Source: Caulobacteraceae bacterium (GTDB lineage: Bacteria; Pseudomonadota; Alphaproteobacteria; Caulobacterales; Caulobacteraceae). From it: 64,000 nucleotides of DNA. A program made the translations under genes and the position numbers. The notes below the pieces were generated by a model, which saw only the letters and a list, made by a program, of their open reading frames with translations, made no database searches and was not told where the DNA came from. Below are positions 1 to 64,000 of the stretch, piece after piece; the first letter of the stretch is position 1; every line of letters starts with the position of its first letter. The stretch is taken from positions 1 to 64,000 of the forward strand of contig JAUJMO010000003.1 in NCBI GenBank assembly GCA_030446805.1, read 5' to 3'.

Positions 1-100
1 TCTCCTCAAACGCGGCTTCGTCCTCGTCGCACTCCAGCTCGCGGGCCAGCTCGCGGAACTTATCACCCTGAGATTGACTCTTTTCGAGGTCGGCGCCCAT
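1..100 (-). CDS. hypothetical protein, C-terminus cut off by window edge
   Basis: A minus-strand reading frame opens with ATG at 100 and runs off the window at position 1 without a stop, giving 33 residues (MGADLEKSQSQ... then a charged DKFRELARELECDEDEAA stretch). The hydrophilic, acidic helix with an FRELAREL-type repeat resembles small uncharacterised proteins common near integrases and phage genes in alphaproteobacteria; that resemblance is from memory only. Its start codon lies only 11 bases from the divergent DUF3800 start, so the two genes would have to share or embed their promoters. Function unknown. Confidence 0.5.
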   Translation of the reverse strand, partial: MGADLEKSQSQGDKFRELARELECDEDEAAFEE

Positions 101-111
101 GTTCAACCCGC

Positions 112-975
112 ATGCGAGACAAGCATTACATAATTTACGCCGACGAGTCGGACAAGAAGGGTCGCTACTTCTCCAATTTCTTCGGCGGGGTCCTGCTCTC
201 GGCCGAGGAGCAGTTGCCCATCACCCAGCAACTAGAGGGTAAGAAGGCTGAGCTTGGGCTGCTGCATGAGGTGAAGTGGCAGAACGTAGATCAGTCATGC
301 GTGGATCGCTACATCGAATTTATACGCGAATACTTTAGTTATGTAGCGTCAGCGCGGCTGAAGGTGCGCATCATGTTCACTCAGAACATACGGGTTCCAA
401 CCAACCTCGCGCAGCGTCACTACGACGATCAGTATTTCCTATTATACTACCAGTTCATCAAACACGCGTTTGGCCTGAAGTATGCAGATCATGACCCCTA
501 CCGGGCGGTTGTCGTCAGGGTGCTCCCTGACAAGATACCAGACACCAAGGATAGGGTTGAGAAGTTCAAGGACTACCTTTGTCGGATTCCCAGCTCACGC
601 CTTATGCGTGGTGAGAACCTGTATATACCCCGCGACTACATCGCAGATGTGGACTCTAAGAAGCACGTCATACTCCAGGGACTCGACCTTATACTCGGTT
701 CCATGTGCTCCAGGCTGAACGATAAGCTAAAAGAAATCCCGCCAGGTAAGCGGCGCAGGGGGAAGCGCACACTGGCAAAAGAAAAGCTCTACAAAGAGAT
801 CAACCAGCAAATCCGGGCGATCTACCCGAACTTCAATGTGGGCGTCGGAACCGCGTGCCACTACGGCCCCTCAGATCGGTGGACGCAGCCCTACCGCCAC
901 TGGCTGTTCATGCCTGGGGGGCATGTCATGGATCGCCGTTTAGGGAAAAGGGCGACCCCAGAGCGACCTACATAA
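112..975 (+). CDS. DUF3800 domain-containing protein
   Basis: A 287-residue soluble protein. The N-terminus has the DUF3800 signature, an acidic YADESD motif at about residues 9-14 followed by a hydrophobic FFGGVLLS strand, and the C-terminal part has RWTQPYRHWLFMP, also typical of the family. DUF3800 proteins are widespread on mobile elements; an RNase H-like fold has been suggested but no activity is established. The gene is visibly lower in GC than the chromosomal genes to the right, and it lies between a partial gene and an IS element inside an integrated island, so horizontal acquisition is likely. No ribosome binding site is obvious before the ATG at 112. A role in defence is possible because of the CBASS neighbour, but this is guesswork. 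Confidence 0.75.
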   Translation: MRDKHYIIYADESDKKGRYFSNFFGGVLLSAEEQLPITQQLEGKKAELGLLHEVKWQNVDQSCVDRYIEFIREYFSYVASARLKVRIMFTQNIRVPTNLAQRHYDDQYFLLYYQFIKHAFGLKYADHDPYRAVVVRVLPDKIPDTKDRVEKFKDYLCRIPSSRLMRGENLYIPRDYIADVDSKKHVILQGLDLILGSMCSRLNDKLKEIPPGKRRRGKRTLAKEKLYKEINQQIRAIYPNFNVGVGTACHYGPSDRWTQPYRHWLFMPGGHVMDRRLGKRATPERPT

Positions 976-1069
976 GGGTCCGACGCAAGCGTTGGGCTTC
1001 GGTCGCTCCGGAGTCGCTTGACAGAATAGCGATTCGGCGCCTGTCGCGCTAGCTATGATTTGAATCGGC

Positions 1070-2180
1070 GGTGCTGTAGAGGGCCGATTCGCGGATCATG
1101 TGCCTTTTGTGCGCCACCTAGACCGGTAGCGCCGACCATCGCTCTTAGGCGGCTTGGGGCCGCTCGTTAGGCCCCCGATAAGTCAGCCGCTTGCCGACGA
1201 CGCCCTCAAGGGCTTTGCCGAACCGGGCTTGATCGTTCACGCCGTTAGCCGCGCGCTCGCTGTAGCGGAAATCAAACTCAGCCATGTAGCGATGCAGATG
1301 CTTCTTGGAGCAGTGCTGATAGACGCCCTTCATGCCGCGCTTGAAGACGGAGAAGAAGCCTTCAACCGTGTTGGTGTGGACGCGGGGGTCGGTGAAGGAG
1401 ACGTATTCGTTCTTCTGGTGGTTCACGGTGCCGTGAAAGGCCAGCGTCTTGCCGACGCGGCGATAGTAGGTGGCTTCGTCGGTCAGGAGCTTGGCTTCGG
1501 ATGCCATGTTGTCGGCCACGATGATGCCGACCTGCTTGGAGTTCACGTCGTCCATGACCATGCTGCGAGCGCGGCCCGTGGAGCGATCCACCAGGGTCAA
1601 CACCTTCATCTTGTGAACCGTGCCGCCGCGCATGACGGGCTGACCCGGCTCGCGGCCGATGTAGGTTTCGTCCACTTCGACAAAGCCGCCGCCCGAGCCG
1701 AACGGGGCAAGCTCGCCAGAGCGCATCGCCTCGCGGATGCGGTGGGCGAGGAACCAAGCCGTCTTGTAGGTCACGTCCAGTGTGCGGTGCAGCTGGTGGG
1801 CGGAGACGCCCTTCTTAGAGCTGACCATGAGGAAAATGGCTTGGAGCCACTTGGTCATAGGCAGCTTGGACTCTTCGAAGATCGTGCCCATGCGGACGGT
1901 GAACTGCTTCTTGCAGTCGCCGCACTTCTTCAGGCCCATGCGGACCCGCTTCTCAGCGTTGGGCTTGATCGCGCTGATACGGCCCATGCAGCCGCAGTGC
2001 GGGCAGACCGGACCGGCCGGCCAAATCACAGCTTCAACGAAGCGGAACGCCTCGGCTTCGTTGTGAAAATAGGGCTTGGACAGGACGGACATAGCGGGCC
2101 TCTTCGACCCCCGATTTATGCCACATCCTTACCGGGTTTGCAAAGTATATAATCGCCACAAAATCAGGGGTAAACAAACC
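1070..2180 (-). mobile_element. IS1595-family insertion sequence (ends tentative)
   Basis: The single transposase gene at 1145-2092 defines the element. Proposed ends are the imperfect inverted pair at 1070-1094 (starting GGTGCTGTAG) and 2156-2180 (on the minus strand starting GGTTTGTTTACC, then GATTTTGTGG). Only about half the bases match, and no 8-bp target duplication is visible beside them, so the boundaries are provisional. The implied length of about 1.1 kb fits the family. The minus-strand segment at about 2130-2165 is AT-rich and contains a TATACT-like -10 box that could drive the transposase. Confidence 0.45.
1145..2092 (-). CDS. IS1595-family (ISXO2-like) transposase
   Basis: A 315-residue DDE-type transposase. 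The N-terminal zinc ribbon has paired cysteines at C30/C33 (CPHC) and C57/C60 (CGDC). The catalytic domain shows D141 in FVEVDETYIG, an aspartate at about 205 (LTDEATYY) and the NTVEGFFSVFKRG motif at 241-253, where ISXO2-like enzymes carry N/E with a following lysine (N241, E244, K251). The frame is open and full length with no frameshift, so the protein could be active. It lies between the DUF3800 gene and the CBASS genes and does not visibly interrupt either. Confidence 0.92.
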   Translation of the reverse strand: MSVLSKPYFHNEAEAFRFVEAVIWPAGPVCPHCGCMGRISAIKPNAEKRVRMGLKKCGDCKKQFTVRMGTIFEESKLPMTKWLQAIFLMVSSKKGVSAHQLHRTLDVTYKTAWFLAHRIREAMRSGELAPFGSGGGFVEVDETYIGREPGQPVMRGGTVHKMKVLTLVDRSTGRARSMVMDDVNSKQVGIIVADNMASEAKLLTDEATYYRRVGKTLAFHGTVNHQKNEYVSFTDPRVHTNTVEGFFSVFKRGMKGVYQHCSKKHLHRYMAEFDFRYSERAANGVNDQARFGKALEGVVGKRLTYRGPNERPQAA

Positions 2181-2344
2181 CAGGTCGTTAGGCTCTGCGC
2201 CGCAAGGCCCCGATCAGAGCCGCCGAGGCTGGCGGCGTTTGCCGAAGGATTGGATGATACGGAGATAGTAGCCGGGGAGCGGCGGATCACCCCTCCAGGA
2301 ATCGCGTCAATCGGCCAGCCGCGACGCGATCACGCGTCCCCGAG

Positions 2345-2539
2345 ATGTCCCGACGCATTCTGGACCTAAACCCCCGCGCGACGCTCTCGACCTACCCCGA
2401 AGCCAGTGACGCGCCCTTCTATGAAGACGCCGCGCGAATCAATCGCGAGCTGGCCGCTTCTGCCCGTAGCGCCACTAGTCGCCGGCTGGACGAGGCGTGC
2501 TCGATGAGGGCCCCTTCTTGCCAAATCGGATCTTCTTGA
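2345..2539 (+). CDS. possible small protein, doubtful
   Basis: A 64-residue frame lies in the 380-base stretch between the transposase start (2092) and the end of the Cap15-like gene (2475). It overlaps the Cap15-like 3' end convergently by 65 bases, so its last third is antisense to a real gene. The first two thirds (MSRRILDLNPRATLSTYPEA...) read like an ordinary soluble protein, but there is no clear ribosome binding site and no family is recognised. The rest of the stretch (2181-2344) shows no gene; it is probably IS-flanking DNA. Confidence 0.2.
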   Translation: MSRRILDLNPRATLSTYPEASDAPFYEDAARINRELAASARSATSRRLDEACSMRAPSCQIGSS

Positions 2540-3224
2540 ACGGCTTCCACGACCAGTTCTCCGTCCTACGGAATCTGATCCGGCCCGCGGTGTTCAAGCC
2601 CTTCGACCACTGGCGGTTGGTCCAGGTGCAGCCTTGAAGGATCAACCCGTCCTCAGCCGCCGACAGCTCCAGCTCGGCCGCTCCGCTGAAGTGACGCTCG
2701 TCGGTTCCCTCAGGCACCGGGACGTCCGCGCGAAAGACGTAGGTCAGCTTGGCGGGCGTGCCCGGTTGGGCGGGAGTCAAGACTGAAGCGATGGTTCTGG
2801 AACTCTGGTAGCCGCTCAAGCTGGTCAGCGCGACATAGACCCCGAAGAAGCTGGAGGCGACCTCGACGCGCACGGGGGTATCCAGAAGCGCAGGAAGTGG
2901 TGAGGTCACGTCGTCGACGTTCAACCTCTCGCCATCCCCTTTGGCCGCGTCCTTTAGAGCCTTGATGATCGGCCAATTCGACGTCTGGGTTCCCATCCAG
3001 ACCCCGTCAGGCAGGGGGAACCGCTCCTGGACGAAGGGCAGGAGCCACAGAAGGCGCCACACCGGCGTGGCCACGAATCCAGCTATGATTAGGGGCGTGA
3101 CGCTGACGCTGGTCCGTGCCGCGGCGAGGGGCTCTTGCCCGAGTCCTAGCCCGGCGAGGACTACGAGCGCGGCCACGATGATGGGTACGCTCAGCCACCC
3201 ACGCCAGGAGTAGATCGCGTGCAT
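2475..3224 (-). CDS. cap15: Cap15-like CBASS effector (2TM plus beta-barrel)
   Basis: A 249-residue protein with two N-terminal membrane helices (about residues 10-29 and 42-64) followed by a beta-rich soluble domain starting near residue 66. That domain opens with a W-x-G motif (DGVWMGTQTSNW, W76/G78), as in the SMODS-associated 2TM-beta (S-2TMbeta) family. Known Cap15 proteins bind a cyclic nucleotide in the barrel, oligomerise and disrupt the inner membrane, killing the infected cell. The ATG at 3224 has an AGAGGAA ribosome binding site on the minus strand. It is transcribed away from the CD-NTase, with 67 bases between the start codons. The assignment rests on topology, W-x-G motif and CBASS context; sequence similarity could not be measured. 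Confidence 0.72.
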   Translation of the reverse strand: MHAIYSWRGWLSVPIIVAALVVLAGLGLGQEPLAAARTSVSVTPLIIAGFVATPVWRLLWLLPFVQERFPLPDGVWMGTQTSNWPIIKALKDAAKGDGERLNVDDVTSPLPALLDTPVRVEVASSFFGVYVALTSLSGYQSSRTIASVLTPAQPGTPAKLTYVFRADVPVPEGTDERHFSGAAELELSAAEDGLILQGCTWTNRQWSKGLNTAGRIRFRRTENWSWKPFKKIRFGKKGPSSSTPRPAGD

Positions 3225-3291
3225 TCGTTCCTCTTGCGTTCACGGCGGCCGGCCATCATCTCAGCGTTGGCTATACAATAGGGGGCCGCAC
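3225..3291. promoter_or_regulatory. divergent promoter region between effector and CD-NTase
   Basis: The 67-base gap is the only place where both arms of the CBASS locus can be initiated. On the plus strand a TATACAAT -10-like box lies at 3272-3279 and a G-rich ribosome binding site (GGGGG, 3281-3285) sits six bases before the CD-NTase ATG. No convincing -35 is seen. The closeness of the -10 to the ATG implies a very short leader. Confidence 0.4.
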
Positions 3292-4512
3292 ATGCCGGCT
3301 AACGCGCACAAGGCGTTTCACCAAGCGGGCGAGCTGCCCTGTTTCCGATCGGAGCTGGAGCTTACCGCGAACGACCGCGAGGAGCTCCTGGAAGCTCGAA
3401 AGGCCGTGCGCTCGGCGCTCCGAACGGGGCTGGCGCGGGCGGGCCACTTCCTCGCCCGGGAGGAGTACTACGCCCCGTACTTCCTGGAGCATGCCCGCTT
3501 CTCTGAAACGCCAAGCCAGAGGCTTGAACCGAAGTTCCGGACGCAAGGCAGCTGGGCCTACAAGACCCTGAACAGCCCTGCGAACGACAACCAGCAGATC
3601 GATCTGGACGAGGGCATGTATCTCCCAATGTCCTTCGTCGACGGGCTCGGCCCGGCGGTCGCTTCGAAGGGCCTGTACGCCGTTGTGGAGACCATCCTGG
3701 GCGTGCTCTGTGAAGCGCGCGGCTGGACCCTCGACACCTCGAAAAGCATCTGCGTGCGTATCCAGATCAGCGAGCGCGCGCACCTCGACGTCAACATCTA
3801 TGCAATCCCGGACCATCGGGTCGAGGAGCTGGCCAAGTCCGCGGCGATAAACTTCGGCGAGGCGCTCAACTCGCAATTCAACATCAACGACGCGCTTTTC
3901 GAGCAGCGCCAGCTCCGGCTAGATCCGACAGAGATCTACGTCGCCCACCGTCGGCGTGGGTGGGAGCAGTCCGATCCTCTGCAGCTGGAGGACTGGTTCG
4001 TCGCCGCGTGTGACCGTCACGCGCACGCGGTGAACGTCCGTCGGCTGGTCCGTTACCTGAAGGCCTGGAGGGACTGGCGCTGGGGCGAGTGCGGGCTGAG
4101 CTCCATCACCTTGATGGCCTGCGCCGTGAGCGCGTTGGACGCCCCAGGCACCAGCCTGCCGAAGGGTCGGGACGACGAAGCTTTGCTGCTGGTCGCTAAG
4201 ACGCTGTCGCAAGGTTTCGCCGGAGACATTCCCAATCCTGTGGTGGAGGGCAAGGTCCTTAATGACAAATGGGACGTGCAAGCTCGGAACACCTTTCAGC
4301 TCGGCGCCCGTGCGTTAGCCAGCCAACTCGAGCGGGCGCTTAGAGGGGAAACACAGGCCGGTGCGGTTCTGGACCGGTTGCAGGCGCTGTTCGGTGAGCG
4401 CTTTCCGGATGACGAGAGCCTCGTGTCCAGCCTGCAGACCATTGAGATCATCCGCAGCTCCACGGCGTCCGTCCAGCCCTCGCCGAAGGTGGGGGTGTCG
4501 CAATCGGGGTGA
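3292..4512 (+). CDS. CBASS CD-NTase, DncV-like (clade A type)
   Basis: A 406-residue nucleotidyltransferase of the cGAS/DncV family, the phage-sensing second-messenger synthase of CBASS. The catalytic core is complete: FRTQGSWAY with G86-S87, the metal-binding D104 and D106 in QQIDLDEG, and the third aspartate D166 in HLDVNIYAIP. Long stretches follow the Vibrio cholerae DncV pattern (SDPLQLEDWF, LKAWRDWRW, GLSSITLMA), so a 3'3'-cGAMP-type product is the best guess. The protein ends in Ser-Gly; in type II CBASS the C-terminal glycine is the residue that Cap2 conjugates to a target. Its stop overlaps the GTG of Cap2 (GTGA at 4509-4512), which indicates translational coupling. Confidence 0.93.
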   Translation: MPANAHKAFHQAGELPCFRSELELTANDREELLEARKAVRSALRTGLARAGHFLAREEYYAPYFLEHARFSETPSQRLEPKFRTQGSWAYKTLNSPANDNQQIDLDEGMYLPMSFVDGLGPAVASKGLYAVVETILGVLCEARGWTLDTSKSICVRIQISERAHLDVNIYAIPDHRVEELAKSAAINFGEALNSQFNINDALFEQRQLRLDPTEIYVAHRRRGWEQSDPLQLEDWFVAACDRHAHAVNVRRLVRYLKAWRDWRWGECGLSSITLMACAVSALDAPGTSLPKGRDDEALLLVAKTLSQGFAGDIPNPVVEGKVLNDKWDVQARNTFQLGARALASQLERALRGETQAGAVLDRLQALFGERFPDDESLVSSLQTIEIIRSSTASVQPSPKVGVSQSG

Positions 4513-6176
4513 GGACGCCGCAGGAACGCCGCGCGGCGGGCGCGATTGACACAACCCTGAAGGCGCACGGGTTTTCACCGGAGCGGGTGCGAGGTGGAGC
4601 CCAAGTCTACACGGGCTCGCTGCGCTCAGGCCGCCAAAAGGTCCAGCTGCGCCTGGAGGTGGTGGACGTCCATTTCCGCCGTCCTCCCAAGGTGCAAGTT
4701 GTCGACCCCGACCTCCGTGATCGGCTGCGGGCGCATCTAACCCCCGACGGCCTGTGTTACGCGGAAGCCGGTCATGAGGAGTACGACCCGTACAACGCCG
4801 GCGGCGCCGTTCTCCGATGTCTTCAGAACGTGCGCGAAACGCTTGACCTGCTCCTGCACGGAAATCCGCGTGCCGATCTCGAACGCGAGTTCGTCGCTTA
4901 CTGGAAGGCGGAGGAGCTTCTGTACGCCGCCCTTCCTCCTGGCTTCACCGGGCGGGCGGAGGCGCGGACATGGCGCCGCCCAAACGCCGATGGGTTGATC
5001 GTGCTGCCTCCGCGGCGGTCGTGGCCCGACCTGGACAGCCGCGGGACGCCGATTCCCGTCACAGTCGTCAGGACCCTCGCGCCACTTCGGTCGGAGAGGG
5101 GCCTTCTGCCGGGCCGTGACCTGAGGGCGTTCCGGGCGTGGCTGGTCGAAGGGGGCTTTCTTGAGAACGGGGTCTTCGACGACCTGTTCGCCGGCGTGGT
5201 CGAGAATGACGCCATCTTGATCGTCGACGCGCCGAACGGCCGCATCGGCGCGCAGTTCAGCCTCTCCGCCGTACCTCGCAGAGCTTTCCGTCAGGGTGGA
5301 CCTCGCCTGCTCGCCTGGGCGCAGGAGCATGAAGAACAGTTCGCCCTTAAGCGGTTGGAGATCGTGGATTTGGATACAGCTTCGATCACCAACGCTCGTC
5401 TGGTCGATCCCAGCCCATTGATGGACCTGACCGTGGCGGTCGTGGGCTGCGGCGCCATCGGAGGGCGGCTGGCCGACCTACTGGTTCGAGGCGGTGCGGG
5501 GCTGGGTGGCAAGCCGCTGCTCCTGATCGATCCTGACGTCCTGCGGGCGGAGAACCTGGCCCGCCATGTTCTTGGCTACGCTAGCGTCGGCCGCGAGAAG
5601 GTGGCGGCCATGGTGGACGAACTTCGGCGGTTCCACCCTGACGCACGGGTGACGGCGATTCCGTCAGACGCTTTGGACTGCTGGCCCAGGTGGAGAAGCG
5701 CTGACGTGGTCTTGGACGCAACCGGCGGCAACGCCGTCGCTTTGGCCCTGAATCAGTTGCTGGTGCATGAGCGGGGCTTAGGCAGGAAGGCGCCCGTGGC
5801 CGTGCATGCGGCCGTGCACGGCGATGGCGTGGCCGTACAAACCATTCTCGTCGATGGCCCGGATCACGCCTGCTACAAGTGCATGCGGCCCGGCCACGGC
5901 CGGCCGTATGGGGCGGAGCCGTTGAAGCCGCCTTACCCACTCACCCGCGTAGCCGCCGCGTGCGGAGATGGAGCCTACATACCCTACGCGGCGACAGCAC
6001 CCGCCATGGCGGCCGCGCTAGCCGCTCAGTCGGTCCTCGAGTGGGCCGGGAACCCAGCCTCACCTGGACCCCGGGTGCGAACGCGTCCGATCCAAGTTGA
6101 ACACGCGGCGCCTCTCCGCGACAAGAACTATGGGGTTCGTCCGAACTGTCCGGCGTGCCAGGACGCCGAGCTTTGA
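4509..6176 (+). CDS. cap2: Cap2, E2-E1 fusion conjugation enzyme of CBASS
   Basis: A 555-residue protein with an N-terminal E2-like domain (about 1-150, probable catalytic C83 in DGLCYAEAG) and a C-terminal ThiF/E1 adenylation domain from about residue 300. The E1 part has the nucleotide-binding VAVVGCGAIGG at about 307-317, the LLLIDPDVLRAENLARH strand-loop, zinc-ligand pairs C455/C458 (CYKC) and C547/C550 (CPAC), and a probable E1 active-site cysteine C485 (AACGDGAYIPY). Cap2 attaches the CD-NTase C-terminus to an unknown target and primes it for signal synthesis. The start is GTG, overlapping the preceding stop; the stop at 6174-6176 overlaps the Cap3 ATG. Confidence 0.93.
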   Translation: MRTPQERRAAGAIDTTLKAHGFSPERVRGGAQVYTGSLRSGRQKVQLRLEVVDVHFRRPPKVQVVDPDLRDRLRAHLTPDGLCYAEAGHEEYDPYNAGGAVLRCLQNVRETLDLLLHGNPRADLEREFVAYWKAEELLYAALPPGFTGRAEARTWRRPNADGLIVLPPRRSWPDLDSRGTPIPVTVVRTLAPLRSERGLLPGRDLRAFRAWLVEGGFLENGVFDDLFAGVVENDAILIVDAPNGRIGAQFSLSAVPRRAFRQGGPRLLAWAQEHEEQFALKRLEIVDLDTASITNARLVDPSPLMDLTVAVVGCGAIGGRLADLLVRGGAGLGGKPLLLIDPDVLRAENLARHVLGYASVGREKVAAMVDELRRFHPDARVTAIPSDALDCWPRWRSADVVLDATGGNAVALALNQLLVHERGLGRKAPVAVHAAVHGDGVAVQTILVDGPDHACYKCMRPGHGRPYGAEPLKPPYPLTRVAAACGDGAYIPYAATAPAMAAALAAQSVLEWAGNPASPGPRVRTRPIQVEHAAPLRDKNYGVRPNCPACQDAEL

Positions 6177-6685
6177 TGCAAGGCGTCCTGGTCGACCACT
6201 CGGTCCTCGAAAAGACGAGCAGCGCCGCTCAAGCCGTCCGCTTTGATCGGGAGGTCGGCGGTATTCTGCTCGGCAGCTACAAGGGTCAGCACCTCCACGT
6301 GCTGGAAGCCACCCTCCCCCAAATCGCCGACAGCTCCAGCCGCTTTCGCTTCTTCCGCAGGTCGCGTGGGCATCAGAGGCTCGCTGAGGAAGCCTGGCGC
6401 CGCTCACGCGGTCAGGTCGGCTACGTGGGCGAGTGGCATTCCCACCCCGAAGACTATCCGACTCCGTCTTGGATCGACCGGACTGACTGGAGCCGCAAGG
6501 TCGCTGAGCAGCGGAGGGATCTCGTCTTCCTGATCGTGGGTCGGCTGGGTCGATATTTGGAGCGGAGTAGCGGTCTAGGGCGCACCGGGGACCTGACCGA
6601 GGCGGAAACGGATCAGGAGGGCGTCTTGTACCTCGCCACTCCCGCTGCTTTCCAAGCTCCCGCAGAAGCAATGAAGGTCGGCTAA
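6176..6685 (+). CDS. cap3: Cap3, JAMM/MPN isopeptidase of CBASS
   Basis: A 169-residue zinc metalloprotease of the JAB1/MPN fold that removes CD-NTase conjugates made by Cap2. The full JAMM set is present: E26 (REVGGILLGSY), H88-x-H90 (EWHSHP), S98 and D101 (HxHx7SxxD). I chose the ATG at 6176 because it forms a TGATG overlap with the Cap2 stop; an in-frame ATG at 6155 would overlap Cap2 by 22 bases. It is the last gene of the operon; 38 bases separate it from the convergent integrase, without an obvious terminator. Confidence 0.92.
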   Translation: MQGVLVDHSVLEKTSSAAQAVRFDREVGGILLGSYKGQHLHVLEATLPQIADSSSRFRFFRRSRGHQRLAEEAWRRSRGQVGYVGEWHSHPEDYPTPSWIDRTDWSRKVAEQRRDLVFLIVGRLGRYLERSSGLGRTGDLTEAETDQEGVLYLATPAAFQAPAEAMKVG

Positions 6686-6723
6686 GGGTCATCCCTCAAC
6701 ATCCGGCCTTCGCCGATCCAACC

Positions 6724-8049
6724 CTACAGCTGCATGGCCGCCGCGATGCGGCTCCCGGTGCGATCAGCCAGCCGCTTCAGCGGGTCGTCACTGAGGTGGG
6801 CATAGACTTCAGTCGTGCGCGCCTGCTTGTGCCCGAGGACCTTGCCGACCATGAACAGCGACGCCCCGTCGGCGATCGCGAAGCTGGCGAAGCTGTGACG
6901 AAGGTCGTGCAGGCGCACGTCCCGCAGCGATCGTAGAAGGTCCGGATCCTCGCCCGCTTCCGCCGCGCGGCGCCGTGCGATCACGTCGGCGCGCGCCTTC
7001 ACCTTCTCCCAGGCGTGCGGCAGGCCGACGTAGTGACCATCCCCCTTCATCGCCGGCAGAACGTACGGGGAGCGCGGCGTCCGCGGCTCACCGGCATCCC
7101 CGTCCGCGCGAGATGAGACCGCGCCGCTCGCCTTCGATCTGCGGGCCAGCAGCTTGAGTGCCGTGTCAGCCAGAGGGACCACCTTGGCCCCCGTCTTGGA
7201 GTCGGGCAGCCGGAGACAGGCGTGATCGCCATCCACCCAGGCCCAGCGAAGGGTCAGAATCTCGCTCTTGCGGCAGCCGGTCAGGATGAGCAGCCGGACC
7301 GCGTCGGCCATCACGGACTGGCGCGGATCCTCCGCCTCGATCTCCGTGAGAGCTTCGCCTAAGACCGCCACCTCACGCTCGGACAGGAAGCGCTCGCGAC
7401 GGCCTCGCTTCAGCAGCTTCACTCCCCGGGCGGGATTTTTCGTGAGCCGGCCCGTGTCCACGCCGAACTGGAAAGCGGCCGCGAGCACCGCGGTCGTCAT
7501 GGACGCGACGGTCCGCCCGCCGGTGACCCGTGACCGGCGACGTGGGCCGGTCTTCACGTCCTTCGCCGTCTTCCCCTCGGCGACGTCCATCTGGAACTTG
7601 GCGATGTCCAGCGGGGTGAGGTCGCGCGCCAGCCGACGGCCGAGCAGCGGGCGGACGTGGGAGGCGAACACGCTTCGATCGGTGTTCCAGCTTGAGAGCT
7701 TCTTGTTTGGCTTCAGCGCCGGCCCGTCCGCGAGGTAATGGTCGAGGAGCTCGGAGACGGTGAGGGCGGTCCGCTCCTGCACCTTCTGGACCTGCGGATC
7801 GTGCCCGTCACGAAGCCCTCGGACCATCTCCGCCGCCCGCTCGCGCGCCTCCTCCAGCGGATAGGCGGGCGAAACCGGGCCGAGCGTGTGCTTCCGCTGC
7901 TTCCCGCCGACCCGGTACATCAGCACGTATGTCTTGGCGCCGGACGGGCGGACACGGACGCCGAATCCCGTCACTCCGGTGTCCCAGACGCAGGCTTCTG
8001 TTACCCCGGGTAACAGTCCCTCGATCAGTTTCCGGGTCAGTTTCGGCAT
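6724..8049 (-). CDS. int: tyrosine integrase of the genomic island
   Basis: A 441-residue phage P4-type integrase. The N-terminal DUF4102 arm-binding domain (about 1-85) is followed by a SAM-like core-binding domain (about 100-210) and a catalytic domain with R260 (LTGCRKSEILTLRW), H381-x-x-R384 (LHDLRHSF), H407 (VLGHKQ) and nucleophile Y416 (TEVYAHLS). A Ser/Ala/Arg-rich loop at about 307-335 is an insertion relative to many relatives. All catalytic residues are intact, so the island could still excise. The gene reads away from the attachment site, and its start lies 170 bases from the tRNA-Ala fragment. An intragenic palindrome covers codons 12-18. Confidence 0.95.
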   Translation of the reverse strand: MPKLTRKLIEGLLPGVTEACVWDTGVTGFGVRVRPSGAKTYVLMYRVGGKQRKHTLGPVSPAYPLEEARERAAEMVRGLRDGHDPQVQKVQERTALTVSELLDHYLADGPALKPNKKLSSWNTDRSVFASHVRPLLGRRLARDLTPLDIAKFQMDVAEGKTAKDVKTGPRRRSRVTGGRTVASMTTAVLAAAFQFGVDTGRLTKNPARGVKLLKRGRRERFLSEREVAVLGEALTEIEAEDPRQSVMADAVRLLILTGCRKSEILTLRWAWVDGDHACLRLPDSKTGAKVVPLADTALKLLARRSKASGAVSSRADGDAGEPRTPRSPYVLPAMKGDGHYVGLPHAWEKVKARADVIARRRAAEAGEDPDLLRSLRDVRLHDLRHSFASFAIADGASLFMVGKVLGHKQARTTEVYAHLSDDPLKRLADRTGSRIAAAMQL

Positions 8050-8087
8050 TTTGTCAAATGGTCAGCCGGGGTAACACGGGGGTAACA
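7998..8087. repeat. GGGTAACA repeat cluster around the integrase start
   Basis: A perfect 19-base palindrome (CTGTTACCC, C, GGGTAACAG) occupies 7998-8016 inside the integrase N-terminus. Two further direct copies of GGGGTAACA lie at 8068-8076 and 8079-8087, just upstream of its ATG and 11 bases apart, one helical turn. The spacing and symmetry suggest protein-binding sites, either integrase arm-type sites, excisionase sites or an operator controlling int. Confidence 0.55.
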
Positions 8088-8218
8088 TCAGGCTCGATTT
8101 CAGCCGGTTCCCCGAATTTGCGCAGCGTACCACCTCGGGTGGGAAGCCGCAACGAATCAGCGACTTAGGAACGCTCTGCACAATCCTGAAACGGGGTGAA
8201 AAAGGGCTCCGGGACGGA

Positions 8219-8263
8219 ATGGCATTCAAGAGGTCAGCGGTTCGACTCCGCTTAGCTCCACCA
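8219..8263 (+). other. attR: 3' half of tRNA-Ala(GGC)
   Basis: The 45 bases match a tRNA-Ala(GGC) from the anticodon loop to CCA: anticodon GGC at 8221-8223, variable loop AGGTC, a T-arm AGCGG-TTCGACT-CCGCT and the acceptor strand TAGCTCC-ACCA. The bases to the left cannot form the anticodon stem, so identity stops at the anticodon loop and this is not a working tRNA. It is what remains of the chromosomal tRNA 3' end after integration. The complete tRNA should lie at the left island end, on the plus strand, before position 1. Confidence 0.88.
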
Positions 8264-8269
8264 ATTCTC

Positions 8270-8303
8270 CCAAGGGCCTAGCTGGAGACAGCTAGGCCCT
8301 TGG
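8270..8303 (+). terminator. hairpin after the tRNA-Ala fragment
   Basis: A perfect 14-bp stem (CCAAGGGCCTAGCT / AGCTAGGCCCTTGG) with a six-base loop begins seven bases after the CCA end. Position and strength fit the original terminator of the tRNA gene, left behind on the chromosome side of the island junction. Confidence 0.75.
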
Positions 8304-8604
8304 TTCGTCCGTTACCGGTCCGCAGCCCCGCAGGCGGCCTGTCTGGTCCGCGATCTCCTCGCCCGCCCGCCGCCTTACAGGTGACCTGAAGCCCTGTGGT
8401 GTGTAGCTGCCACCACGGCGGCGCGATCCAGGCGCGCTCGCACCGGCGTCCCTCCACGTCAACTCAGCAGTGCCCATGTCGGCCGGCGTGCTTCTCGGGG
8501 CGAACGTCCTGCAGCTTTTGAAGCTGACGGGCGACTCGGGCCGCTGATCGGGAACCTGTTTGGGCGCGGCACAGTTGAGCTTACACAGCTCCGGGGAGCA
8601 ATTC
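8304..8604. other. intergenic stretch without a recognisable gene
   Basis: About 300 bases between the tRNA terminator and the small membrane protein. The open frames here have no family signature and look like high-GC chance frames. Nothing else is seen. Confidence 0.5.
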
Positions 8605-8835
8605 ATGCAGCCCGACATGACCAAGCCCGCGACCGCGGGGCGCCGAGCCCCCGCCAAGGGCAAGCGCACGCTTGTGGTGACGGCCGGCATCGTGGTCCTG
8701 CTTGTTCTTCTGGCGCTGGCGGCGCTTAGGCCTATCGTGGATCGGCGCGACGGCCCGGAAGAGGAGCCGCCGACGGTGGTGACTCCGGCGATCTCTCAGA
8801 CGCCGACCAGGACTGACGGCGCCTTTAACAGCTGA
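8605..8835 (+). CDS. small single-pass membrane protein
   Basis: A 76-residue protein with a basic N-terminus (GRRAPAKGKR), one hydrophobic helix (about residues 22-43, rich in Val/Leu) and a polar, proline-rich tail, so probably anchored with the tail outside the cytoplasm. The ATG at 8605 is preferred over an upstream in-frame ATG at 8560 because GGGGAG sits eight bases before it. No family recognised. Confidence 0.5.
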   Translation: MQPDMTKPATAGRRAPAKGKRTLVVTAGIVVLLVLLALAALRPIVDRRDGPEEEPPTVVTPAISQTPTRTDGAFNS

Positions 8836-9053
8836 TCTGAACTCAACTGACGCGATCCGCAGCGGTTTCGGGCATCGCGAACGCCATTGGCCATCGGTCG
8901 GATCATCGGTGCCGCCCGCCGACCGGATACTTGGCGAAGGCCGCGATCCTGGTCCAGGGCTCGTCGGCCCGTGGGTTTGTCGATCGGGAATCGCGCTACG
9001 CACCTGAAGGGTCCGGATGCACGAGCCTCAACCCCGCCTGCTATGGGGCCGTC
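8836..9053. other. intergenic stretch without a recognisable gene
   Basis: No conserved frame, hairpin or repeat was recognised here; the possible broken gene that follows starts at 9054. Confidence 0.4.
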
Positions 9054-9255
9054 ATGAGCTCCGCCGTCCACCCCGGTTTCCGCCTCGTCGAGCTCGTGGC
9101 GTGGGGCGGGCTGCGGGGCGCGCGGCGTCGTCTTCGCCCTGATGGGCGTCTTCGCCGCCGTGGCGGCTCTGGAGCTCCGCCTTCGGCCTGTTCAGCCTGG
9201 TGGAGGCCGCGTCCGCATCATCCGTGTGCTGCAGGCGTTGCAATTTGAGACCTGA
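9054..9255 (+). pseudogene. possible frameshifted small membrane protein
   Basis: Starting at ATG 9054, frame one reads MSSAVHPGFRLVELVAWGG and then becomes arginine-rich nonsense. From about 9125 a second frame reads a hydrophobic VVFALMGVFAAVAALELRLR segment and ends at a TGA at 9253-9255, just before the channel gene's ribosome binding site. One base change near 9115 would join them into a small protein with one membrane helix. This could be a real frameshift, a sequencing error or coincidence. Confidence 0.25.
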
Positions 9256-9267
9256 AAGGGCGCCCGC

Positions 9268-10053
9268 GTGACCGACGGTCCAGCCTCACCCGCAGCGCAG
9301 GACGAGGATCGCGAGTCCCTGCTGCGCGACCTCGAAGATTGGCTGCGCACGCCCATGCTGGTCTTGAGCGGCGTTTGGCTGGTGCTGCTCGTGATCGAGT
9401 TCACCCGCGGCCAGTCGCGCGCGCTGGAGGTCCTCGGGACGGTCATCTGGGCGATCTTCATCGCCGAGTTCGCCTTGCGGCTGGCGCTCGCGCCGAGACG
9501 GCTCTCGTTCGTGGCTCGCAACTGGCTAACCGTTCTATCCCTCCTGCTGCCTGCGCTACGGCTGTTCCGGGCGCTACGGCTGCTGCGCGCTGCGCGGGCC
9601 GTCCGGGGCCTGCGGCTGGTGCGGCTGGTCGGCGGGGCGAACCGGGGCATGAACACGCTGCGGGCCGCCATGAAGCGGCGCGGCCTGGGTTATGTCCTGG
9701 CGCTCACGCTTGTGGTCACCCTCTTGGGTGCGGCGGGAATGCAGGCGCTGGAGGGGCAGGTTTCCCCCGAGTCCTTTGGCGGTTTCGGCGACGCGCTGTG
9801 GTGGACGGCCATGATCATGACGACCATGGGCTCCGAGGGCTGGCCGCGAACGGTCGAAGGCCGGCTTCTGTGCGTGGGACTGTCGATCTACGCCTTCGCC
9901 GTGTTCGGCTACATCACAGCCGCCTTCGCCAGCTTTTTCGTTGATCGCGACCGGCAGGAGACCGCCCCGGCGCTTTCCGACGAGGACGCCCAGGCGATCC
10001 GGACGGAGCTGTCGCGCCTGCGGGGGGCGATAGCCGCCTCTCGGGACGGCTGA
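9268..10053 (+). CDS. voltage-gated ion channel, six-helix type, unusual filter
   Basis: A 261-residue single-subunit channel protein. The S4 voltage sensor is textbook-like, with arginine at every third position from 98 to 119 (R98, 101, 104, 107, 110, 113, 116, 119). The pore helix and filter follow at about 175-192, but the filter reads TTMGSEGW (185-192) where potassium channels have TVGYGD, so ion selectivity cannot be taken for granted. S6 (about 200-226) precedes a short cytoplasmic tail. It starts with GTG at 9268 after a GAAAGGG site. Channels of this type recur near PspA/DUF350 clusters, and one such cluster begins 2 kb downstream. Confidence 0.82.
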   Translation: MTDGPASPAAQDEDRESLLRDLEDWLRTPMLVLSGVWLVLLVIEFTRGQSRALEVLGTVIWAIFIAEFALRLALAPRRLSFVARNWLTVLSLLLPALRLFRALRLLRAARAVRGLRLVRLVGGANRGMNTLRAAMKRRGLGYVLALTLVVTLLGAAGMQALEGQVSPESFGGFGDALWWTAMIMTTMGSEGWPRTVEGRLLCVGLSIYAFAVFGYITAAFASFFVDRDRQETAPALSDEDAQAIRTELSRLRGAIAASRDG

Positions 10054-10248
10054 GTCGCTCCGCCGCGCCAGTTTCGGTCCCGCCCGTCGCACGGGCGTGG
10101 AAGCGCCCCGGACCGCCTCGGCCATCTCCAGTCCTGAGGCGCTCTGGCCATCTGGTCTGACGGCATGATGGGCTGCGCCAGCTTTGAGCGTCACGTCGTT
10201 CAGCGGCGCCAAGAGCGGAGTCTCCCCGACCGGGCTCCGGCCCGGCGC

Positions 10249-11676
10249 TCAGACCCCGGCGTTTGAAGTCCTGGCCGACGCTGCTCGAACCTTCTGAAAG
10301 GCCTCGAGGGCCCGGCGCCGCGCGGCGCCATGCTCCACGATCGGCGGCGGGTAGCCGGCCGGCGGCTCCGGGGCCGTCCAGGGTTGATGGATCAGGGCGT
10401 CCGGCAGTTGCGCGACTTCAGGAACCCAGCGGCGGACATACTGGCCCTGGCCGTCGAACTTCTCCGCCTGCAGCAGGGGATTGAAGATGCGGTTGAAGGG
10501 CTGGGCGTCCGGGCCGGAGCCGGCGATCCATTGCCAGTTCAAGGGATTGTTGGCGGGATCGGCGTCGATCAGCGTGTCCCAGAAGAAGCGCTCGCCCTCT
10601 CGCCAGTCGATCAGCAGGTGCTTGACCAGAAAGGAGCCGGTGATGAGCCGCAACCGGTTCGGCATCCAGCCGGTCGCCCACAACTCCCGCATCCCGGCGT
10701 CCACGATCGGATAGCCCGTCAGGCCGAGTCTCCAGGCTTCCAGCGCTTCCGGCGCGTTTAGCGTGGGGAGAGCCGAAAACTCGCGCCGGAACGGCGTGTC
10801 CACCACGTCCGGATAGGTCGCCAGCAGCTGCCAATTGAAATCGCGCCAGGCGACCTCGCTGAGCAGCTTCTCGCGCGCGTCTTGGCCGATGTCAGCCGCC
10901 TGAGCGGCGGCGTAGATCTGACGGGCGCCGATCTCTCCCCAGGTCAGATGGGGAGACAGGCGCGTGCTGCCGGCCTCCGCGGGTAGATCGCGGGCCAGGT
11001 GATAGCGACCGGCGCTCTCGGCCATGAAGCTCTGGAGTCGGGCCTGAGCGGCGGCCTCGCCGGCCGTCCAATCGAACCGGCTCGACCAGTCCGGCTTCGT
11101 CGGGTGCAACCGCCAATCGCTCGGCGGGAGGCTCTCCGGCCAGTGCGCGAGCGCACGCAGCTCCGCCGGGGCGGGCGAGGGGAGGACCTCCCCGAGCGTC
11201 CTCTGCGCGGCTCGCCACCAAGGCGCAAAAATGCGGTAAGCCTCGCCCGAGCCATTGAGGACGCGACCGGGCTCCACAAGGAACGACCCCTCGGCTTCTT
11301 GGACAGCCAGCCCCAGCCCTCCCAGGGCCGCGCGCACCTCGGCGTCCCGCTCCCGGGCACCCGGTTCGAAGCTTCGTCCCCAAACGGCGGCTCCGGCGCC
11401 CACCTCCCGCGCCAACGCCGGCAGCACCTCGCGGCTGGGCCCGCGGCGCACGATCAGTCGCGACCCGCGCCGCTCCAGCTCGCGCGCCAAGGCCTGCAGC
11501 GACTTGTCGAGCCACCACTTCGAAGCTCCCCCGAGCGGGCGAAGCCCGTCTGCGCCGTCGTCCAGCACGAAGACGGGGGCGCAGGGGCGGCCGGAGCGGA
11601 TCGCCGCCGCCACCGCCGCCTGATCGGTCAGGCGAAGGTCGCGGCGAAACCATAGAAGGATGGGCTCTTCCGCCAT
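10249..11676 (-). CDS. phr: deoxyribodipyrimidine photolyase
   Basis: A 475-residue class I photolyase/cryptochrome that splits UV-induced pyrimidine dimers with blue light. It has the N-terminal antenna domain (LLWFRRDLRLTD at the start) and the C-terminal FAD-binding domain, including EVAWRDFNWQLL, the TGYPIVDAGMREL block and DTLIDADPANNPLNWQW with the FAD-binding Asp/Asn residues. I start at ATG 11676 (MAEEPILLW), not at the in-frame ATG ten codons upstream, because the family begins here. A GC-rich hairpin at 10230-10245 lies just past the stop and may end transcription, although no T-run follows. Confidence 0.95.
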   Translation of the reverse strand: MAEEPILLWFRRDLRLTDQAAVAAAIRSGRPCAPVFVLDDGADGLRPLGGASKWWLDKSLQALARELERRGSRLIVRRGPSREVLPALAREVGAGAAVWGRSFEPGARERDAEVRAALGGLGLAVQEAEGSFLVEPGRVLNGSGEAYRIFAPWWRAAQRTLGEVLPSPAPAELRALAHWPESLPPSDWRLHPTKPDWSSRFDWTAGEAAAQARLQSFMAESAGRYHLARDLPAEAGSTRLSPHLTWGEIGARQIYAAAQAADIGQDAREKLLSEVAWRDFNWQLLATYPDVVDTPFRREFSALPTLNAPEALEAWRLGLTGYPIVDAGMRELWATGWMPNRLRLITGSFLVKHLLIDWREGERFFWDTLIDADPANNPLNWQWIAGSGPDAQPFNRIFNPLLQAEKFDGQGQYVRRWVPEVAQLPDALIHQPWTAPEPPAGYPPPIVEHGAARRRALEAFQKVRAASARTSNAGV

Positions 11677-11992
11677 GCTGGCCTCCGTCCAGCAACCACA
11701 ACGCACGCCCGCCTCGCAGGCGCCGAGCGTGACGCGGCGGACATCAAAGTTCCGATCCCTGGCGGCTCACCGTGTTGGTGGTCGCCGTTCTCAGCCGGCT
11801 CAGGAGGCAAGCCGGCCAGCAATGAGAAGCTTCGGGCCGAAGGTCCTGCCGGAGTCGCGGCGGTCAGGGCCGTGGGCCTAGCCGGCGGCTAACACCCTTC
11901 CGCTAGCCGCTGTCCGCACGTCCCCACCAGCTCAACCGAGCCTCAGGCGGGCTTGGCTGGCTTCAGGAAACCTGCGCGCCAGCACCCCAGCC
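11677..11992. other. intergenic stretch between phr and the DUF1190 gene
   Basis: About 315 bases, upstream of phr and downstream of the DUF1190 gene. It should hold the phr promoter. No gene or convincing hairpin recognised. Confidence 0.4.
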
Positions 11993-12583
11993 CTACCCAT
12001 ACCCTCGCCCGCCACCGCCGAAGCCGCCGCGGGAGACCACGCCGCTGCGCGATTGCACGCGGGCGGGGGCCTGGCGGGTGGCGGGGGGGCCGAAGGCGTC
12101 GGAGCCCACGCGGGTGCGGCCGGTGACGTAGTCGCGCCCGAGGCGGCCGCCCCCGCCCAGGTAGTTGTGGCCGTCGCGCCCGCGGTAATAGGCGCGGCCG
12201 CCGAAGCCGCCGTTGAGGGCCTGGCCGATGATGAAGCCGGTCAGCAGCGGGGTGAAGAAGCTGCCGTTGTTGCGCGGGACGCATTGGCCCACGCCATACT
12301 GCTCCTCGCAGGAGCGTTGCTCGCCGAAGCGCGGCGCATTGGCTTGGTTGTCGGCCAGGGCGGCGGAATAGGCTTGGTCGCATTGGACGGCCGGAACGGC
12401 GCCGGAGGCCTTACACTCCTCCAGGGTGGCGTAGGCGCGGGCCTGGACCTGATCGCCGGCCGGCGCGGTCGCCGCCGGCGGGTCGGCCCATTGGGTCGCG
12501 GGCGGGGCGTTGTCGCAGGCGTGCAGCGTCAGGCTGCCGCCCGCCATCATGGAGGTCAGGACGAGGCTGCGGGAACGCTTCAT
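11993..12583 (-). CDS. DUF1190 (YgiB/YjfM-like) envelope protein
   Basis: A 196-residue protein with a signal sequence and a plausible lipobox (LHAC, C23), so probably a lipoprotein. The central part carries the DUF1190 pattern of cysteine-containing repeats (TLEECKASG, VQCDQAY, CEEQYG) and the FFTPLLTGFIIGQ hydrophobic stretch; the C-terminus is Gly/Arg-rich. It corresponds to YjfM in the E. coli yjfIJKLMC cluster. It is the last gene of the leftward arm, 12 bases after the DUF350 gene. No biochemical role is established. Confidence 0.82.
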   Translation of the reverse strand: MKRSRSLVLTSMMAGGSLTLHACDNAPPATQWADPPAATAPAGDQVQARAYATLEECKASGAVPAVQCDQAYSAALADNQANAPRFGEQRSCEEQYGVGQCVPRNNGSFFTPLLTGFIIGQALNGGFGGRAYYRGRDGHNYLGGGGRLGRDYVTGRTRVGSDAFGPPATRQAPARVQSRSGVVSRGGFGGGGRGYG

Positions 12584-12595
12584 CGGGCGGGCTCC

Positions 12596-13009
12596 TCAGT
12601 CGGTCATGCAGGCGGCGTTGAGCACGCCCACCGCCAGCGAGATGCTGAGCAGATACAGCGCCGGCGCGATCTCGCCGCGCTCGATCCGGGCCGAGAAGTC
12701 CTTCATCACCACCAGGCGGACCACGGTGAAGGTGACGATCTGGATCACGCCGGCCAGCGCCGCCCAGGCCGCGAACTCGCCCAGGCTGACCGTGTGCGCC
12801 AGGGCCGAGGCCAGCGGCAGCACATAGCCCAGCAGGGCGCCGCCGAGAACGATGGCGGCCGCCGGATTGTTCGCCCGGATGAGCGCGCTTTCCTTGTAGG
12901 GCGTGATGAGCTGGTAGATCAGCTTGAAGGCCACGGTGAACAGCCCCGCGACCAGAAAGGCCAGCAGAAAGGCGGCCACGCCCGATTGGAAACCTTCGAC
13001 GTCGAACAT
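12596..13009 (-). CDS. DUF350 (YjfL-like) inner-membrane protein
   Basis: A 137-residue integral membrane protein with four predicted helices (about 11-33, 50-70, 76-100, 113-133), matching the DUF350 length and topology. It contains the family-typical ITPYKESALI loop with charged residues. It is the YjfL equivalent in this cluster, sitting between the DUF2491 and DUF1190 genes with 18- and 12-base gaps. DUF350 proteins occur with PspA and ATP-grasp genes in envelope-stress contexts; function unknown. Confidence 0.85.
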   Translation of the reverse strand: MFDVEGFQSGVAAFLLAFLVAGLFTVAFKLIYQLITPYKESALIRANNPAAAIVLGGALLGYVLPLASALAHTVSLGEFAAWAALAGVIQIVTFTVVRLVVMKDFSARIERGEIAPALYLLSISLAVGVLNAACMTD

Positions 13010-13027
13010 CCGTCCCCCACTCCGGCG

Positions 13028-13666
13028 CTAGGCCCGGAACTCCCCCGCCTCCAGCGGCACGCCGATCATAACTTCGTGGCTGACCGCGTCGCCTTCCGGC
13101 TCCTGCTCGATGGCTAGCAGAAGCTCGCGGCCCTCGCTCGACAATTCGCGGCCGAACAGCATGCAGGTCTGGAAGATGCGCCGGTCGGGCACGCCGTCGC
13201 GGTCGTCGTGCAGATCCTCCCAGAAGGTGACCGGCTCCTGTTCGAGCGCTTCGTCCCCGAACCACAGCCGCTGGTAGTCGGGCAGGCCCGGGGCGGTGAA
13301 GCTGGGCGCGCTCATGCGCCGGCGCCAGTTGCTGCGCTCCAGCGCGCCGCCCGGATAGCGGCTCTCCCAGGGTGCGAACACGGTGAGGTCCGTCACGTCC
13401 TGGCCCTCGCGATCGTTCGACACGGCCTGGAACATGATGTGGTCGTCCGTGTAGAAGCGGTGCACCCAGCCGCCTTCGTTCAGGGCCACCAGCCCCTGCG
13501 CGGTGATCACCAGGGTGTCGCGGTCCAGCGTGAACTTGATCTCGTCGCCGAAGCGACGCCAGGCCAGGGTGTCCAGCATCAAGGTCCGGCCCAGGGTGAC
13601 GTTGCGGATGGCGGGCAGGGCGGGACCGGCGGCGGCCTGGCCGCGCCCGAAAAGGCTCTTGAACAT
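13028..13666 (-). CDS. DUF2491 (YjfK-like) protein
   Basis: A 212-residue soluble protein of the DUF2491 family, recognised by the IRNVTLGRTLMLDTLAWRRF opening and the DHIMFQ and PWESRYPGG blocks. The frame is open much further upstream, but the start is set at ATG 13666 (MFKSLFGRG) because the upstream part lies opposite the DUF2170 and PspA genes. It is the first gene of the leftward arm; 93 bases separate it from the divergent DUF2170 start. YjfK equivalent; role unknown. Confidence 0.85.
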   Translation of the reverse strand: MFKSLFGRGQAAAGPALPAIRNVTLGRTLMLDTLAWRRFGDEIKFTLDRDTLVITAQGLVALNEGGWVHRFYTDDHIMFQAVSNDREGQDVTDLTVFAPWESRYPGGALERSNWRRRMSAPSFTAPGLPDYQRLWFGDEALEQEPVTFWEDLHDDRDGVPDRRIFQTCMLFGRELSSEGRELLLAIEQEPEGDAVSHEVMIGVPLEAGEFRA

Positions 13667-13759
13667 GGCCCTATCTAGCGCCGGCCGCGGCGGCTGCGAA
13701 AGGGCGTGGCGCCGTGGGCCCAGTCCTATATGAGGGCTCCGACCGTGCGAGGACCCGCC

Positions 13760-14197
13760 ATGACCGAGACCGCCTGGACCGTTCGCTCGCTCAGGGCTGC
13801 GCTGGACAGCGCGCCGGGGCTCCGCCCTGAGGAGTTGTCGGTCCGCGTGGTCGAGGGGGCCGACCCGATCCTCTTGGTGACCATGCGGGAATACGGCGAC
13901 CTGGACGTCTATGTCAGCGTGGGCGAGCAGCAGATCGCCGCCTCCGTGCTGCTCTGGCCCGTCGACGAGCAGCCGGACCGGCACGCCTTCAACGAGTTCC
14001 TGCTCAAGGCGCAGAAGATCGTGCCCCTGTCGAACTTCGGCATCAGCACGGTGGGCGATCGCGATTTCTACGAGCTGTTCGGCGAGCTGGCCACCACCAC
14101 GCCGCTGGACACAATCCTGATCGAGCTTCGCACCCTGGCGGAGAACGCCATCGAGGCGGCCTCCGACCTGCGCCAATCCTTCCAAACCGCCGCCTGA
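13760..14197 (+). CDS. DUF2170 (YjfI-like) protein
   Basis: A 145-residue cytosolic protein matching DUF2170: an alpha-beta N-terminal half (EYGDLDVYVSVGEQQI) and the conserved LPLSNFG-like stretch, here IVPLSNFGISTVG, followed by a C-terminal helix. It opens the rightward arm of the yjf-like cluster and precedes the PspA gene by 15 bases, as in E. coli yjfI-yjfJ. Function unknown. Confidence 0.83.
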   Translation: MTETAWTVRSLRAALDSAPGLRPEELSVRVVEGADPILLVTMREYGDLDVYVSVGEQQIAASVLLWPVDEQPDRHAFNEFLLKAQKIVPLSNFGISTVGDRDFYELFGELATTTPLDTILIELRTLAENAIEAASDLRQSFQTAA

Positions 14198-14212
14198 CCG
14201 GAGACCAACCTC

Positions 14213-14977
14213 ATGTCCATCTGGGGCAAGCTGTTCACCCTGGGCCGCGCCGGCGGCCATGAGGCGGCCACGGCCGTCGTCGACCGCAACGCGATCCGCA
14301 TCCTCGATCAGGAGATCCGCGACGCCGACGCCGCCCAGGGCAAGGCGCGCGACGACCTGGCCGGTCTGGTGGCGCGCCGCCGCGTGCTGGAGAACGAGGT
14401 GGCCAGCTTCCGGGCCCAGACCGAGAAATACATGGCGTCCGGCCGCGCGGCCTTCGCCAAGGGCGACGAAGCCCTGGCTCGCCAGGTGGCCCAGCGGATC
14501 GCCGACCTCGACGCCGACATCAACCTGAAGGAGCCGCAGATCGCCGAGATGCGCGCGGCCGAAGAGAAGATCCATCAGGCAGTTGCGGCCACCGACCGGC
14601 GCATCGAGACGCTTCGCCGCGAGGTGGAGGTGGTCAAGGTCAACGAGTCCGTGCAGCGGGCGCAGGCCTCCGTGGCCGCCACTGGCGCGGGAGCGGGCAA
14701 CAAGCTGGGCTCGGCCGCCGACAGCCTGCAGCGGATCAAGGAGCGCCAGGCGATCCGGGGCGAGCAGATCCGCGCCGCGGGCGAGCTGGAGGACCGGCGC
14801 ACGGGCGCCGACCTGGACGAGAAGCTGCGGCTGGCGGGCATCCTGCCCGGCCAGACCTCGGCGGACGACGTGTTCGCGCGACTGGCCGCCCCCGCCACGC
14901 CGCAGCAGGCCCTGCCGGCGCCCGCGCCGGGACAGCTTGAGCATCAAGCCGAGACCTCGAAGACGCAGGGCGGCTGA
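14213..14977 (+). CDS. PspA/IM30-family protein (YjfJ-like)
   Basis: A 254-residue, almost entirely helical coiled-coil protein of the PspA/IM30 family (ESCRT-III-like), expected to polymerise on the inner membrane and protect it under stress. The N-terminal MSIWGKLFTLGRAGGHEA helix is followed by long heptad-rich helices to about residue 190 and a Pro/Ala-rich tail. It is placed as in yjfJ: after DUF2170 and directly before the ATP-grasp gene, whose GTG follows the stop by one base. Confidence 0.88.
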   Translation: MSIWGKLFTLGRAGGHEAATAVVDRNAIRILDQEIRDADAAQGKARDDLAGLVARRRVLENEVASFRAQTEKYMASGRAAFAKGDEALARQVAQRIADLDADINLKEPQIAEMRAAEEKIHQAVAATDRRIETLRREVEVVKVNESVQRAQASVAATGAGAGNKLGSAADSLQRIKERQAIRGEQIRAAGELEDRRTGADLDEKLRLAGILPGQTSADDVFARLAAPATPQQALPAPAPGQLEHQAETSKTQGG

Positions 14978-14978
14978 G

Positions 14979-16139
14979 GTGAAGCGCCTCACCCTCCAGC
15001 CCCGCGCGGACTGGCGGGAAAAGGCGGATGCGGTGGGCTTCGTCTGGCACCACACGGGCGGCCAGCCCTATTGGGAAGAAGGCGCGGCCTACAGCTTCAC
15101 CCTGCGCGAGATTGAAGAGGATCTGGAGCCCGCCGCGGCCGAGCTGCACGAGCTCTGCCTCGACCTCGTCGACGAGGTGATGCGCGACGAGGCCCTGCTC
15201 ACCCGGCTGGCCATCCCCGAGGACCACTGGGGCTATGTCGCCGCCGCCTGGGCCGGGCGGGAACCCACGCTCTACGGCCGCTTCGACTTCGCCTACGACG
15301 GCGAAGGCCCGCCCAAGCTCTACGAGTACAACGCCGATACGCCGACCAGCATCTATGAGGCGGCCACCTTTCAATGGCTGTGGCTGGAGGATCGCCTGCA
15401 AACGGGCGACCTACCGCCCGGAACCGACCAGTTCAACAGCCTTTACGACAAGCTGCGGGACCGCTTCGCGACCCTGTTCCCGCTGGGCGGGTTCGTGCAC
15501 TTCGCCAGCGACGCGGACTCGGTCGAAGATCGCCAGACGGTGCGCTTCCTGGAGGACCTGGCGGCCCAGGCGGGGCTCGAGCCCAAGTTCGTGGCCATGC
15601 GCGAGATCGGGCTGGACGGCGAGAACCGCTTCATCGACGCCGACGGCTTCGTGCTCCAGGCCGCCTTCAAGCTCTACCCCTGGGAGGACATGCTCCGCGA
15701 GCCCTACGCCCCCAGGCTGGCGGGTTCGGGCGTGCGGTGGATCGAGCCGGCCTGGAAGTCGGTGCTGTCCAACAAGGGCATCCTGCCCCTGCTCTGGGCG
15801 CGGCACCGCGGCCACCCCAACCTGCTGCCGGCCTTTTTCGACGACGACGCGGCCGCAGGCGGGCTCGGCGGGACCTATGTCCGCAAGCCGCTGTTCTCAC
15901 GCGAGGGGGCCAACATCGAGGTGGTGGGCGACAGGCCGGAGCCCGTGCTGGACCAGGGGTACGGCGCCGAAGGCTTCATCCGCCAGGCCCTGGCGCCGCC
16001 CCCGGACTTCGAGGGCCGCCGCCCCGTCGTGGGCGCCTGGATGGTGGGGCATGAGCCCGCCGGCATCGGCCTGCGCGAGGACGACAGCCTGGTGACCAAG
16101 GACCTCGCCCGCTTCGTGCCGCACCTGATCGAGGCCTAG
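14979..16139 (+). CDS. glutathionylspermidine-synthase-like ATP-grasp protein (YjfC)
   Basis: A 386-residue member of the glutathionylspermidine synthase family (synthetase domain only), close in length to E. coli YjfC. Family hallmarks: YEYNADTPTSIYEA (about 112-125), LFPLGGFVHF, FKLYPWEDM, NKGILPLLW and the C-terminal YVRKPLFSREGANI ATP-grasp loop. It should form an amide bond between an amine and a carboxylate using ATP, but the substrate is unknown. Start chosen at GTG 14979, right after the PspA stop; the open frame extends upstream through PspA in another frame and is not real there. Confidence 0.88.
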   Translation: MKRLTLQPRADWREKADAVGFVWHHTGGQPYWEEGAAYSFTLREIEEDLEPAAAELHELCLDLVDEVMRDEALLTRLAIPEDHWGYVAAAWAGREPTLYGRFDFAYDGEGPPKLYEYNADTPTSIYEAATFQWLWLEDRLQTGDLPPGTDQFNSLYDKLRDRFATLFPLGGFVHFASDADSVEDRQTVRFLEDLAAQAGLEPKFVAMREIGLDGENRFIDADGFVLQAAFKLYPWEDMLREPYAPRLAGSGVRWIEPAWKSVLSNKGILPLLWARHRGHPNLLPAFFDDDAAAGGLGGTYVRKPLFSREGANIEVVGDRPEPVLDQGYGAEGFIRQALAPPPDFEGRRPVVGAWMVGHEPAGIGLREDDSLVTKDLARFVPHLIEA

Positions 16140-16143
16140 AGAC

Positions 16144-17730
16144 TCAGGCGCTCGGCCGGGCGTAGGGCAGCCGCAGCTCGAAACAGGCGCCAGGGCCTCC
16201 CGGCACATAGGCGATCTCGGCGTGGCTGGCCGCCAGCAGGGAGCGCGCGATGGGCAGGCCCAGGCCCGTGCCGCCCTGGGCGCGGCGATGAGTGAAGAAG
16301 GGCTCGAACAACCGGCCCTCGTCGGCGGCTGGGGCGCCCGGCCCGTCGTCGGCCACCTGCAGCACCAGGGCGTCGCGATCCGCCTGCCCCGTGACGCGCA
16401 CCTGCGAAGCGCCCGCCTGGCGGCTGTTCTCCAACAGCACGTTCAGCGCCGCCTCCACCGTCGCGGCCGGCACGGCGACGGGCGGCCCGGGCGGCAGCTC
16501 GACGGCGACGTCCAGGTCGCGGCCGCGGTGCGCGTCGGCGACCCGCAGCACGGTTTCACGCACATCCACGGCCGACCCCGTCTCGGGAGCGGCCATGTCC
16601 GCACGCGCGAGATCCAAGAGGCGTCCGACGAGCTGAGACAAGCGCGCGCTGTCGGCCGAAATGTTGCCGAGAAAGCGGGCGCGCTCCGCTTCGCTCATCG
16701 TCGCGCCGTGGTCCTGCAGCAGCTCCACCGCGCCGGTGATGCCGGCCAGGGGCGTCTTGAACTCGTGGCTGACGGCGGCGGCGAAGTCGCGGAGATAGCG
16801 GGACCGGCGTTCGATGGCCTCGGCCATGATGCGGAACTCCTCGTACAGGGTGCGGATCTCCACCGCCGCGGTGGGCGGCGTCTCGGGGATGGAGCCGCGT
16901 CCGGCCGTGACGTCGCGCGAGGCGCGGCTCAGCGCCTCGATCGGCCGGGTGACGCCGCGGGACACCAGGCCCGCCAGCACCACCAGGGCGCCCGCGATCA
17001 CCACCACCCCCAGCAGGATCTTGCCCCGGTCCTGATAGACGCCCTTGAACAGCGCCCGCGGCGAGCGCGACAACAGCAGGGCGCCCACCACCTGGCCCCG
17101 GCCCATCACCACCGGCCGGGCGTGATGCAGCCGCAGGCCGGAGGCCCGGCTCAGCCATTCGAACGAGTACCGCGGCCGATAGTCCCCGTTTCGCCGCAGC
17201 ACCGTGCGCGTCCGCCCCTTCAGTGCGGCCCGCACCTCCGGCAGGTGAGCATAGCTACCCCCCAACTCCGGGCCCCGGACCACCCGTCCGTCCTGATCCA
17301 GCAGCACGATAGAGGCCAGGGTGCTGGCGCTGGTGCGCTCGAACACCGGGTCCAGCGCGCGGGCGGCCCTCAGGGCCGCGGCGTCGGCCGGCCCACCGGC
17401 GGGCCGCGCCGGGGGCCGCTCCGGCTGGATCGCCGAGTTCAGGTCCACGGTGACGGGCTCCGGGCGGTACCGCCCGGGGTCGCCCCCTGGCGGCAGCGGC
17501 GCGGGCGCGGGCGCGTCCGGCCACACCGTTTGGGCCACGGCGGCCAGGGCGGCGCCCTGAGCCAGCAGCTCGGCCTCGGTCTGGCGCACCAGGGAGTTCT
17601 CATAGACGCGCAGCGACACCGCGCCCACGCCCGGCATGGCGGCGGCGAACAACAGCACGGCCAGCAGGATGGTGCGCAGCCGGAGCGCCGGCCAATGGCG
17701 CTTGAGGAAGGCCTTGATCGCCCGGATCAT
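16144..17730 (-). CDS. sensor histidine kinase
   Basis: A 528-residue membrane kinase: N-terminal helix (about 19-40), a periplasmic sensing region (about 41-240), a second helix (about 243-262), HAMP linker, HisKA with the phospho-accepting histidine near residue 322 (AAVSHEFKTPLAG), and an HATPase domain with N-box (LNVLLENSRQA) and GTGLGLPIARSL. The periplasmic region is Pro-rich (about 72-110), which is unusual. It is translationally coupled to the response regulator (ATGA overlap, 17727-17730). The arrangement resembles CreB/CreC-type systems; the signal is unknown. Confidence 0.92.
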   Translation of the reverse strand: MIRAIKAFLKRHWPALRLRTILLAVLLFAAAMPGVGAVSLRVYENSLVRQTEAELLAQGAALAAVAQTVWPDAPAPAPLPPGGDPGRYRPEPVTVDLNSAIQPERPPARPAGGPADAAALRAARALDPVFERTSASTLASIVLLDQDGRVVRGPELGGSYAHLPEVRAALKGRTRTVLRRNGDYRPRYSFEWLSRASGLRLHHARPVVMGRGQVVGALLLSRSPRALFKGVYQDRGKILLGVVVIAGALVVLAGLVSRGVTRPIEALSRASRDVTAGRGSIPETPPTAAVEIRTLYEEFRIMAEAIERRSRYLRDFAAAVSHEFKTPLAGITGAVELLQDHGATMSEAERARFLGNISADSARLSQLVGRLLDLARADMAAPETGSAVDVRETVLRVADAHRGRDLDVAVELPPGPPVAVPAATVEAALNVLLENSRQAGASQVRVTGQADRDALVLQVADDGPGAPAADEGRLFEPFFTHRRAQGGTGLGLPIARSLLAASHAEIAYVPGGPGACFELRLPYARPSA

Positions 17731-18455
17731 CCGCCTCCGCCCGTGGCGGCGCCGCGGCAGGGGCCCAGCTTGTAGCCCACCCCCGCCCGCGTCTCGACGA
17801 TGTCCGAACCGCCGGCCGCGGCGAACTTGGCGCGGAGGTTGCGCACATGGCTGTCCACGGTGCGGTCGGTGATGGCGAAGCCGGGCCCATGCAGGCTGTC
17901 GATCAGCGCGTCGCGCGTGAACACCCGCCCCGGCGCTCCGGCCAGGGTTCGGAGGATGCCGAACTCCGTCACGGTGAGTGGTACCTCCGCCTCGTCCCAG
18001 CGCGCGCGCCAGCCTTCGGGATCGAGGCTGAGGCGACCCCGCCTGAGCTCCCCGGCGGCCTCAGCGGCCGCGGCCGGCTTGGCCGCGCTCCGCCGCAGGA
18101 TGGCCGCCACCCGCGCCACCACCTCCCGCGGGCTGAAGGGCTTGACCACATAGTCGTCGGCCCCGAGCTCGATGCCCACCACCCGGTCGATCTCGTCGTC
18201 GCGCGAGGACAGGAACAGGATGGGCAGGTCGCCCTGCGCCCGCAGCCGCCGGCACACCTCCAGCCCGTCCATGCGCGGCATGTTGATGTCCAGGATCACC
18301 AGGGCCGGCGGGCCGGCCGCCACGGCCGCCAGCGCCGCCTCGCCGTCCTCGGCCTCCACCGCCCGCATCCCGGCCTTACCCAGAGCGAAGCTGAGGAGTT
18401 GGCGGATGTGCGGGTCGTCGTCCACGACCAGAACGGTGGGCTGCATGGCCGCCAT
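17727..18455 (-). CDS. OmpR-family response regulator
   Basis: A 242-residue two-domain regulator: receiver domain with acidic pocket (VVDDDPH), phospho-acceptor D56 (ALVILDINMP) and the switch lysine in DDYVVKPFSPRE, then a winged-helix DNA-binding domain (about 140-235, with RVFTRDALIDSLHG and TDRTVDSHVRNLRAKF). It pairs with the kinase whose start overlaps its stop. Immediately upstream is a truncated DUF4173 fragment, the sort of membrane protein often found beside this kind of two-component system. Confidence 0.93.
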   Translation of the reverse strand: MAAMQPTVLVVDDDPHIRQLLSFALGKAGMRAVEAEDGEAALAAVAAGPPALVILDINMPRMDGLEVCRRLRAQGDLPILFLSSRDDEIDRVVGIELGADDYVVKPFSPREVVARVAAILRRSAAKPAAAAEAAGELRRGRLSLDPEGWRARWDEAEVPLTVTEFGILRTLAGAPGRVFTRDALIDSLHGPGFAITDRTVDSHVRNLRAKFAAAGGSDIVETRAGVGYKLGPCRGAATGGGG

Positions 18456-18477
18456 GATCAGGGCTGCGCCGGCGTCG

Positions 18478-18738
18478 TCAACGCAGGTCGGGGTGGTCGA
18501 TCAGCACGGCCGCCAAGCCGGCGGCGCCGAGCGCGACCAGCAGGGCGCGGCGGTCGCGCCACACCTCCCGGTGGACCGCGATCGCCAGCACCAGCCAGGC
18601 CAGGGCCAAACCGCCCACCGCGGCGCCCGCACCTCCCGCGTCGAAGAACAGGAAATCCGCCAGGGCGACCAGCGCGGCCGCCGCCGCGGCCTTGCCCCAG
18701 AATGTCAGACGGGCCCCTCGCCCCAACACCGCACGCAT
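18478..18738 (-). pseudogene. truncated N-terminus of a DUF4173-like membrane protein
   Basis: An 86-residue frame with the DUF4173 N-terminal pattern: a basic start, ALADFLFF in the first helix, then two or three more helices ending in AAVLIDHPDLR. The full-length family is several hundred residues, and the pattern continues directly after this point in relatives, whereas here a stop follows and the response regulator begins 22 bases later. I read it as a deletion remnant; a short functional membrane protein is also possible. Confidence 0.5.
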
Positions 18739-18957
18739 GCCGCCCTCCCGAGTTTGAAGGCAGGGTGCGGCCCGACCCCTCAGGGCCGATGGCGACCGTG
18801 GTGCGACTGCGGCCCTTTATCGGTGCAGAAGCCGTGCAGGGCGCTCGCCTTGTTCAGGCCCCTGCCCGGCCCCAGATTAGCTTCACCGCGGACGGTCTGC
18901 GCCGCTTACGGGCGGGCCGGGATCGCGGGTGAAGTCGCTTAATTGCGAGGGCTTCCG

Positions 18958-19383
18958 GTGACCACAACGCGCACCCTCCTGTTCGACCATCCGAGCCTGC
19001 TCGGTTTCGAACGCACCCGGGCCCAGGTCGAACGCGCCCAGCGCACGGCCGCGGAGGGCTGGCCGCCCTTCAATGTCGAGGCGCTGCCGGACGACTCCGG
19101 CGTGCGGATCAGCCTGGCGGTGGCCGGCTTTTCCGCCGACCAGCTGAGCGTGACCGTCGAGGGTGAACAGCTTACGGTTACCGGCCGCCGGGACGGGGAG
19201 GCGGAACGCGCCTTTCTCCATCGCGGCATCGCGGCCCGCGGCTTCACCCGCCAGTTCGTCCTGGCCGAAGGCATGGAGGTCCGCTCCGCGGACCTCGAGC
19301 ACGGCCTGCTGCACATCGAGGTGGTACGGCCCCAGCCGCCCGCCCCCGCCGTGCAGACGATCCCCATCCGCACGGCCGGCTGA
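18958..19383 (+). CDS. Hsp20 / alpha-crystallin small heat-shock protein
   Basis: A 141-residue small heat-shock protein that binds unfolding proteins until DnaK/ClpB can refold them. The alpha-crystallin core runs from about 40 to 130 (FNVEALPDDSGVRISLAVAG, LTVTGRRDG, ADLEHGLLHIEV) with a short IPI-type C-terminal anchor (QTIPIRT). GTG at 18958 is preferred because GAGGG lies eight bases upstream; an in-frame TTG occurs at 18943. Relatives are usually a little longer at the C-terminus. A DUF1150 gene follows, the usual alphaproteobacterial partner. Confidence 0.9.
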   Translation: MTTTRTLLFDHPSLLGFERTRAQVERAQRTAAEGWPPFNVEALPDDSGVRISLAVAGFSADQLSVTVEGEQLTVTGRRDGEAERAFLHRGIAARGFTRQFVLAEGMEVRSADLEHGLLHIEVVRPQPPAPAVQTIPIRTAG

Positions 19384-19422
19384 CTCAGCAGCCGTTCACA
19401 TCCGTCCTGTAGAGGTGGTCCT

Positions 19423-19677
19423 ATGACACCCGTCCTGTCCAAGAAAGATTTCGCCGCCCTGGGCGGCCCCAACCTGGTTTACGTGCGCGAGGTCAGCGGC
19501 GCCGAGGTGATCGCCAGCTCGCCGGTGGACGCCATCGAAGGCATCGAGCTCGAGCCCGACCAGACGCTCTACGCCGTCCACGGCGCGGATGGTTCGCGCC
19601 TGGCGATCGTGACCGATCGCGACACCGCCTACGCCGCCGCGCTCGCCCATGAGCTTGTGCCCGTCTCGGTTCACTGA
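19423..19677 (+). CDS. DUF1150 family protein
   Basis: An 84-residue small soluble protein of the DUF1150 family, recognised by the conserved LGGPNLVYVREV opening, the acidic LEPDQTLYAVHGADG loop and the C-terminal DRDTAYAAALAHEL. It follows the Hsp20 gene by 39 bases and is probably co-transcribed and heat-inducible. Its function is unknown. Confidence 0.9.
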   Translation: MTPVLSKKDFAALGGPNLVYVREVSGAEVIASSPVDAIEGIELEPDQTLYAVHGADGSRLAIVTDRDTAYAAALAHELVPVSVH

Positions 19678-19687
19678 GCCGTCGTTG

Positions 19688-19711
19688 CTCCCCATGCCGA
19701 CGCATGGGGAG
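19688..19711 (+). terminator. perfect hairpin after the hsp20-DUF1150 pair
   Basis: A 10-bp perfect stem (CTCCCCATGC / GCATGGGGAG) with a CGAC loop lies ten bases past the DUF1150 stop, between convergent genes. No T-run follows, so it may instead be one of the short palindromic intergenic repeats of this genome. Confidence 0.5.
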
Positions 19712-19784
19712 GGCGGTCTCGTCGGCAGGGAACTCCCCGCCGGCCCCCAGCGCTCCCGACCTCTCGGAATCAAGCGGTGCGGGC

Positions 19785-20252
19785 CTAAGCCGCCGAGGGC
19801 TGGGCGCTCTGGACCAGAAGGGCGTGGATCGCATCGGCGCCCTGCGCCTTGCGGATCTGCTCGCGCAGCCGCGGCTGGCGCAACAGCCGCGCCAGTTTCG
19901 CCAGAGCCTGGATGTGCTCGGCGCCCGGCGCCTCGGCCGGGACCAGCAGAACGCACATCAAATCGACCGGCTGGTCGTCCAGCGCGCCGAACGGAACCGG
20001 GGCGTCCAGGCGGATGAAGACGGCCTGCAGTCGATCCAGTCCCGCCAGCCGGGCGTGGGGCAGGGCCACGCCGTCGCCCACGCCCGTCGATCCGACCGCC
20101 TCGCGTTCGAGCAAGGCGGCCTGCACCACCCCGACCGGCAGGCCCACGTTGCGCGCCGCGGTCTCCGCCGCGAGGGACAGCGCCTGCCGCTTCGAGTTCA
20201 CGCTGACGCGCGCGGATACGGCGCTCCGCGGCAGGAGGCCGCCGAGATCCAA
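19785..20252 (-). CDS. ptsN: PTS IIA-like nitrogen-regulatory protein PtsN
   Basis: A 155-residue EIIA(Ntr) protein. The phosphorylated histidine is H66 in the conserved GVALPHARL motif, with downstream HIQALAKLARLLRQ typical of the fold. It accepts phosphate from NPr and regulates nitrogen/potassium/carbon responses by protein contacts. It lies 14 bases after hpf in the usual hpf-ptsN order. The rpoN gene that often precedes this pair is absent here. Confidence 0.93.
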   Translation of the reverse strand: MDLGGLLPRSAVSARVSVNSKRQALSLAAETAARNVGLPVGVVQAALLEREAVGSTGVGDGVALPHARLAGLDRLQAVFIRLDAPVPFGALDDQPVDLMCVLLVPAEAPGAEHIQALAKLARLLRQPRLREQIRKAQGADAIHALLVQSAQPSAA

Positions 20253-20266
20253 CGCCCCTGGTCCGG

Positions 20267-20893
20267 TCAGCGGGCGGCGGCGGCGGCGTTGACCCGTTGA
20301 GGGTCGATCCAGCCGATGTTGCCGTCGGAGCGTCGGTAGATCACCGCCAGTCCGCCGTGCGCCGCATTGCGGAACAGCAGCACCGGCCGGCCGGACAGGT
20401 CCAGCTCCAGCACGGCCATGGCCACCGTCAGCGCGCGGAGGGGGGCGTCGGTTTCGGCGATCACCAGCGGCTCGTCGCCGCCTTCGGCGCCGCCGTCGTC
20501 CGCCTCATCGGCGTCGTCGTCCGCCGGGCCCCGCAGCACGATGTAGGGCGTGGTCTCGGTGTTGCCCCCGTCGCCGTTGATCGCCTTGCCGGCGGTCTGA
20601 TGGTGGTTGCGCAGCTTGCGCTTGTAGCGCCTCACGCGCTTCTCGATCTTGGTCAGGGCGTCGTCGAAGGCTGCGTGGGCGTCGCCGCCCGCGCCGTGGC
20701 TGTCGAGATGCTGACCGGAGGCCAGGTTCAGCGACACGTCCACGCGGAAGCCGTGACCCTCTGGATTGACCCTGACCTCGGCCGAACCGCCGCGGTCGAA
20801 ATACTTCTCCACATGGGCGGAGAGCTCTTCGGCGATGCGCGTGCTGAGCGCATCGCCGACGTTCATTTGGTGGCCTGAGACTGTGACATCCAT
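20267..20893 (-). CDS. hpf: long-form ribosome hibernation-promoting factor
   Basis: A 208-residue HPF. The N-terminal HPF/RaiA domain (about 1-100, MDVTVSGHQM start, IEKRVRRYKRKLRNHH end) blocks the decoding centre; the C-terminal domain (about 148-205, with PVLLFRNAAHGGLAVIYRR and GNIGWIDPQR) makes 100S ribosome dimers. The linker is acidic. First gene of the pair with ptsN. Confidence 0.93.
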   Translation of the reverse strand: MDVTVSGHQMNVGDALSTRIAEELSAHVEKYFDRGGSAEVRVNPEGHGFRVDVSLNLASGQHLDSHGAGGDAHAAFDDALTKIEKRVRRYKRKLRNHHQTAGKAINGDGGNTETTPYIVLRGPADDDADEADDGGAEGGDEPLVIAETDAPLRALTVAMAVLELDLSGRPVLLFRNAAHGGLAVIYRRSDGNIGWIDPQRVNAAAAAR

Positions 20894-20944
20894 GCCGCCT
20901 AAACGCTCAGGGCGGCGTTCGGTGTCAAGCGGGAGAGCGCGATT

Positions 20945-21544
20945 TCAAGCGCGCAGTCGCTCCGCGATCCCGGCCACGTGGCGTCCCTGGAAACGGGCTC
21001 CGGCCAGCTCGTTCTCGCTGGGCATGCGCTGGCCCTGTCCCCCGGTGATGGTGGTGGCGCCGTAAGGGCTGCCGCCGGTGACCTCGTCCAGAGTGACCTG
21101 CCCCTGGAAGCTGTAGGGCAGACCTACGATCACCATGCCCATGTGCAGCAGGTTGGTGATGCCGGAGAACAGGGTGGTCTCCTGGCCGCCGTGCTGGCTT
21201 GCGGTGGAGGCGAACACCGATCCTACCTTGCCGATCAGGGCGCCGCTGGCCCAAAGCGCCCCGGCCTGGTCCCAGAAATTGGACATCTGGGAGGCCATGC
21301 GGCCGTACCGCGTGCCCACGCCGATGATGATGGCGTCGTAGTTGGGCAGGTCCGAAACCTGGGCGATCGGCGCAGGCTGGTCCAGCTTGTATCCGGCGCC
21401 CACGGCGATCTCTTCCGGAACCAGCTCAGGAACACGCTTGACGTCCACCTCCGCGCCCGTCTCCCGCGCGCCTTCGGCGACCGCGTAGGCCATCTGTTCG
21501 GTGTGCCCATAGGTGGAGTGGTAGAGTACGAGTACGCGCGCCAT
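20945..21544 (-). CDS. wrbA: NAD(P)H:quinone oxidoreductase WrbA
   Basis: A 199-residue flavodoxin-like FMN protein that reduces quinones by two electrons and so limits semiquinone radicals. It shows the FMN phosphate-binding [12 protein letters not shown] loop (8-19), the [13 protein letters not shown] and [14 protein letters not shown] blocks and the [11 protein letters not shown] segment, all typical of WrbA. Length is normal. It lies alone upstream of hpf. Confidence 0.95.
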
Positions 21545-21597
21545 GACCGAGGCTCCCTGAAGGTAAGCCGGATAACTGGCACCAAGGATGTTTCAGT

Positions 21598-21870
21598 TCA
21601 AGAGCGTCGAAACCCGCTTCGACGCCGGCGCGGCCGGTTCACCACCAGCCGAAGCAGTCCGATCAGGGACACGAGCGCCCAGGCGGTCTCCATGACGATC
21701 GCCGACAGGTTCCGCTCGAAATAGAGCGAGAACAGGATCAGCAGCGCGCCGACCAGATTCATGAGGAGGGCGGGCGCCTTTTTGGCGTCGAGCTGATTAC
21801 TGACCCCGCCGGCGTAGGCCAGCAGGATCAGAAGAACACCGACCAGACCTGCGATGTCCGGTCCGCTCAC
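21598..21870 (-). CDS. CBU_0592-like small membrane protein
   Basis: A 90-residue protein with three predicted membrane helices (about 5-25, 33-50, 56-77) and a basic C-terminal tail (RPRRRRSGFRRS). The pattern of an AYAGG helix, a central LMNLVGALLILFSLYF helix and a final MET-AWALVSLIG helix fits the CBU_0592-like family. Its ATG overlaps the stop of the upstream small gene (ATGA at 21867-21870). Confidence 0.7.
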   Translation of the reverse strand: MSGPDIAGLVGVLLILLAYAGGVSNQLDAKKAPALLMNLVGALLILFSLYFERNLSAIVMETAWALVSLIGLLRLVVNRPRRRRSGFRRS

Positions 21871-22136
21871 GACTCGCTGCGCAGGCTCTGAATGAACAAT
21901 CGGGCGATCTCGCGTACACGCTCGTCGTCCTTGGTCTCGTCGTCGGCGCTGTCGCCGAGGTGGCCGAGGCTGCCCTCAAGCGCTTTCAGCAGGCCCGGAT
22001 GCTGCTTCTCCACATAGCTGATCGTGCCGAACAGCAGGTGCTCCACCGCGATCTCGCGCCGCCGCTCCTCGGCGATCTGCTCCTCCAGCTCGGCCAGCTC
22101 CTCGTCGGAGATTTCGTTCGGATCGTAGTCGGACAT
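21867..22136 (-). CDS. small acidic protein of unknown function
   Basis: An 89-residue, strongly acidic, helical protein (MSDYDPNEISDEELAELEEQ start). No family recognised. ATG at 22136 is the sensible start: a longer open frame upstream is low in complexity and crosses a hairpin repeat. It is translationally coupled to the following membrane protein, so the two may act together. Confidence 0.65.
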   Translation of the reverse strand: MSDYDPNEISDEELAELEEQIAEERRREIAVEHLLFGTISYVEKQHPGLLKALEGSLGHLGDSADDETKDDERVREIARLFIQSLRSES

Positions 22137-22159
22137 GGCGATCTCCTGATCAGCTGGAT

Positions 22160-22215
22160 GCTCCCCCTCCGGGGAGCTGTCGGCGAAGCCGACGGTAGGG
22201 CCGCAGGTGCGGCCC
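22160..22215. repeat. three tandem hairpins, REP-like intergenic element
   Basis: Three perfect hairpins follow each other: GCTCCCC/GGGGAGC (22160-22177, loop CTCC), GTCGGC/GCCGAC (22179-22193, loop GAA) and GGGCCGCA/TGCGGCCC (22198-22215, loop GG). They sit in the 262-base gap between atpC and the small acidic gene. The first two units resemble intergenic palindromes common in alphaproteobacterial genomes. The rest of the gap contains no gene that I recognise. Confidence 0.6.
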
Positions 22216-22398
22216 CACGGTCGGGGTGCGTCTATGTGGGAGCCGGTCACCCCGATCAAGCGAGGCCGGACGCTCCGGACGGAGATGACGCTCAGGCGAT
22301 CCTTCCCCGTTCAGGGGGAGGGGAAACCGCCCACCGGGACCGGCCCTGGGCCAGCCGCATGGAGTGGATCGCGCTCCCTCCGAGCGAGACGATCGGAC

Positions 22399-22664
22399 CT
22401 ACTGGATCGTCGCTTCGGTGGCGTGCTCGGCCAGGATGGTCAGGCCCTCGCCCGTGACGTCGGCGAAGCCGCCGCGGATGCCGAAGACGCGCCGCTTGGC
22501 CCCGTCCAGCACGATGACCTCGCCCTCCTGGAGCGTGGTCATGAAGGGCGCATGCCCGGCCAACACGCCGAACTGGCCTTGGCTGCCCGGCGCAATCACC
22601 TGGTCGACCTCGCCGGCGTAGAGCTCGCGCTCGGGCGCAACGAGGGAGAAGCGGAGCTTGGCCA

Positions 22665-22665
<1 letters not shown>
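22399..22665 (-). CDS. atpC: ATP synthase epsilon subunit
   Basis: An 88-residue epsilon subunit of F1, part of the central rotor stalk. It contains essentially only the N-terminal beta-sandwich (LRFSLVAPERELYAGEVDQV, GQFGVLAGHAPFMTTL) and lacks the long C-terminal helical hairpin of E. coli epsilon, the usual alphaproteobacterial short form. Its ATG overlaps the atpD stop by one base. Confidence 0.95.
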
Positions 22666-24233
<1,568 letters not shown>

Positions 24234-25166
24234 TCAGCCCCTTCGACGCGTGGCGACCGGGCGGCGCAGCACGCGCCGCAGAACCGCCTCCGCGAAGAAG
24301 CCGGGCCGAACGCCGACCCGACGTCCATTCCGACGGGGCCACACCCAACCCCCGGTACGCACGTCGGCCGGGAGCCGCACGGCGAGTCGTCCAGCCTCCG
24401 GATCGGAGATCATGGGCGTGTAGTAGACGCAGCCTTCGAAATAGAAGTGGACCACCAGCGAGCGGCGGGTCGCGCCTTCTCGCGTGATCGGCGAACCGCC
24501 GTGCACCAGATTGGCCGCCCAGACGAAGGCTTGGCCCTTGCGCACAACCGCGTGCTCCGGCGCGATCCCGCTGGCGTCGATGCGGGCGTCCAGGGCGGGC
24601 TGGTAGAGCCGGTCGTAGTCGGCCGGCTCCGGATCGGGCCGGTTCAGCCCCGCGCCCCGCATGGTCAGGATCGGCAGCTTGTGGCTCCCCGGCCAGTAGA
24701 CCAGCGCGCCCGCGTCCAGGGCCACGTCCTCCAGCGCGATCCAGACGCCGCACATGAACAGGGGCGGGTCGCTGTGGAAGTGGATGGCGTCGGAGTGCTT
24801 GGGCTGCTCGGTTCCGACCTGGAAGCTGAGCGTCTGGAAAGGGAAGGGGTCGCGCCCGTAGACGGTGCGAAGCGCGGTCAGGATGCGGGGGTGGATGGCC
24901 AGCGCCTTGACCGCCGGCGAGCGGCGCCAGGCGTCCTGCACCCGCTGAACCGACGGGTCGTCGAACCAGGCCCGCGTCTGGTCCACGGCCTGGTCGCACA
25001 GCCCCGGCCCCCCCGGGCCGAGGTCCAGGACGCCGTAGCCCTTGTCGCGCAGGGATCGGGCGAAGGCGCGCGTCTCCGCGTTGGCGCCCACCCGGTCAAG
25101 CTCGGTCTCCAGCCTGTCCGTCTCGACGAACGGGACCTCCGGCGGGCTGGAGCGCCCGGCCGGCAC
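24234..25166 (-). CDS. phytanoyl-CoA dioxygenase-like protein inside the atp operon
   Basis: A 310-residue Fe(II)/2-oxoglutarate-dependent oxygenase of the PhyH superfamily. The metal triad is visible as H131-x-D133 (HFHSDP) and H222 (NLVHGGSP), with a following arginine (R234/R235) for 2-oxoglutarate. Substrate unknown. It begins with GTG only two bases after the atpG stop and runs in the same direction, so it must be translated from the atp transcript. The basic C-terminus (about 280-310) is Arg-rich. I know of no link between this family and ATP synthase. Confidence 0.8.
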   Translation of the reverse strand: MPAGRSSPPEVPFVETDRLETELDRVGANAETRAFARSLRDKGYGVLDLGPGGPGLCDQAVDQTRAWFDDPSVQRVQDAWRRSPAVKALAIHPRILTALRTVYGRDPFPFQTLSFQVGTEQPKHSDAIHFHSDPPLFMCGVWIALEDVALDAGALVYWPGSHKLPILTMRGAGLNRPDPEPADYDRLYQPALDARIDASGIAPEHAVVRKGQAFVWAANLVHGGSPITREGATRRSLVVHFYFEGCVYYTPMISDPEAGRLAVRLPADVRTGGWVWPRRNGRRVGVRPGFFAEAVLRRVLRRPVATRRRG

Positions 25167-25168
25167 CG

Positions 25169-26047
25169 TCAGATCGCCTCGGAACCGGCGATGATCTCGA
25201 TCAGCTCCGTGGTGATCCGGGCTTGGCGCTGACGGTTGTAGAGCAGGGTCAGGTCGCCGATCAGCTCGCCGGCGTTGCGGGTGGCGTTGTCCATGGCCTG
25301 CATGCGCGCGCTCTGCTCGCCCGCGGCGTTCTCATACAGCGCCGACAGGATCTGGATCGCGACGTTGCGGGGCAGCAGCGTCTCCAGGATGGACTGTTCG
25401 TCCGGCTCATAGGTGTAGACGGCGCCGTTCAGGTCGACGGGCCTGGCGCCCGCTTCGACCACGGCCGGGATCAGCTGGCGCGCGCTCGGCACCTGGCTGA
25501 TCACCGAGCGGAAGCGGCTGTAGAACAGGGTCACCACATCGGCGCGACCTTCGTCGAACTCGCGCAGGATCAGGTCGGCGACGGGCTGGGCCGCCTCCAG
25601 GCTCAGCGTCTTGGTCGCGGACAGATCGAAGCTCTCGACCACCCGGGTCCCGAACAAGCGTCGAAGCGGGTCGCGCGCCTTCTTGCCCACAGCGACGATC
25701 CGGACCTCGCGCCCTTCCCGCAGCAGGGTGTTGATCCGGTCACGAGCGGCCCGGACGATGCCGGAGTTGAAGCCGCCGGCCAAGCCGCGATCGGCGGTGG
25801 CCACCACGATCAGGTGCCGCTGCTCGGAGCCCGTGCCGGCCAGGAGCCGGGGCGCGTCGGCCCCGCTCACGCCCGCGGCCAGATTGGCGATCACGGCCGC
25901 CATGCGCTCGGCGTAGGGACGCGCGCCGGTGGCGGCGTCCTGGGCCCGGCGCAACTTGGCGGCGGCGACCATCTGCATGGCTTTCGTGATCTTCTGCGTG
26001 GCTTTCACGCTTCCGATCCGATCGCGCATGTCCTTGAGGCTGGCCAT
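25169..26047 (-). CDS. atpG: ATP synthase gamma subunit
   Basis: A 292-residue gamma subunit forming the rotor shaft of F1. The N-terminal ([20 protein letters not shown]) and C-terminal ([17 protein letters not shown]) helices of the coiled coil are well conserved, around a Rossmann-like middle. Start set at ATG 26047; the frame extends upstream into the antisense of atpA. It lies 17 bases after atpA. Confidence 0.97.
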
Positions 26048-26064
26048 GGGTCGGCGGGCTCCGC

Positions 26065-27612
<1,548 letters not shown>

Positions 27613-28164
27613 TTAAGCCCGTTGCAGGGCGAACTTGAGTTGATCCAGCCTCGACTTGACCGAGGCGTCGAACAGGCGGGAGCCGACCTTGATCTTGATC
27701 CCGCCCAGGATGGCGGGGTCGACCCGCAGGGTGACTTCGGGCGCCTTGCCCAGCGACTGGCCGAGCGCGGCCGCCAAACTGGCGCTTTGAGTGTCGGTGA
27801 GCGGCACGGCGGTGATCACCTCGGCCTCCACCGCGCCCCGGCGCTCGGCCGAGAGGCGGCGGAAGCCTGCGATCACCTGGGGCAGGGACGAGGTCCGGCG
27901 GTTGGCGGCCAGCAGACCCAGGAACTTGCGCGTCAGCGGCTGAAATCCGGCCCGCTCAGCCAGGGCGTTCAAAGCCCGCGAGCGATCGGCCGCATCGAAC
28001 ACGGGGCTGTCCAGCAATCGGCGCAGGTCGGGGCTTTCGGCCCGCATCGCCTTGAGCGTGTTCAGATCGGCTTCCACCGCCCCAATCCCGTCAGCATCGG
28101 ACGCAAGGTCGAACAGCGCCTGCGCATAGCGCCCGCCCACATTGTTCTGACTGTCGTCGGCCAC
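27613..28164 (-). CDS. atpH: ATP synthase delta subunit
   Basis: A 183-residue delta subunit that links F1 to the peripheral stalk. Typical opening GGRYAQALFDLASDA and C-terminal LGGIKIKVGSRLFDASVKSRLDQLK. GTG at 28164 is chosen (VADDSQNN) since a GGCGGG-like site sits eight bases upstream and the extension to an ATG at 28209 is not conserved in the family. First gene of the operon. Confidence 0.95.
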   Translation of the reverse strand: MADDSQNNVGGRYAQALFDLASDADGIGAVEADLNTLKAMRAESPDLRRLLDSPVFDAADRSRALNALAERAGFQPLTRKFLGLLAANRRTSSLPQVIAGFRRLSAERRGAVEAEVITAVPLTDTQSASLAAALGQSLGKAPEVTLRVDPAILGGIKIKVGSRLFDASVKSRLDQLKFALQRA

Positions 28165-28313
28165 GGAACCCGCCTGGAATGGGAGCGCGCCGCGAACATC
28201 GCGGAGCACTGGAAAGCCTGGGAAACGGACAAGCGCAAAGGCTCGTCAGACGCACGCGTCCGAAGCCGCGGGGGAGATAACAGCGCCCCCCCGCCAAAGC
28301 AACCGGAGCCGCT

Positions 28314-29087
28314 TCAGCGCGGCGCCGCGCCCGACACCGCCGCGAACTGCCCGAGGGCCAGCAGGCGCACCGCGGCCAGGTGCCGATCGATCTCCAGCCG
28401 TCGACGGGCGTCCGCGGCCCAAGGCGCAGCGGTCGCCCTGGCCGGCTCGGGCAGGGCCGCCAGCGCATCGGCCGCCCCGGCCAGGTCGCCGGACGCCAGC
28501 CGCGCCTCCGCCCGCGCCAGCACGGCCTCGGCTCCCACGCCGCGCGGCGGCGTGGGCTCCTGCCCGAACACGCGGCCCAGCGCTCGGCCCAGTCCCGACA
28601 GCCGCTCGCCTCCGCCCTCGGCCCGCAAGGCCGCGCGCGCTCGCGCAGCCACGGCCGGAAAGGCCTCGGCCAGCCCCGCACGGGTGGGCGCGCCGGCCGC
28701 GGCCAGCCCACGCAGGGCCACGAGGTCCGGGGATGCCGGCAGGCTCCGCTCGGCGGCCGCGAGCGCGGGGCCGAAGCCCGACGGGTTCTCCGCCGCCGCG
28801 GTCAGGTTGACGATGGCCAGACCGGAGGCGGACACACGGGCGACCAGCGCCTGATCGGCCTCCAGCCGCGCCACCCGCGCTTCAAGGGCCTGCACCGCCC
28901 GGTTCGCCGCCGCCAACTCTCGCGCCATCGTCGCGGGCTGACTCCGGGCCGGAGTCGTTGTCCGGCGCGCGGTGAACCAGCCCCCCATGAAGGCCAGCAG
29001 CACCGCCAGGAGCGCCGCCCACAGCTTGGGTGAGCCGACCCGGCTGCGAGCGGTTGAGGGGCTTGGGGGCGGGGCTGGGTCCGACAT
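28314..29087 (-). CDS. Mic60/mitofilin-like (COG4223) membrane protein
   Basis: A 257-residue protein with a proline-rich cytoplasmic start, one membrane helix (about 20-39), a short coiled coil (about 55-78, AANRAVQALEARVARLEADQ) and a helical C-terminal domain ending in a mitofilin-like module (ADARRRLEIDRHLAAVRLLA). Alphaproteobacterial Mic60 proteins shape inner-membrane folds, and in mitochondria Mic60 organises cristae. It lies upstream of atpH in the same direction (149-base gap). The family call rests on architecture and is moderately sure. Confidence 0.65.
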   Translation of the reverse strand: MSDPAPPPSPSTARSRVGSPKLWAALLAVLLAFMGGWFTARRTTTPARSQPATMARELAAANRAVQALEARVARLEADQALVARVSASGLAIVNLTAAAENPSGFGPALAAAERSLPASPDLVALRGLAAAGAPTRAGLAEAFPAVAARARAALRAEGGGERLSGLGRALGRVFGQEPTPPRGVGAEAVLARAEARLASGDLAGAADALAALPEPARATAAPWAADARRRLEIDRHLAAVRLLALGQFAAVSGAAPR

Positions 29088-29162
29088 GGCGGGAGCCTTG
29101 GCCCGCCTGCACCGTGGCGTCCAGCCGCTGCACGGGGGTCCTGGATGGGCTAGGACGCGTCC

Positions 29163-29939
29163 ATGTTCTCCGATGACGAGGTCGAGCGGTATTCCCGTCA
29201 ACTTGTGCTGCGCGACTGGGGCGGCCCCGGCCAGCAGCGACTCAAGCGCGCGCGCGTGTTGATGGTGGGCGCGGGCGGCCTGGGGGGGCCCGCCGCGCTG
29301 GCGCTGGCGGGGGCCGGGGTTGGAACCCTGGGTCTGGTCGACTTCGACACGGTGAGCTTGTCCAACCTGCACCGTCAGGTCCAGTTCGACACCGCCGATG
29401 TGGGCGCCCCCAAGATCGAAGCCGCCGCGCAGCGGCTGCGGGGGCTCAACCCGCACACGGCCGTGGACCTCCACCCGGTTCGCCTTGCCTCCGACAACGC
29501 GCGCGATCTGGTCCGTGCCTACGACCTGGTCCTGGACGGCACGGATGACTTCACCGCGCGCGCCCAGGTGAACGCCGCCTGCATAGCCGAAGGCCGTCCC
29601 CTGGTGTCGGGCGCCGTGGCCCGCTGGAGCGGCCAGGTCGGGGTCTTCACCGGCCGCCCTTGCTGGCGCTGCCTCGTGCCCGCGGCGCCGCCGGAGGCTG
29701 AAACCTGCGCCGCGGTCGGGGTGGCCGGCCCGCTGACCGCCCTCGTCGGCGGCCTCATGGCCCTGGAGGCGGTCAAGCTCCTGACGGGCGCCGGCGAGCC
29801 CCTGGTCGGCCGGCTCATCCTTCATGACGGCCTGACCGCCCAGGCCCGCACCGTCCGCGTGGCCGCCGATCCCGAGTGCCCCGTGTGCAGCCGTTCCCGT
29901 CGACACCCTCCGGAGTCGGAGGCTAGGGAGGGCGCATGA
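29163..29939 (+). CDS. moeB: MoeB/ThiF-family adenylyltransferase
   Basis: A 258-residue E1-like enzyme that adenylates the C-terminal glycine of a MoaD/ThiS-type sulfur carrier. It has ERYSRQLVLRDWG, the nucleotide-binding VGAGGLGGPAA, the VDFDTVSLSNLHRQ block, DGTDDFTARAQVN and paired zinc cysteines (CWRC and CPVC). No rhodanese domain. It diverges from the Mic60-like gene. Its stop overlaps the next gene's start (ATGA, 29936-29939). Whether it serves MoaD or ThiS cannot be told from here. Confidence 0.88.
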   Translation: MFSDDEVERYSRQLVLRDWGGPGQQRLKRARVLMVGAGGLGGPAALALAGAGVGTLGLVDFDTVSLSNLHRQVQFDTADVGAPKIEAAAQRLRGLNPHTAVDLHPVRLASDNARDLVRAYDLVLDGTDDFTARAQVNAACIAEGRPLVSGAVARWSGQVGVFTGRPCWRCLVPAAPPEAETCAAVGVAGPLTALVGGLMALEAVKLLTGAGEPLVGRLILHDGLTAQARTVRVAADPECPVCSRSRRHPPESEAREGA

Positions 29940-30457
29940 CGGCGAATCGCAGCCTATTCGCGGCCGCCCTGCTCCTGGCCGCCTTGTTCAGCCCCGCCTC
30001 GCCGGGCGCACAGGACTCGCGCGTGGGCCCTTCCGGGCTGCCCGTGCCCCGTTGGGTGTCGCTCAAGTTCGACAAGGTGAACGCCCGGGCCGGCCCCGGC
30101 GACGATCACCGGCTGCTGTGGGTGTACCGTGTCCGCAGCCTACCGGTGCAGGTGATCCAGGAAACCGTGGACTGGCGGCGCGTCTGCGATCCCGACGGCG
30201 GTCTGGCCTGGGTGCACAAACGCACCACCAACGGCGAGCGCACCGCCATGAACCTCCAGCCGCAGCCCCTGCCGCTGGCAAGCGGCCCCAGCACCGGAGC
30301 CGGGGTTCGGGCCTTTTGGACTCCTCGCTCGCTGGGCGAGCTCAAGCAGTGCCGCAACGGCTGGTGCCAGATCGAGGTCGAGGGGCAAGAGGGCTGGGTC
30401 CGCCAGGGCGCCGTCTGGGGCGGCAAACAGGGCGCGGTCTGCCGCAGGCCGGGCTAA
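29936..30457 (+). CDS. exported SH3-domain protein
   Basis: A 173-residue protein with an N-terminal signal peptide (about 1-25, AALLLAALFSPASPGAQ) and two SH3-like modules: FDKVNARAGPGDDHRLLWVY at about 44-63 and CRNGWCQIEVEGQEGWV near 138-154. Bacterial SH3 domains of this kind bind cell-wall or surface ligands. It is coupled to moeB by a 4-base overlap, a common alphaproteobacterial neighbour. Exact role unknown. Confidence 0.82.
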   Translation: MTANRSLFAAALLLAALFSPASPGAQDSRVGPSGLPVPRWVSLKFDKVNARAGPGDDHRLLWVYRVRSLPVQVIQETVDWRRVCDPDGGLAWVHKRTTNGERTAMNLQPQPLPLASGPSTGAGVRAFWTPRSLGELKQCRNGWCQIEVEGQEGWVRQGAVWGGKQGAVCRRPG

Positions 30458-30535
30458 GGCCGCGGCGGGCCTGTCCGGTTGAGGCCCGCGCGCGGGGCGT
30501 GCTAGGCCCTCGCGCACACCGCAGAAGGAGCGTGT

Positions 30536-31123
30536 ATGTCGCTCGCCGAGCCCACAGCCCTCGAGGCCGCCGCTCAAGCCCGGCCCTCGTCGTTCAACAC
30601 CGAAGCGCTGCTGGCCTGTGCGCGCGGCGAGCTGTTCGGGCCCGGCAACGCCCAGCTGCCCTACCCTCCCATGCTGATGATGGACCGCGTGGTCGAGATC
30701 AACAGCACCGGCGGCAAGCACGGCAAGGGCTATATGGAGGCCGAGCTCGACGTCCATCGGGACCAGTGGTTCTTCCACTGCCACTTCATCAAGGACCCGG
30801 TGATGCCGGGCGCCCTGGGGCTGGACGCCATGTGGCAGCTGGTGGGCTTCCACCTGGGCTGGCTGGGCGCCCCCGGCCGGGGGCGCGCCCTGGGCGTGGG
30901 CGAGGTCAAGTTCAGGGGGCAGGTGACCCCTGACGTGAAGAAGGTGGTCTATCGCATCGACATGAAGCGGGTGATCCTTCGCCGCCTGGTCCTGGGGATA
31001 GCCGACGGCGTTCTGGAGGCCGACGGGCGGGTCATCTACACGGCGTCGGACCTGCGCGTCGGGCTGTTCAGCGCCGAGTCGCTGCAAGGCGTCGAGCTGG
31101 CCGCTCCGGGCGCGGGAGCCTGA
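30536..31123 (+). CDS. fabA: beta-hydroxydecanoyl-ACP dehydratase/isomerase
   Basis: A 195-residue FabA that dehydrates and isomerises 3-hydroxydecanoyl-ACP, the branch point for anaerobic unsaturated fatty acid synthesis. The active-site H83 lies in [11 protein letters not shown] and D97 in [19 protein letters not shown] is also typical. A strong AGAAGGAG ribosome binding site precedes the ATG. fabB follows after four bases. Confidence 0.97.
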
Positions 31124-31127
31124 GCGC

Positions 31128-32345
31128 ATGCGTCGTGTGGTCGTCACGGGCCTGGGGATCGTGTCTTCGATCGGGGCGGACGCGGAGGCCGTGGCCGAGT
31201 CCCTGAGAACGGCGCGTTCCGGCATCAGCGCCGCCCCCCGGTACAAGGAGCTGGGGTTCCGCTCCCAGGTTCACGGCGATCCCGGGCTCGAATGGGAGTC
31301 GCTGGTCGATCGCCGGGCGGCGCGGTTCCTGGCCGAAGGGCTGGCTTACGGCCACATCGCCATGGAGCAGGCCATCGCCGACAGCGGCCTCGGTCCCGAC
31401 GAAGTGAGCCACGAGAAGACAGGCATCATCTTCGGCTCCGGCGGCCCGTCCACCAGCACCATTGTGGCCGCCGCCCAGACCACCCGTGACAAGGGTCCCA
31501 AGCGGGTGGGCCCCTTCGCCGTTCCCAAGGCCATGTGCTCCGGCCCCTCCGCCACCCTGGCCACCTGGTTCAAGATCAAGGGCCTGAACTTCTCGATCAG
31601 CTCGGCCTGCACCACCTCCGCCCACTGCATCGGCACGGCCTATGAGCAGATCCAGCTCGGCAAACAGGACGTGGTCTTCGCCGGCGGGACCGAGGAGCTG
31701 GATTGGACCTTGTCGCACCTGTTCGACGCCATGGGCGCGATGAGCAGCCGCTACAACGACACCCCCGCCGTGGCCTCACGCGCCTACGACGTGAACCGCG
31801 ACGGCTTTGTCATCGCCGGCGGGGCCGGCATGGTCGTGCTCGAGGATCTGGAGCGGGCCAAGGCCCGCGGCGCGAAAGTCTGGGCCGAGGTCACCGGCTA
31901 CGCCGCCAATTCGGACGGCTACGACATGGTGGCCCCCTCCGGCGAGGGCGCCGCGCGCTGCATGCGTTTGGCGCTGGAGAGCGCCGGCGGGCGGCGGATC
32001 GACTACCTCAACCCTCACGGCACCAGCACGCCGGTGGGCGACGCCAAGGAGATGGCCGCGGTCCGGGACGTCTTCGGCGAGGAGGCCCCGCTGATCTCGT
32101 CCACCAAATCCCTGACGGGTCACAGCCTGGGCGCGGCCGGCGCGCAGGAGGCGATCTATTCCATGCTGATGATGCAGGGCGGCTTCGCGGCCGAGTCCGC
32201 GCATATCGACGAGCTGGACCCCGAGTTCGCCGACATGCCCATCCTGCGCGAGCGCCGGGACGTGCAGCTCGAGCACGTCATGAGCAACAGCTTCGGCTTC
32301 GGCGGCACCAACGGGTGCCTCATACTAAGCCGCTACGACGGCTGA
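31128..32345 (+). CDS. fabB: beta-ketoacyl-ACP synthase I
   Basis: A 405-residue condensing enzyme that elongates cis-3-decenoyl-ACP made by FabA. The Cys-His-His triad is present: C161 in [10 protein letters not shown], the histidine of [11 protein letters not shown] and that of [12 protein letters not shown]. Its 3' end overlaps the convergent glycosyltransferase gene by 21 bases. Confidence 0.97.
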
Positions 32346-33635
32346 GCGCGCCAGCACTTCCGAGATCGCCTGGGCGGCCCTCCCCGCCCCGTCCTCCCGC
32401 CTGATCACGGCGGCCGCGGACTGCGCCGCCCGGGCGTACTCCGGATCGCCCAACAAGGTCGCCAGCGCCGTGGTGGCGCGCGCGGCGGAATAGCGGCGCC
32501 AGGGCAGGGTGCGGGCCACGCCCAGCCGGACCAGCCGCGCGGCGTTGTCCGGTTGGTCGGCGAAGAAGGGCACCACCAGCTGGGGCCGCCCGGCCCGGAG
32601 CGCCTGGGCCGTGGTGCCGATCCCGCCGTGGTGCACGATCACCCGCGCGCGCGGGAACAGTTGGGAGTGCGGCGCATAGCTCACCGCCACCGCGCGAGGC
32701 CCCGTCTCGCCCGCCCAGCGGGGCGCCGCCTCCGGCCCGACCAGCAGCACCGCCCGCATTCCCAGCCGTTCGGCCGCCAGCAGGCCGTGGCGGTAGAAGC
32801 GCTCGCCTTGCAGCACCGCCGCGCTGCCCAGGGTGAACACGGCTGGCGGGGGCCCGGCCCGCAGGAAGGCTTCGAGTTCGGGCGAGAGCGCGTCCGCGCC
32901 CCCCGCCTCGCTGTCGTAAAAGGTCGAGCCCACGATGGCCGCGACGTCCGGGAAGTCCGGCTGCATGGCCCCCAGCAGCGGCGAGTACAGGCCCAACACC
33001 CGCTCCGACACGTCGAAGTGCCCGGTGAACACCGGATCGCGCTCCGCAGGCAGGCCCAACTCGCGCCGCAGCCGCTGCAGCGGCTTGGCCCAACTGGTGG
33101 TGGCCTGCTTAACAAGCGCGAACAACAGCTCCGCACCCTTGGGACCCAGCTTGGTCGGCAGCGTCCCCAGCCAGGGATAGGGCAGCAGCACGGGCGGGTC
33201 GTGCGCCGACAGAAAGGTCAGCGGCTGCAGCACCAGGGCCACGAAGGGCAGGCCGCGCACCTCCGCGGCGATCCGCGCCCCAAAGGCGAAATTGGTCCCG
33301 GCCACCAGATCGGCTCCGGCCGTGGCCTCCAGCGCGTCCTCGAAGCTTCGCCGCACGTAGGGAAACAGCACGTCCTTGAAGAGGAAGTCGTCGCCCGCGA
33401 TCATCCGGCGCATGGCTTCGGCCGGATCCACGCCAAGGTCGCGTTCGATGTCGGTGAAGTCCGGCCGCACGGCCGCGAACCTCAGCCCCTCGGCCTCCAC
33501 CTTGGCCCGATGCCCTTCGGAGGTGGCGATCACCGCCTCGACGCCCAGCGCCCGCAGCCGCAACGCCACGGCCAGCATCGGATGGAGGTCGCCGAGAGAT
33601 CCGAACGTGGCCAGCACGACCCGTCGCTTCGCCAT
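32325..33635 (-). CDS. GT1-family (UGT/MGT-like) glycosyltransferase
   Basis: A 436-residue GT-B glycosyltransferase resembling sterol/macrolide glucosyltransferases. The N-terminus carries the acceptor-site [10 protein letters not shown] (about 10-19) and the C-terminal half the donor-binding block [15 protein letters not shown] ... [15 protein letters not shown]. The acceptor is probably a lipid or small hydrophobic molecule; the neighbouring fatty-acid genes fit that but prove nothing. ATG 33635 ([12 protein letters not shown]) is chosen over an in-frame ATG eight codons upstream. It is convergent with fabB, overlapping it by 21 bases. Confidence 0.82.
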
Positions 33636-33777
33636 GCCTCCCCTTTCCGCCCGCCTCAAGATAGGCGGACCCTACATGCGCCCGGCCCTGCGACAAGCGT
33701 GCCGCCGACACTGGGCGCCTTGCCCTGCGCCCGCCCCCTCCGCTAGGCCGGAGCCGAACACGCAGGGACCGATCAAG

Positions 33778-34602
33778 ATGGCCGAGGGCTGGAGCTTTCC
33801 GAAGGGCGAACTGCTGGCCGGCAAGAAGGGCCTCGTCATGGGCGTGGCCAACGACAAGTCCATCGCCTGGGGCATCGCTTCCCAGTTGGCCGCCCAAGGC
33901 GCCGAACTCGCTTTCACCTACATGGGCGAGGCCCTGGAGCGCCGCGTCCGACCCTTGGTCGAGAGCATCGGCGCGGAGGTCATGATCCCCGCCGACGTCG
34001 CGGACGACGGCTCCATGGACGCCGCCTTCGCCGAAGTGGAGCGGCGGTTCGGACGGCTCGACTTCCTCGTCCACTCCATCGCCTTCGCCAACCGGGAGGA
34101 ACTCAAGGGATCCTTCATCGACAACACCACCCGCGAAGGCTTCCTCACGGCCATGAACGTGTCGGTCTTCTCCTTCGTGGACAGTGCGCGCCGCGCCGCC
34201 CGCCTGATGCAGCCCGGGGGCTCCATCATCACCATGACCTATCTCGGCTCGGAGCGGGTCATCCCCAATTACAACACCATGGGCGTGGCCAAGGCCGCGC
34301 TGGAAGCGGCCACTCGCTACGCGGCCAAGGACCTCGGGTCCAAGGGCGTGCGCGTGAACGCCATCTCCGCCGGTGCGATGCGCACCCTGTCCCTGGCCGG
34401 AATCTCCGGGGGGCGCGAGAAGCTGAGCCAGGGCCGCAAGTTCTCGGCGCTTAAGGAGGACACCTCCATGGAGGGCGTGGCCGGCGCCGCCCTCTGGCTC
34501 GTGTCCGACCTTGGCCGCTCCACCACCGGCGAGGTGGTCCACGTGGACGCCGGCTTCCACATGATCGGCCTGCCCGACGAAGAGGCCGATCAGACCGCCT
34601 GA
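33778..34602 (+). CDS. fabI: enoyl-ACP reductase FabI
   Basis: A 274-residue NADH-dependent SDR that makes the last reduction of each fatty-acid cycle. The FabI signature is full: GVANDKSIAWGIA cofactor loop, Y155 and Y165 with K172 (YNTMGVAKA), and the SAGAMRTLSLAGI substrate loop. FabI is the triclosan/isoniazid-type target family. An AGGGA site precedes ATG 33778. It belongs functionally with fabA-fabB upstream but is separated from them by the opposite-strand glycosyltransferase. Confidence 0.96.
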   Translation: MAEGWSFPKGELLAGKKGLVMGVANDKSIAWGIASQLAAQGAELAFTYMGEALERRVRPLVESIGAEVMIPADVADDGSMDAAFAEVERRFGRLDFLVHSIAFANREELKGSFIDNTTREGFLTAMNVSVFSFVDSARRAARLMQPGGSIITMTYLGSERVIPNYNTMGVAKAALEAATRYAAKDLGSKGVRVNAISAGAMRTLSLAGISGGREKLSQGRKFSALKEDTSMEGVAGAALWLVSDLGRSTTGEVVHVDAGFHMIGLPDEEADQTA

Positions 34603-34722
34603 TCGGGGCGGTCCGTTCGACCGGCGCCGCGATTTCAGCAAAGGTGTGGCGCCCCGGAAGCTTCCTAAACCGGCAAGTCAGGCTAAGCCGTTCGGAGGGT
34701 CGGAAAACGCCGGGAGAGACAC

Positions 34723-36576
34723 ATGCGTCGTCAACTGCTCGCCGGGGCGGCCGCCGCCTGCGCCCTCCTGGCCGCCGGATCAGCTTGCGCCCAGGCCTAT
34801 GGCCGCCTGGTCGTCTTCGGCGACAGCCTTAGCGACAACGGCAACCTTTTTCGCGTGACCGGCGGGCGGCCGCCGGCGCCGCCGTCCCCGCCCTATTTCC
34901 AGGGGCGCTTCAGCAATGGGCCTGTGTTCACCGAGCTGCTCGGTTTCGCCAACACCGTCGAGCGGCGGGTGGCCTGTGCGAACAATCTCGCCGATCCGAG
35001 CTGCAACCAGAACTTCGCCTTTGGCGGGGCCCGCACCGACCTTTCCACCTCGCCTCCCGGCATCCGGCTGCAGCTGCAATCCTATCTGGCGGGCGGCGGG
35101 CGCTTCACCCCCACGGACCTGGTCAGCGTCTACGGAGGGGCCAACAACATCTTCCAAGGAATCGGAGCGGCCGCCGTCTCCCCCAGCCCCACGGCCGCCA
35201 TCACCGGCCTGACCAATGCGGCCGCCGCCGACATCGGTCTGGTCATCAACAGCGTGGCGAGGGCGGGCGCCGGGACGATCCTGGTCCCCAATCTCCCCAG
35301 CCTCGGGGCCACGCCCCAATTCAACGGCTTTGTCGCGGCCAACGCCCCGGCCGGCCCCTTGGCCGAGTTCGCCACAGGAACGCTCAACGCCGCCCTGTTG
35401 GCCCAGGCGAACGCCGCCGCCGCCGCCAATCCTGGGACCAACTTCATCTATATGGACGTGAACCGGTTCAACGCCTTTGTGCTGGCCAACCCCGGCGCCT
35501 TCGGCTTCACCAACACCATTACGCCCTGCTTGAACCCGACCACGGGCGCGGTCTGCGCCAACCCCGATCAGTTCCTCTTCTGGGACAACGTCCACCCGAC
35601 CGCCGCCGGACACCGCGGCCTGGCCGCGCTCGCCCTGGAATACCTCTTTTACGGCTCGATCGGAGCCGCCACGGCCGCACTGGGCGAGACCAGCCTTGAG
35701 CACCGCGAGTCCGCCACGGGCGCCGCCCTGGACCGTCTGGAGGAAGACCGCGAAGGCGACGGGCCACGCTTCTCGCTGGCCCTGGACGGCGGCCGCGGTA
35801 CGGTGGACGCCCGCGGCAGCGTGCCCGGCATCGAGCGCGACACGGCCGCCGTTCGCGTGTCCGTCGACACCCTGCTACGCCCTGACTTTACGGTGGGCGC
35901 CCAATTCTCAGCGGCGCACTCGGAGGCCCAGGTCGGAGCCCTGGAGTTTCAGACCGACAGCCTGGGCTTTGACGCCTATCTGGGCTTCACGCGAGGCGCC
36001 GTGTTCGTGAACCTGGTGGGCGGCGGGTCCAGCGACGAGTACACCGACTACCGCCGCCGCACCGGGGCGGGTCGCGTGATCCACTTCGCGGACCGCGTCA
36101 CCGGCTCCAGCCTGGGCGGCAAGATCCAGACTGGCTTGCGTCTGCCCTTCGGCCAGGCCGAGCTCTCGCCCCGCGTGGCCGTCTCCGCCAAAAGGGTGGA
36201 GGTGGAGGCCTTCAGCGAGAACGGTCCCGCGGCCCGCCACGCGATCCGGCGCCACGACATCGAGGCCGCCGCGGCCGAGGCCGCGCTCCGCCTGGAGAGC
36301 CCCTTGGGCGGCGGCCGCTTCCGGGCTCACCTGGAAGGCGGCTACGGCGACTTTTTCGATTACGACGGGGCGGTGGCCGTGGCGCTGGCGGACAATCCCG
36401 CCCGCCCGATTGAAACCGAGGTCGACGCCCCCGGCCGCGGCGCCCTGCTCAAGGCTGGCGTGGAAGGTCAGGTGTTCGGGGGCCTCCAGCTCGGCTTGGC
36501 CTACCACGGCCGCTTCGACGGAGGCTCCGACAACCACGCCGCCCGCCTCAGCCTCACCTATCGCCCGGGAAGCTGA
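34723..36576 (+). CDS. GDSL/SGNH esterase autotransporter
   Basis: A 617-residue type V secreted esterase. A signal peptide (about 1-24) is followed by an SGNH hydrolase passenger (about 27-310): nucleophile S35 in VFGDSLSDNGN, GGANNI block III, and D288-x-x-H291 (DNVHPTAAGH). The C-terminal part from about 355 alternates like a 12-strand beta-barrel, with aromatic-rich strands such as GLQLGLAYHGRF. It ends in RPGS instead of the usual terminal aromatic. Such EstA-like proteins display lipase/esterase activity on the cell surface. Confidence 0.9.
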   Translation: MRRQLLAGAAAACALLAAGSACAQAYGRLVVFGDSLSDNGNLFRVTGGRPPAPPSPPYFQGRFSNGPVFTELLGFANTVERRVACANNLADPSCNQNFAFGGARTDLSTSPPGIRLQLQSYLAGGGRFTPTDLVSVYGGANNIFQGIGAAAVSPSPTAAITGLTNAAAADIGLVINSVARAGAGTILVPNLPSLGATPQFNGFVAANAPAGPLAEFATGTLNAALLAQANAAAAANPGTNFIYMDVNRFNAFVLANPGAFGFTNTITPCLNPTTGAVCANPDQFLFWDNVHPTAAGHRGLAALALEYLFYGSIGAATAALGETSLEHRESATGAALDRLEEDREGDGPRFSLALDGGRGTVDARGSVPGIERDTAAVRVSVDTLLRPDFTVGAQFSAAHSEAQVGALEFQTDSLGFDAYLGFTRGAVFVNLVGGGSSDEYTDYRRRTGAGRVIHFADRVTGSSLGGKIQTGLRLPFGQAELSPRVAVSAKRVEVEAFSENGPAARHAIRRHDIEAAAAEAALRLESPLGGGRFRAHLEGGYGDFFDYDGAVAVALADNPARPIETEVDAPGRGALLKAGVEGQVFGGLQLGLAYHGRFDGGSDNHAARLSLTYRPGS

Positions 36577-36718
36577 GTCCCGCTCCCAGACCTGCTCCCG
36601 TCCGGGACGCTGAGGGCGTTTGAGCTCCGCCGCCACCTGACCTAAGCTTCACTTGGCGTGACCGGCCCAGCCCCTTAGGTTGGAAGCGGTCCGCCAGGGG
36701 CCGGGCACGAGGGGCGCC

Positions 36719-37879
36719 ATGACCGACACGCCGCAGCCAGCCAGGACCGACCGCGACCGCCAGGGCTCCGCCGCCGTTGCAGAGCCGACGTCCCCCGCCC
36801 CCGTTCTGGGCGCCGCCCCCGTGGCCGCACCGCCCGTTGTTCGGACCGACCCTGGCAAGGTCGCGCAGATCCAGCGCTCGATCGAGATCAAGGACACGGC
36901 CCAGATCACCAGCTTTGGCGAACGCGCCCAGCGCGACGTGGCGGGCTTCGCCGACCGCATCCTGGAGCAGACGCGAAATCGTGAGATCGGCGACACCGGC
37001 GAGCTCCTTTCCGACGTCATCGCGAAGGCGCGCGGCCTGGACCCGGCCGATCTGCAGAAAGGCGGCTTGTTCAGCCGCGGGGTGGGCGCCATGCGCCGGC
37101 GCGTCCACCGCTTCCGTTCCAAGTTCGAGACCGTGGCCGCCCAGATCGACCGCGTCACCGTGGAGCTGGAGAAGCGCACCGACCGCCTCCGTCGCGACGT
37201 CACCATGCTGGACGGCCTGCACGACCAGACCCGCCAGTCGATCAAGGAGCTGGACGCCTTTATCGAAGCGGGCAAGCAGTACGCCGCCGAGTTCAGGGCC
37301 ACGGAGCTCCCGCGCCTGCAGCAGGCCGCCACTGTGAGCGGCGACGGCACCGAAGACCTGATGGCGGCCCAGAACTACCAAGACGCCGTTCAGGCCCTGG
37401 ACCGGCTGGAGAAGCGCGTTCTGTATCTGCAGCAGGCGCGTCAGATCGCCATCCAGCAGTTGCCTCAGATCCGGATCGTCCAGAACGGCGACACCACTCT
37501 GATCGAGTCCCTCCAGGCCTCGGTCAACCTGACCATCCCCGCCTGGAAGCAGAAAATGGTTCTGCTGCTGGGCCTCCAGCGCCAGTCGGAGGCGCTCGCC
37601 CTGCAAAGGGCCGTCACCGACGCCACTAATGACATGCTGCGCCAGTCGTCCGAGATGATGAAAACCCAGGCTCTGGCCATCGAGGAGCAGAGCCAGAAGG
37701 GCATCGTCGACATCGAAACCCTGGCCAAGACCAACCAGGACCTGATCGACACCATCGAAGGGGTCCTCTCCGTCCAGGCCGAAGGCCGCCGCAAGCGGGT
37801 GCAGGTCGAGGCCGAGATGGAGCGGCAAACGGAGGCGCTGCGCATCACCCTGGCCCGTGCGCCAACCGCCCTGACCTAG
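36719..37879 (+). CDS. telA: TelA/KlaA-family protein (toxic anion resistance)
   Basis: A 386-residue, mainly helical cytosolic protein of the TelA family (PF05816), with a Pro/Ala-rich disordered N-terminus (about 1-45) and long coiled-coil-like helices afterwards (IDRVTVELEKRTDRLRRDV, QTRQSIKELDAFIEAGKQYA). The family was named from tellurite resistance plasmids but its real role is thought to be general envelope or stress related. It is followed by an XpaC-like gene, the usual pairing. Confidence 0.9.
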   Translation: MTDTPQPARTDRDRQGSAAVAEPTSPAPVLGAAPVAAPPVVRTDPGKVAQIQRSIEIKDTAQITSFGERAQRDVAGFADRILEQTRNREIGDTGELLSDVIAKARGLDPADLQKGGLFSRGVGAMRRRVHRFRSKFETVAAQIDRVTVELEKRTDRLRRDVTMLDGLHDQTRQSIKELDAFIEAGKQYAAEFRATELPRLQQAATVSGDGTEDLMAAQNYQDAVQALDRLEKRVLYLQQARQIAIQQLPQIRIVQNGDTTLIESLQASVNLTIPAWKQKMVLLLGLQRQSEALALQRAVTDATNDMLRQSSEMMKTQALAIEEQSQKGIVDIETLAKTNQDLIDTIEGVLSVQAEGRRKRVQVEAEMERQTEALRITLARAPTALT

Positions 37880-38031
37880 ATGCCCGCCGCCTTTCCGCTG
37901 ATCTTCGCGCGCGTGAAGACGCAGGGTTCCTCGATCGAGCGGCTGGAGCATGCTTTCCTGACGCAAGCCAGCCTGGGCCTCCGGTTCGGCTTGCGTCGAG
38001 CCTTGATCCGGTGCGGTGAGCGGATTTCAGC

Positions 38032-38661
38032 ATGGCCCAGATGACTTCCGGCGGGGCCGCGACCATCGCCGGCATCGTCGCCGCCCTTCTGCCTCCACCG
38101 CTGGTCCTGGCCCTGGGCGTTCCCGCCTGGGTGGCCGTGATGCTCGCCTTTGCGGTCTTTGTCGGCCTGTTTCTGCTGCTCAAGCCCAGGAACCGCCCCA
38201 CCCCCGGTCGCCTGGACCCGGCCGCCGTCTCCGACCAGCGCCGGGGCACGGCGGCCGATCTCCTGCGCGAGGGCGAGGCTGCGTTGGACCGCCTCCGCAC
38301 CGCGCCGCGCCGCATCCACGACCAACTCATGCGCGAAGAGATCCGCCTGCTCACCATGAAGGCGGACCGCGTTCTCCGCGAGGTCCGCCACGACCCCGAC
38401 AAGGTCATGGCGGTCCGCCGCCTGCTCACCTTCTATCTGCCCAACGCGGCCAGCGTCGCCGAAGGCTGGCGCGCCCTGGAGAACAAATCCGAGCCCTCGC
38501 CCGAGCGCGTGCGTGAGACCCGCCAGACCATGGCCCAGCTCAACGACGCCTTCACCCGCTTCGCCGACGACCTTCACGAGCCCCAGCTCCAGACGCTCGA
38601 CCTCGATCTCAAGGTGCTCAACGACGCCCTTCGTCAGGACCTCGATCTCCTCCGACGCTAA
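38032..38661 (+). CDS. XpaC-like (5-bromo-4-chloroindolyl phosphate hydrolysis) protein
   Basis: A 209-residue membrane-anchored helical protein with a hydrophobic hairpin at about 10-50 (two helices) and a soluble helical remainder (RTAPRRIHDQLMREEIRLLTMKADR is family-typical, given here in part). XpaC homologues occur next to telA in many bacteria. The 152 bases between telA and this gene contain a 54-codon frame that I do not consider real. No enzymatic motif is visible. Confidence 0.8.
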   Translation: MAQMTSGGAATIAGIVAALLPPPLVLALGVPAWVAVMLAFAVFVGLFLLLKPRNRPTPGRLDPAAVSDQRRGTAADLLREGEAALDRLRTAPRRIHDQLMREEIRLLTMKADRVLREVRHDPDKVMAVRRLLTFYLPNAASVAEGWRALENKSEPSPERVRETRQTMAQLNDAFTRFADDLHEPQLQTLDLDLKVLNDALRQDLDLLRR

Positions 38662-38865
38662 AGTAACACTCCGAATGCGGAGCAGTTCGCCAAGATGAAC
38701 GCGAAGTGAATGACCTGTTCAGGCCCTTCAAACCTTGCACGTTTCTTGGCTAGCAAAAGCAAAAAGAGCAGTACCTCCGGGAACACATCCTGCCCCGAGC
38801 GGTTATGGTGCCTCGAGGGACCGCAGGACGCCAAAGCCGGCGCCCAGTCAACTGGAGAATAGGCC

Positions 38866-39309
38866 ATGAACGTCAAGCAAAGCATTTCCACGATCGCCGC
38901 CACGCTGATCATCGCCGGCGCCACTTCGGCCGCGGCCGACGACCAGGGCCGGAAGAACAAGCGCGAGCGCAACCGGGAACGTCCCGCCGCCGCCGCCGTG
39001 GGCCTCGGCGTAGCTGAAGCCAACCGCCGCGGCGCCAACGCCGAAGCGGCCGTGGCCGCCGAATTCCGCGGTGGCCGGGGAGAAGCGGGCAACGCTTCGA
39101 CCACCTTCGGCACCGGCGCGATCAACACGACGCCGGACAGCGCCAGTGCGGCTGTGAGCACCGGCGCGGCGGCCTCCGGCCAGGGCGTGCAGTCGACCTC
39201 GTCCACGGTGGACGCCTTCGGCGAGACCACCCGCCAGGGCTCCAACGCCGACGTTTTCGGCGACTCGACCGCCTCGTCGGGCGAGCGTCCCCGCCGTCGT
39301 CCCCGCTAA
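38866..39309 (+). CDS. secreted low-complexity protein 1
   Basis: A 147-residue exported protein: signal peptide (about 1-24, cleavage after TSAAA), a basic segment (GRKNKRERNRERP), then an Ala/Gly/Ser/Thr-rich low-complexity body and a basic end (RPRRRPR). No family recognised. It heads a run of three same-strand genes for small secreted proteins. About 200 comparatively AT-rich bases precede it and should hold its promoter, although no box is certain. Confidence 0.6.
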   Translation: MNVKQSISTIAATLIIAGATSAAADDQGRKNKRERNRERPAAAAVGLGVAEANRRGANAEAAVAAEFRGGRGEAGNASTTFGTGAINTTPDSASAAVSTGAAASGQGVQSTSSTVDAFGETTRQGSNADVFGDSTASSGERPRRRPR

Positions 39310-39382
39310 GCCGCGGACCTGAAAGCCAGACGCGGGTCCGCCATCCTGGCGGGCTCGCGTCGCCTTTCGCGGAGTTGGTCTC

Positions 39383-39736
39383 ATGACCTCATCTCGCACC
39401 ACCGTGGCCGCAGCCGCCTTCGCCGCCGCCCTTTCGACGGGGACCGCGCCCGAGGCGGCGTCCGTCCAGGTCGACGGCGATTGCCGGACCATTCGCATCC
39501 GGGCGGACGGCAGCCGCGTCGTCACTCCCCCCCGCAACCGGGGCCGGTCCGGCGGGACCGCCACCGTCACCACCCGCAACGGCGGTTCGGTCAGCATGTC
39601 CAGCAGCTCCAGCTCCGGTTCGGGCCGCTCGAAGTCGACCAGCACGGCGGGCGGTGTCACCGTCACCATCACGCGCGACGAGACCGGCTGCACGGCCGTG
39701 ATCGACGAGCGCTCAACAAAGGGCTCAAGAGAATGA
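39383..39736 (+). CDS. secreted low-complexity protein 2
   Basis: A 117-residue protein with a signal peptide (about 1-26) and a short body holding two cysteines (C34 and C106) on either side of a Ser/Gly-rich linker (VSMSSSSSSGSGRSKSTS). The cysteines could form one disulfide in the periplasm. No family recognised. Its stop overlaps the next start (ATGA). Confidence 0.6.
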   Translation: MTSSRTTVAAAAFAAALSTGTAPEAASVQVDGDCRTIRIRADGSRVVTPPRNRGRSGGTATVTTRNGGSVSMSSSSSSGSGRSKSTSTAGGVTVTITRDETGCTAVIDERSTKGSRE

Positions 39737-40197
39737 GAACACCGATGAATGCACAAGGCTTCCATGCGGCCGCGATCGCCTCGGCCCTCCTGCTCACCGC
39801 CGCCCCTGCGGCGATCGCCCAAACCACCGGCGGCAGCCAGGGCGGGGTGGACGGCCGCAACGTCTCCGCCGCCACCTACGGGGCCGGAACCATTACTCAG
39901 AACGGCGCGGGCGTGAGCGGCGGCGGCGAAGCCGAAGCCGTTGACGGCACGGCCACCACGCGATCGGACGCCAAGCTGAACAATCGGCGGGCGATGCAGC
40001 GCTCCACGGCCGATGCTCGGACCGAGGATGAGCGGGCCACCTCGCGCACCCGCACGATGGTCAAGCCGAACCAGGAGACGATCCGCTCGACCACCACCTC
40101 CCGCTACAAGGAGCGCGGCGCCCCGCCGGTGCGCGAGAGCGTTCGCACCGTGACCACGCCGGAGGGGACCACCACTCGGACCAAGGGGCCGAAGTAA
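39733..40197 (+). CDS. secreted low-complexity protein 3
   Basis: A 154-residue exported protein: signal peptide ending near PAAIAQ, then a Gly-rich part and a long basic Thr/Arg-rich tail with many TTTSRYKERG / TRTKGPK-like elements. ATG 39733 overlaps the preceding stop by four bases; ATG 39745 is an alternative start. No family recognised. The three genes may form one transcription unit ending at the hairpin at 40228. Confidence 0.6.
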   Translation: MRTPMNAQGFHAAAIASALLLTAAPAAIAQTTGGSQGGVDGRNVSAATYGAGTITQNGAGVSGGGEAEAVDGTATTRSDAKLNNRRAMQRSTADARTEDERATSRTRTMVKPNQETIRSTTTSRYKERGAPPVRESVRTVTTPEGTTTRTKGPK

Positions 40198-40227
40198 GCT
40201 CCCGAACTCAGCCAAGCAGCGTTGAAA

Positions 40228-40254
40228 GGGCGCGGATCCGAGAGGTCCGCGCCC
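40228..40254. terminator. bidirectional terminator between the secreted-protein genes and trpS
   Basis: A 9-bp GC-rich stem (GGGCGCGGA / TCCGCGCCC) followed by CTTCTT on the plus strand; on the minus strand a short T-run (CTTTC) follows. It sits between two converging transcription units. Confidence 0.7.
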
Positions 40255-40258
40255 CTTC

Positions 40259-41296
40259 TTATGTCCCGGCTCCCGCTCCCCAGAAGCCCACCACCCGTTT
40301 CGTCTCCGCCAGCACGGGCTCGGCCACCGCCGCCGCGCGCTCGGCGCCCGCCTGCAGCACGCGGTCGATCTCGTCGGGCACCGCCAGGAGCCGGTTCAGC
40401 TCCGCATTTACGGGCCCCAGTCGGTCGGCCGTCACCTCCGCCAGCGCCGGCTTGAAGGCGCCGAACCCTTGTCCGGCGAAGCGGTGCAGCACCTCCGCCT
40501 TGGTTTCCCCGCTCATCGCCGCATAGAGTCCGACCAGGTTGTCGGCCTCGGCCCGGCCGGCCAGCGCCTCCGGCGTGTCCGGCAGCACCTCGGGGTCGGT
40601 TCGGGCTCGCTTGATCTTCTGGATGATGACGTCCCGACTGTCGGTCAGATTGATCCGTGACTGGTCCGAAGGATCGGACTTGCTCATCTTCGCCCGCCCG
40701 TCCCTCAGGCTCATCACCCGAGCTCCAGGCCCCTCGATCAGGGGCTCGGGCAGGATGAAGTGGTCGGGGGCCTTGAAGTCGGTGTTGAACTTCGCCGCGA
40801 TGTCGCGGGTCAGCTCGAGGTGCTGCTTCTGGTCCTCGCCCACGGGCACGTGGGTCGCCCGGTAGACAAGGATGTCCGCCGCCTGCAGCACCGGATAGCT
40901 GTACAATCCGACGGACGCCCGCTCCTTGTCCTTGCCCGACTTCTCCTTGAACTGGGTCATGCGGTCCAGCCAGCCCAGCCGCGCCGTGCAGTTCAGCAGC
41001 CAGGCCAGCTCCGCATGCGCGCGCACCGCCGACTGCGGAAACACCGCCGCCCGTAGCGGGTCCACCCCCGCAGCCAGCATGGCCGCGGCGATCTCCCGCG
41101 TCTGACCCGCCAGCTTGCTCGGGTCCTGCGGCACAGTGATCGCGTGCAGGTCGGCCACAAAGAAGAAGCACTCCGCATCCTCCTGCAGCCGTGCGAACTT
41201 GGTCAGCGCGCCCAGATAGTTGCCCAGATGCAGGGCGCCGGAGGGCTGCACCCCCGACAACACCCGCATGGGCCGGGTCGTCTCGGTCACCGTCAC
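40259..41296 (-). CDS. trpS: tryptophanyl-tRNA synthetase
   Basis: A 345-residue class I synthetase charging tRNA-Trp. The HIGH-type motif is [13 protein letters not shown] and the KMSKS loop [10 protein letters not shown], both intact; [17 protein letters not shown] is typical. The start is taken as GTG 41296, which overlaps the murJ stop (GTGA); GTG 41290 and ATG 41269 are other possibilities. The much longer open frame upstream is antisense to nothing real and overlaps murJ in another frame. Confidence 0.95.
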
Positions 41297-42879
41297 ATCT
41301 CCACGCTGGGGGCGGCCGGGACGCCCCGTTCGCGCCGTAGCGCCGTTCTCAGCTCGCCCCGCGTTACAGCGCGGAAGCCCAGAGCCGCCGCCGCATAGAC
41401 CACCCCGCCCGCCGCTACGGCGACCAGAACCGCCACCTCCTTGCTCCACAGCAGGTCGGACAGCGCCGGGTAGAAGTAGGCCGCCAAGGCCAGCACCAGT
41501 CCTAAGGCCGCGGTCGCCGCCCCGATCCGCCCCAACCGGCTCAACACCGCCGCGCCCGGCCGCCAGATGCCCCGTCGGGCAAGCGTCACCGCCAGCAGGA
41601 TGACGTTCAGCCAAGCCGCCGTGCTGGTCGCCACCGCCAGCCCGACCACCCCATCCATCCCCGCCCGGCTCAGCCCGAAGAACAGCCCCGCTCCCAGAGC
41701 CACGTTCACCACCACCGACGCGATCGCGAACTTCATCGGCCGCCCCATGTCCTCCCGCGCGAAGAAGGGCGGGGTCAGCACCTTGGCCAGGACAAAGGCC
41801 GGCACCCCCCAGGCGAACTGCTGCAGCACCGCCGCCGTCCGCTCCGCATCGGCGGAGGTGAACGCTCCCCGCGTGACGGTGGAGTCGATCAGGAAGAAAG
41901 GCATCACCAGCAGCGCCGCCGCAGCCGGCAAGGTGAACAGCATCGACAGCGCTACGCCGTCGTCCAAGGTCGCCCGCCCGCCCTCCTCGTCCCCGCTGAC
42001 GAAGGCACGGGTCAGCCGAGGCACCAGCGCCAGCCCGATCGCCACGCCCACCAGCCCCAGCGGCAGCTGGTACAGTCGGTCGGCGTTGTAGAGCACCGAA
42101 CGCGCCCCGGGATCGGATCCCGTCAGCACCTGGCTGACGAGGGTGTTGATCTGCGTCGCGCCGCCCGCCAGGGCGCCAGGGATGGCCAGCGCCAGAACGC
42201 GCTTCACCGTGGGCGACAGCCGCGGCCGCCCCACCCTCAGCCGAACGCCGAGCCGGCGTGCGCCCCACCACAGCAGCCCCGCCTGCAGCAGGCCGGAGAC
42301 GGTCACGGCCAAGGCGGCTCCCAGCAGGGCTCCTTCACTGTCCGGAACCAGCGCCAACGGCGCCAGCGTGCACACGTTCAGCAGGGCGCCGACCCCGGCG
42401 GCCAGGGCGAAGCGTCCCGCCGTGTTGAGGACGCCCGCCAACAGCGACGCGATCGTCATGCAGGCCAGGTAGGGCATGGCCAGCTGGGTTGCGATCACGG
42501 CCAGCCGCAGCGTCTCTCGGTCGTCGCGGTAGGCGGACAAGAGCAGCGGCATGACCCAGGGCATGACGATTTGCGCGAGCACGCAGAAACCGCCCACCAC
42601 GAACACCATAAAGCTCAGAGCCTCGGACGCTGCGCCCTGCGCCGCCGCCTCGCCCTCGTCCGCATTGATGCGCCCGTACACTGGGACGAAAGCCTGGGCG
42701 AAGGCCCCTTCCGCGAACAAACGCCGGAACAGGTTGGGCACCATGATCGCCGTGGTGAAGGCGTCCATCAGGGGGCCCTGGCCGAACCGCTGGGCCAGGG
42801 CCAGGTCGCGGGCGAAGCCCAGCACGCGACTTCCTAGCGTCAGGCCGGACTGCACCAGGGTGTTGCGCGCCAAACTCAT
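41293..42879 (-). CDS. murJ: lipid II flippase MurJ
   Basis: A 528-residue polytopic membrane protein of the MOP superfamily that flips lipid II for peptidoglycan synthesis. It shows the N-terminal [37 protein letters not shown] and [14 protein letters not shown] signatures and about 14 membrane helices. ATG 42879 starts it, ten bases after the glnD stop. The order glnD-murJ-trpS is common in alphaproteobacteria. Confidence 0.95.
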
Positions 42880-42889
42880 GCGCCTGCGC

Positions 42890-45730
42890 CTAGAGCGCGC
42901 CGCTCGCCCCGGCAAGCGCCACAGGTTCCGCCAGCACGCCCGCAACCGCCGCCCGGGCCCGCTCCAAGGCCGGGCGATCCGGCTTGGCCCCGGTCGGGTC
43001 CGTGACGTAAAAGGCGTCCGCCAATCTGAGGCCCGAGCCATCGATGTGCGCCGAGCTGACGGACAGCCCCGAGTCCGCCAGCGCCCTCGCCAGTTCGGCC
43101 AGAACGCCCGGCCGGTCCCGACCCGAGACCTCGATGATGGCGGCGTCCTCCGAACTGTCCGGGTCCACCGTGACCAGCGGCGCGATTGCGGGCCCCTGTC
43201 CCGGGCGCCGCGGTGAGCGACGGCCGAAGAGGTCCCCCGCCGCCGCAGCCTCCAGGCGCCCGACCAGCCGCTCCCCAGCGCCCGGATCCTGATCGCCCCA
43301 GGGCGCGCCGGTCCCGTCCTGCAGCTGGAAGACGTCCAGCACCTGCCCGCCGCGCGCGGTGTTGAGCCGCGCGGCCAGCACGTTGGCCCCTTCCGCCGCC
43401 AGCACCTCAGCCAGATCCGCGAACAGGCCGGGCCGGTCGACGGCCGCCACCACCGCCTCCGTGACGTTCCGCTCGGGCCTGAGCCGCACGGCCGCGGCCG
43501 CACCGCACACCGCGGCCTGCGCCAGCAGCCGCGCGTGGACCTGATGTTCCTCGGCTCCGAACTCGGTGAAGTAGCCGTCGTCCATGGCGAGCGTGAAGAC
43601 GGCGAACTCCGGCTGCGCCTCCAAGAGCGCCGCCCGGGCCGCCTCCGCCGCATCCGCCCGCCCCCGGCGGAAGGCGCTCGCCGGATCGGCCCCTCGCCCG
43701 CCGCGGAAGACCGCCTCGGCCGCCGCATACAGCTCGCGCATGAGCTGTCCCTTCCAGGCGTTCCACACGCCCGGCCCCACCGAGCGTATGTCGGCCACGG
43801 TCAAGACCAGCAGCAAGCGCAGCCGCTCCAGCCCGCCCACCGCCTCCGCAAAGGCGGCCACCGTTCCCGGGTCGCTCACGTCGCGTCGTTGCGCGCAGTC
43901 CGACAGAAGCAGGTGATGCTGCACCAGCCACACCACCAGCTCCACCCGATCCGGGCCCAGCCCAAGCCGCTCGCAGGCCGCCCGGGCATGCCGCGCGCCC
44001 GCCGCCAACTGCCCACCGTCGCCACCCTTGCCCACGTCGTGCAGCAGGACCGCCAGGGCCAAGGCCTCGCGATCGGCGATGCGCGGCAACAGGGCCGTGG
44101 CCAGGGGATGCGCCTCCGCCTCCCGTCCGCCGGCGATGTCGGCCAGGAGCCCCGTCATCCGCAACGTGTGTTCGTCCACCGTATAGGCGTGGTGCCGATC
44201 CAGCTGGGTCCGCGACACGATCCGCCCGAACTCGGGCACGAACCGCCCCAGCACGCCCGCGTCGTTCATCAGGCTGAGCGTGCGAAACGGCTGACGCCCG
44301 CGCGCCAGAACGTCCAGGAACACGCGCGCAGCCTCCGGGTCGCGCCGCACCCTTCGCGTGATGCAGGGCAGCGCACGTCGCGCCAGAGCCAGGGCCTGGG
44401 GATGCAGGTCCAGGTCGCGCGCATCGGCGGTCCGAAAGAGCCGCAGCAGGTTAACAGGATCGCGCGCGAAGACCTCGCCGTCCTCCACCGCCAAACGTCC
44501 ACCGATGGCCCGGAAGCCCGGCACGTCCACGCGCCCGGGCCGCAGCGGTTCGGGTAGAAGGCGCGACAGGCCGGACGGCTTGGCCTTGGTCCGCTCCGCC
44601 TCCAGCTTGGCGCAGAACACGCGGGTCAAGGCCCCCACCTCCCGCGCATTGACGAAGTAGCGGCGCATGAAGCGCTCCACCCCCGCCGTGCCGCAGCGCC
44701 CCCCTTGAACCCAGCCCATCCGGCGCGCGACCTCCGGCTGGAGGTCGAAGCCCAGCCGCTCCTCGGCCCGCCCCGCCTCCCAGTGGAGATGGTGGCGCAC
44801 CCGCCATAGCCGGTCGTAGCAGCGCCTGAGCTGCGCCATCTCGGCCCCGTCGAAATATTCGGTGGCGGAGAGCTCCGCCGGCTCATCCGGGTTCAGGTAC
44901 TTGGCGATCCACAGCAGGGTGTTGAGGTCCCGCAGCCCGCCCTTACCGTTCTTGATGTTGGGCTCCACTAGATAGCGGCTGGCCCCAGCCGCCGCGTGCC
45001 GCCCGTCGCGCTCGGCCAAACGCGCCTCCGCAAAGGCCCGACCCGTGCCCCGCGCCACCTCTCGCTGGAAGCGCTGCTGCAGATCTTCGAACAACTTCTC
45101 GTCACCGGCCAGCGGACGCGCGTCCAGCAGCCCGGTCTTGATGCTCAGGTCCGTCTTGGCGAGCCTCAGCGTTTCGTCCACCGTCCGCGAGGCGTGGCCC
45201 ACCTTCAGCCCGAGGTCCCACAGCGTGTAGAGCATGAACTCCGCCACGCTCTCGCCGTGGGGCACGGGCTTCCACGGGCGCAGAAACAGCAGGTCGAGGT
45301 CGGAGAAGGGCGCCAGGACGCCCCGCCCGTAGCCCCCGACCGCAACCAGGGCCAGCCGTTCGGCTTCGGTCGGGTTGTGGTCCCGCAGCACATGGTGGAG
45401 CGTAAAGGCGTGCAAGGCGCCCACCACCGTGTCCGCCGCGGCCGAAAGCGCCCTTGCGGTCTCCACCCCGCCCAAAGCACCGGTTTCGAAACGGGCCCGG
45501 ACGTCGGCTCGCGCCCGATCCAGCGCCGCGCGCAGGATCGGAACCGCCCGTCGCCGAAGCTCGCCCTCGTCGTAGGCCCCCCTCGCGGCCGCGCTCAGCT
45601 CGGCAAGGAGCGCTCCCGCCCTTTCTCCTCGCTCACCCGCGGGAAAGCAGGGGCCCGGACCTTCCTCTCCCGCAGCCGGAGATGCTGAAGCGGGAGCTTT
45701 CGCGGGAGTGAGCGGAAGAGGGGCGGGCAC
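42890..45730 (-). CDS. glnD: PII uridylyltransferase / uridylyl-removing enzyme
   Basis: A 946-residue nitrogen sensor that uridylylates PII proteins when glutamine is low. It has the nucleotidyltransferase site VGGYGRGVLAPFSDLDLLFL, an HD hydrolase domain (LLHDVGKGGDGGQ) and two C-terminal ACT domains that bind glutamine (DRPGLFADLAEVLAAEGANV and DRPGVLAELARALADSGLSV). The GTG at 45730 immediately follows the mutS stop, so translation is probably coupled. The N-terminal 40 residues are Pro/Ala-rich. Confidence 0.96.
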   Translation of the reverse strand: MPAPLPLTPAKAPASASPAAGEEGPGPCFPAGERGERAGALLAELSAAARGAYDEGELRRRAVPILRAALDRARADVRARFETGALGGVETARALSAAADTVVGALHAFTLHHVLRDHNPTEAERLALVAVGGYGRGVLAPFSDLDLLFLRPWKPVPHGESVAEFMLYTLWDLGLKVGHASRTVDETLRLAKTDLSIKTGLLDARPLAGDEKLFEDLQQRFQREVARGTGRAFAEARLAERDGRHAAAGASRYLVEPNIKNGKGGLRDLNTLLWIAKYLNPDEPAELSATEYFDGAEMAQLRRCYDRLWRVRHHLHWEAGRAEERLGFDLQPEVARRMGWVQGGRCGTAGVERFMRRYFVNAREVGALTRVFCAKLEAERTKAKPSGLSRLLPEPLRPGRVDVPGFRAIGGRLAVEDGEVFARDPVNLLRLFRTADARDLDLHPQALALARRALPCITRRVRRDPEAARVFLDVLARGRQPFRTLSLMNDAGVLGRFVPEFGRIVSRTQLDRHHAYTVDEHTLRMTGLLADIAGGREAEAHPLATALLPRIADREALALAVLLHDVGKGGDGGQLAAGARHARAACERLGLGPDRVELVVWLVQHHLLLSDCAQRRDVSDPGTVAAFAEAVGGLERLRLLLVLTVADIRSVGPGVWNAWKGQLMRELYAAAEAVFRGGRGADPASAFRRGRADAAEAARAALLEAQPEFAVFTLAMDDGYFTEFGAEEHQVHARLLAQAAVCGAAAAVRLRPERNVTEAVVAAVDRPGLFADLAEVLAAEGANVLAARLNTARGGQVLDVFQLQDGTGAPWGDQDPGAGERLVGRLEAAAAGDLFGRRSPRRPGQGPAIAPLVTVDPDSSEDAAIIEVSGRDRPGVLAELARALADSGLSVSSAHIDGSGLRLADAFYVTDPTGAKPDRPALERARAAVAGVLAEPVALAGASGAL

Positions 45731-48433
45731 TCAGGCCACCAAGGCCTTGAGCCGGTACAGCGCCTCCAGCGCCTCTCGTGGGCTCATCCCGTCAGGGTCG
45801 ACAGCCGCCAGCGCCGCTTCGACCTTGCTGGGCTGAGGCGCCGCCGCGGGCGTCTCCCGCGCCGCCGCGAACAAGGGCAGGTCGTCCAGCTTCGCGGGCG
45901 ACCCCGTCCCTTCCAGCCGCTCCAGCACCTCGCGCGCCCGAGCCACCACGGGGGCGGGCACCCCCGCCAGCTTGGCCACCTGGACGCCATAGCTCTTGTC
46001 GGCCGCGCCCGGCCCCGCCTCGTGCAGGAACACCAGCTCGCCGTTCCATTCCCGCGCCCGCATGGACAGGTTGCCGACATGGGCCAGCCGCCCCTCCAGC
46101 CGCGCCAGTTCGTGATAGTGGGTCGCGAACAGCGCGCGGCAGCGGTTGGCGTCGTGGAGCGCCTCGGCGCACGCCCAGGCGATCGCCAGCCCGTCGTAGG
46201 TGGCCGTGCCGCGCCCGATCTCATCCAGAACCACCAGCGACCGCTCCGTAGCCTGGGTCAGGATGGCCGCCGTCTCGACCATCTCCGTCATGAACGTCGA
46301 GCGCCCTCGCGCCAGGTCGTCTCCGGCCCCCACGCGGCTGAACAGCCGGTCCACCGCGCCCAAGCGCAGCGATTTGGCCGGCACATAGCACCCGGCCTGC
46401 GCGAGCACGGCCAGGAGCGCGTTCTGGCGCAGAAAGGTCGATTTGCCCGCCATATTGGGCCCGGTCACCATGGCTAGGCGGGGGCATCCCCGCCCCGATC
46501 CGTCCAGCCGGCAGTCGTTGGGCGTGAAGGCGCCCCCGCCCTTCCGTACCGCCGCCTCGACCACCGAGTGCCGCGCCGCCTCCGCCTCGAAAGCGGTCGA
46601 GCCGTCCACCACCGGCCGCACCGCCCCCACCTCTTCGGCCCACTCCGCCCCGCCCGCGGCCACGTCCAGCCGCGCCAGCATCTCCGCGGCCGCCTGGATG
46701 GCGGGCGCGCACGCCTGCGCGCGCGCCCGCATCGCCTCGAAGGTCTCCAACTCGATCGCGAGCGCCCGATCCGCGGCCTGGGCGATCCTGGCGTCCAGCT
46801 CGGCCAGCTCCACCGTGGTGAAGCGCACCTGGTTGGCCATGGTCTGCCGATGGATGAATTGCGCGTTCAGCGGCGGTCGCAGCAGCGGCTCGCCCGCCTT
46901 GGCGCCGGCCTCCACGAAATAACCCAACACCGCATTGTGCCGGACACGCAGCGCCACGCCCGTTTCGCCCTGCAACCGGGTCTCCAGCGCGGCGATGACG
47001 CGCCGGCTGTCGTCGCGCAGCGCCCGGGCCGCATCCAGCTCCGGCCGATACCCCTCGGCCACATAGCCGCCCTCCCGCGCCTGGGCCGGGAGTTCGGGCA
47101 GGAGCCCCGCCTCCAGCTCGGCCGCGAGCCGGGCCAGCTCCGGTTTGTCCAACAGCGCCAGCGCGTCCAGCGCCCCCGTGATCTCCACCGGCGGTCCGGA
47201 AAGCGCCTCGCTCACGCCCGCGCCTTCGGCCGCGAACCGCGCCGCGATCTCCTCGCCAGCCCGCAATCCCGTCCGGACAACGCCCAGGTCGCGCGGTCCG
47301 CCCCGGTTCAGCACCAGCCGCCCCAGGGCGCGGGCCATGTCGCCCGATCCGGCCAGCAGCGCCCGCACATCCTCGCGCAGCCGCCGCCGCTCGGCGAACC
47401 AGCCCACCGCCTCCAGTCGCGCTCCGATCGCGTCCAGGTCCATCAGCGGCCGCGTCAGCCGGGCGGCCAGCAGCCGCGCTCCGCCGGCGGTGACCGTCCG
47501 GTCGACGCAGGCCAACAGCGACCCCGCCCGGCCGCCATCCTGCGCCCGGTGGATCTCCAGGCTGGCGCGCGTCGCCGGATCGATGCTCATCACCTCCGCG
47601 GCGAGAATCCGTCGCGGCGACCTGAGCGCGGGCAGCTTGCCGGCCTGGGTGGTCTCAAGATGCGCCGCCAGCAGTCCCAGGGCCGACACCTCCGCCGGCT
47701 GCAGCCCCCCGAACCCCGCCAGCGTATCCACGCCGTAGAGCCGCTTCAGCCGGGCCTCCGCCGCGCCCGGCTCCGCCAGCGCCGCGGGCATGGGCTGCAG
47801 GAGGCCGCCGGCCGCAGCCGCCGCGCTTACAGCCGCATCGCCCAGCAGCCGGTCGGGAACCAGCAACTCCGAAGGCGACAAGGCGGCTACCGCCGCCGCC
47901 AGGTCCTCCGGCGCGACCAGCAGGCTCTCCACATCGCCTGTCGACAGCTCCACGGAGGCCAGCGCGGCCCGTCCGGCCCGGACCGCCACGGCCGCCAGCC
48001 GGTTGGCGCCGCGCGCGTCCAGCAGCCCGTCTTCAGTGAGCGTGCCGGGCGTCACCACCCGCACCAGCTCCCGCCGCACCACCGACTTGGAGCCCCGCTT
48101 GCGCGCCTCGGCCGGGTCCTCGACCTGCTCGACCACCGCCACCCTGAAGCCCGCCCGGATCAGCTTGGCGAGATAGGCTTCGGCCGCGTGCACGGGGACG
48201 CCCGCCATGGCGATGTCCTGTCCGGCGTGCTTGCCTCGCTTGGTCAGGGCGATGCCAAGCGCGCCGGCCGCCTTTTCCGCGTCCTCGAAGAAGAGCTCGT
48301 AGAAATCGCCCATGCGGAAGAACAGCAAGGCGTCCGGCTGCTTCGCCTTGGCCGCGAAGAATTGCGCCATCACGGGCGACGTCCCCTCCGCCGAGGGGAA
48401 AGGGGCGGCGGGGGCCAGGAGACTTCCGTCCAT
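45731..48433 (-). CDS. mutS: DNA mismatch repair ATPase MutS
   Basis: A 900-residue mismatch sensor. The mismatch-binding F-x-E motif lies in FFRMGDFYELF, Walker A is GPNMAGKSTFLRQ, Walker B region is VVLDEIGRGTATYDG, and the FATHYHELARLEG segment is conserved. I use ATG 48433 (MDGSLLAP) and not the in-frame ATG 48 codons upstream, which overlaps rph's 3' end and adds non-conserved sequence. glnD directly follows. Confidence 0.96.
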   Translation of the reverse strand: MDGSLLAPAAPFPSAEGTSPVMAQFFAAKAKQPDALLFFRMGDFYELFFEDAEKAAGALGIALTKRGKHAGQDIAMAGVPVHAAEAYLAKLIRAGFRVAVVEQVEDPAEARKRGSKSVVRRELVRVVTPGTLTEDGLLDARGANRLAAVAVRAGRAALASVELSTGDVESLLVAPEDLAAAVAALSPSELLVPDRLLGDAAVSAAAAAGGLLQPMPAALAEPGAAEARLKRLYGVDTLAGFGGLQPAEVSALGLLAAHLETTQAGKLPALRSPRRILAAEVMSIDPATRASLEIHRAQDGGRAGSLLACVDRTVTAGGARLLAARLTRPLMDLDAIGARLEAVGWFAERRRLREDVRALLAGSGDMARALGRLVLNRGGPRDLGVVRTGLRAGEEIAARFAAEGAGVSEALSGPPVEITGALDALALLDKPELARLAAELEAGLLPELPAQAREGGYVAEGYRPELDAARALRDDSRRVIAALETRLQGETGVALRVRHNAVLGYFVEAGAKAGEPLLRPPLNAQFIHRQTMANQVRFTTVELAELDARIAQAADRALAIELETFEAMRARAQACAPAIQAAAEMLARLDVAAGGAEWAEEVGAVRPVVDGSTAFEAEAARHSVVEAAVRKGGGAFTPNDCRLDGSGRGCPRLAMVTGPNMAGKSTFLRQNALLAVLAQAGCYVPAKSLRLGAVDRLFSRVGAGDDLARGRSTFMTEMVETAAILTQATERSLVVLDEIGRGTATYDGLAIAWACAEALHDANRCRALFATHYHELARLEGRLAHVGNLSMRAREWNGELVFLHEAGPGAADKSYGVQVAKLAGVPAPVVARAREVLERLEGTGSPAKLDDLPLFAAARETPAAAPQPSKVEAALAAVDPDGMSPREALEALYRLKALVA

Positions 48434-48573
48434 GCCGCTGCTTACACCGTCCACCCCGGTCGTGGGGAGGCGCGCGGCGCCTTGGATGCAAAAGTGGTGC
48501 GAGCTCTCCGGCTCAGCTCGGCAAACGGGTCTCCGCCGCACTGGACGAGCGCCGGGACCGCCCCGGCCGCGGA

Positions 48574-49326
48574 TCACGTCGCGGCAGAGTTCCCGACTTC
48601 GGGGCGGCAGGCGTGTTGAAGCCGGGTGAGCTCGCCTATCCCGGCCTCGGCTAGGCTGAACAGCCCGTCGAACTCCGTCCGCGAGAAGCCCCGCTTCTCC
48701 CCAGTGGCCTGGACCTCCACAATGGCGCCTGACCCGGTCAGCACGAAGTTGGCGTCCGCCTCCGCACCGCTGTCCTCCTCATAATCAAGGTCCAGCACCA
48801 CCGCCCCGTTCACGATCCCGCAGGACACGGCGGCCACCGAGTCCGTCAGCGGATCGGCCTTGAGCACGCCCTCTTGCAGGAGGAAGCCCGTCGCCTGCCG
48901 CAACGCCACCCAGGCGCCGGTCACCGCCGCCGTGCGCGTCCCGCCGTCCGCCTGCACCACGTCGCAGTCCAGCGTGATCTGCCGCTCTCCCAGCGCCTTC
49001 AAATCCGTCACGGCCCGGAGCGAGCGCCCGATCAGTCGTTGGATCTCCTGGGTCCGACCGCTTTGCTTGCCCTGCGCCGCCTCCCGTCGCCCCCGCGTAT
49101 GGGTGGCCCGAGGGAGCATCCCGTATTCGGCCGTGACCCATCCTTTGCCCTTGCCGCGCAGCCAGGGCGGCACGCTTTCATCCAGGCTCGCCGTCACCAG
49201 CACCCGGGTGTGTCCGAAGCTCACGAGGCAGGAGCCTTCCGCATAGCGATTCACGCCGGTCTCCAGGGTGACGGCGCGGAGCGCGTCGAAAGCGCGGCCG
49301 GAAGGGCGCCCGGATGAAGTCGGCAT
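48574..49326 (-). CDS. rph: ribonuclease PH
   Basis: A 250-residue phosphorolytic 3'-5' exoribonuclease that trims tRNA precursors. Conserved blocks include [60 protein letters not shown] and [17 protein letters not shown]. Length is normal. It diverges from hrcA with 65 bases between the start codons, the standard rph/hrcA arrangement. Confidence 0.97.
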
Positions 49327-49391
49327 GAGGGGGAGTCCTTTGCGGAGCGGGCCGCGAGCCCTATCCTACCGCTCCTTCGGTCGCCACACCC

Positions 49392-50462
49392 ATGAGCCTG
49401 ATCTCCCCGGAAGCCTCGCTCACCAGTCTGGACGAGCGCGCTCGCGACATCTTTCGCCGTATCGTCGAGAGCTACCTCGAAACCGGCGAGCCGGTGGGCA
49501 GCCGCACCCTGTCGCGTGGCGGTGTGCAGCTGTCCCCCGCCTCCATCCGCAACACCATGCAGGATCTCACGGCCGCGGGCCTGCTGGGCGCGCCTCACGC
49601 CAGCGCAGGACGCCTGCCCACCCACGCCGGCCTCCGCATCTTCGTAGACGGCCTGCTGGAGCTGGGCGACGTGGGCGAGGACGAGAAGCGCGAGATCGAG
49701 GCCCGCCTGGCCGTCAAAGGCCGCAGCTTCGGCGAAGCCCTGGACGAAGCCAGTTCGGTGCTGTCCGGCCTGGCGGGAGGCGCCGGCATCGTCGTCACCC
49801 CCGTCCGCGACGCGGGGGTCAAGCATGTGGAGTTCGTGTCCCTCGGGCCCGACCAGGCGCTCGCGGTCATGGTCTTCGAGGACGGCACGGTCGAAAATCG
49901 CCTCATGCCCCTGCCCTCCGGGCTCACCCCCTCGGCCTTGCAGGAGGCCACCAACTTCCTCAACGTGCGGCTCCGCGGCCGCACCCTGGGCGAGGCCAAG
50001 AGCGAAATCCGCACGGAGCTCGACCAGGCGCGCTCCGCCCTGAACGCCACGGCGGCCGGTTTGGTGGAGGACGGCCTCGCCGCCTGGTCCGGCGGCGACG
50101 GCGACGATCGCTCGCTCCTGGTGCGCGGTCGCGCCAACCTGCTGCAGGACACCGCCGCCCTCGCCGACATCGAACGGGTCCGCTCCCTGTTCGACGACCT
50201 GGAGCAGAAGCAGCAACTCATCGGCCTGCTCGACAACGTCCGCGAGGCTCAAGGCGTGCGCATCTTCATCGGCGCGGAGACCCGCCTCTTCTCGCTCTCG
50301 GGTTCCGCCTTGATCGCCGCGCCCTATATGACGGGCCGACAAAGCCGGGTGGTCGGCGCGATCGGCGTGATCGGCCCCGCGCGGCTGAACTATGCGCGCG
50401 TGATCCCGTTGGTGGACTACACCGCGCGCGTTCTGGGGCGCCTCGCCGGCGCCGAACCCTGA
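49392..50462 (+). CDS. hrcA: heat-inducible transcription repressor HrcA
   Basis: A 356-residue repressor of chaperonin genes that binds the CIRCE operator and needs GroE to fold. N-terminal winged helix with [15 protein letters not shown] and [18 protein letters not shown]; DnaK-like middle and C-terminal [20 protein letters not shown]. No CIRCE inverted repeat was seen in this window; groESL lies elsewhere. grpE follows by 10 bases. Confidence 0.96.
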
Positions 50463-50472
50463 GGACCCTTCC

Positions 50473-51120
50473 ATGAGCTACAGCGACGACAGCCGGCCCG
50501 AACAGCTCGCCGCCGACGCCGCCCCCACGATGGACGACGACGGCGCCATGGAGTCCGGTCAGGCGTTGGAGGCGGAGGTCGCCTCCCTGCGCGAGCAGGT
50601 GATGCGCTACGCCGCCGAGGCGGAGAACACCCGTCGGCGGGCCGAAAAGGAAAGCAACGACGCCCGCGCCTTTGCGATCCAGCGCTTCGGACGCGACCTC
50701 CTGGGTGTGGCGGACAATCTCCAGCGCGCCCTCCAGGCCGCGCCCCGCGGCAGCGAGGATCCGGCCGTCAAGAACCTGGTGCTGGGCATCGAGATGACGG
50801 AAAAGGAGCTGCAGTCCGCCTTCGACAAGAACGGGCTCAAGCGCGTCGAGCCCGCCGCGGGCGACAAGTTCGATCCCAACCTCCACCAGGCCATGATGGA
50901 GGAGCCCTCCTCCGAAGTGGCCGGGGGGGCGGTGGTCCGCACCCTGCAGGCCGGCTATCAGCTCTATGGCCGCATCGTCCGTCCCGCCCTGGTGATCACC
51001 GCCGCCCGCGGGAGCGCCGCCGCTGCGGAGCCCAGCGCGGCCGGGACGGATGGAGCCGGCGGCGCCTACCCCGCCAACGACGCCGCGGGTCCCGGCGCCT
51101 CCGTGAACAAGACGGCGTGA
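50473..51120 (+). CDS. grpE: nucleotide exchange factor GrpE
   Basis: A 215-residue GrpE that releases ADP from DnaK. Acidic N-terminus, long helix (about 35-95, AEAENTRRRAEKE), and the beta-domain with DKFDPNLHQAMMEEPS and RTLQAGYQLYGRIVRPALV. The C-terminus beyond about 175 is Ala/Gly-rich and variable. Second gene of the hrcA-grpE operon. Confidence 0.96.
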   Translation: MSYSDDSRPEQLAADAAPTMDDDGAMESGQALEAEVASLREQVMRYAAEAENTRRRAEKESNDARAFAIQRFGRDLLGVADNLQRALQAAPRGSEDPAVKNLVLGIEMTEKELQSAFDKNGLKRVEPAAGDKFDPNLHQAMMEEPSSEVAGGAVVRTLQAGYQLYGRIVRPALVITAARGSAAAAEPSAAGTDGAGGAYPANDAAGPGASVNKTA

Positions 51121-51156
51121 CCCACACCTGAGTTGGTCCGGGACGCGGGGGCCGCC

Positions 51157-52083
51157 CTAAGCCGCCCGCCGCCGCTCCGGCTCGAGCGCCCGTGCGCGGA
51201 GGCCGTTCCGCCGGAAGTGGTCCAGCAACCGTCGCCAGCCGTCCTCGGCCGCGACGGCGTTGTGCGCCGCCCGGTAGTCGGCGTGGAACCCGTGCTGGGC
51301 GCCCGGATAGACGATGATGTCGCTCCCCCGCTTGCCTGCGGCCCGCAGCGCTGTGCGCATCCGCTCCACGCTCTCCAGCGGGATGCCTTGGTCCTTTTCG
51401 GCGTAGAGCCCCAGCACCGGCGCGTTCAGCTGCCCGACGACGTCCATCGGCCAGGGCCGCTGCTCCGCGCCCAGGAAGTCGGTCTGGGCCGGGGCCGTCA
51501 ACCGCCCGTACCAGGCCACCCCGGCCCGGAAATCGCGGAAGCGGGCTGCGGCCATCCAGGTCACCGCCCCGCCCCAGCAGAAGCCGGTGATCCCGATCCG
51601 TCGCCCATCGGCGTTCGGCTGCGCCTTGACCCAGCTGAGCGTCGCGGCGATGTCGCCCATCACCTGTTCGTTGGTGGCGGTTCCCACCAGCTTGCGAATC
51701 TCGGCGAAGTCGGTCAGCGGCGCCGGATCGCCTGCGCGGTGAAAAAAGGCGGGGGCCACCGCGAAATAGCCCGACTTGGCCAGCCTGCGGCAGACGTCGC
51801 GGATGTATTCGTGCACGCCGAACACCTCCGAGACCACGATCACGACCGGCTCTCGCCCGCGCCGGTCCGGCCGCGCGTAATAGGCCGGCATCTGGGAGTT
51901 GCGCGTGGGGATCATGACCTCCCCGGCCGCCACACCCACGGTGTCCGTCACGATCGGCGCCGCCTCCGCCGACAGCGCCGCCACGGCGAAACCGCCGAAG
52001 AACAGGCCGGCCAGACCCCGGCGGGACAGGTTGAGATCGGTGGGCTCGGAGCCCTCCGGTCCAAGCAGGTGCGGGGCGGCCAT
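51157..52083 (-). CDS. dienelactone hydrolase-family protein, probably exported
   Basis: A 308-residue alpha/beta hydrolase of the dienelactone hydrolase family. The nucleophile is the cysteine in GFCWGG (about 171-176), the acid is in YAEKDQGIP and the histidine in QHGFHADY. The N-terminus carries a twin-arginine-like signal (SRRGLAGLFFGG, then a hydrophobic stretch ending AEAAP), which suggests Tat export. ATG 52083 (MAAPHLL) is preferred over one 15 codons upstream. Convergent with grpE. Confidence 0.88.
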   Translation of the reverse strand: MAAPHLLGPEGSEPTDLNLSRRGLAGLFFGGFAVAALSAEAAPIVTDTVGVAAGEVMIPTRNSQMPAYYARPDRRGREPVVIVVSEVFGVHEYIRDVCRRLAKSGYFAVAPAFFHRAGDPAPLTDFAEIRKLVGTATNEQVMGDIAATLSWVKAQPNADGRRIGITGFCWGGAVTWMAAARFRDFRAGVAWYGRLTAPAQTDFLGAEQRPWPMDVVGQLNAPVLGLYAEKDQGIPLESVERMRTALRAAGKRGSDIIVYPGAQHGFHADYRAAHNAVAAEDGWRRLLDHFRRNGLRARALEPERRRAA

Positions 52084-52200
52084 GGGGAGCTCCTGGCGGG
52101 TGGGTCGCAGATGTCGGAAGGCCGCCATTGTGCCCGGCGGACCCGGCGGGAGTCAAAGCGGGAGCGTGACCTCCGGCCGCTCGCCCCCACATGGACGATC

Positions 52201-52764
52201 ATGACCAACAAAGGCCGCATGCGCCCCTGGAGGACACGCCCGCTCACGCCCGGCGAACGCGCCTTGTGCCTTGAGACCTTCGGCGCCCAGCTGGACCTGG
52301 ACCGCGTCCGCCTTTGGTCCTGCCCGCCCCTGGCCTGGACCACGGGCCGGCCCTTCTGCGCCGGCGGCTGGCTTTGGCCCGGTCGGCGCTTGCTCGTCTA
52401 CCCGCCGGGGCAGGCCCATGCGGACTTTGGCGAGGCGACGCTTTGGGACCAAAGCGTCTTTCTCCATGAGATGACCCATGTCTGGCAAAGCCAGGAGGGC
52501 GTGAACCTCCTGTGGGCCAAGCTCCGCGCGGGCGACGGGGCCACGGCCTACGCCTACGAGCTCACCCCCGGATGCCTTTGGGACGGCTTCAACATCGAAC
52601 AACAGGCGATGCTGGTGCAGCACGCCTTTCTCCAGCGACGGGGGCGCGGCGCCCCGCATCCGGAGGCGGCCTACCTCGCCGTGCTGCCTTTCGCGCCCGC
52701 CTCCGCCGTACACGACGAGGCGTCGCATCAGGCTCTTGCGGGGCCCTCCACATCCCCCACATAG
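52201..52764 (+). CDS. vgr-related, metallopeptidase-like protein
   Basis: A 187-residue protein of the alphaproteobacterial family often labelled vgr-related. It contains HEMTHVWQ (about 88-95), a zinc-binding HExxH-like sequence in which the second His is kept (H-E-M-T-H), and E-x-x downstream in FNIEQQAMLV. Opening LTPGERAL is family-typical. No signal peptide. The real function is unknown; a peptidase activity is only suggested by the motif. It precedes dnaK by 123 bases. Confidence 0.7.
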   Translation: MTNKGRMRPWRTRPLTPGERALCLETFGAQLDLDRVRLWSCPPLAWTTGRPFCAGGWLWPGRRLLVYPPGQAHADFGEATLWDQSVFLHEMTHVWQSQEGVNLLWAKLRAGDGATAYAYELTPGCLWDGFNIEQQAMLVQHAFLQRRGRGAPHPEAAYLAVLPFAPASAVHDEASHQALAGPSTSPT

Positions 52765-52777
52765 GCTTTGCAACAGC

Positions 52778-52799
52778 GCGCTCACGGCTCCGTGAGCGC
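52778..52799 (+). terminator. perfect hairpin between the vgr-related gene and dnaK
   Basis: A 10-bp perfect stem GCGCTCACGG / CCGTGAGCGC with a two-base loop lies 14 bases after the vgr-related stop and about 90 bases before the dnaK ATG. It has no T-run. It could end the upstream transcript or act in the dnaK leader. Confidence 0.45.
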
Positions 52800-52887
52800 T
52801 CTCAACCCGCGACCTGGGGACGGGCGAACGCAAGCGCTCCCCGGAGGCACACAGCCCCGTCCGCCTATTAGGAGTTTGAAGACACAC

Positions 52888-54786
<1,899 letters not shown>

Positions 54787-54797
54787 GCACGAGCGCG

Positions 54798-54822
54798 GCC
54801 CCCGTCCGGCATGGGCGGGGGC
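54798..54822 (+). terminator. partial terminator between dnaK and dnaJ
   Basis: A GC-rich imperfect stem GCCCCCGTCC / GGGCGGGGGC followed by TTTG. In a dnaK-dnaJ operon such a hairpin typically lowers dnaJ relative to dnaK. Confidence 0.55.
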
Positions 54823-54927
54823 TTTGCTCCATCTTCAAACCTTTGACGGAAACTGCCGACGCGTGGCGGACCAAGCTTGTCTGCTGACGCGGCGCGTCCA
54901 TCTATGCCTTGGGAGTGAGTGAACCGT

Positions 54928-56082
54928 ATGGCGCGCGACTACTATGAGGTCCTGGGCGTCTCGCGGACCTGCACGGAGGTCGAACTCAAGGCCGCCTATC
55001 GCAAGCTGGCGATGGAGCATCACCCGGACCGCAACGCCGGGAATCCGGACGCCGAGGCGAAGTTCAAGGAGTGCGCCGAAGCCTACTCGATCTTGTCGGA
55101 CGGCCAGAAGCGCGCCGCTTACGACCGCTACGGCCATGCCGGCCTTAACGGCGGGGGCGGCTTCGGCGGCCATGGCGCCGGCCCCGACATCAACGACCTG
55201 TTCAACGAAGTGTTCGGCTCGGCCTTCGGCATGGGCGGCGGCCAACGGCGCAACCCCAATGCGCCCTCCCGAGGCTCGGACCTGCGGGCCGACGTGGAGA
55301 TCACCTTGGAGCAGGCCTTCACGGGAACGGACGCCGAGATCCCCGTGCTCACCGCAGTGAGCTGCGAACCCTGCGAGGGTTCAGGGGCGACCCCGGGCAC
55401 CGCCGCCGCCGCCTGCCCGAGCTGCGCCGGCCAGGGCCGCATCCGGGCCGCCCAGGGCTTCTTCCAAGTCGAGCGCACCTGCCCTCGTTGCGGCGGAGCG
55501 GGTAAGACGATCGCCGATCCCTGCCGGGCCTGCCACGGGGCCGGCCAGGTGCGCAGACAGCGCACTTTGCACGTCAAGATCCCCGCCGGTGTGGACGACG
55601 GCTCCCGCATCCGCCTCTCCGGGGAGGGCGACGCCGGCCAGCGTGGCGGCCCCTCGGGCGACCTGTACATCTTTTTGTCGGTCGCGCCGCACGACATCTT
55701 CGAACGTGACGGCCTGGACCTGCATGCGCAGGTGCCCGTGCCCCTGGGCGTCGCCGCCCTAGGGGGTGAGATCGAGGCACCCTGCCTAGCTTCCGATGAC
55801 TGCCGCACGCCCGTCAAGGTGCCGGAAGGCGCCCAGACCGGCCGGACCATTCGTTTGCGCGGCAAGGGCATGCCCAGCCTGCGCGGCCGCGAGCGCGGCG
55901 ATCTGGTGGTCGAGCTGGTGGTTGAAACCCCCTCCAACCTCACGTCCAAGCAGAAGGCGCTGCTGCGCGAGTTCACCGAGTCCCTCGGCGAGGCTCAGAA
56001 CCCCCGACAGGCCGGCTTCTTCGACAAGGCCCGCCGTTTCTGGGGCGGCGTCACCGGGCAGGAAGAGCGGGAGCGGGCCTAG
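54928..56082 (+). CDS. dnaJ: chaperone DnaJ (Hsp40)
   Basis: A 384-residue type I J-protein. J-domain with HPD ([11 protein letters not shown]), Gly-rich linker, four CxxCxGxG zinc repeats ([32 protein letters not shown]) and C-terminal substrate domains. ATG 54928 ([10 protein letters not shown]) is preferred over GTG 54919, since the family begins MA(K/R)RDYYE. Confidence 0.97.
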
Positions 56083-56198
56083 GCGCCCGGCGCGGTCTTG
56101 AGGGCTGCGCACCGTCCTCCCGCTTGGGCGGCCGGAGCTCGCGGAAACTCAGCGGGCTCCTTGAGGCGCTCGGTCGGCTGCTCGCGCCGGAACGGGCC

Positions 56199-57953
56199 CT
56201 AGGCCGTGCGCCGTTCGTCCGGCGCCCGGGTCAGCACCTCTTCGATCACGCCGTAAAGCACGTTGGGCCGGATGGGTTTGGCCACATGCGCGTCCATGCC
56301 TGCGGCCAGGCATCTGCGCACCTGCTCCGGCATGGCCTCGGCGGTCACCGCCACGATCGGGATCGCGCCCTTGCTCCCGCCCAGCGCGCGGATGGTTTGG
56401 GTGGCCGTCAGCCCGTCCATCTCGGGCATGTGCAGGTCCATCAATATCAGGTCGTAATCGGCCGCCCGGACCGCCTCTACAGCCAGCCGGCCGTTCTCGA
56501 CGAACTGCGCCTCCAGCCCGGCTTGGCCCAGGATGGCTTTGAGCACGAATTGATTTGTGGCGTTGTCCTCGGCCGCCAGGATACGCAGGGGCCGCTCCTC
56601 CTCCTCCACGACCTCAGGCTCGGGCTCCGCTCCAGCCGCCAAGTCCAGCGGCAGGGTGAACCAGAAGGTGGAGCCGCGCCCCTCCTTGCTGTTGACGCCG
56701 ATCTCGCCGTTCATGGCGGTTACGAGCTCGCGGCAGATGGCCAGGCCAAGCCCGGTGCCGCCGAACTTGCGCGAGGTGGATCGATCCGCCTGCATGAACT
56801 TGGAGAAAAGCCGATCGCGGACCTCCTCCGAAACGCCCACGCCCGTGTCCGTCACTTCGAATCGAACAACACGCCCGCCCGGAGCCGTGGTCGCCGAAGC
56901 CCGCACCTCCACCGAACCGTTCTCGGTGAATTTCAAGGCGTTCGAGATCAGGTTCTGCAGCACCTGCCGCAGCCGCGTCGGGTCGCCGAGGTAGACGCCG
57001 CGCGCTTCGGGCTCGGCGCTCACCCGCAACTCCAGATTCTTGGCGCGGGCGGTCTCCTCATAGAGGTTCTCGACGGCCTGCAGCGAGGCGCCCAGGTCGA
57101 AGGGGGTCTGCTCGAACTCCATGTGGCCCGCCTCCACCTTGGACAGATCCAGGATGTCGCTCAGCAAGGTCATGAGCGATTGCCCGCTCTCGTTGATCAC
57201 GCCCAGCATGCGCCGCTGCAGGTCGCTCAGGGGCGTGGTCTCCAGGGCCGCCGCCATGCCCAGGACGCCGTTCAGGGGCGTGCGGATCTCATGGCTCATG
57301 GCGGCCAGGAACTCGGTCTTGGCCGTGTTGGCGCGATCGGCCGTCTCCGCCGCTTCCCGCAGCGCCGTTTCCGCCGCCCTGCGTTCGGTGACGTCGCGCC
57401 AGAAGCTCATGGCGATCAGTTCGCCCTCCACCTCGACGCGGGTGCGGGTCCCTTCAACCGTGATCTTGCGGCCGTCCTTCCCCACGGTGGCCAATTCGAA
57501 GGGCTCATCCACGCCCGCCTTGACGAGCCACCGCTCGAAGCTGCGATCGTGGAACTCGGTCCAGCCGCCGTCGAACAGCATCGCCATATGCCGGCCCAGG
57601 ACCTCTTCGGCCGTCCAGCCCCAGAGCCGCTCGGCCGCGCGGTTGAAGCTGGTGATCTCCCCTGTGGCCGTGACCGAGACCACGGCCTCCGATGCGTGCT
57701 CCAGCACCAGGTCCACGCGGGCTTGGTTCAGTCGGGCCTGGCGGCGCGCTTCCATCGAAGAGGTGTCGGCGCCCCCGGCTTCCGTCCGGCGGATCAGATG
57801 CTCTCCGAACAGCTCCGAGGCGTCGGCAGCGGCGTAGTCGCCCTCCAGGGCGTCCAGCAGCAGTTCCAGCTCCACCCGGCCGTCGGCGCCGATCGCCTGG
57901 ACGAGCCGTTGCTGCAGCCGAGGGTGCCGCGTCTTCGCCGCCGGAATTTGCAT
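56199..57953 (-). CDS. PAS-containing hybrid histidine kinase / receiver
   Basis: A 584-residue soluble hybrid kinase: N-terminal helical region, PAS domain (about 80-190), HisKA with H221 (FLAAMSHEIRTPLNG), HATPase (NLISNALKFTENGSV, GGTGLGLAICRELV) and a C-terminal receiver with phospho-acceptor D506 (LILMDLHMPEMDG). No membrane helix. ATG 57953 is chosen; the frame is open upstream but that part is Arg/Pro-rich chance sequence opposite dapB. The phosphotransfer partner is not in the window. Confidence 0.9.
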   Translation of the reverse strand: MQIPAAKTRHPRLQQRLVQAIGADGRVELELLLDALEGDYAAADASELFGEHLIRRTEAGGADTSSMEARRQARLNQARVDLVLEHASEAVVSVTATGEITSFNRAAERLWGWTAEEVLGRHMAMLFDGGWTEFHDRSFERWLVKAGVDEPFELATVGKDGRKITVEGTRTRVEVEGELIAMSFWRDVTERRAAETALREAAETADRANTAKTEFLAAMSHEIRTPLNGVLGMAAALETTPLSDLQRRMLGVINESGQSLMTLLSDILDLSKVEAGHMEFEQTPFDLGASLQAVENLYEETARAKNLELRVSAEPEARGVYLGDPTRLRQVLQNLISNALKFTENGSVEVRASATTAPGGRVVRFEVTDTGVGVSEEVRDRLFSKFMQADRSTSRKFGGTGLGLAICRELVTAMNGEIGVNSKEGRGSTFWFTLPLDLAAGAEPEPEVVEEEERPLRILAAEDNATNQFVLKAILGQAGLEAQFVENGRLAVEAVRAADYDLILMDLHMPEMDGLTATQTIRALGGSKGAIPIVAVTAEAMPEQVRRCLAAGMDAHVAKPIRPNVLYGVIEEVLTRAPDERRTA

Positions 57954-58060
57954 CCACCGTCTCCCGGAGCCCGGCCCACGCCGGAGGCGAGCCCATGCCC
58001 AGCGCGGCATCTTGACCCCACTTTGTTGACGACAGGTGACCGCCGGGCCAAGCGGGGGCC

Positions 58061-58828
58061 ATGATCTCATCCTCGTCGCCGCTGGCCCTGGCCGTCGCCG
58101 GCGCGGCCGGCCGCATGGGCCGGGCCGTGCTCGCCCTGGCCGCCGAACGGCCCGAGATGGAGGTCGTCGGCCGTTTCGACCGCGGGGACGGCCAGGCCCG
58201 AGAGGCGGCCCTGACCGCATGTTCGGTCGTGGTGGACTTCACTACGGCCGAGGCTTCCACCGACCTGGCCGAGCTCGGCGCCGAGCGAGGCCGACCCGCC
58301 CTGGTGATCGGCTCCACCGGCTTCACCCCGGAGCAGGACGCCCGAGTGGCGACCGCCGCCCGCCGGGTCGCGGTGGTGCGGTCCGGCAACTTTTCGCTGG
58401 GCGTCAACCTGCTGCTAGGCCTGGTTGAACAGGCCGCCCGCGCCCTGCCCGCCCGCGACTACGACGTGGAGGTGCTGGAAGCCCACCATCGCCGCAAGCT
58501 CGATGCGCCCTCAGGCACGGCGCTCATGCTGGGCGAGGCCGCCGCGAGGGGCCGCGGCTCGCGCCTGCCGGACTTGGCGGTGCGCGTCCGCGACGGCCTG
58601 ACCGGCCCCCGCCCCGACGGCGCCATCGGCTTCGCCGTGCTCCGGGCCGGCGGCGTCGTGGGCGAGCACAGCGTGGTGCTGGCCGCCGAGGACGAGATCA
58701 TCACCCTTTCGCATTCCGCCCGAGACCGGGGGCTGTTCGCCCGAGGCGCCTTAGCTGCGGCCGCCTGGGTCGCAGGCCGCCCACCCGGACTTTACGACAT
58801 GCAGGACGTGCTCGGGCTGAAGCCCTAG
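58061..58828 (+). CDS. dapB: 4-hydroxy-tetrahydrodipicolinate reductase
   Basis: A 255-residue DapB, second step of the diaminopimelate/lysine pathway. It has the NAD(P)-binding [14 protein letters not shown], the VVDFTTAE and GSTGFTPEQ blocks, the catalytic [16 protein letters not shown] with its HH-K and a [21 protein letters not shown]-terminal block. It stands alone on the plus strand, divergent from the hybrid kinase. Confidence 0.96.
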
Positions 58829-58953
58829 TCGCGGCCCGTCGAGCCGAAACCGCCCGCGCCCCATTCGGATCGCTCAGGCTCGAGTTTCGCGTTCCGGCGA
58901 CATCCTCCAGAGTTTCAGCCGAACCTAGCGCGCGAGCGGGCGTTGGCTCCGGC

Positions 58954-59919
58954 ATGAGCTTCACCGGCCCGAACGACGCCCTGCAGATGTTCGGTGTGAC
59001 CCTGATCGGGGTTACGCCGGAGAACGGCCGCAAGCTGCTGCTGACCCTGGCCTTCATCCTGATCGCCTGGGCGATCGGGCGGGCGCTGAAGACGATCGCC
59101 GGTCTGGCGGTGGGCGGCCGCCGGTCGCCGCGCGCGCGATTCTGGGCGCGCCAGGGCGTGCGTATCATCACAGCCATCATCGTGATGATCGGCGTGCTGT
59201 CGATCTGGTTCGACGATCCCACCCGGCTCGCTACCGGGCTAGGGTTGGTGACGGCCGGGGTGGCCTTCGCCCTGCAGCGGGTGATCACGGCGGTCGCCGG
59301 CTACTTCGTCATCCTGCGCGGCAAGACGTTCAACGTGGGCGACCGGATCGTGATGGGCGGAGTGCGCGGGGACGTGGTCGCGCTGGACTTCATGCAGACC
59401 ACCATCATGGAGATGGGCCAGCCGCCGCCAGTGCAGAACGCCGACCCCGCCATGTGGATCAAGGCTCGCCAGTACACCGGCCGCATGGTCACGATCACGA
59501 ACGCCAAGATCTTCGATGAGGCGGTCTACAATTACACCCGCGACTTCGGTTTCCTGTTCGAGGAGATGACGCTCCCGATCAAGTACGACGCCGACCGTGC
59601 GCGGGCCGAAGCCATCCTGCTGGACGCCGCGCGTCGGCACACGGCGGAGTTCATGCAGCTCGGCGAGGCGGAGGCCGCAGAGCTCCAGCGCCGCTATTTC
59701 ATGAAGGAGCCCGACTTCGAACCGCGCGTCTTCTGGCGCATGACGGACAACTGGCTGGAGTTGACGGTGCGCTTCGTGGGGCGTGAGCACGGTGTCCGCG
59801 GTCTCAAGGACGCCATGACGCGCGAAATCCTGGCCGCCCTGGACGAAGCCGGGATCGGGCTCGCTTCGGCGACCTTCGAAGTCGTGGGCGTGCCGCCGCT
59901 GAAGATCACGGCCGGCTGA
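58954..59919 (+). CDS. MscS-type mechanosensitive channel
   Basis: A 321-residue small-conductance mechanosensitive channel-like protein. Three membrane helices are predicted: about 26-44, 65-86 and a pore helix region 90-120 (LGLVTAGVAFALQRVITAVAGYFVIL). The Gly/Ala-rich pore helix is followed by the beta domain (FNVGDRIVMGGVRGDVVALDFMQTTI). The loop GQPPPVQNADPAMWIKARQYTGR is longer than in E. coli MscS. Three bases separate it from the DUF2254 gene, so they are probably co-transcribed. Confidence 0.88.
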   Translation: MSFTGPNDALQMFGVTLIGVTPENGRKLLLTLAFILIAWAIGRALKTIAGLAVGGRRSPRARFWARQGVRIITAIIVMIGVLSIWFDDPTRLATGLGLVTAGVAFALQRVITAVAGYFVILRGKTFNVGDRIVMGGVRGDVVALDFMQTTIMEMGQPPPVQNADPAMWIKARQYTGRMVTITNAKIFDEAVYNYTRDFGFLFEEMTLPIKYDADRARAEAILLDAARRHTAEFMQLGEAEAAELQRRYFMKEPDFEPRVFWRMTDNWLELTVRFVGREHGVRGLKDAMTREILAALDEAGIGLASATFEVVGVPPLKITAG

Positions 59920-59922
59920 TCG

Positions 59923-61197
59923 ATGGGCAAGCGGCTCTTCCTGCTCGGCCGGCTGACGCAGGTTCTCTGGCTCCGGGCGGCCTTGTTCTGCCTGGCGGCG
60001 GTCGCGGCGGTGTTGCTGGCGCATGTGCTCGCCCCCTTCGTGCCCACTTCGGTCCCGACCACGGTGGGCGAGGACGCCGCGGAGGAACTGCTCAAGATCA
60101 TCGCTTCCAGCATGTTGGCGGTGGCCACCTTCTCGCTAGCGACCATGGTGGCGGCGGTAGGCTCGGTCATGGGCAACACCAGCCCCCGGGCCGCGGGTCT
60201 GCTGCTGGACGACCGCAGCGCGCAGAACGCCCTGTCCAGCTTCATCGCGGCCTTCATCTTCAGCGTGGTGGGCCTCGTCGCGGTGGGCGCTCGGTACTTC
60301 ACGGCCGAGGGGCGCTTCGTCCTGTTCCTCATGACCTTGGCCGTGCTCGTGCTGGTGATCATGCGGCTCCTGAAGTGGATCGACCAGCTGTCACGCTTGG
60401 GGCGCGTCGGTCATGTTATCGACCGGGTCGAGCAGGCCACGCGGCAAGCCTTGCAAAAACGCCAGCCCTTCCTGGGCGGCCGACGGGATGGCGAGGCGCC
60501 GCCCGGCTGCATCCCCGTACTGGCGCGCGAGGTAGGCTACGTGCAGCACGTCGACGTCGCTCATCTGGACGCAGTGGCCGGACGCGAGAGGCTGATCGTG
60601 CATCTGGCCTTGCTGCCCGGCGCCTTTGTCCGGCTGTCGCGCCCGCTGCTCTTCGTCGAGGGCGCCCAGGGAAAGCTGGACGCGAAAGTCGAAGCGGCCC
60701 TGGTCCGGAGCGTGGTTGTCGGTGACGCACGCACCTTCCAGCAGGATCCTCGCTTCGGACTGGTGGTGCTCGCCGAGATCGCCTCGCGGGCTCTGTCGCC
60801 CGCCGTCAACGACCCGGGCACGGCGATCGACGTCGTCGGCACGGCCGTGCGGCTGTTAAGCGTATGGGCCGAGAACCATTGGGAGGAGGAAGCCGTGTGC
60901 AAGCACCCGCACGTCGCCGTGCCCCCGCTCTCGGCCGCGGACTTCTTCGATGACGTGTTCCGACCGGTGGCTCGGGACGGAGCCGGAATGGTCGAGGTCG
61001 GGGCCGCTCTGCAGAAAGCTTTCGCCGATCTGACCACGGCCAAAGCCGCGGGGTTCGCCGAAGCCGCTCGCCATCATTCCCAAGCGGCGTTGAACCGTGC
61101 TGAGCAGGGTCTGACTTTCGAGGACGATAAGCAGGTGCTGCGCCGCCTTGCCGCCCAAGTGGAGGCGTCCCCGAGCGACAAGCGGTCCCTCACTTAG
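59923..61197 (+). CDS. DUF2254 membrane protein
   Basis: A 424-residue predicted membrane protein of the DUF2254 family: four helices in the N-terminal third (about 16-38, 58-80, 103-124, 130-152) and a soluble C-terminal part with the conserved ALSPAVNDPGTAIDVVGT block (given here as the family hallmark). Function unknown. It probably acts with the upstream channel gene. Its stop overlaps the tail of a broken DUF421 gene on the other strand. Confidence 0.87.
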   Translation: MGKRLFLLGRLTQVLWLRAALFCLAAVAAVLLAHVLAPFVPTSVPTTVGEDAAEELLKIIASSMLAVATFSLATMVAAVGSVMGNTSPRAAGLLLDDRSAQNALSSFIAAFIFSVVGLVAVGARYFTAEGRFVLFLMTLAVLVLVIMRLLKWIDQLSRLGRVGHVIDRVEQATRQALQKRQPFLGGRRDGEAPPGCIPVLAREVGYVQHVDVAHLDAVAGRERLIVHLALLPGAFVRLSRPLLFVEGAQGKLDAKVEAALVRSVVVGDARTFQQDPRFGLVVLAEIASRALSPAVNDPGTAIDVVGTAVRLLSVWAENHWEEEAVCKHPHVAVPPLSAADFFDDVFRPVARDGAGMVEVGAALQKAFADLTTAKAAGFAEAARHHSQAALNRAEQGLTFEDDKQVLRRLAAQVEASPSDKRSLT

Positions 61198-61565
61198 CCC
61201 TGTCGCGAGCCGGCTGTGAGACTTCCGTCCGACTCAAGGAACACGGCCTCCATGTCCTCGACGCTGCCCTTCACTGTCGCGAACAGCGCTCAGAACCTCC
61301 CCTTTGGTGACCGCTCGCGCTTCAGGGCGCCCTCGAGCAGGGCTCCGTTGCGCGCCAGCAAGGTGGGTTCCGAGCGGATCTGCCTGGAGAAGCGCGATGG
61401 GCTGATCGCCGACCCGGACGGCGGTTGAAAATCGGGCTGCTCAGACACCACAAGGCGTCGTCGACCGCAACGCCGAGATACCGGACCGTGCTCTGAGCTT
61501 CCGATCCAAGTAGAAGCTGGCGCCTTGAAGCTTCGCTCCTCGACACGGAGCGATTCACTCGCCAC
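61194..61565 (-). pseudogene. frameshifted C-terminal remnant of a DUF421 (YetF-like) gene
   Basis: The minus strand reads as the C-terminal domain of DUF421 in three successive frames: RFSRQIRSEPTLLARNGALL (down to about 61310, followed by EGALKRER), then VTKGEVLSAVRDS, then SVEDMEAVFLESDGSLT to a TAA at 61194. The breaks lie near 61308 and 61265, each one base out of phase. The N-terminal membrane helices are missing upstream of 61565. The fused text fits the family well, so this is a decaying gene and not chance, unless both shifts are sequencing errors. Confidence 0.7.
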
Positions 61566-61633
61566 CCCCCAAGCGATAGGTTAGAGCTCCCCCCTTTCCG
61601 CGCTGGCGGATCGGCGCCCAGTTCTCACGATAC

Positions 61634-63682
61634 ATGCACCACGCTGCGCAAGATCCGACCTATGTGGTCCTTTCCGTCCTCGTGGCCACCTTCGGGTCTT
61701 GGACTGCGCTTGACCTCTTCCGTCGGGTGCGGGCCCACTCGGGGCGCGCTCACCTGGCCTGGCTCGGAGCGGCCGCGCTCGCCATGGGCCTCAGCATCTG
61801 GGCCATGCACTTCATCGCGATGCTCGGCTTCGATCCGGGCTCGCCGGTCCGCTACGATGTCCGGCTTACCGGGCTCTCGTTGGTGCTGGCCATTGGAGCC
61901 ACCGGCGTGGCGTTTTTCGTCGCAAGCCACGGCCAGTTCCAAACAGGCCGAGTGCTCCTGGCCGGGTTGGTCATGGGGAGCGGGATCTGCCTCATGCACT
62001 ATGTCGGCATGGCGGCGCTGCGCTCGGCCGTTTCGCTCGGCTACGAGGCGATCTCCGTCGGTCTCAGCTTCGCCGTAGCCGTGACCGCTTCGACTGCGGC
62101 CTTGATCGCCGGCCGAAAGGAGCGATCAATCGACCGGCGGGCCGGCGCCGCACTCCTCCTGGGCTTGGCGATCGTGGGCATGCACTACACCGCCATGGCA
62201 GGCCTGCGGCTCGCGCCCGCAGCCGGAACACCCGTCTCACCCGCCGGCGTGGAGCCGATGGCTTTGGCCTTCCAGGTGACCCTGGGCGCGGTCGTTCTCC
62301 TGAGCCTGGGTCTGCTCGCATCCTTCTTCGACCGGCGGACCGAGATCATCGGCGCCATGGATGCGGGCCGGGTGGGCTATTGGGAGATGTCGCTGCCCCA
62401 ACAGGAGTTCCAGGGCTCAGCTAGGACCCTGGAGATTTTGGGCCTCGCGGGCGACCGGGCGCCCATCCCCGACGCGCGGCTCAGGGACGTGATCCACCCC
62501 GACGATCGCGAAGGTCGCGACACCCTGCTCCGTGCGGCCATCGCGAGCGGTTCGGACTACAGCGCCGATCACCGGATCACTCTTCCCGGCGGCGGTGTGC
62601 GCTGGGTCGACGTCCGAGGGCGCGTATTGACCGATGTGCGCGGCAGGGCCCGCAAGATCACGGGCGTAGTGCTTGATGTGAGCTCCCGTCACGAGGCCTA
62701 CGCCGCGGCTGAAGAGAGCGAGCGGCGGTTCCGGACCATGGCCGACAGCGCGCCGGCCCTGATCTGGATGAGCGACGCCGAGGGCCGGATCACCTTCGCC
62801 AACCGCCACTACGAACAGGTTTTCGGCAGGCCGGCGGACAGCATGGCCGAAAACGGCTGGCGCGGTGTCGTCCACCCCCACGACTTGGAGGCTTTCGAGA
62901 AGGGTTTCTTCGAAGCGTTCGCGCAACGAGAGCCCGTCACCCTCTACACCCGTGTGCTGGATCGAGAGGGCAAGCAGCGCTGGCTCAGGTGCGAGGCGGT
63001 GCCCCGACGTCAAGCGAACGGGGCCTTTGTCGGCTACACGGGTTGCAACGTCGATGTCACCGAAGCCAAGCTGGCCGAGGAACACCAACAGCTGCTGCTG
63101 CGCGAACTGGACCACCGGGTGAAGAACACCCTGACAGTGGTGATGGGGATCGCCGCCCAGACCGCGAGATCCAGCCGCTCGATCGAGGATTTCACCAGCA
63201 GTTTCATGGAACGAGTCTCGGCGCTGTCGCGGGCGCACAGCCTGCTCACAGCTCAGCATTGGGAAAGCACGTCTCTTCACGACTTGGCGGAAGTCGTCTT
63301 GGCGCCGCACATCGACTCCGAGGATCGGCTTAGTTTCGAGGGACCCGTAGTCCTGCTCACGCCGAAGGCGGCTCTGGCTATGAGCCTGATCCTGCACGAA
63401 CTGATCACCAACGCCGCTAAGCACGGAGCCTTGTCCATGCCGCAGGGCCGCATCGTTCTGGATTGGACGAGTCCGCCGAACGACGCGGGGCGTAAGGTGC
63501 GTCTTCGGTGGCGCGAAACCGGTGTTTCAGACCTACGCCCGCCTTCGCGTCGGGGGTTCGGGACCAAGCTGATCGAGGCTAGCGTCCGCATGGAGCTTGG
63601 GGGATCGTCCTCGGCCCAGTGGCGGGATGACGGCCTTGAGCAAATGATCGAATTTCCACTGCCATCAGGAGGCGGAACATGA
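61634..63682 (+). CDS. MHYT-PAS-HWE sensor histidine kinase
   Basis: A 682-residue membrane kinase. The N-terminal MHYT domain (about 10-235) has seven helices with three copies of the metal-ligand motif (WAMHFIAM, LMHYVGM, GMHYTAM), thought to bind copper and sense oxygen, CO or NO. Two PAS-like domains follow (about 240-355 and 360-485), then an HWE/HisKA_2 kinase core with phosphorylated H494 in ELDHRVKNTL and the N-box LHELITNAAKHGAL. It is coupled to the next regulator by a 4-base overlap. Confidence 0.9.
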   Translation: MHHAAQDPTYVVLSVLVATFGSWTALDLFRRVRAHSGRAHLAWLGAAALAMGLSIWAMHFIAMLGFDPGSPVRYDVRLTGLSLVLAIGATGVAFFVASHGQFQTGRVLLAGLVMGSGICLMHYVGMAALRSAVSLGYEAISVGLSFAVAVTASTAALIAGRKERSIDRRAGAALLLGLAIVGMHYTAMAGLRLAPAAGTPVSPAGVEPMALAFQVTLGAVVLLSLGLLASFFDRRTEIIGAMDAGRVGYWEMSLPQQEFQGSARTLEILGLAGDRAPIPDARLRDVIHPDDREGRDTLLRAAIASGSDYSADHRITLPGGGVRWVDVRGRVLTDVRGRARKITGVVLDVSSRHEAYAAAEESERRFRTMADSAPALIWMSDAEGRITFANRHYEQVFGRPADSMAENGWRGVVHPHDLEAFEKGFFEAFAQREPVTLYTRVLDREGKQRWLRCEAVPRRQANGAFVGYTGCNVDVTEAKLAEEHQQLLLRELDHRVKNTLTVVMGIAAQTARSSRSIEDFTSSFMERVSALSRAHSLLTAQHWESTSLHDLAEVVLAPHIDSEDRLSFEGPVVLLTPKAALAMSLILHELITNAAKHGALSMPQGRIVLDWTSPPNDAGRKVRLRWRETGVSDLRPPSRRGFGTKLIEASVRMELGGSSSAQWRDDGLEQMIEFPLPSGGGT

Positions 63683-64000
63683 TGGACTTCGGCGCGGTGG
63701 CGAGCGTCGCCTTGCAGCTGGCCGACCGCGACCAGGATCCAAAAGCAAGGAGCGGCCGAGCGCCGGGAGCCAGCCCCCGGGCGCTCCGAGTGTTGATTGT
63801 GGAAGACGAGCTCATGGTGGCCTGGCACCTCGAAAGCATGCTCGAAGCTATGGGTCACGAGGTGAGCGCCATCGCGCCCTCGGCCGAGGCCGCCGAAGCG
63901 GATTTCCGCGACCTCGAACCCGATCTTGTGTTCATGGACATCAATCTCGGCCGTGGGCCGAGCGGCATCGAGGTGGCCCGCACGCTGCTGGCCATCCGGG
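63679..64000 (+). CDS. response regulator, cut by window end
   Basis: The first 107 residues of a receiver-domain protein. After about 35 unconserved residues the receiver shows RVLIVEDELMVAWHLESMLE and the phospho-acceptor aspartate in LVFMDINLGRGPSG. The ATG at 63679 overlaps the kinase stop (ATGA) and has a strong AGGAGG site. It is the evident partner of the MHYT kinase; the long N-terminal extension is uncommon. Confidence 0.85.
   Translation, partial: MMDFGAVASVALQLADRDQDPKARSGRAPGASPRALRVLIVEDELMVAWHLESMLEAMGHEVSAIAPSAEAAEADFRDLEPDLVFMDINLGRGPSGIEVARTLLAIR

Follow-up and report, generated by a model that had tools for sequence, protein, structure and literature searches.

Several described Fe(II)/2-oxoglutarate (2OG) oxygenases resemble the product of phyH, a gene found between the ATP-synthase genes atpG and atpD in the 64,000-nt stretch of Caulobacteraceae DNA analysed here (the window). 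Human PHYH (2a1x) and PHYHD1 (2opw, 3obz) share with it the Pfam profile, the fold (Z of 18.3 and 18.2, respectively) and the HxD...H...R set of residues. The AlphaFold2 model of the phyH product had a mean pLDDT of 93.9 and exhibited a double-stranded beta-helix like that of PHYH (2a1x, rmsd of 3.5 over 226 residues in VIA-align). The identity to the two human proteins was nevertheless only 18–20% in the structural alignment and 14–18% in that of Foldseek. Moreover, phyH is a bacterial gene within an atp operon, and an acyl-CoA substrate like that of human PHYH is not implied for its product.

The best VIA-align match was EctD (4mhr, 3emr; Z of 19.2, rmsd of 3.0 over 225 residues, 18% identity), which was tied with the next ones, namely SnoN, GriE, SnoK, PHYH, PHYHD1 and a proline hydroxylase (Z of 18.1–18.7). 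No ectoine-hydroxylase model was present among the NCBIfam matches of the phyH product up to an E value of 1. SnoN and SnoK were the top matches in Foldseek, and SnoK was also the best sequence match in the PDB (E = 2.5e-6). The SnoK carbocyclase and the SnoN epimerase (5epa, 5ep9) are tailoring enzymes of nogalamycin and were 17–22% identical to the phyH product, whose gene neighbours are, in contrast, ATP-synthase genes.

Oxygenases that act on proteins of core machines offer another comparison. YcfD and PPHD are 2OG oxygenases of this kind, and a PhyH relative in the g29 genomes adjoins rpsL. However, YcfD and PPHD (ribosomal and EF-Tu oxygenases) belong to other fold subclasses, and no protein hydroxylase, these two included, was recognised among the best 50 matches of each fold search (Foldseek and VIA-align). 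A structure-based comparison with protein and lipid hydroxylases had been suggested by an earlier sequence-only reading of this DNA. The top solved structures with recognised substrates were mostly those of enzymes acting on small molecules. The best 50 Foldseek matches also included an RNA-editing-complex protein and SyrB2, which acts on a carrier-protein-bound substrate.

The phyH gene and its place in the atp operon

The gene order on the minus strand of the window was found to be atpH-atpA-atpG-phyH-atpD-atpC. The features are as follows.

26065–27600, minus strand: atpA, F1 alpha subunit (open reading frame; name recognised, matches upstream of atpG in relatives)
25169–26056, minus strand: atpG, F1 gamma subunit (open reading frame and Pfam; the codon-usage call puts the start at 26047)
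25177–25180, minus strand: GAGG, Shine-Dalgarno-like, within the end of atpG and 10 nt before the phyH GTG (read from the sequence)
24234–25166, minus strand: phyH, predicted PhyH-family Fe(II)/2OG oxygenase, 310 codons (310 aa), GTG start at 25166 (open reading frame, Pfam, dN/dS and model)
24795–24797, minus strand: H124 codon, putative first iron ligand (from invariance)
24789–24791, minus strand: D126 codon, putative second iron ligand (from invariance)
24501–24503, minus strand: H222 codon, putative third iron ligand (from invariance)
24465–24467, minus strand: R234 codon, probable 2-oxoglutarate-binding Arg (invariant in the alignment)
24126–24233, minus strand: phyH-atpD gap of 108 nt, with neither a sigma-70-like promoter nor a terminator-like site
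22665–24125, minus strand: atpD, F1 beta subunit (open reading frame and Pfam)
22399–22665, minus strand: atpC, F1 epsilon subunit (open reading frame; name recognised, matches downstream of atpD in relatives)

The location of a PhyH-like gene between atpG and atpD, which had been noticed from the sequence alone, was confirmed by the open reading frames and by Pfam for all three genes, and a separate gene call based on codon usage gave the same boundaries for phyH. The reported start two bases after atpG also held, with the atpG stop at 25169–25171 followed by the phyH GTG at 25166. On the other side, 108 nt separated the end of phyH from the atpD ATG at 24125. No sigma-70-like promoter or terminator pattern was observed in 23900–25400 on either strand. 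The same orientation, the 2-nt gap and the lack of such patterns suggested that phyH is very probably co-transcribed with the F1 genes. Since the promoter scan covered the sigma-70-like type, joint expression, which had earlier been described as "necessarily made with F1", is rated as likely.

The phyH product matched the Pfam profile PF05721 (PhyH) with an E value of 3.8e-18 and 67 bits, compared with a cut-off of 22. In an alignment of 44 rows (without A1, L064, L066, L068, L049, L050 and L075, and with new bounds for L052), H124, D126, H129, H222 and R234 were invariant in all 44. H131, D133 and H222 had been proposed as the catalytic residues. H222 stood up to this comparison, but H131 and D133 both varied among the aligned rows and were ruled out as iron ligands, the invariant pair being H124 and D126. 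In the PhyH family, the Arg that binds 2-oxoglutarate lies about 11–12 residues past the last His, and R234 (H222+12) was presumed to be this residue. With the PhyH profile and the invariance of H124, D126, H222 and R234, the impression of an intact 2OG oxygenase was borne out. The protein is thus predicted to be a PhyH-family Fe(II)/2OG oxygenase.

For phyH, the comparison of the window with its congener gave a dN/dS of 0.16 and that of two genomes of the genus g11 a dN/dS of 0.22, compared with 0.06 and 0.08 for atpG in the same two genome pairs. These values demonstrated that phyH is under purifying selection and is a maintained gene. A pseudogene or a chance open reading frame was rejected by dN/dS, the invariant triad and the confident fold. 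The GC3 of phyH (0.904, window median 0.891) gave no sign of a recent foreign origin. Its codon usage was average (rank 17 of the 47 window genes), unlike that of a highly expressed gene. The phyH gene is a member of a known enzyme family at a new address. In the open-licence PMC literature, neither PhyH together with atpG and atpD nor PhyH in an alphaproteobacterial ATP-synthase operon was found, and titles and the starts of abstracts there yielded no described function for this PhyH subfamily.

Distribution of PhyH genes and occupancy of the atpG-atpD junction

With relatives counted at E ≤ 1e-40, PhyH genes between atpG and atpD were found in nine genomes belonging to three families of the order. 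The idea of a strain-specific oddity, which the sequence-only reading had left to be checked by a survey of the Caulobacterales, was therefore rejected. Within the Caulobacteraceae, 35 of 390 genomes had a relative (37 genes in total), of which 4 were at atpG-atpD, 10 between a HIT-domain gene and clpA, 10 at fabB-fabI (in nine genomes) and 13 elsewhere. The four copies adjoining atpG were those of the window's genome, its congener G017, and G027 and G039, both of g11; atpD followed phyH in G027 and G039, and the contig of G017 ended past phyH with the atpD side out of view. Another g11 genome, G010, had an ordinary atpG-atpD junction and a PhyH copy elsewhere. In the two g11 genomes with phyH at the atp site (loci L006 and L007, the same as L036 and L037), the first ATG, GTG or TTG of phyH found near the match was ∼70 nt past the atpG stop, although the frame was open from that stop onwards.

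Among 398 genomes sampled from the order, 16 outside the Caulobacteraceae had a relative, located at atpG-atpD in five, between rpoC and rpsL in four and elsewhere in seven (in one of these before clpB). The five atp-site copies differed in form: phyH alone filled the junction in G623 and G403, was followed by an OsmC gene in G490 and G573, and had an opposite-strand open reading frame on each side in G579. At the same threshold, 3 of 60 genomes had a relative in the family of G490 and 6 of 62 in that of G623. A class-wide sample contained a relative in 3 of 385 genomes, the window's included, and the short loci of the other two showed no atpG.

The copies away from the atp genes were often in other core operons as well. 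In ten g7 genomes phyH lay between the HIT-domain gene and clpA, with a further gene before clpA in one of them. In nine g22 genomes it lay between fabB and fabI, although in one of these contigs only SGNH-phyH-fabI was visible. The copies between rpoC and rpsL were those of four g29 genomes (assigned by Pfam for L190 and by eye for the others). The close relatives at HIT-clpA, fabB-fabI and other places had the same invariant active-site residues, and ATP-synthase genes were absent from the stretches read around them. At the atp, HIT-clpA and fab sites, phyH was co-directional with the preceding operon gene, G579 excepted.

Two further features of the fab locus were observed. A gene that looked SGNH-like by eye preceded phyH in 7 of the 9 genomes (e.g. 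L128:7158–8036 and L130:7222–8091); the two that were scanned had no Pfam match. Such a partner was also sought for the window's genome and none was found in the 10 genomes searched, in a search that had no positive control. In G270 (L157:5963–7854), a tandem pair of PhyH genes from different subclades was located between fabB and fabI.

The junction was then considered in genomes without PhyH there. In the Caulobacteraceae, 48 such junctions were read (from the 28 genomes matching AtpG best and 20 chosen ones, including G010), and in 47 of them the estimated atpD start lay –8 to 206 nt from atpG. In G152 (genus g3, L174:2398–3029), the junction was occupied by genes for a FitA-like antitoxin and a PIN-domain protein. 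A second survey covered 30 hand-picked genomes, all lacking a PhyH match at 1e-40, from two other families. Two of them had no visible atpD and an in-frame stop in L219 made its gap meaningless, leaving 27 readable junctions. Twelve of these contained an OsmC gene (11 of them in g33), one an opposite-strand glycosyltransferase-like open reading frame, two an 84-aa open reading frame and one a 319-nt gap, and 11 were short. Overall, the loci with OsmC were L183, L187, L205–L208, L210–L212, L214–L216, L218 and L227, in the first two of which it came after phyH. L187 also had a LysE gene between atpA and atpG.

The premise that atpG and atpD are almost always adjacent thus applied to most junctions of the Caulobacteraceae (47/48 of those without PhyH) and failed in another family (OsmC in 12/27, hand-picked). 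The presence of OsmC, the FitA/PIN pair and other genes at the junction demonstrated that atpG and atpD are only loosely kept together in this order and that the junction is permissive for insertion. The F1 gene order is considered to be under strong selection, and according to PMC5709465 any unexpected break of the transcription unit would be disadvantageous. Against that general statement, the gamma-beta junction was broken in many genomes by different genes.

History of the PhyH subfamily

A tree was made of 43 chosen PhyH proteins, a subset of the copies found. Seven of the nine atp copies, together with the clpA and fab copies, formed one clade of 19 rows (support 99/98), and the remaining two (G573 and G579) were in a second clade of 11 rows (100/98). 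The label "atp" required six changes on the tree, and at least three of these changes, which may be gains or losses, were forced by well-supported (starred) branches. The label was more clustered than in most shuffles, with a number of changes as low in 9 of 500. A single clade of all nine atp copies was rejected (p-AU = 7e-43). G490 and G573, which belong to one genus, had PhyH genes of different subfamilies between atpG and atpD, with OsmC coming next in both cases.

Nevertheless, neither a single clade of the large clade's seven atp copies (p-AU = 0.15) nor one of the four Caulobacteraceae atp copies (p-AU = 0.41) was rejected. A single old insertion followed by losses and moves would therefore need less recurrence. 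All rows of the large clade from outside the Caulobacteraceae sat at atp, implying that the atpG-atpD junction may be the old address of the subfamily, from which some genera moved it to clpA and fab.

The ATP-synthase trees disagreed on the position of g1, which was placed either with g3/g4 (g1 represented by AtpG alone) or with g15. The p-AU was 0.057 when g1 and g11 were joined and 1.6e-5 when the four carriers were joined with G010 left out. A sister relationship between the two Caulobacteraceae genera with phyH at atp was among the ideas not retained.

Possible functions of phyH and reasons for its address

The explanation that we prefer, with a probability of roughly 0.6, is that phyH encodes an accessory PhyH-class oxygenase that is kept in core operons and most likely hydroxylates, or oxidises in some other way, either a free small molecule or a precursor of membrane lipids or glycans, rather than the ATP synthase. 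It would be translated from the atp transcript in coupling with the end of atpG. A patchily distributed gene of this kind might survive where it is co-directional inside strongly and constantly expressed operons, and the gamma-beta junction would be one of several tolerated sites and maybe the old home of the subfamily. This explanation draws on the family assignment, the invariant residues, the purifying selection, the position, the shared junction and the relatives in other core operons, its substrate side being a prediction. Relatives of the gene were at atp in a few other species and also in other essential gene sets, so phyH is more likely a passenger profiting from steady expression than a modifier of the ATP synthase. 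Several observations fit less well: the average codon usage of phyH is not of the highly expressed type, 13 of the 37 Caulobacteraceae copies and 7 of the 16 outside were away from the atp, fab, HIT-clpA and rpoC-rpsL sites, and the SyrB2 and RNA-editing matches do not favour a free small-molecule substrate.

The main interest of the locus would accordingly lie not in a modification of F1 but in one oxygenase family residing in several core operons across the order, with at least three forced changes of the atp label. It amounts to a natural experiment on what brings accessory genes into essential operons, be it constant expression, protection from loss or function, and a small number of genomes emerge where one could look for the substrate of a PhyH subfamily.

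A narrower form of this explanation, compatible with it and close to the earlier proposal of a membrane lipid as substrate, is that the enzyme works at the inner membrane, helped by a basic C-terminal tail, and that its hydroxylation substrate is a lipid or a glycan precursor linked to a lipid. It was considered less likely than not. All 13 C-terminal tails examined had a net charge of +2 to +6, and some relatives lay among genes for glycans (rfb-like genes in the case of L073, ABC exporters in those of L063 and L067, all named by eye). The paralogue in the window's own genome (L132, on contig C1 near 1199 kb, 34% identical) was beside two DUF707 genes, with a gene nearby that looked by eye like a sugar-nucleotide transferase. 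The fab and the phasin/GDPD neighbourhoods are lipid-related. However, many relatives looked solo by eye, and no partner gene was common to all contexts seen. An amphipathic C-terminal membrane helix, which the basic charge would fit, was rejected because in 11 of the 13 tails the moment was reached by at least 5% of shuffles.

It is rather unlikely that the junction is merely permissive for insertion and that PhyH came there by chance and was retained neutrally, gaining nothing from the address. The variety of other occupants (OsmC in 12 of 27 hand-picked junctions, the opposite-strand glycosyltransferase-like frame, the 84-aa frame and the FitA/PIN pair) would fit this view. On the other hand, the purifying selection on phyH was clear, the address is common to distant families, and members of the same PhyH family were found in several core operons.

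The sequence-only reading had also suggested that the enzyme could hydroxylate a subunit of the ATP synthase. We regard it as improbable that PhyH hydroxylates an F1 subunit, or is itself a partner of F1 in assembly or regulation, in step with the supply of oxygen and 2-oxoglutarate. A tie of this kind could account for a long-kept address inside the F1 genes of nine genomes in three families. Two PhyH subfamilies were present at the atp site (G573 and G579 having the second), and the large-clade rows from outside the Caulobacteraceae were all at this site. A precedent is offered by the known modification of ribosomal protein L16 and EF-Tu by prokaryotic 2OG oxygenases. If phyH served F1, the gene would be expected to stay with the F1 genes in its relatives; instead, close relatives were found at other loci, clpA and fab among them. 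In all three families, most genomes had no relative at E ≤ 1e-40 (35/390, 3/60 and 6/62 had one). In AtpG, AtpD, AtpA and AtpC, no column separated carriers from non-carriers, where a residue present in at least 80% of the 7–9 rows with the gene and in less than 20% of the 19–51 rows without it was required; a target residue conserved in all genomes would be missed in this way, and AtpH (4 non-carrier rows) and the Fo subunits lie outside the comparison. The relatives in other core operons, the lack of a tracking column in these four subunits and the mostly small-molecule folds together make an F1 hydroxylase unlikely. A more general version, in which the PhyH enzymes of the order would be oxygen- and 2OG-dependent hydroxylases of the core proteins encoded next to them (F1 gamma/beta, RpsL/RpoC, FabB/FabI and ClpA/ClpB) and would thereby make energy metabolism, translation, lipid synthesis and proteolysis responsive to the oxygen supply, was considered highly improbable.

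A minor observation concerned AtpD itself. In 4 of the 7 atpG-atpD gaps examined (L081, L082, L112 and L121), AtpD seemed to have a Lys/Ala/Pro-rich N-terminal extension that is absent from the AtpD of the window.
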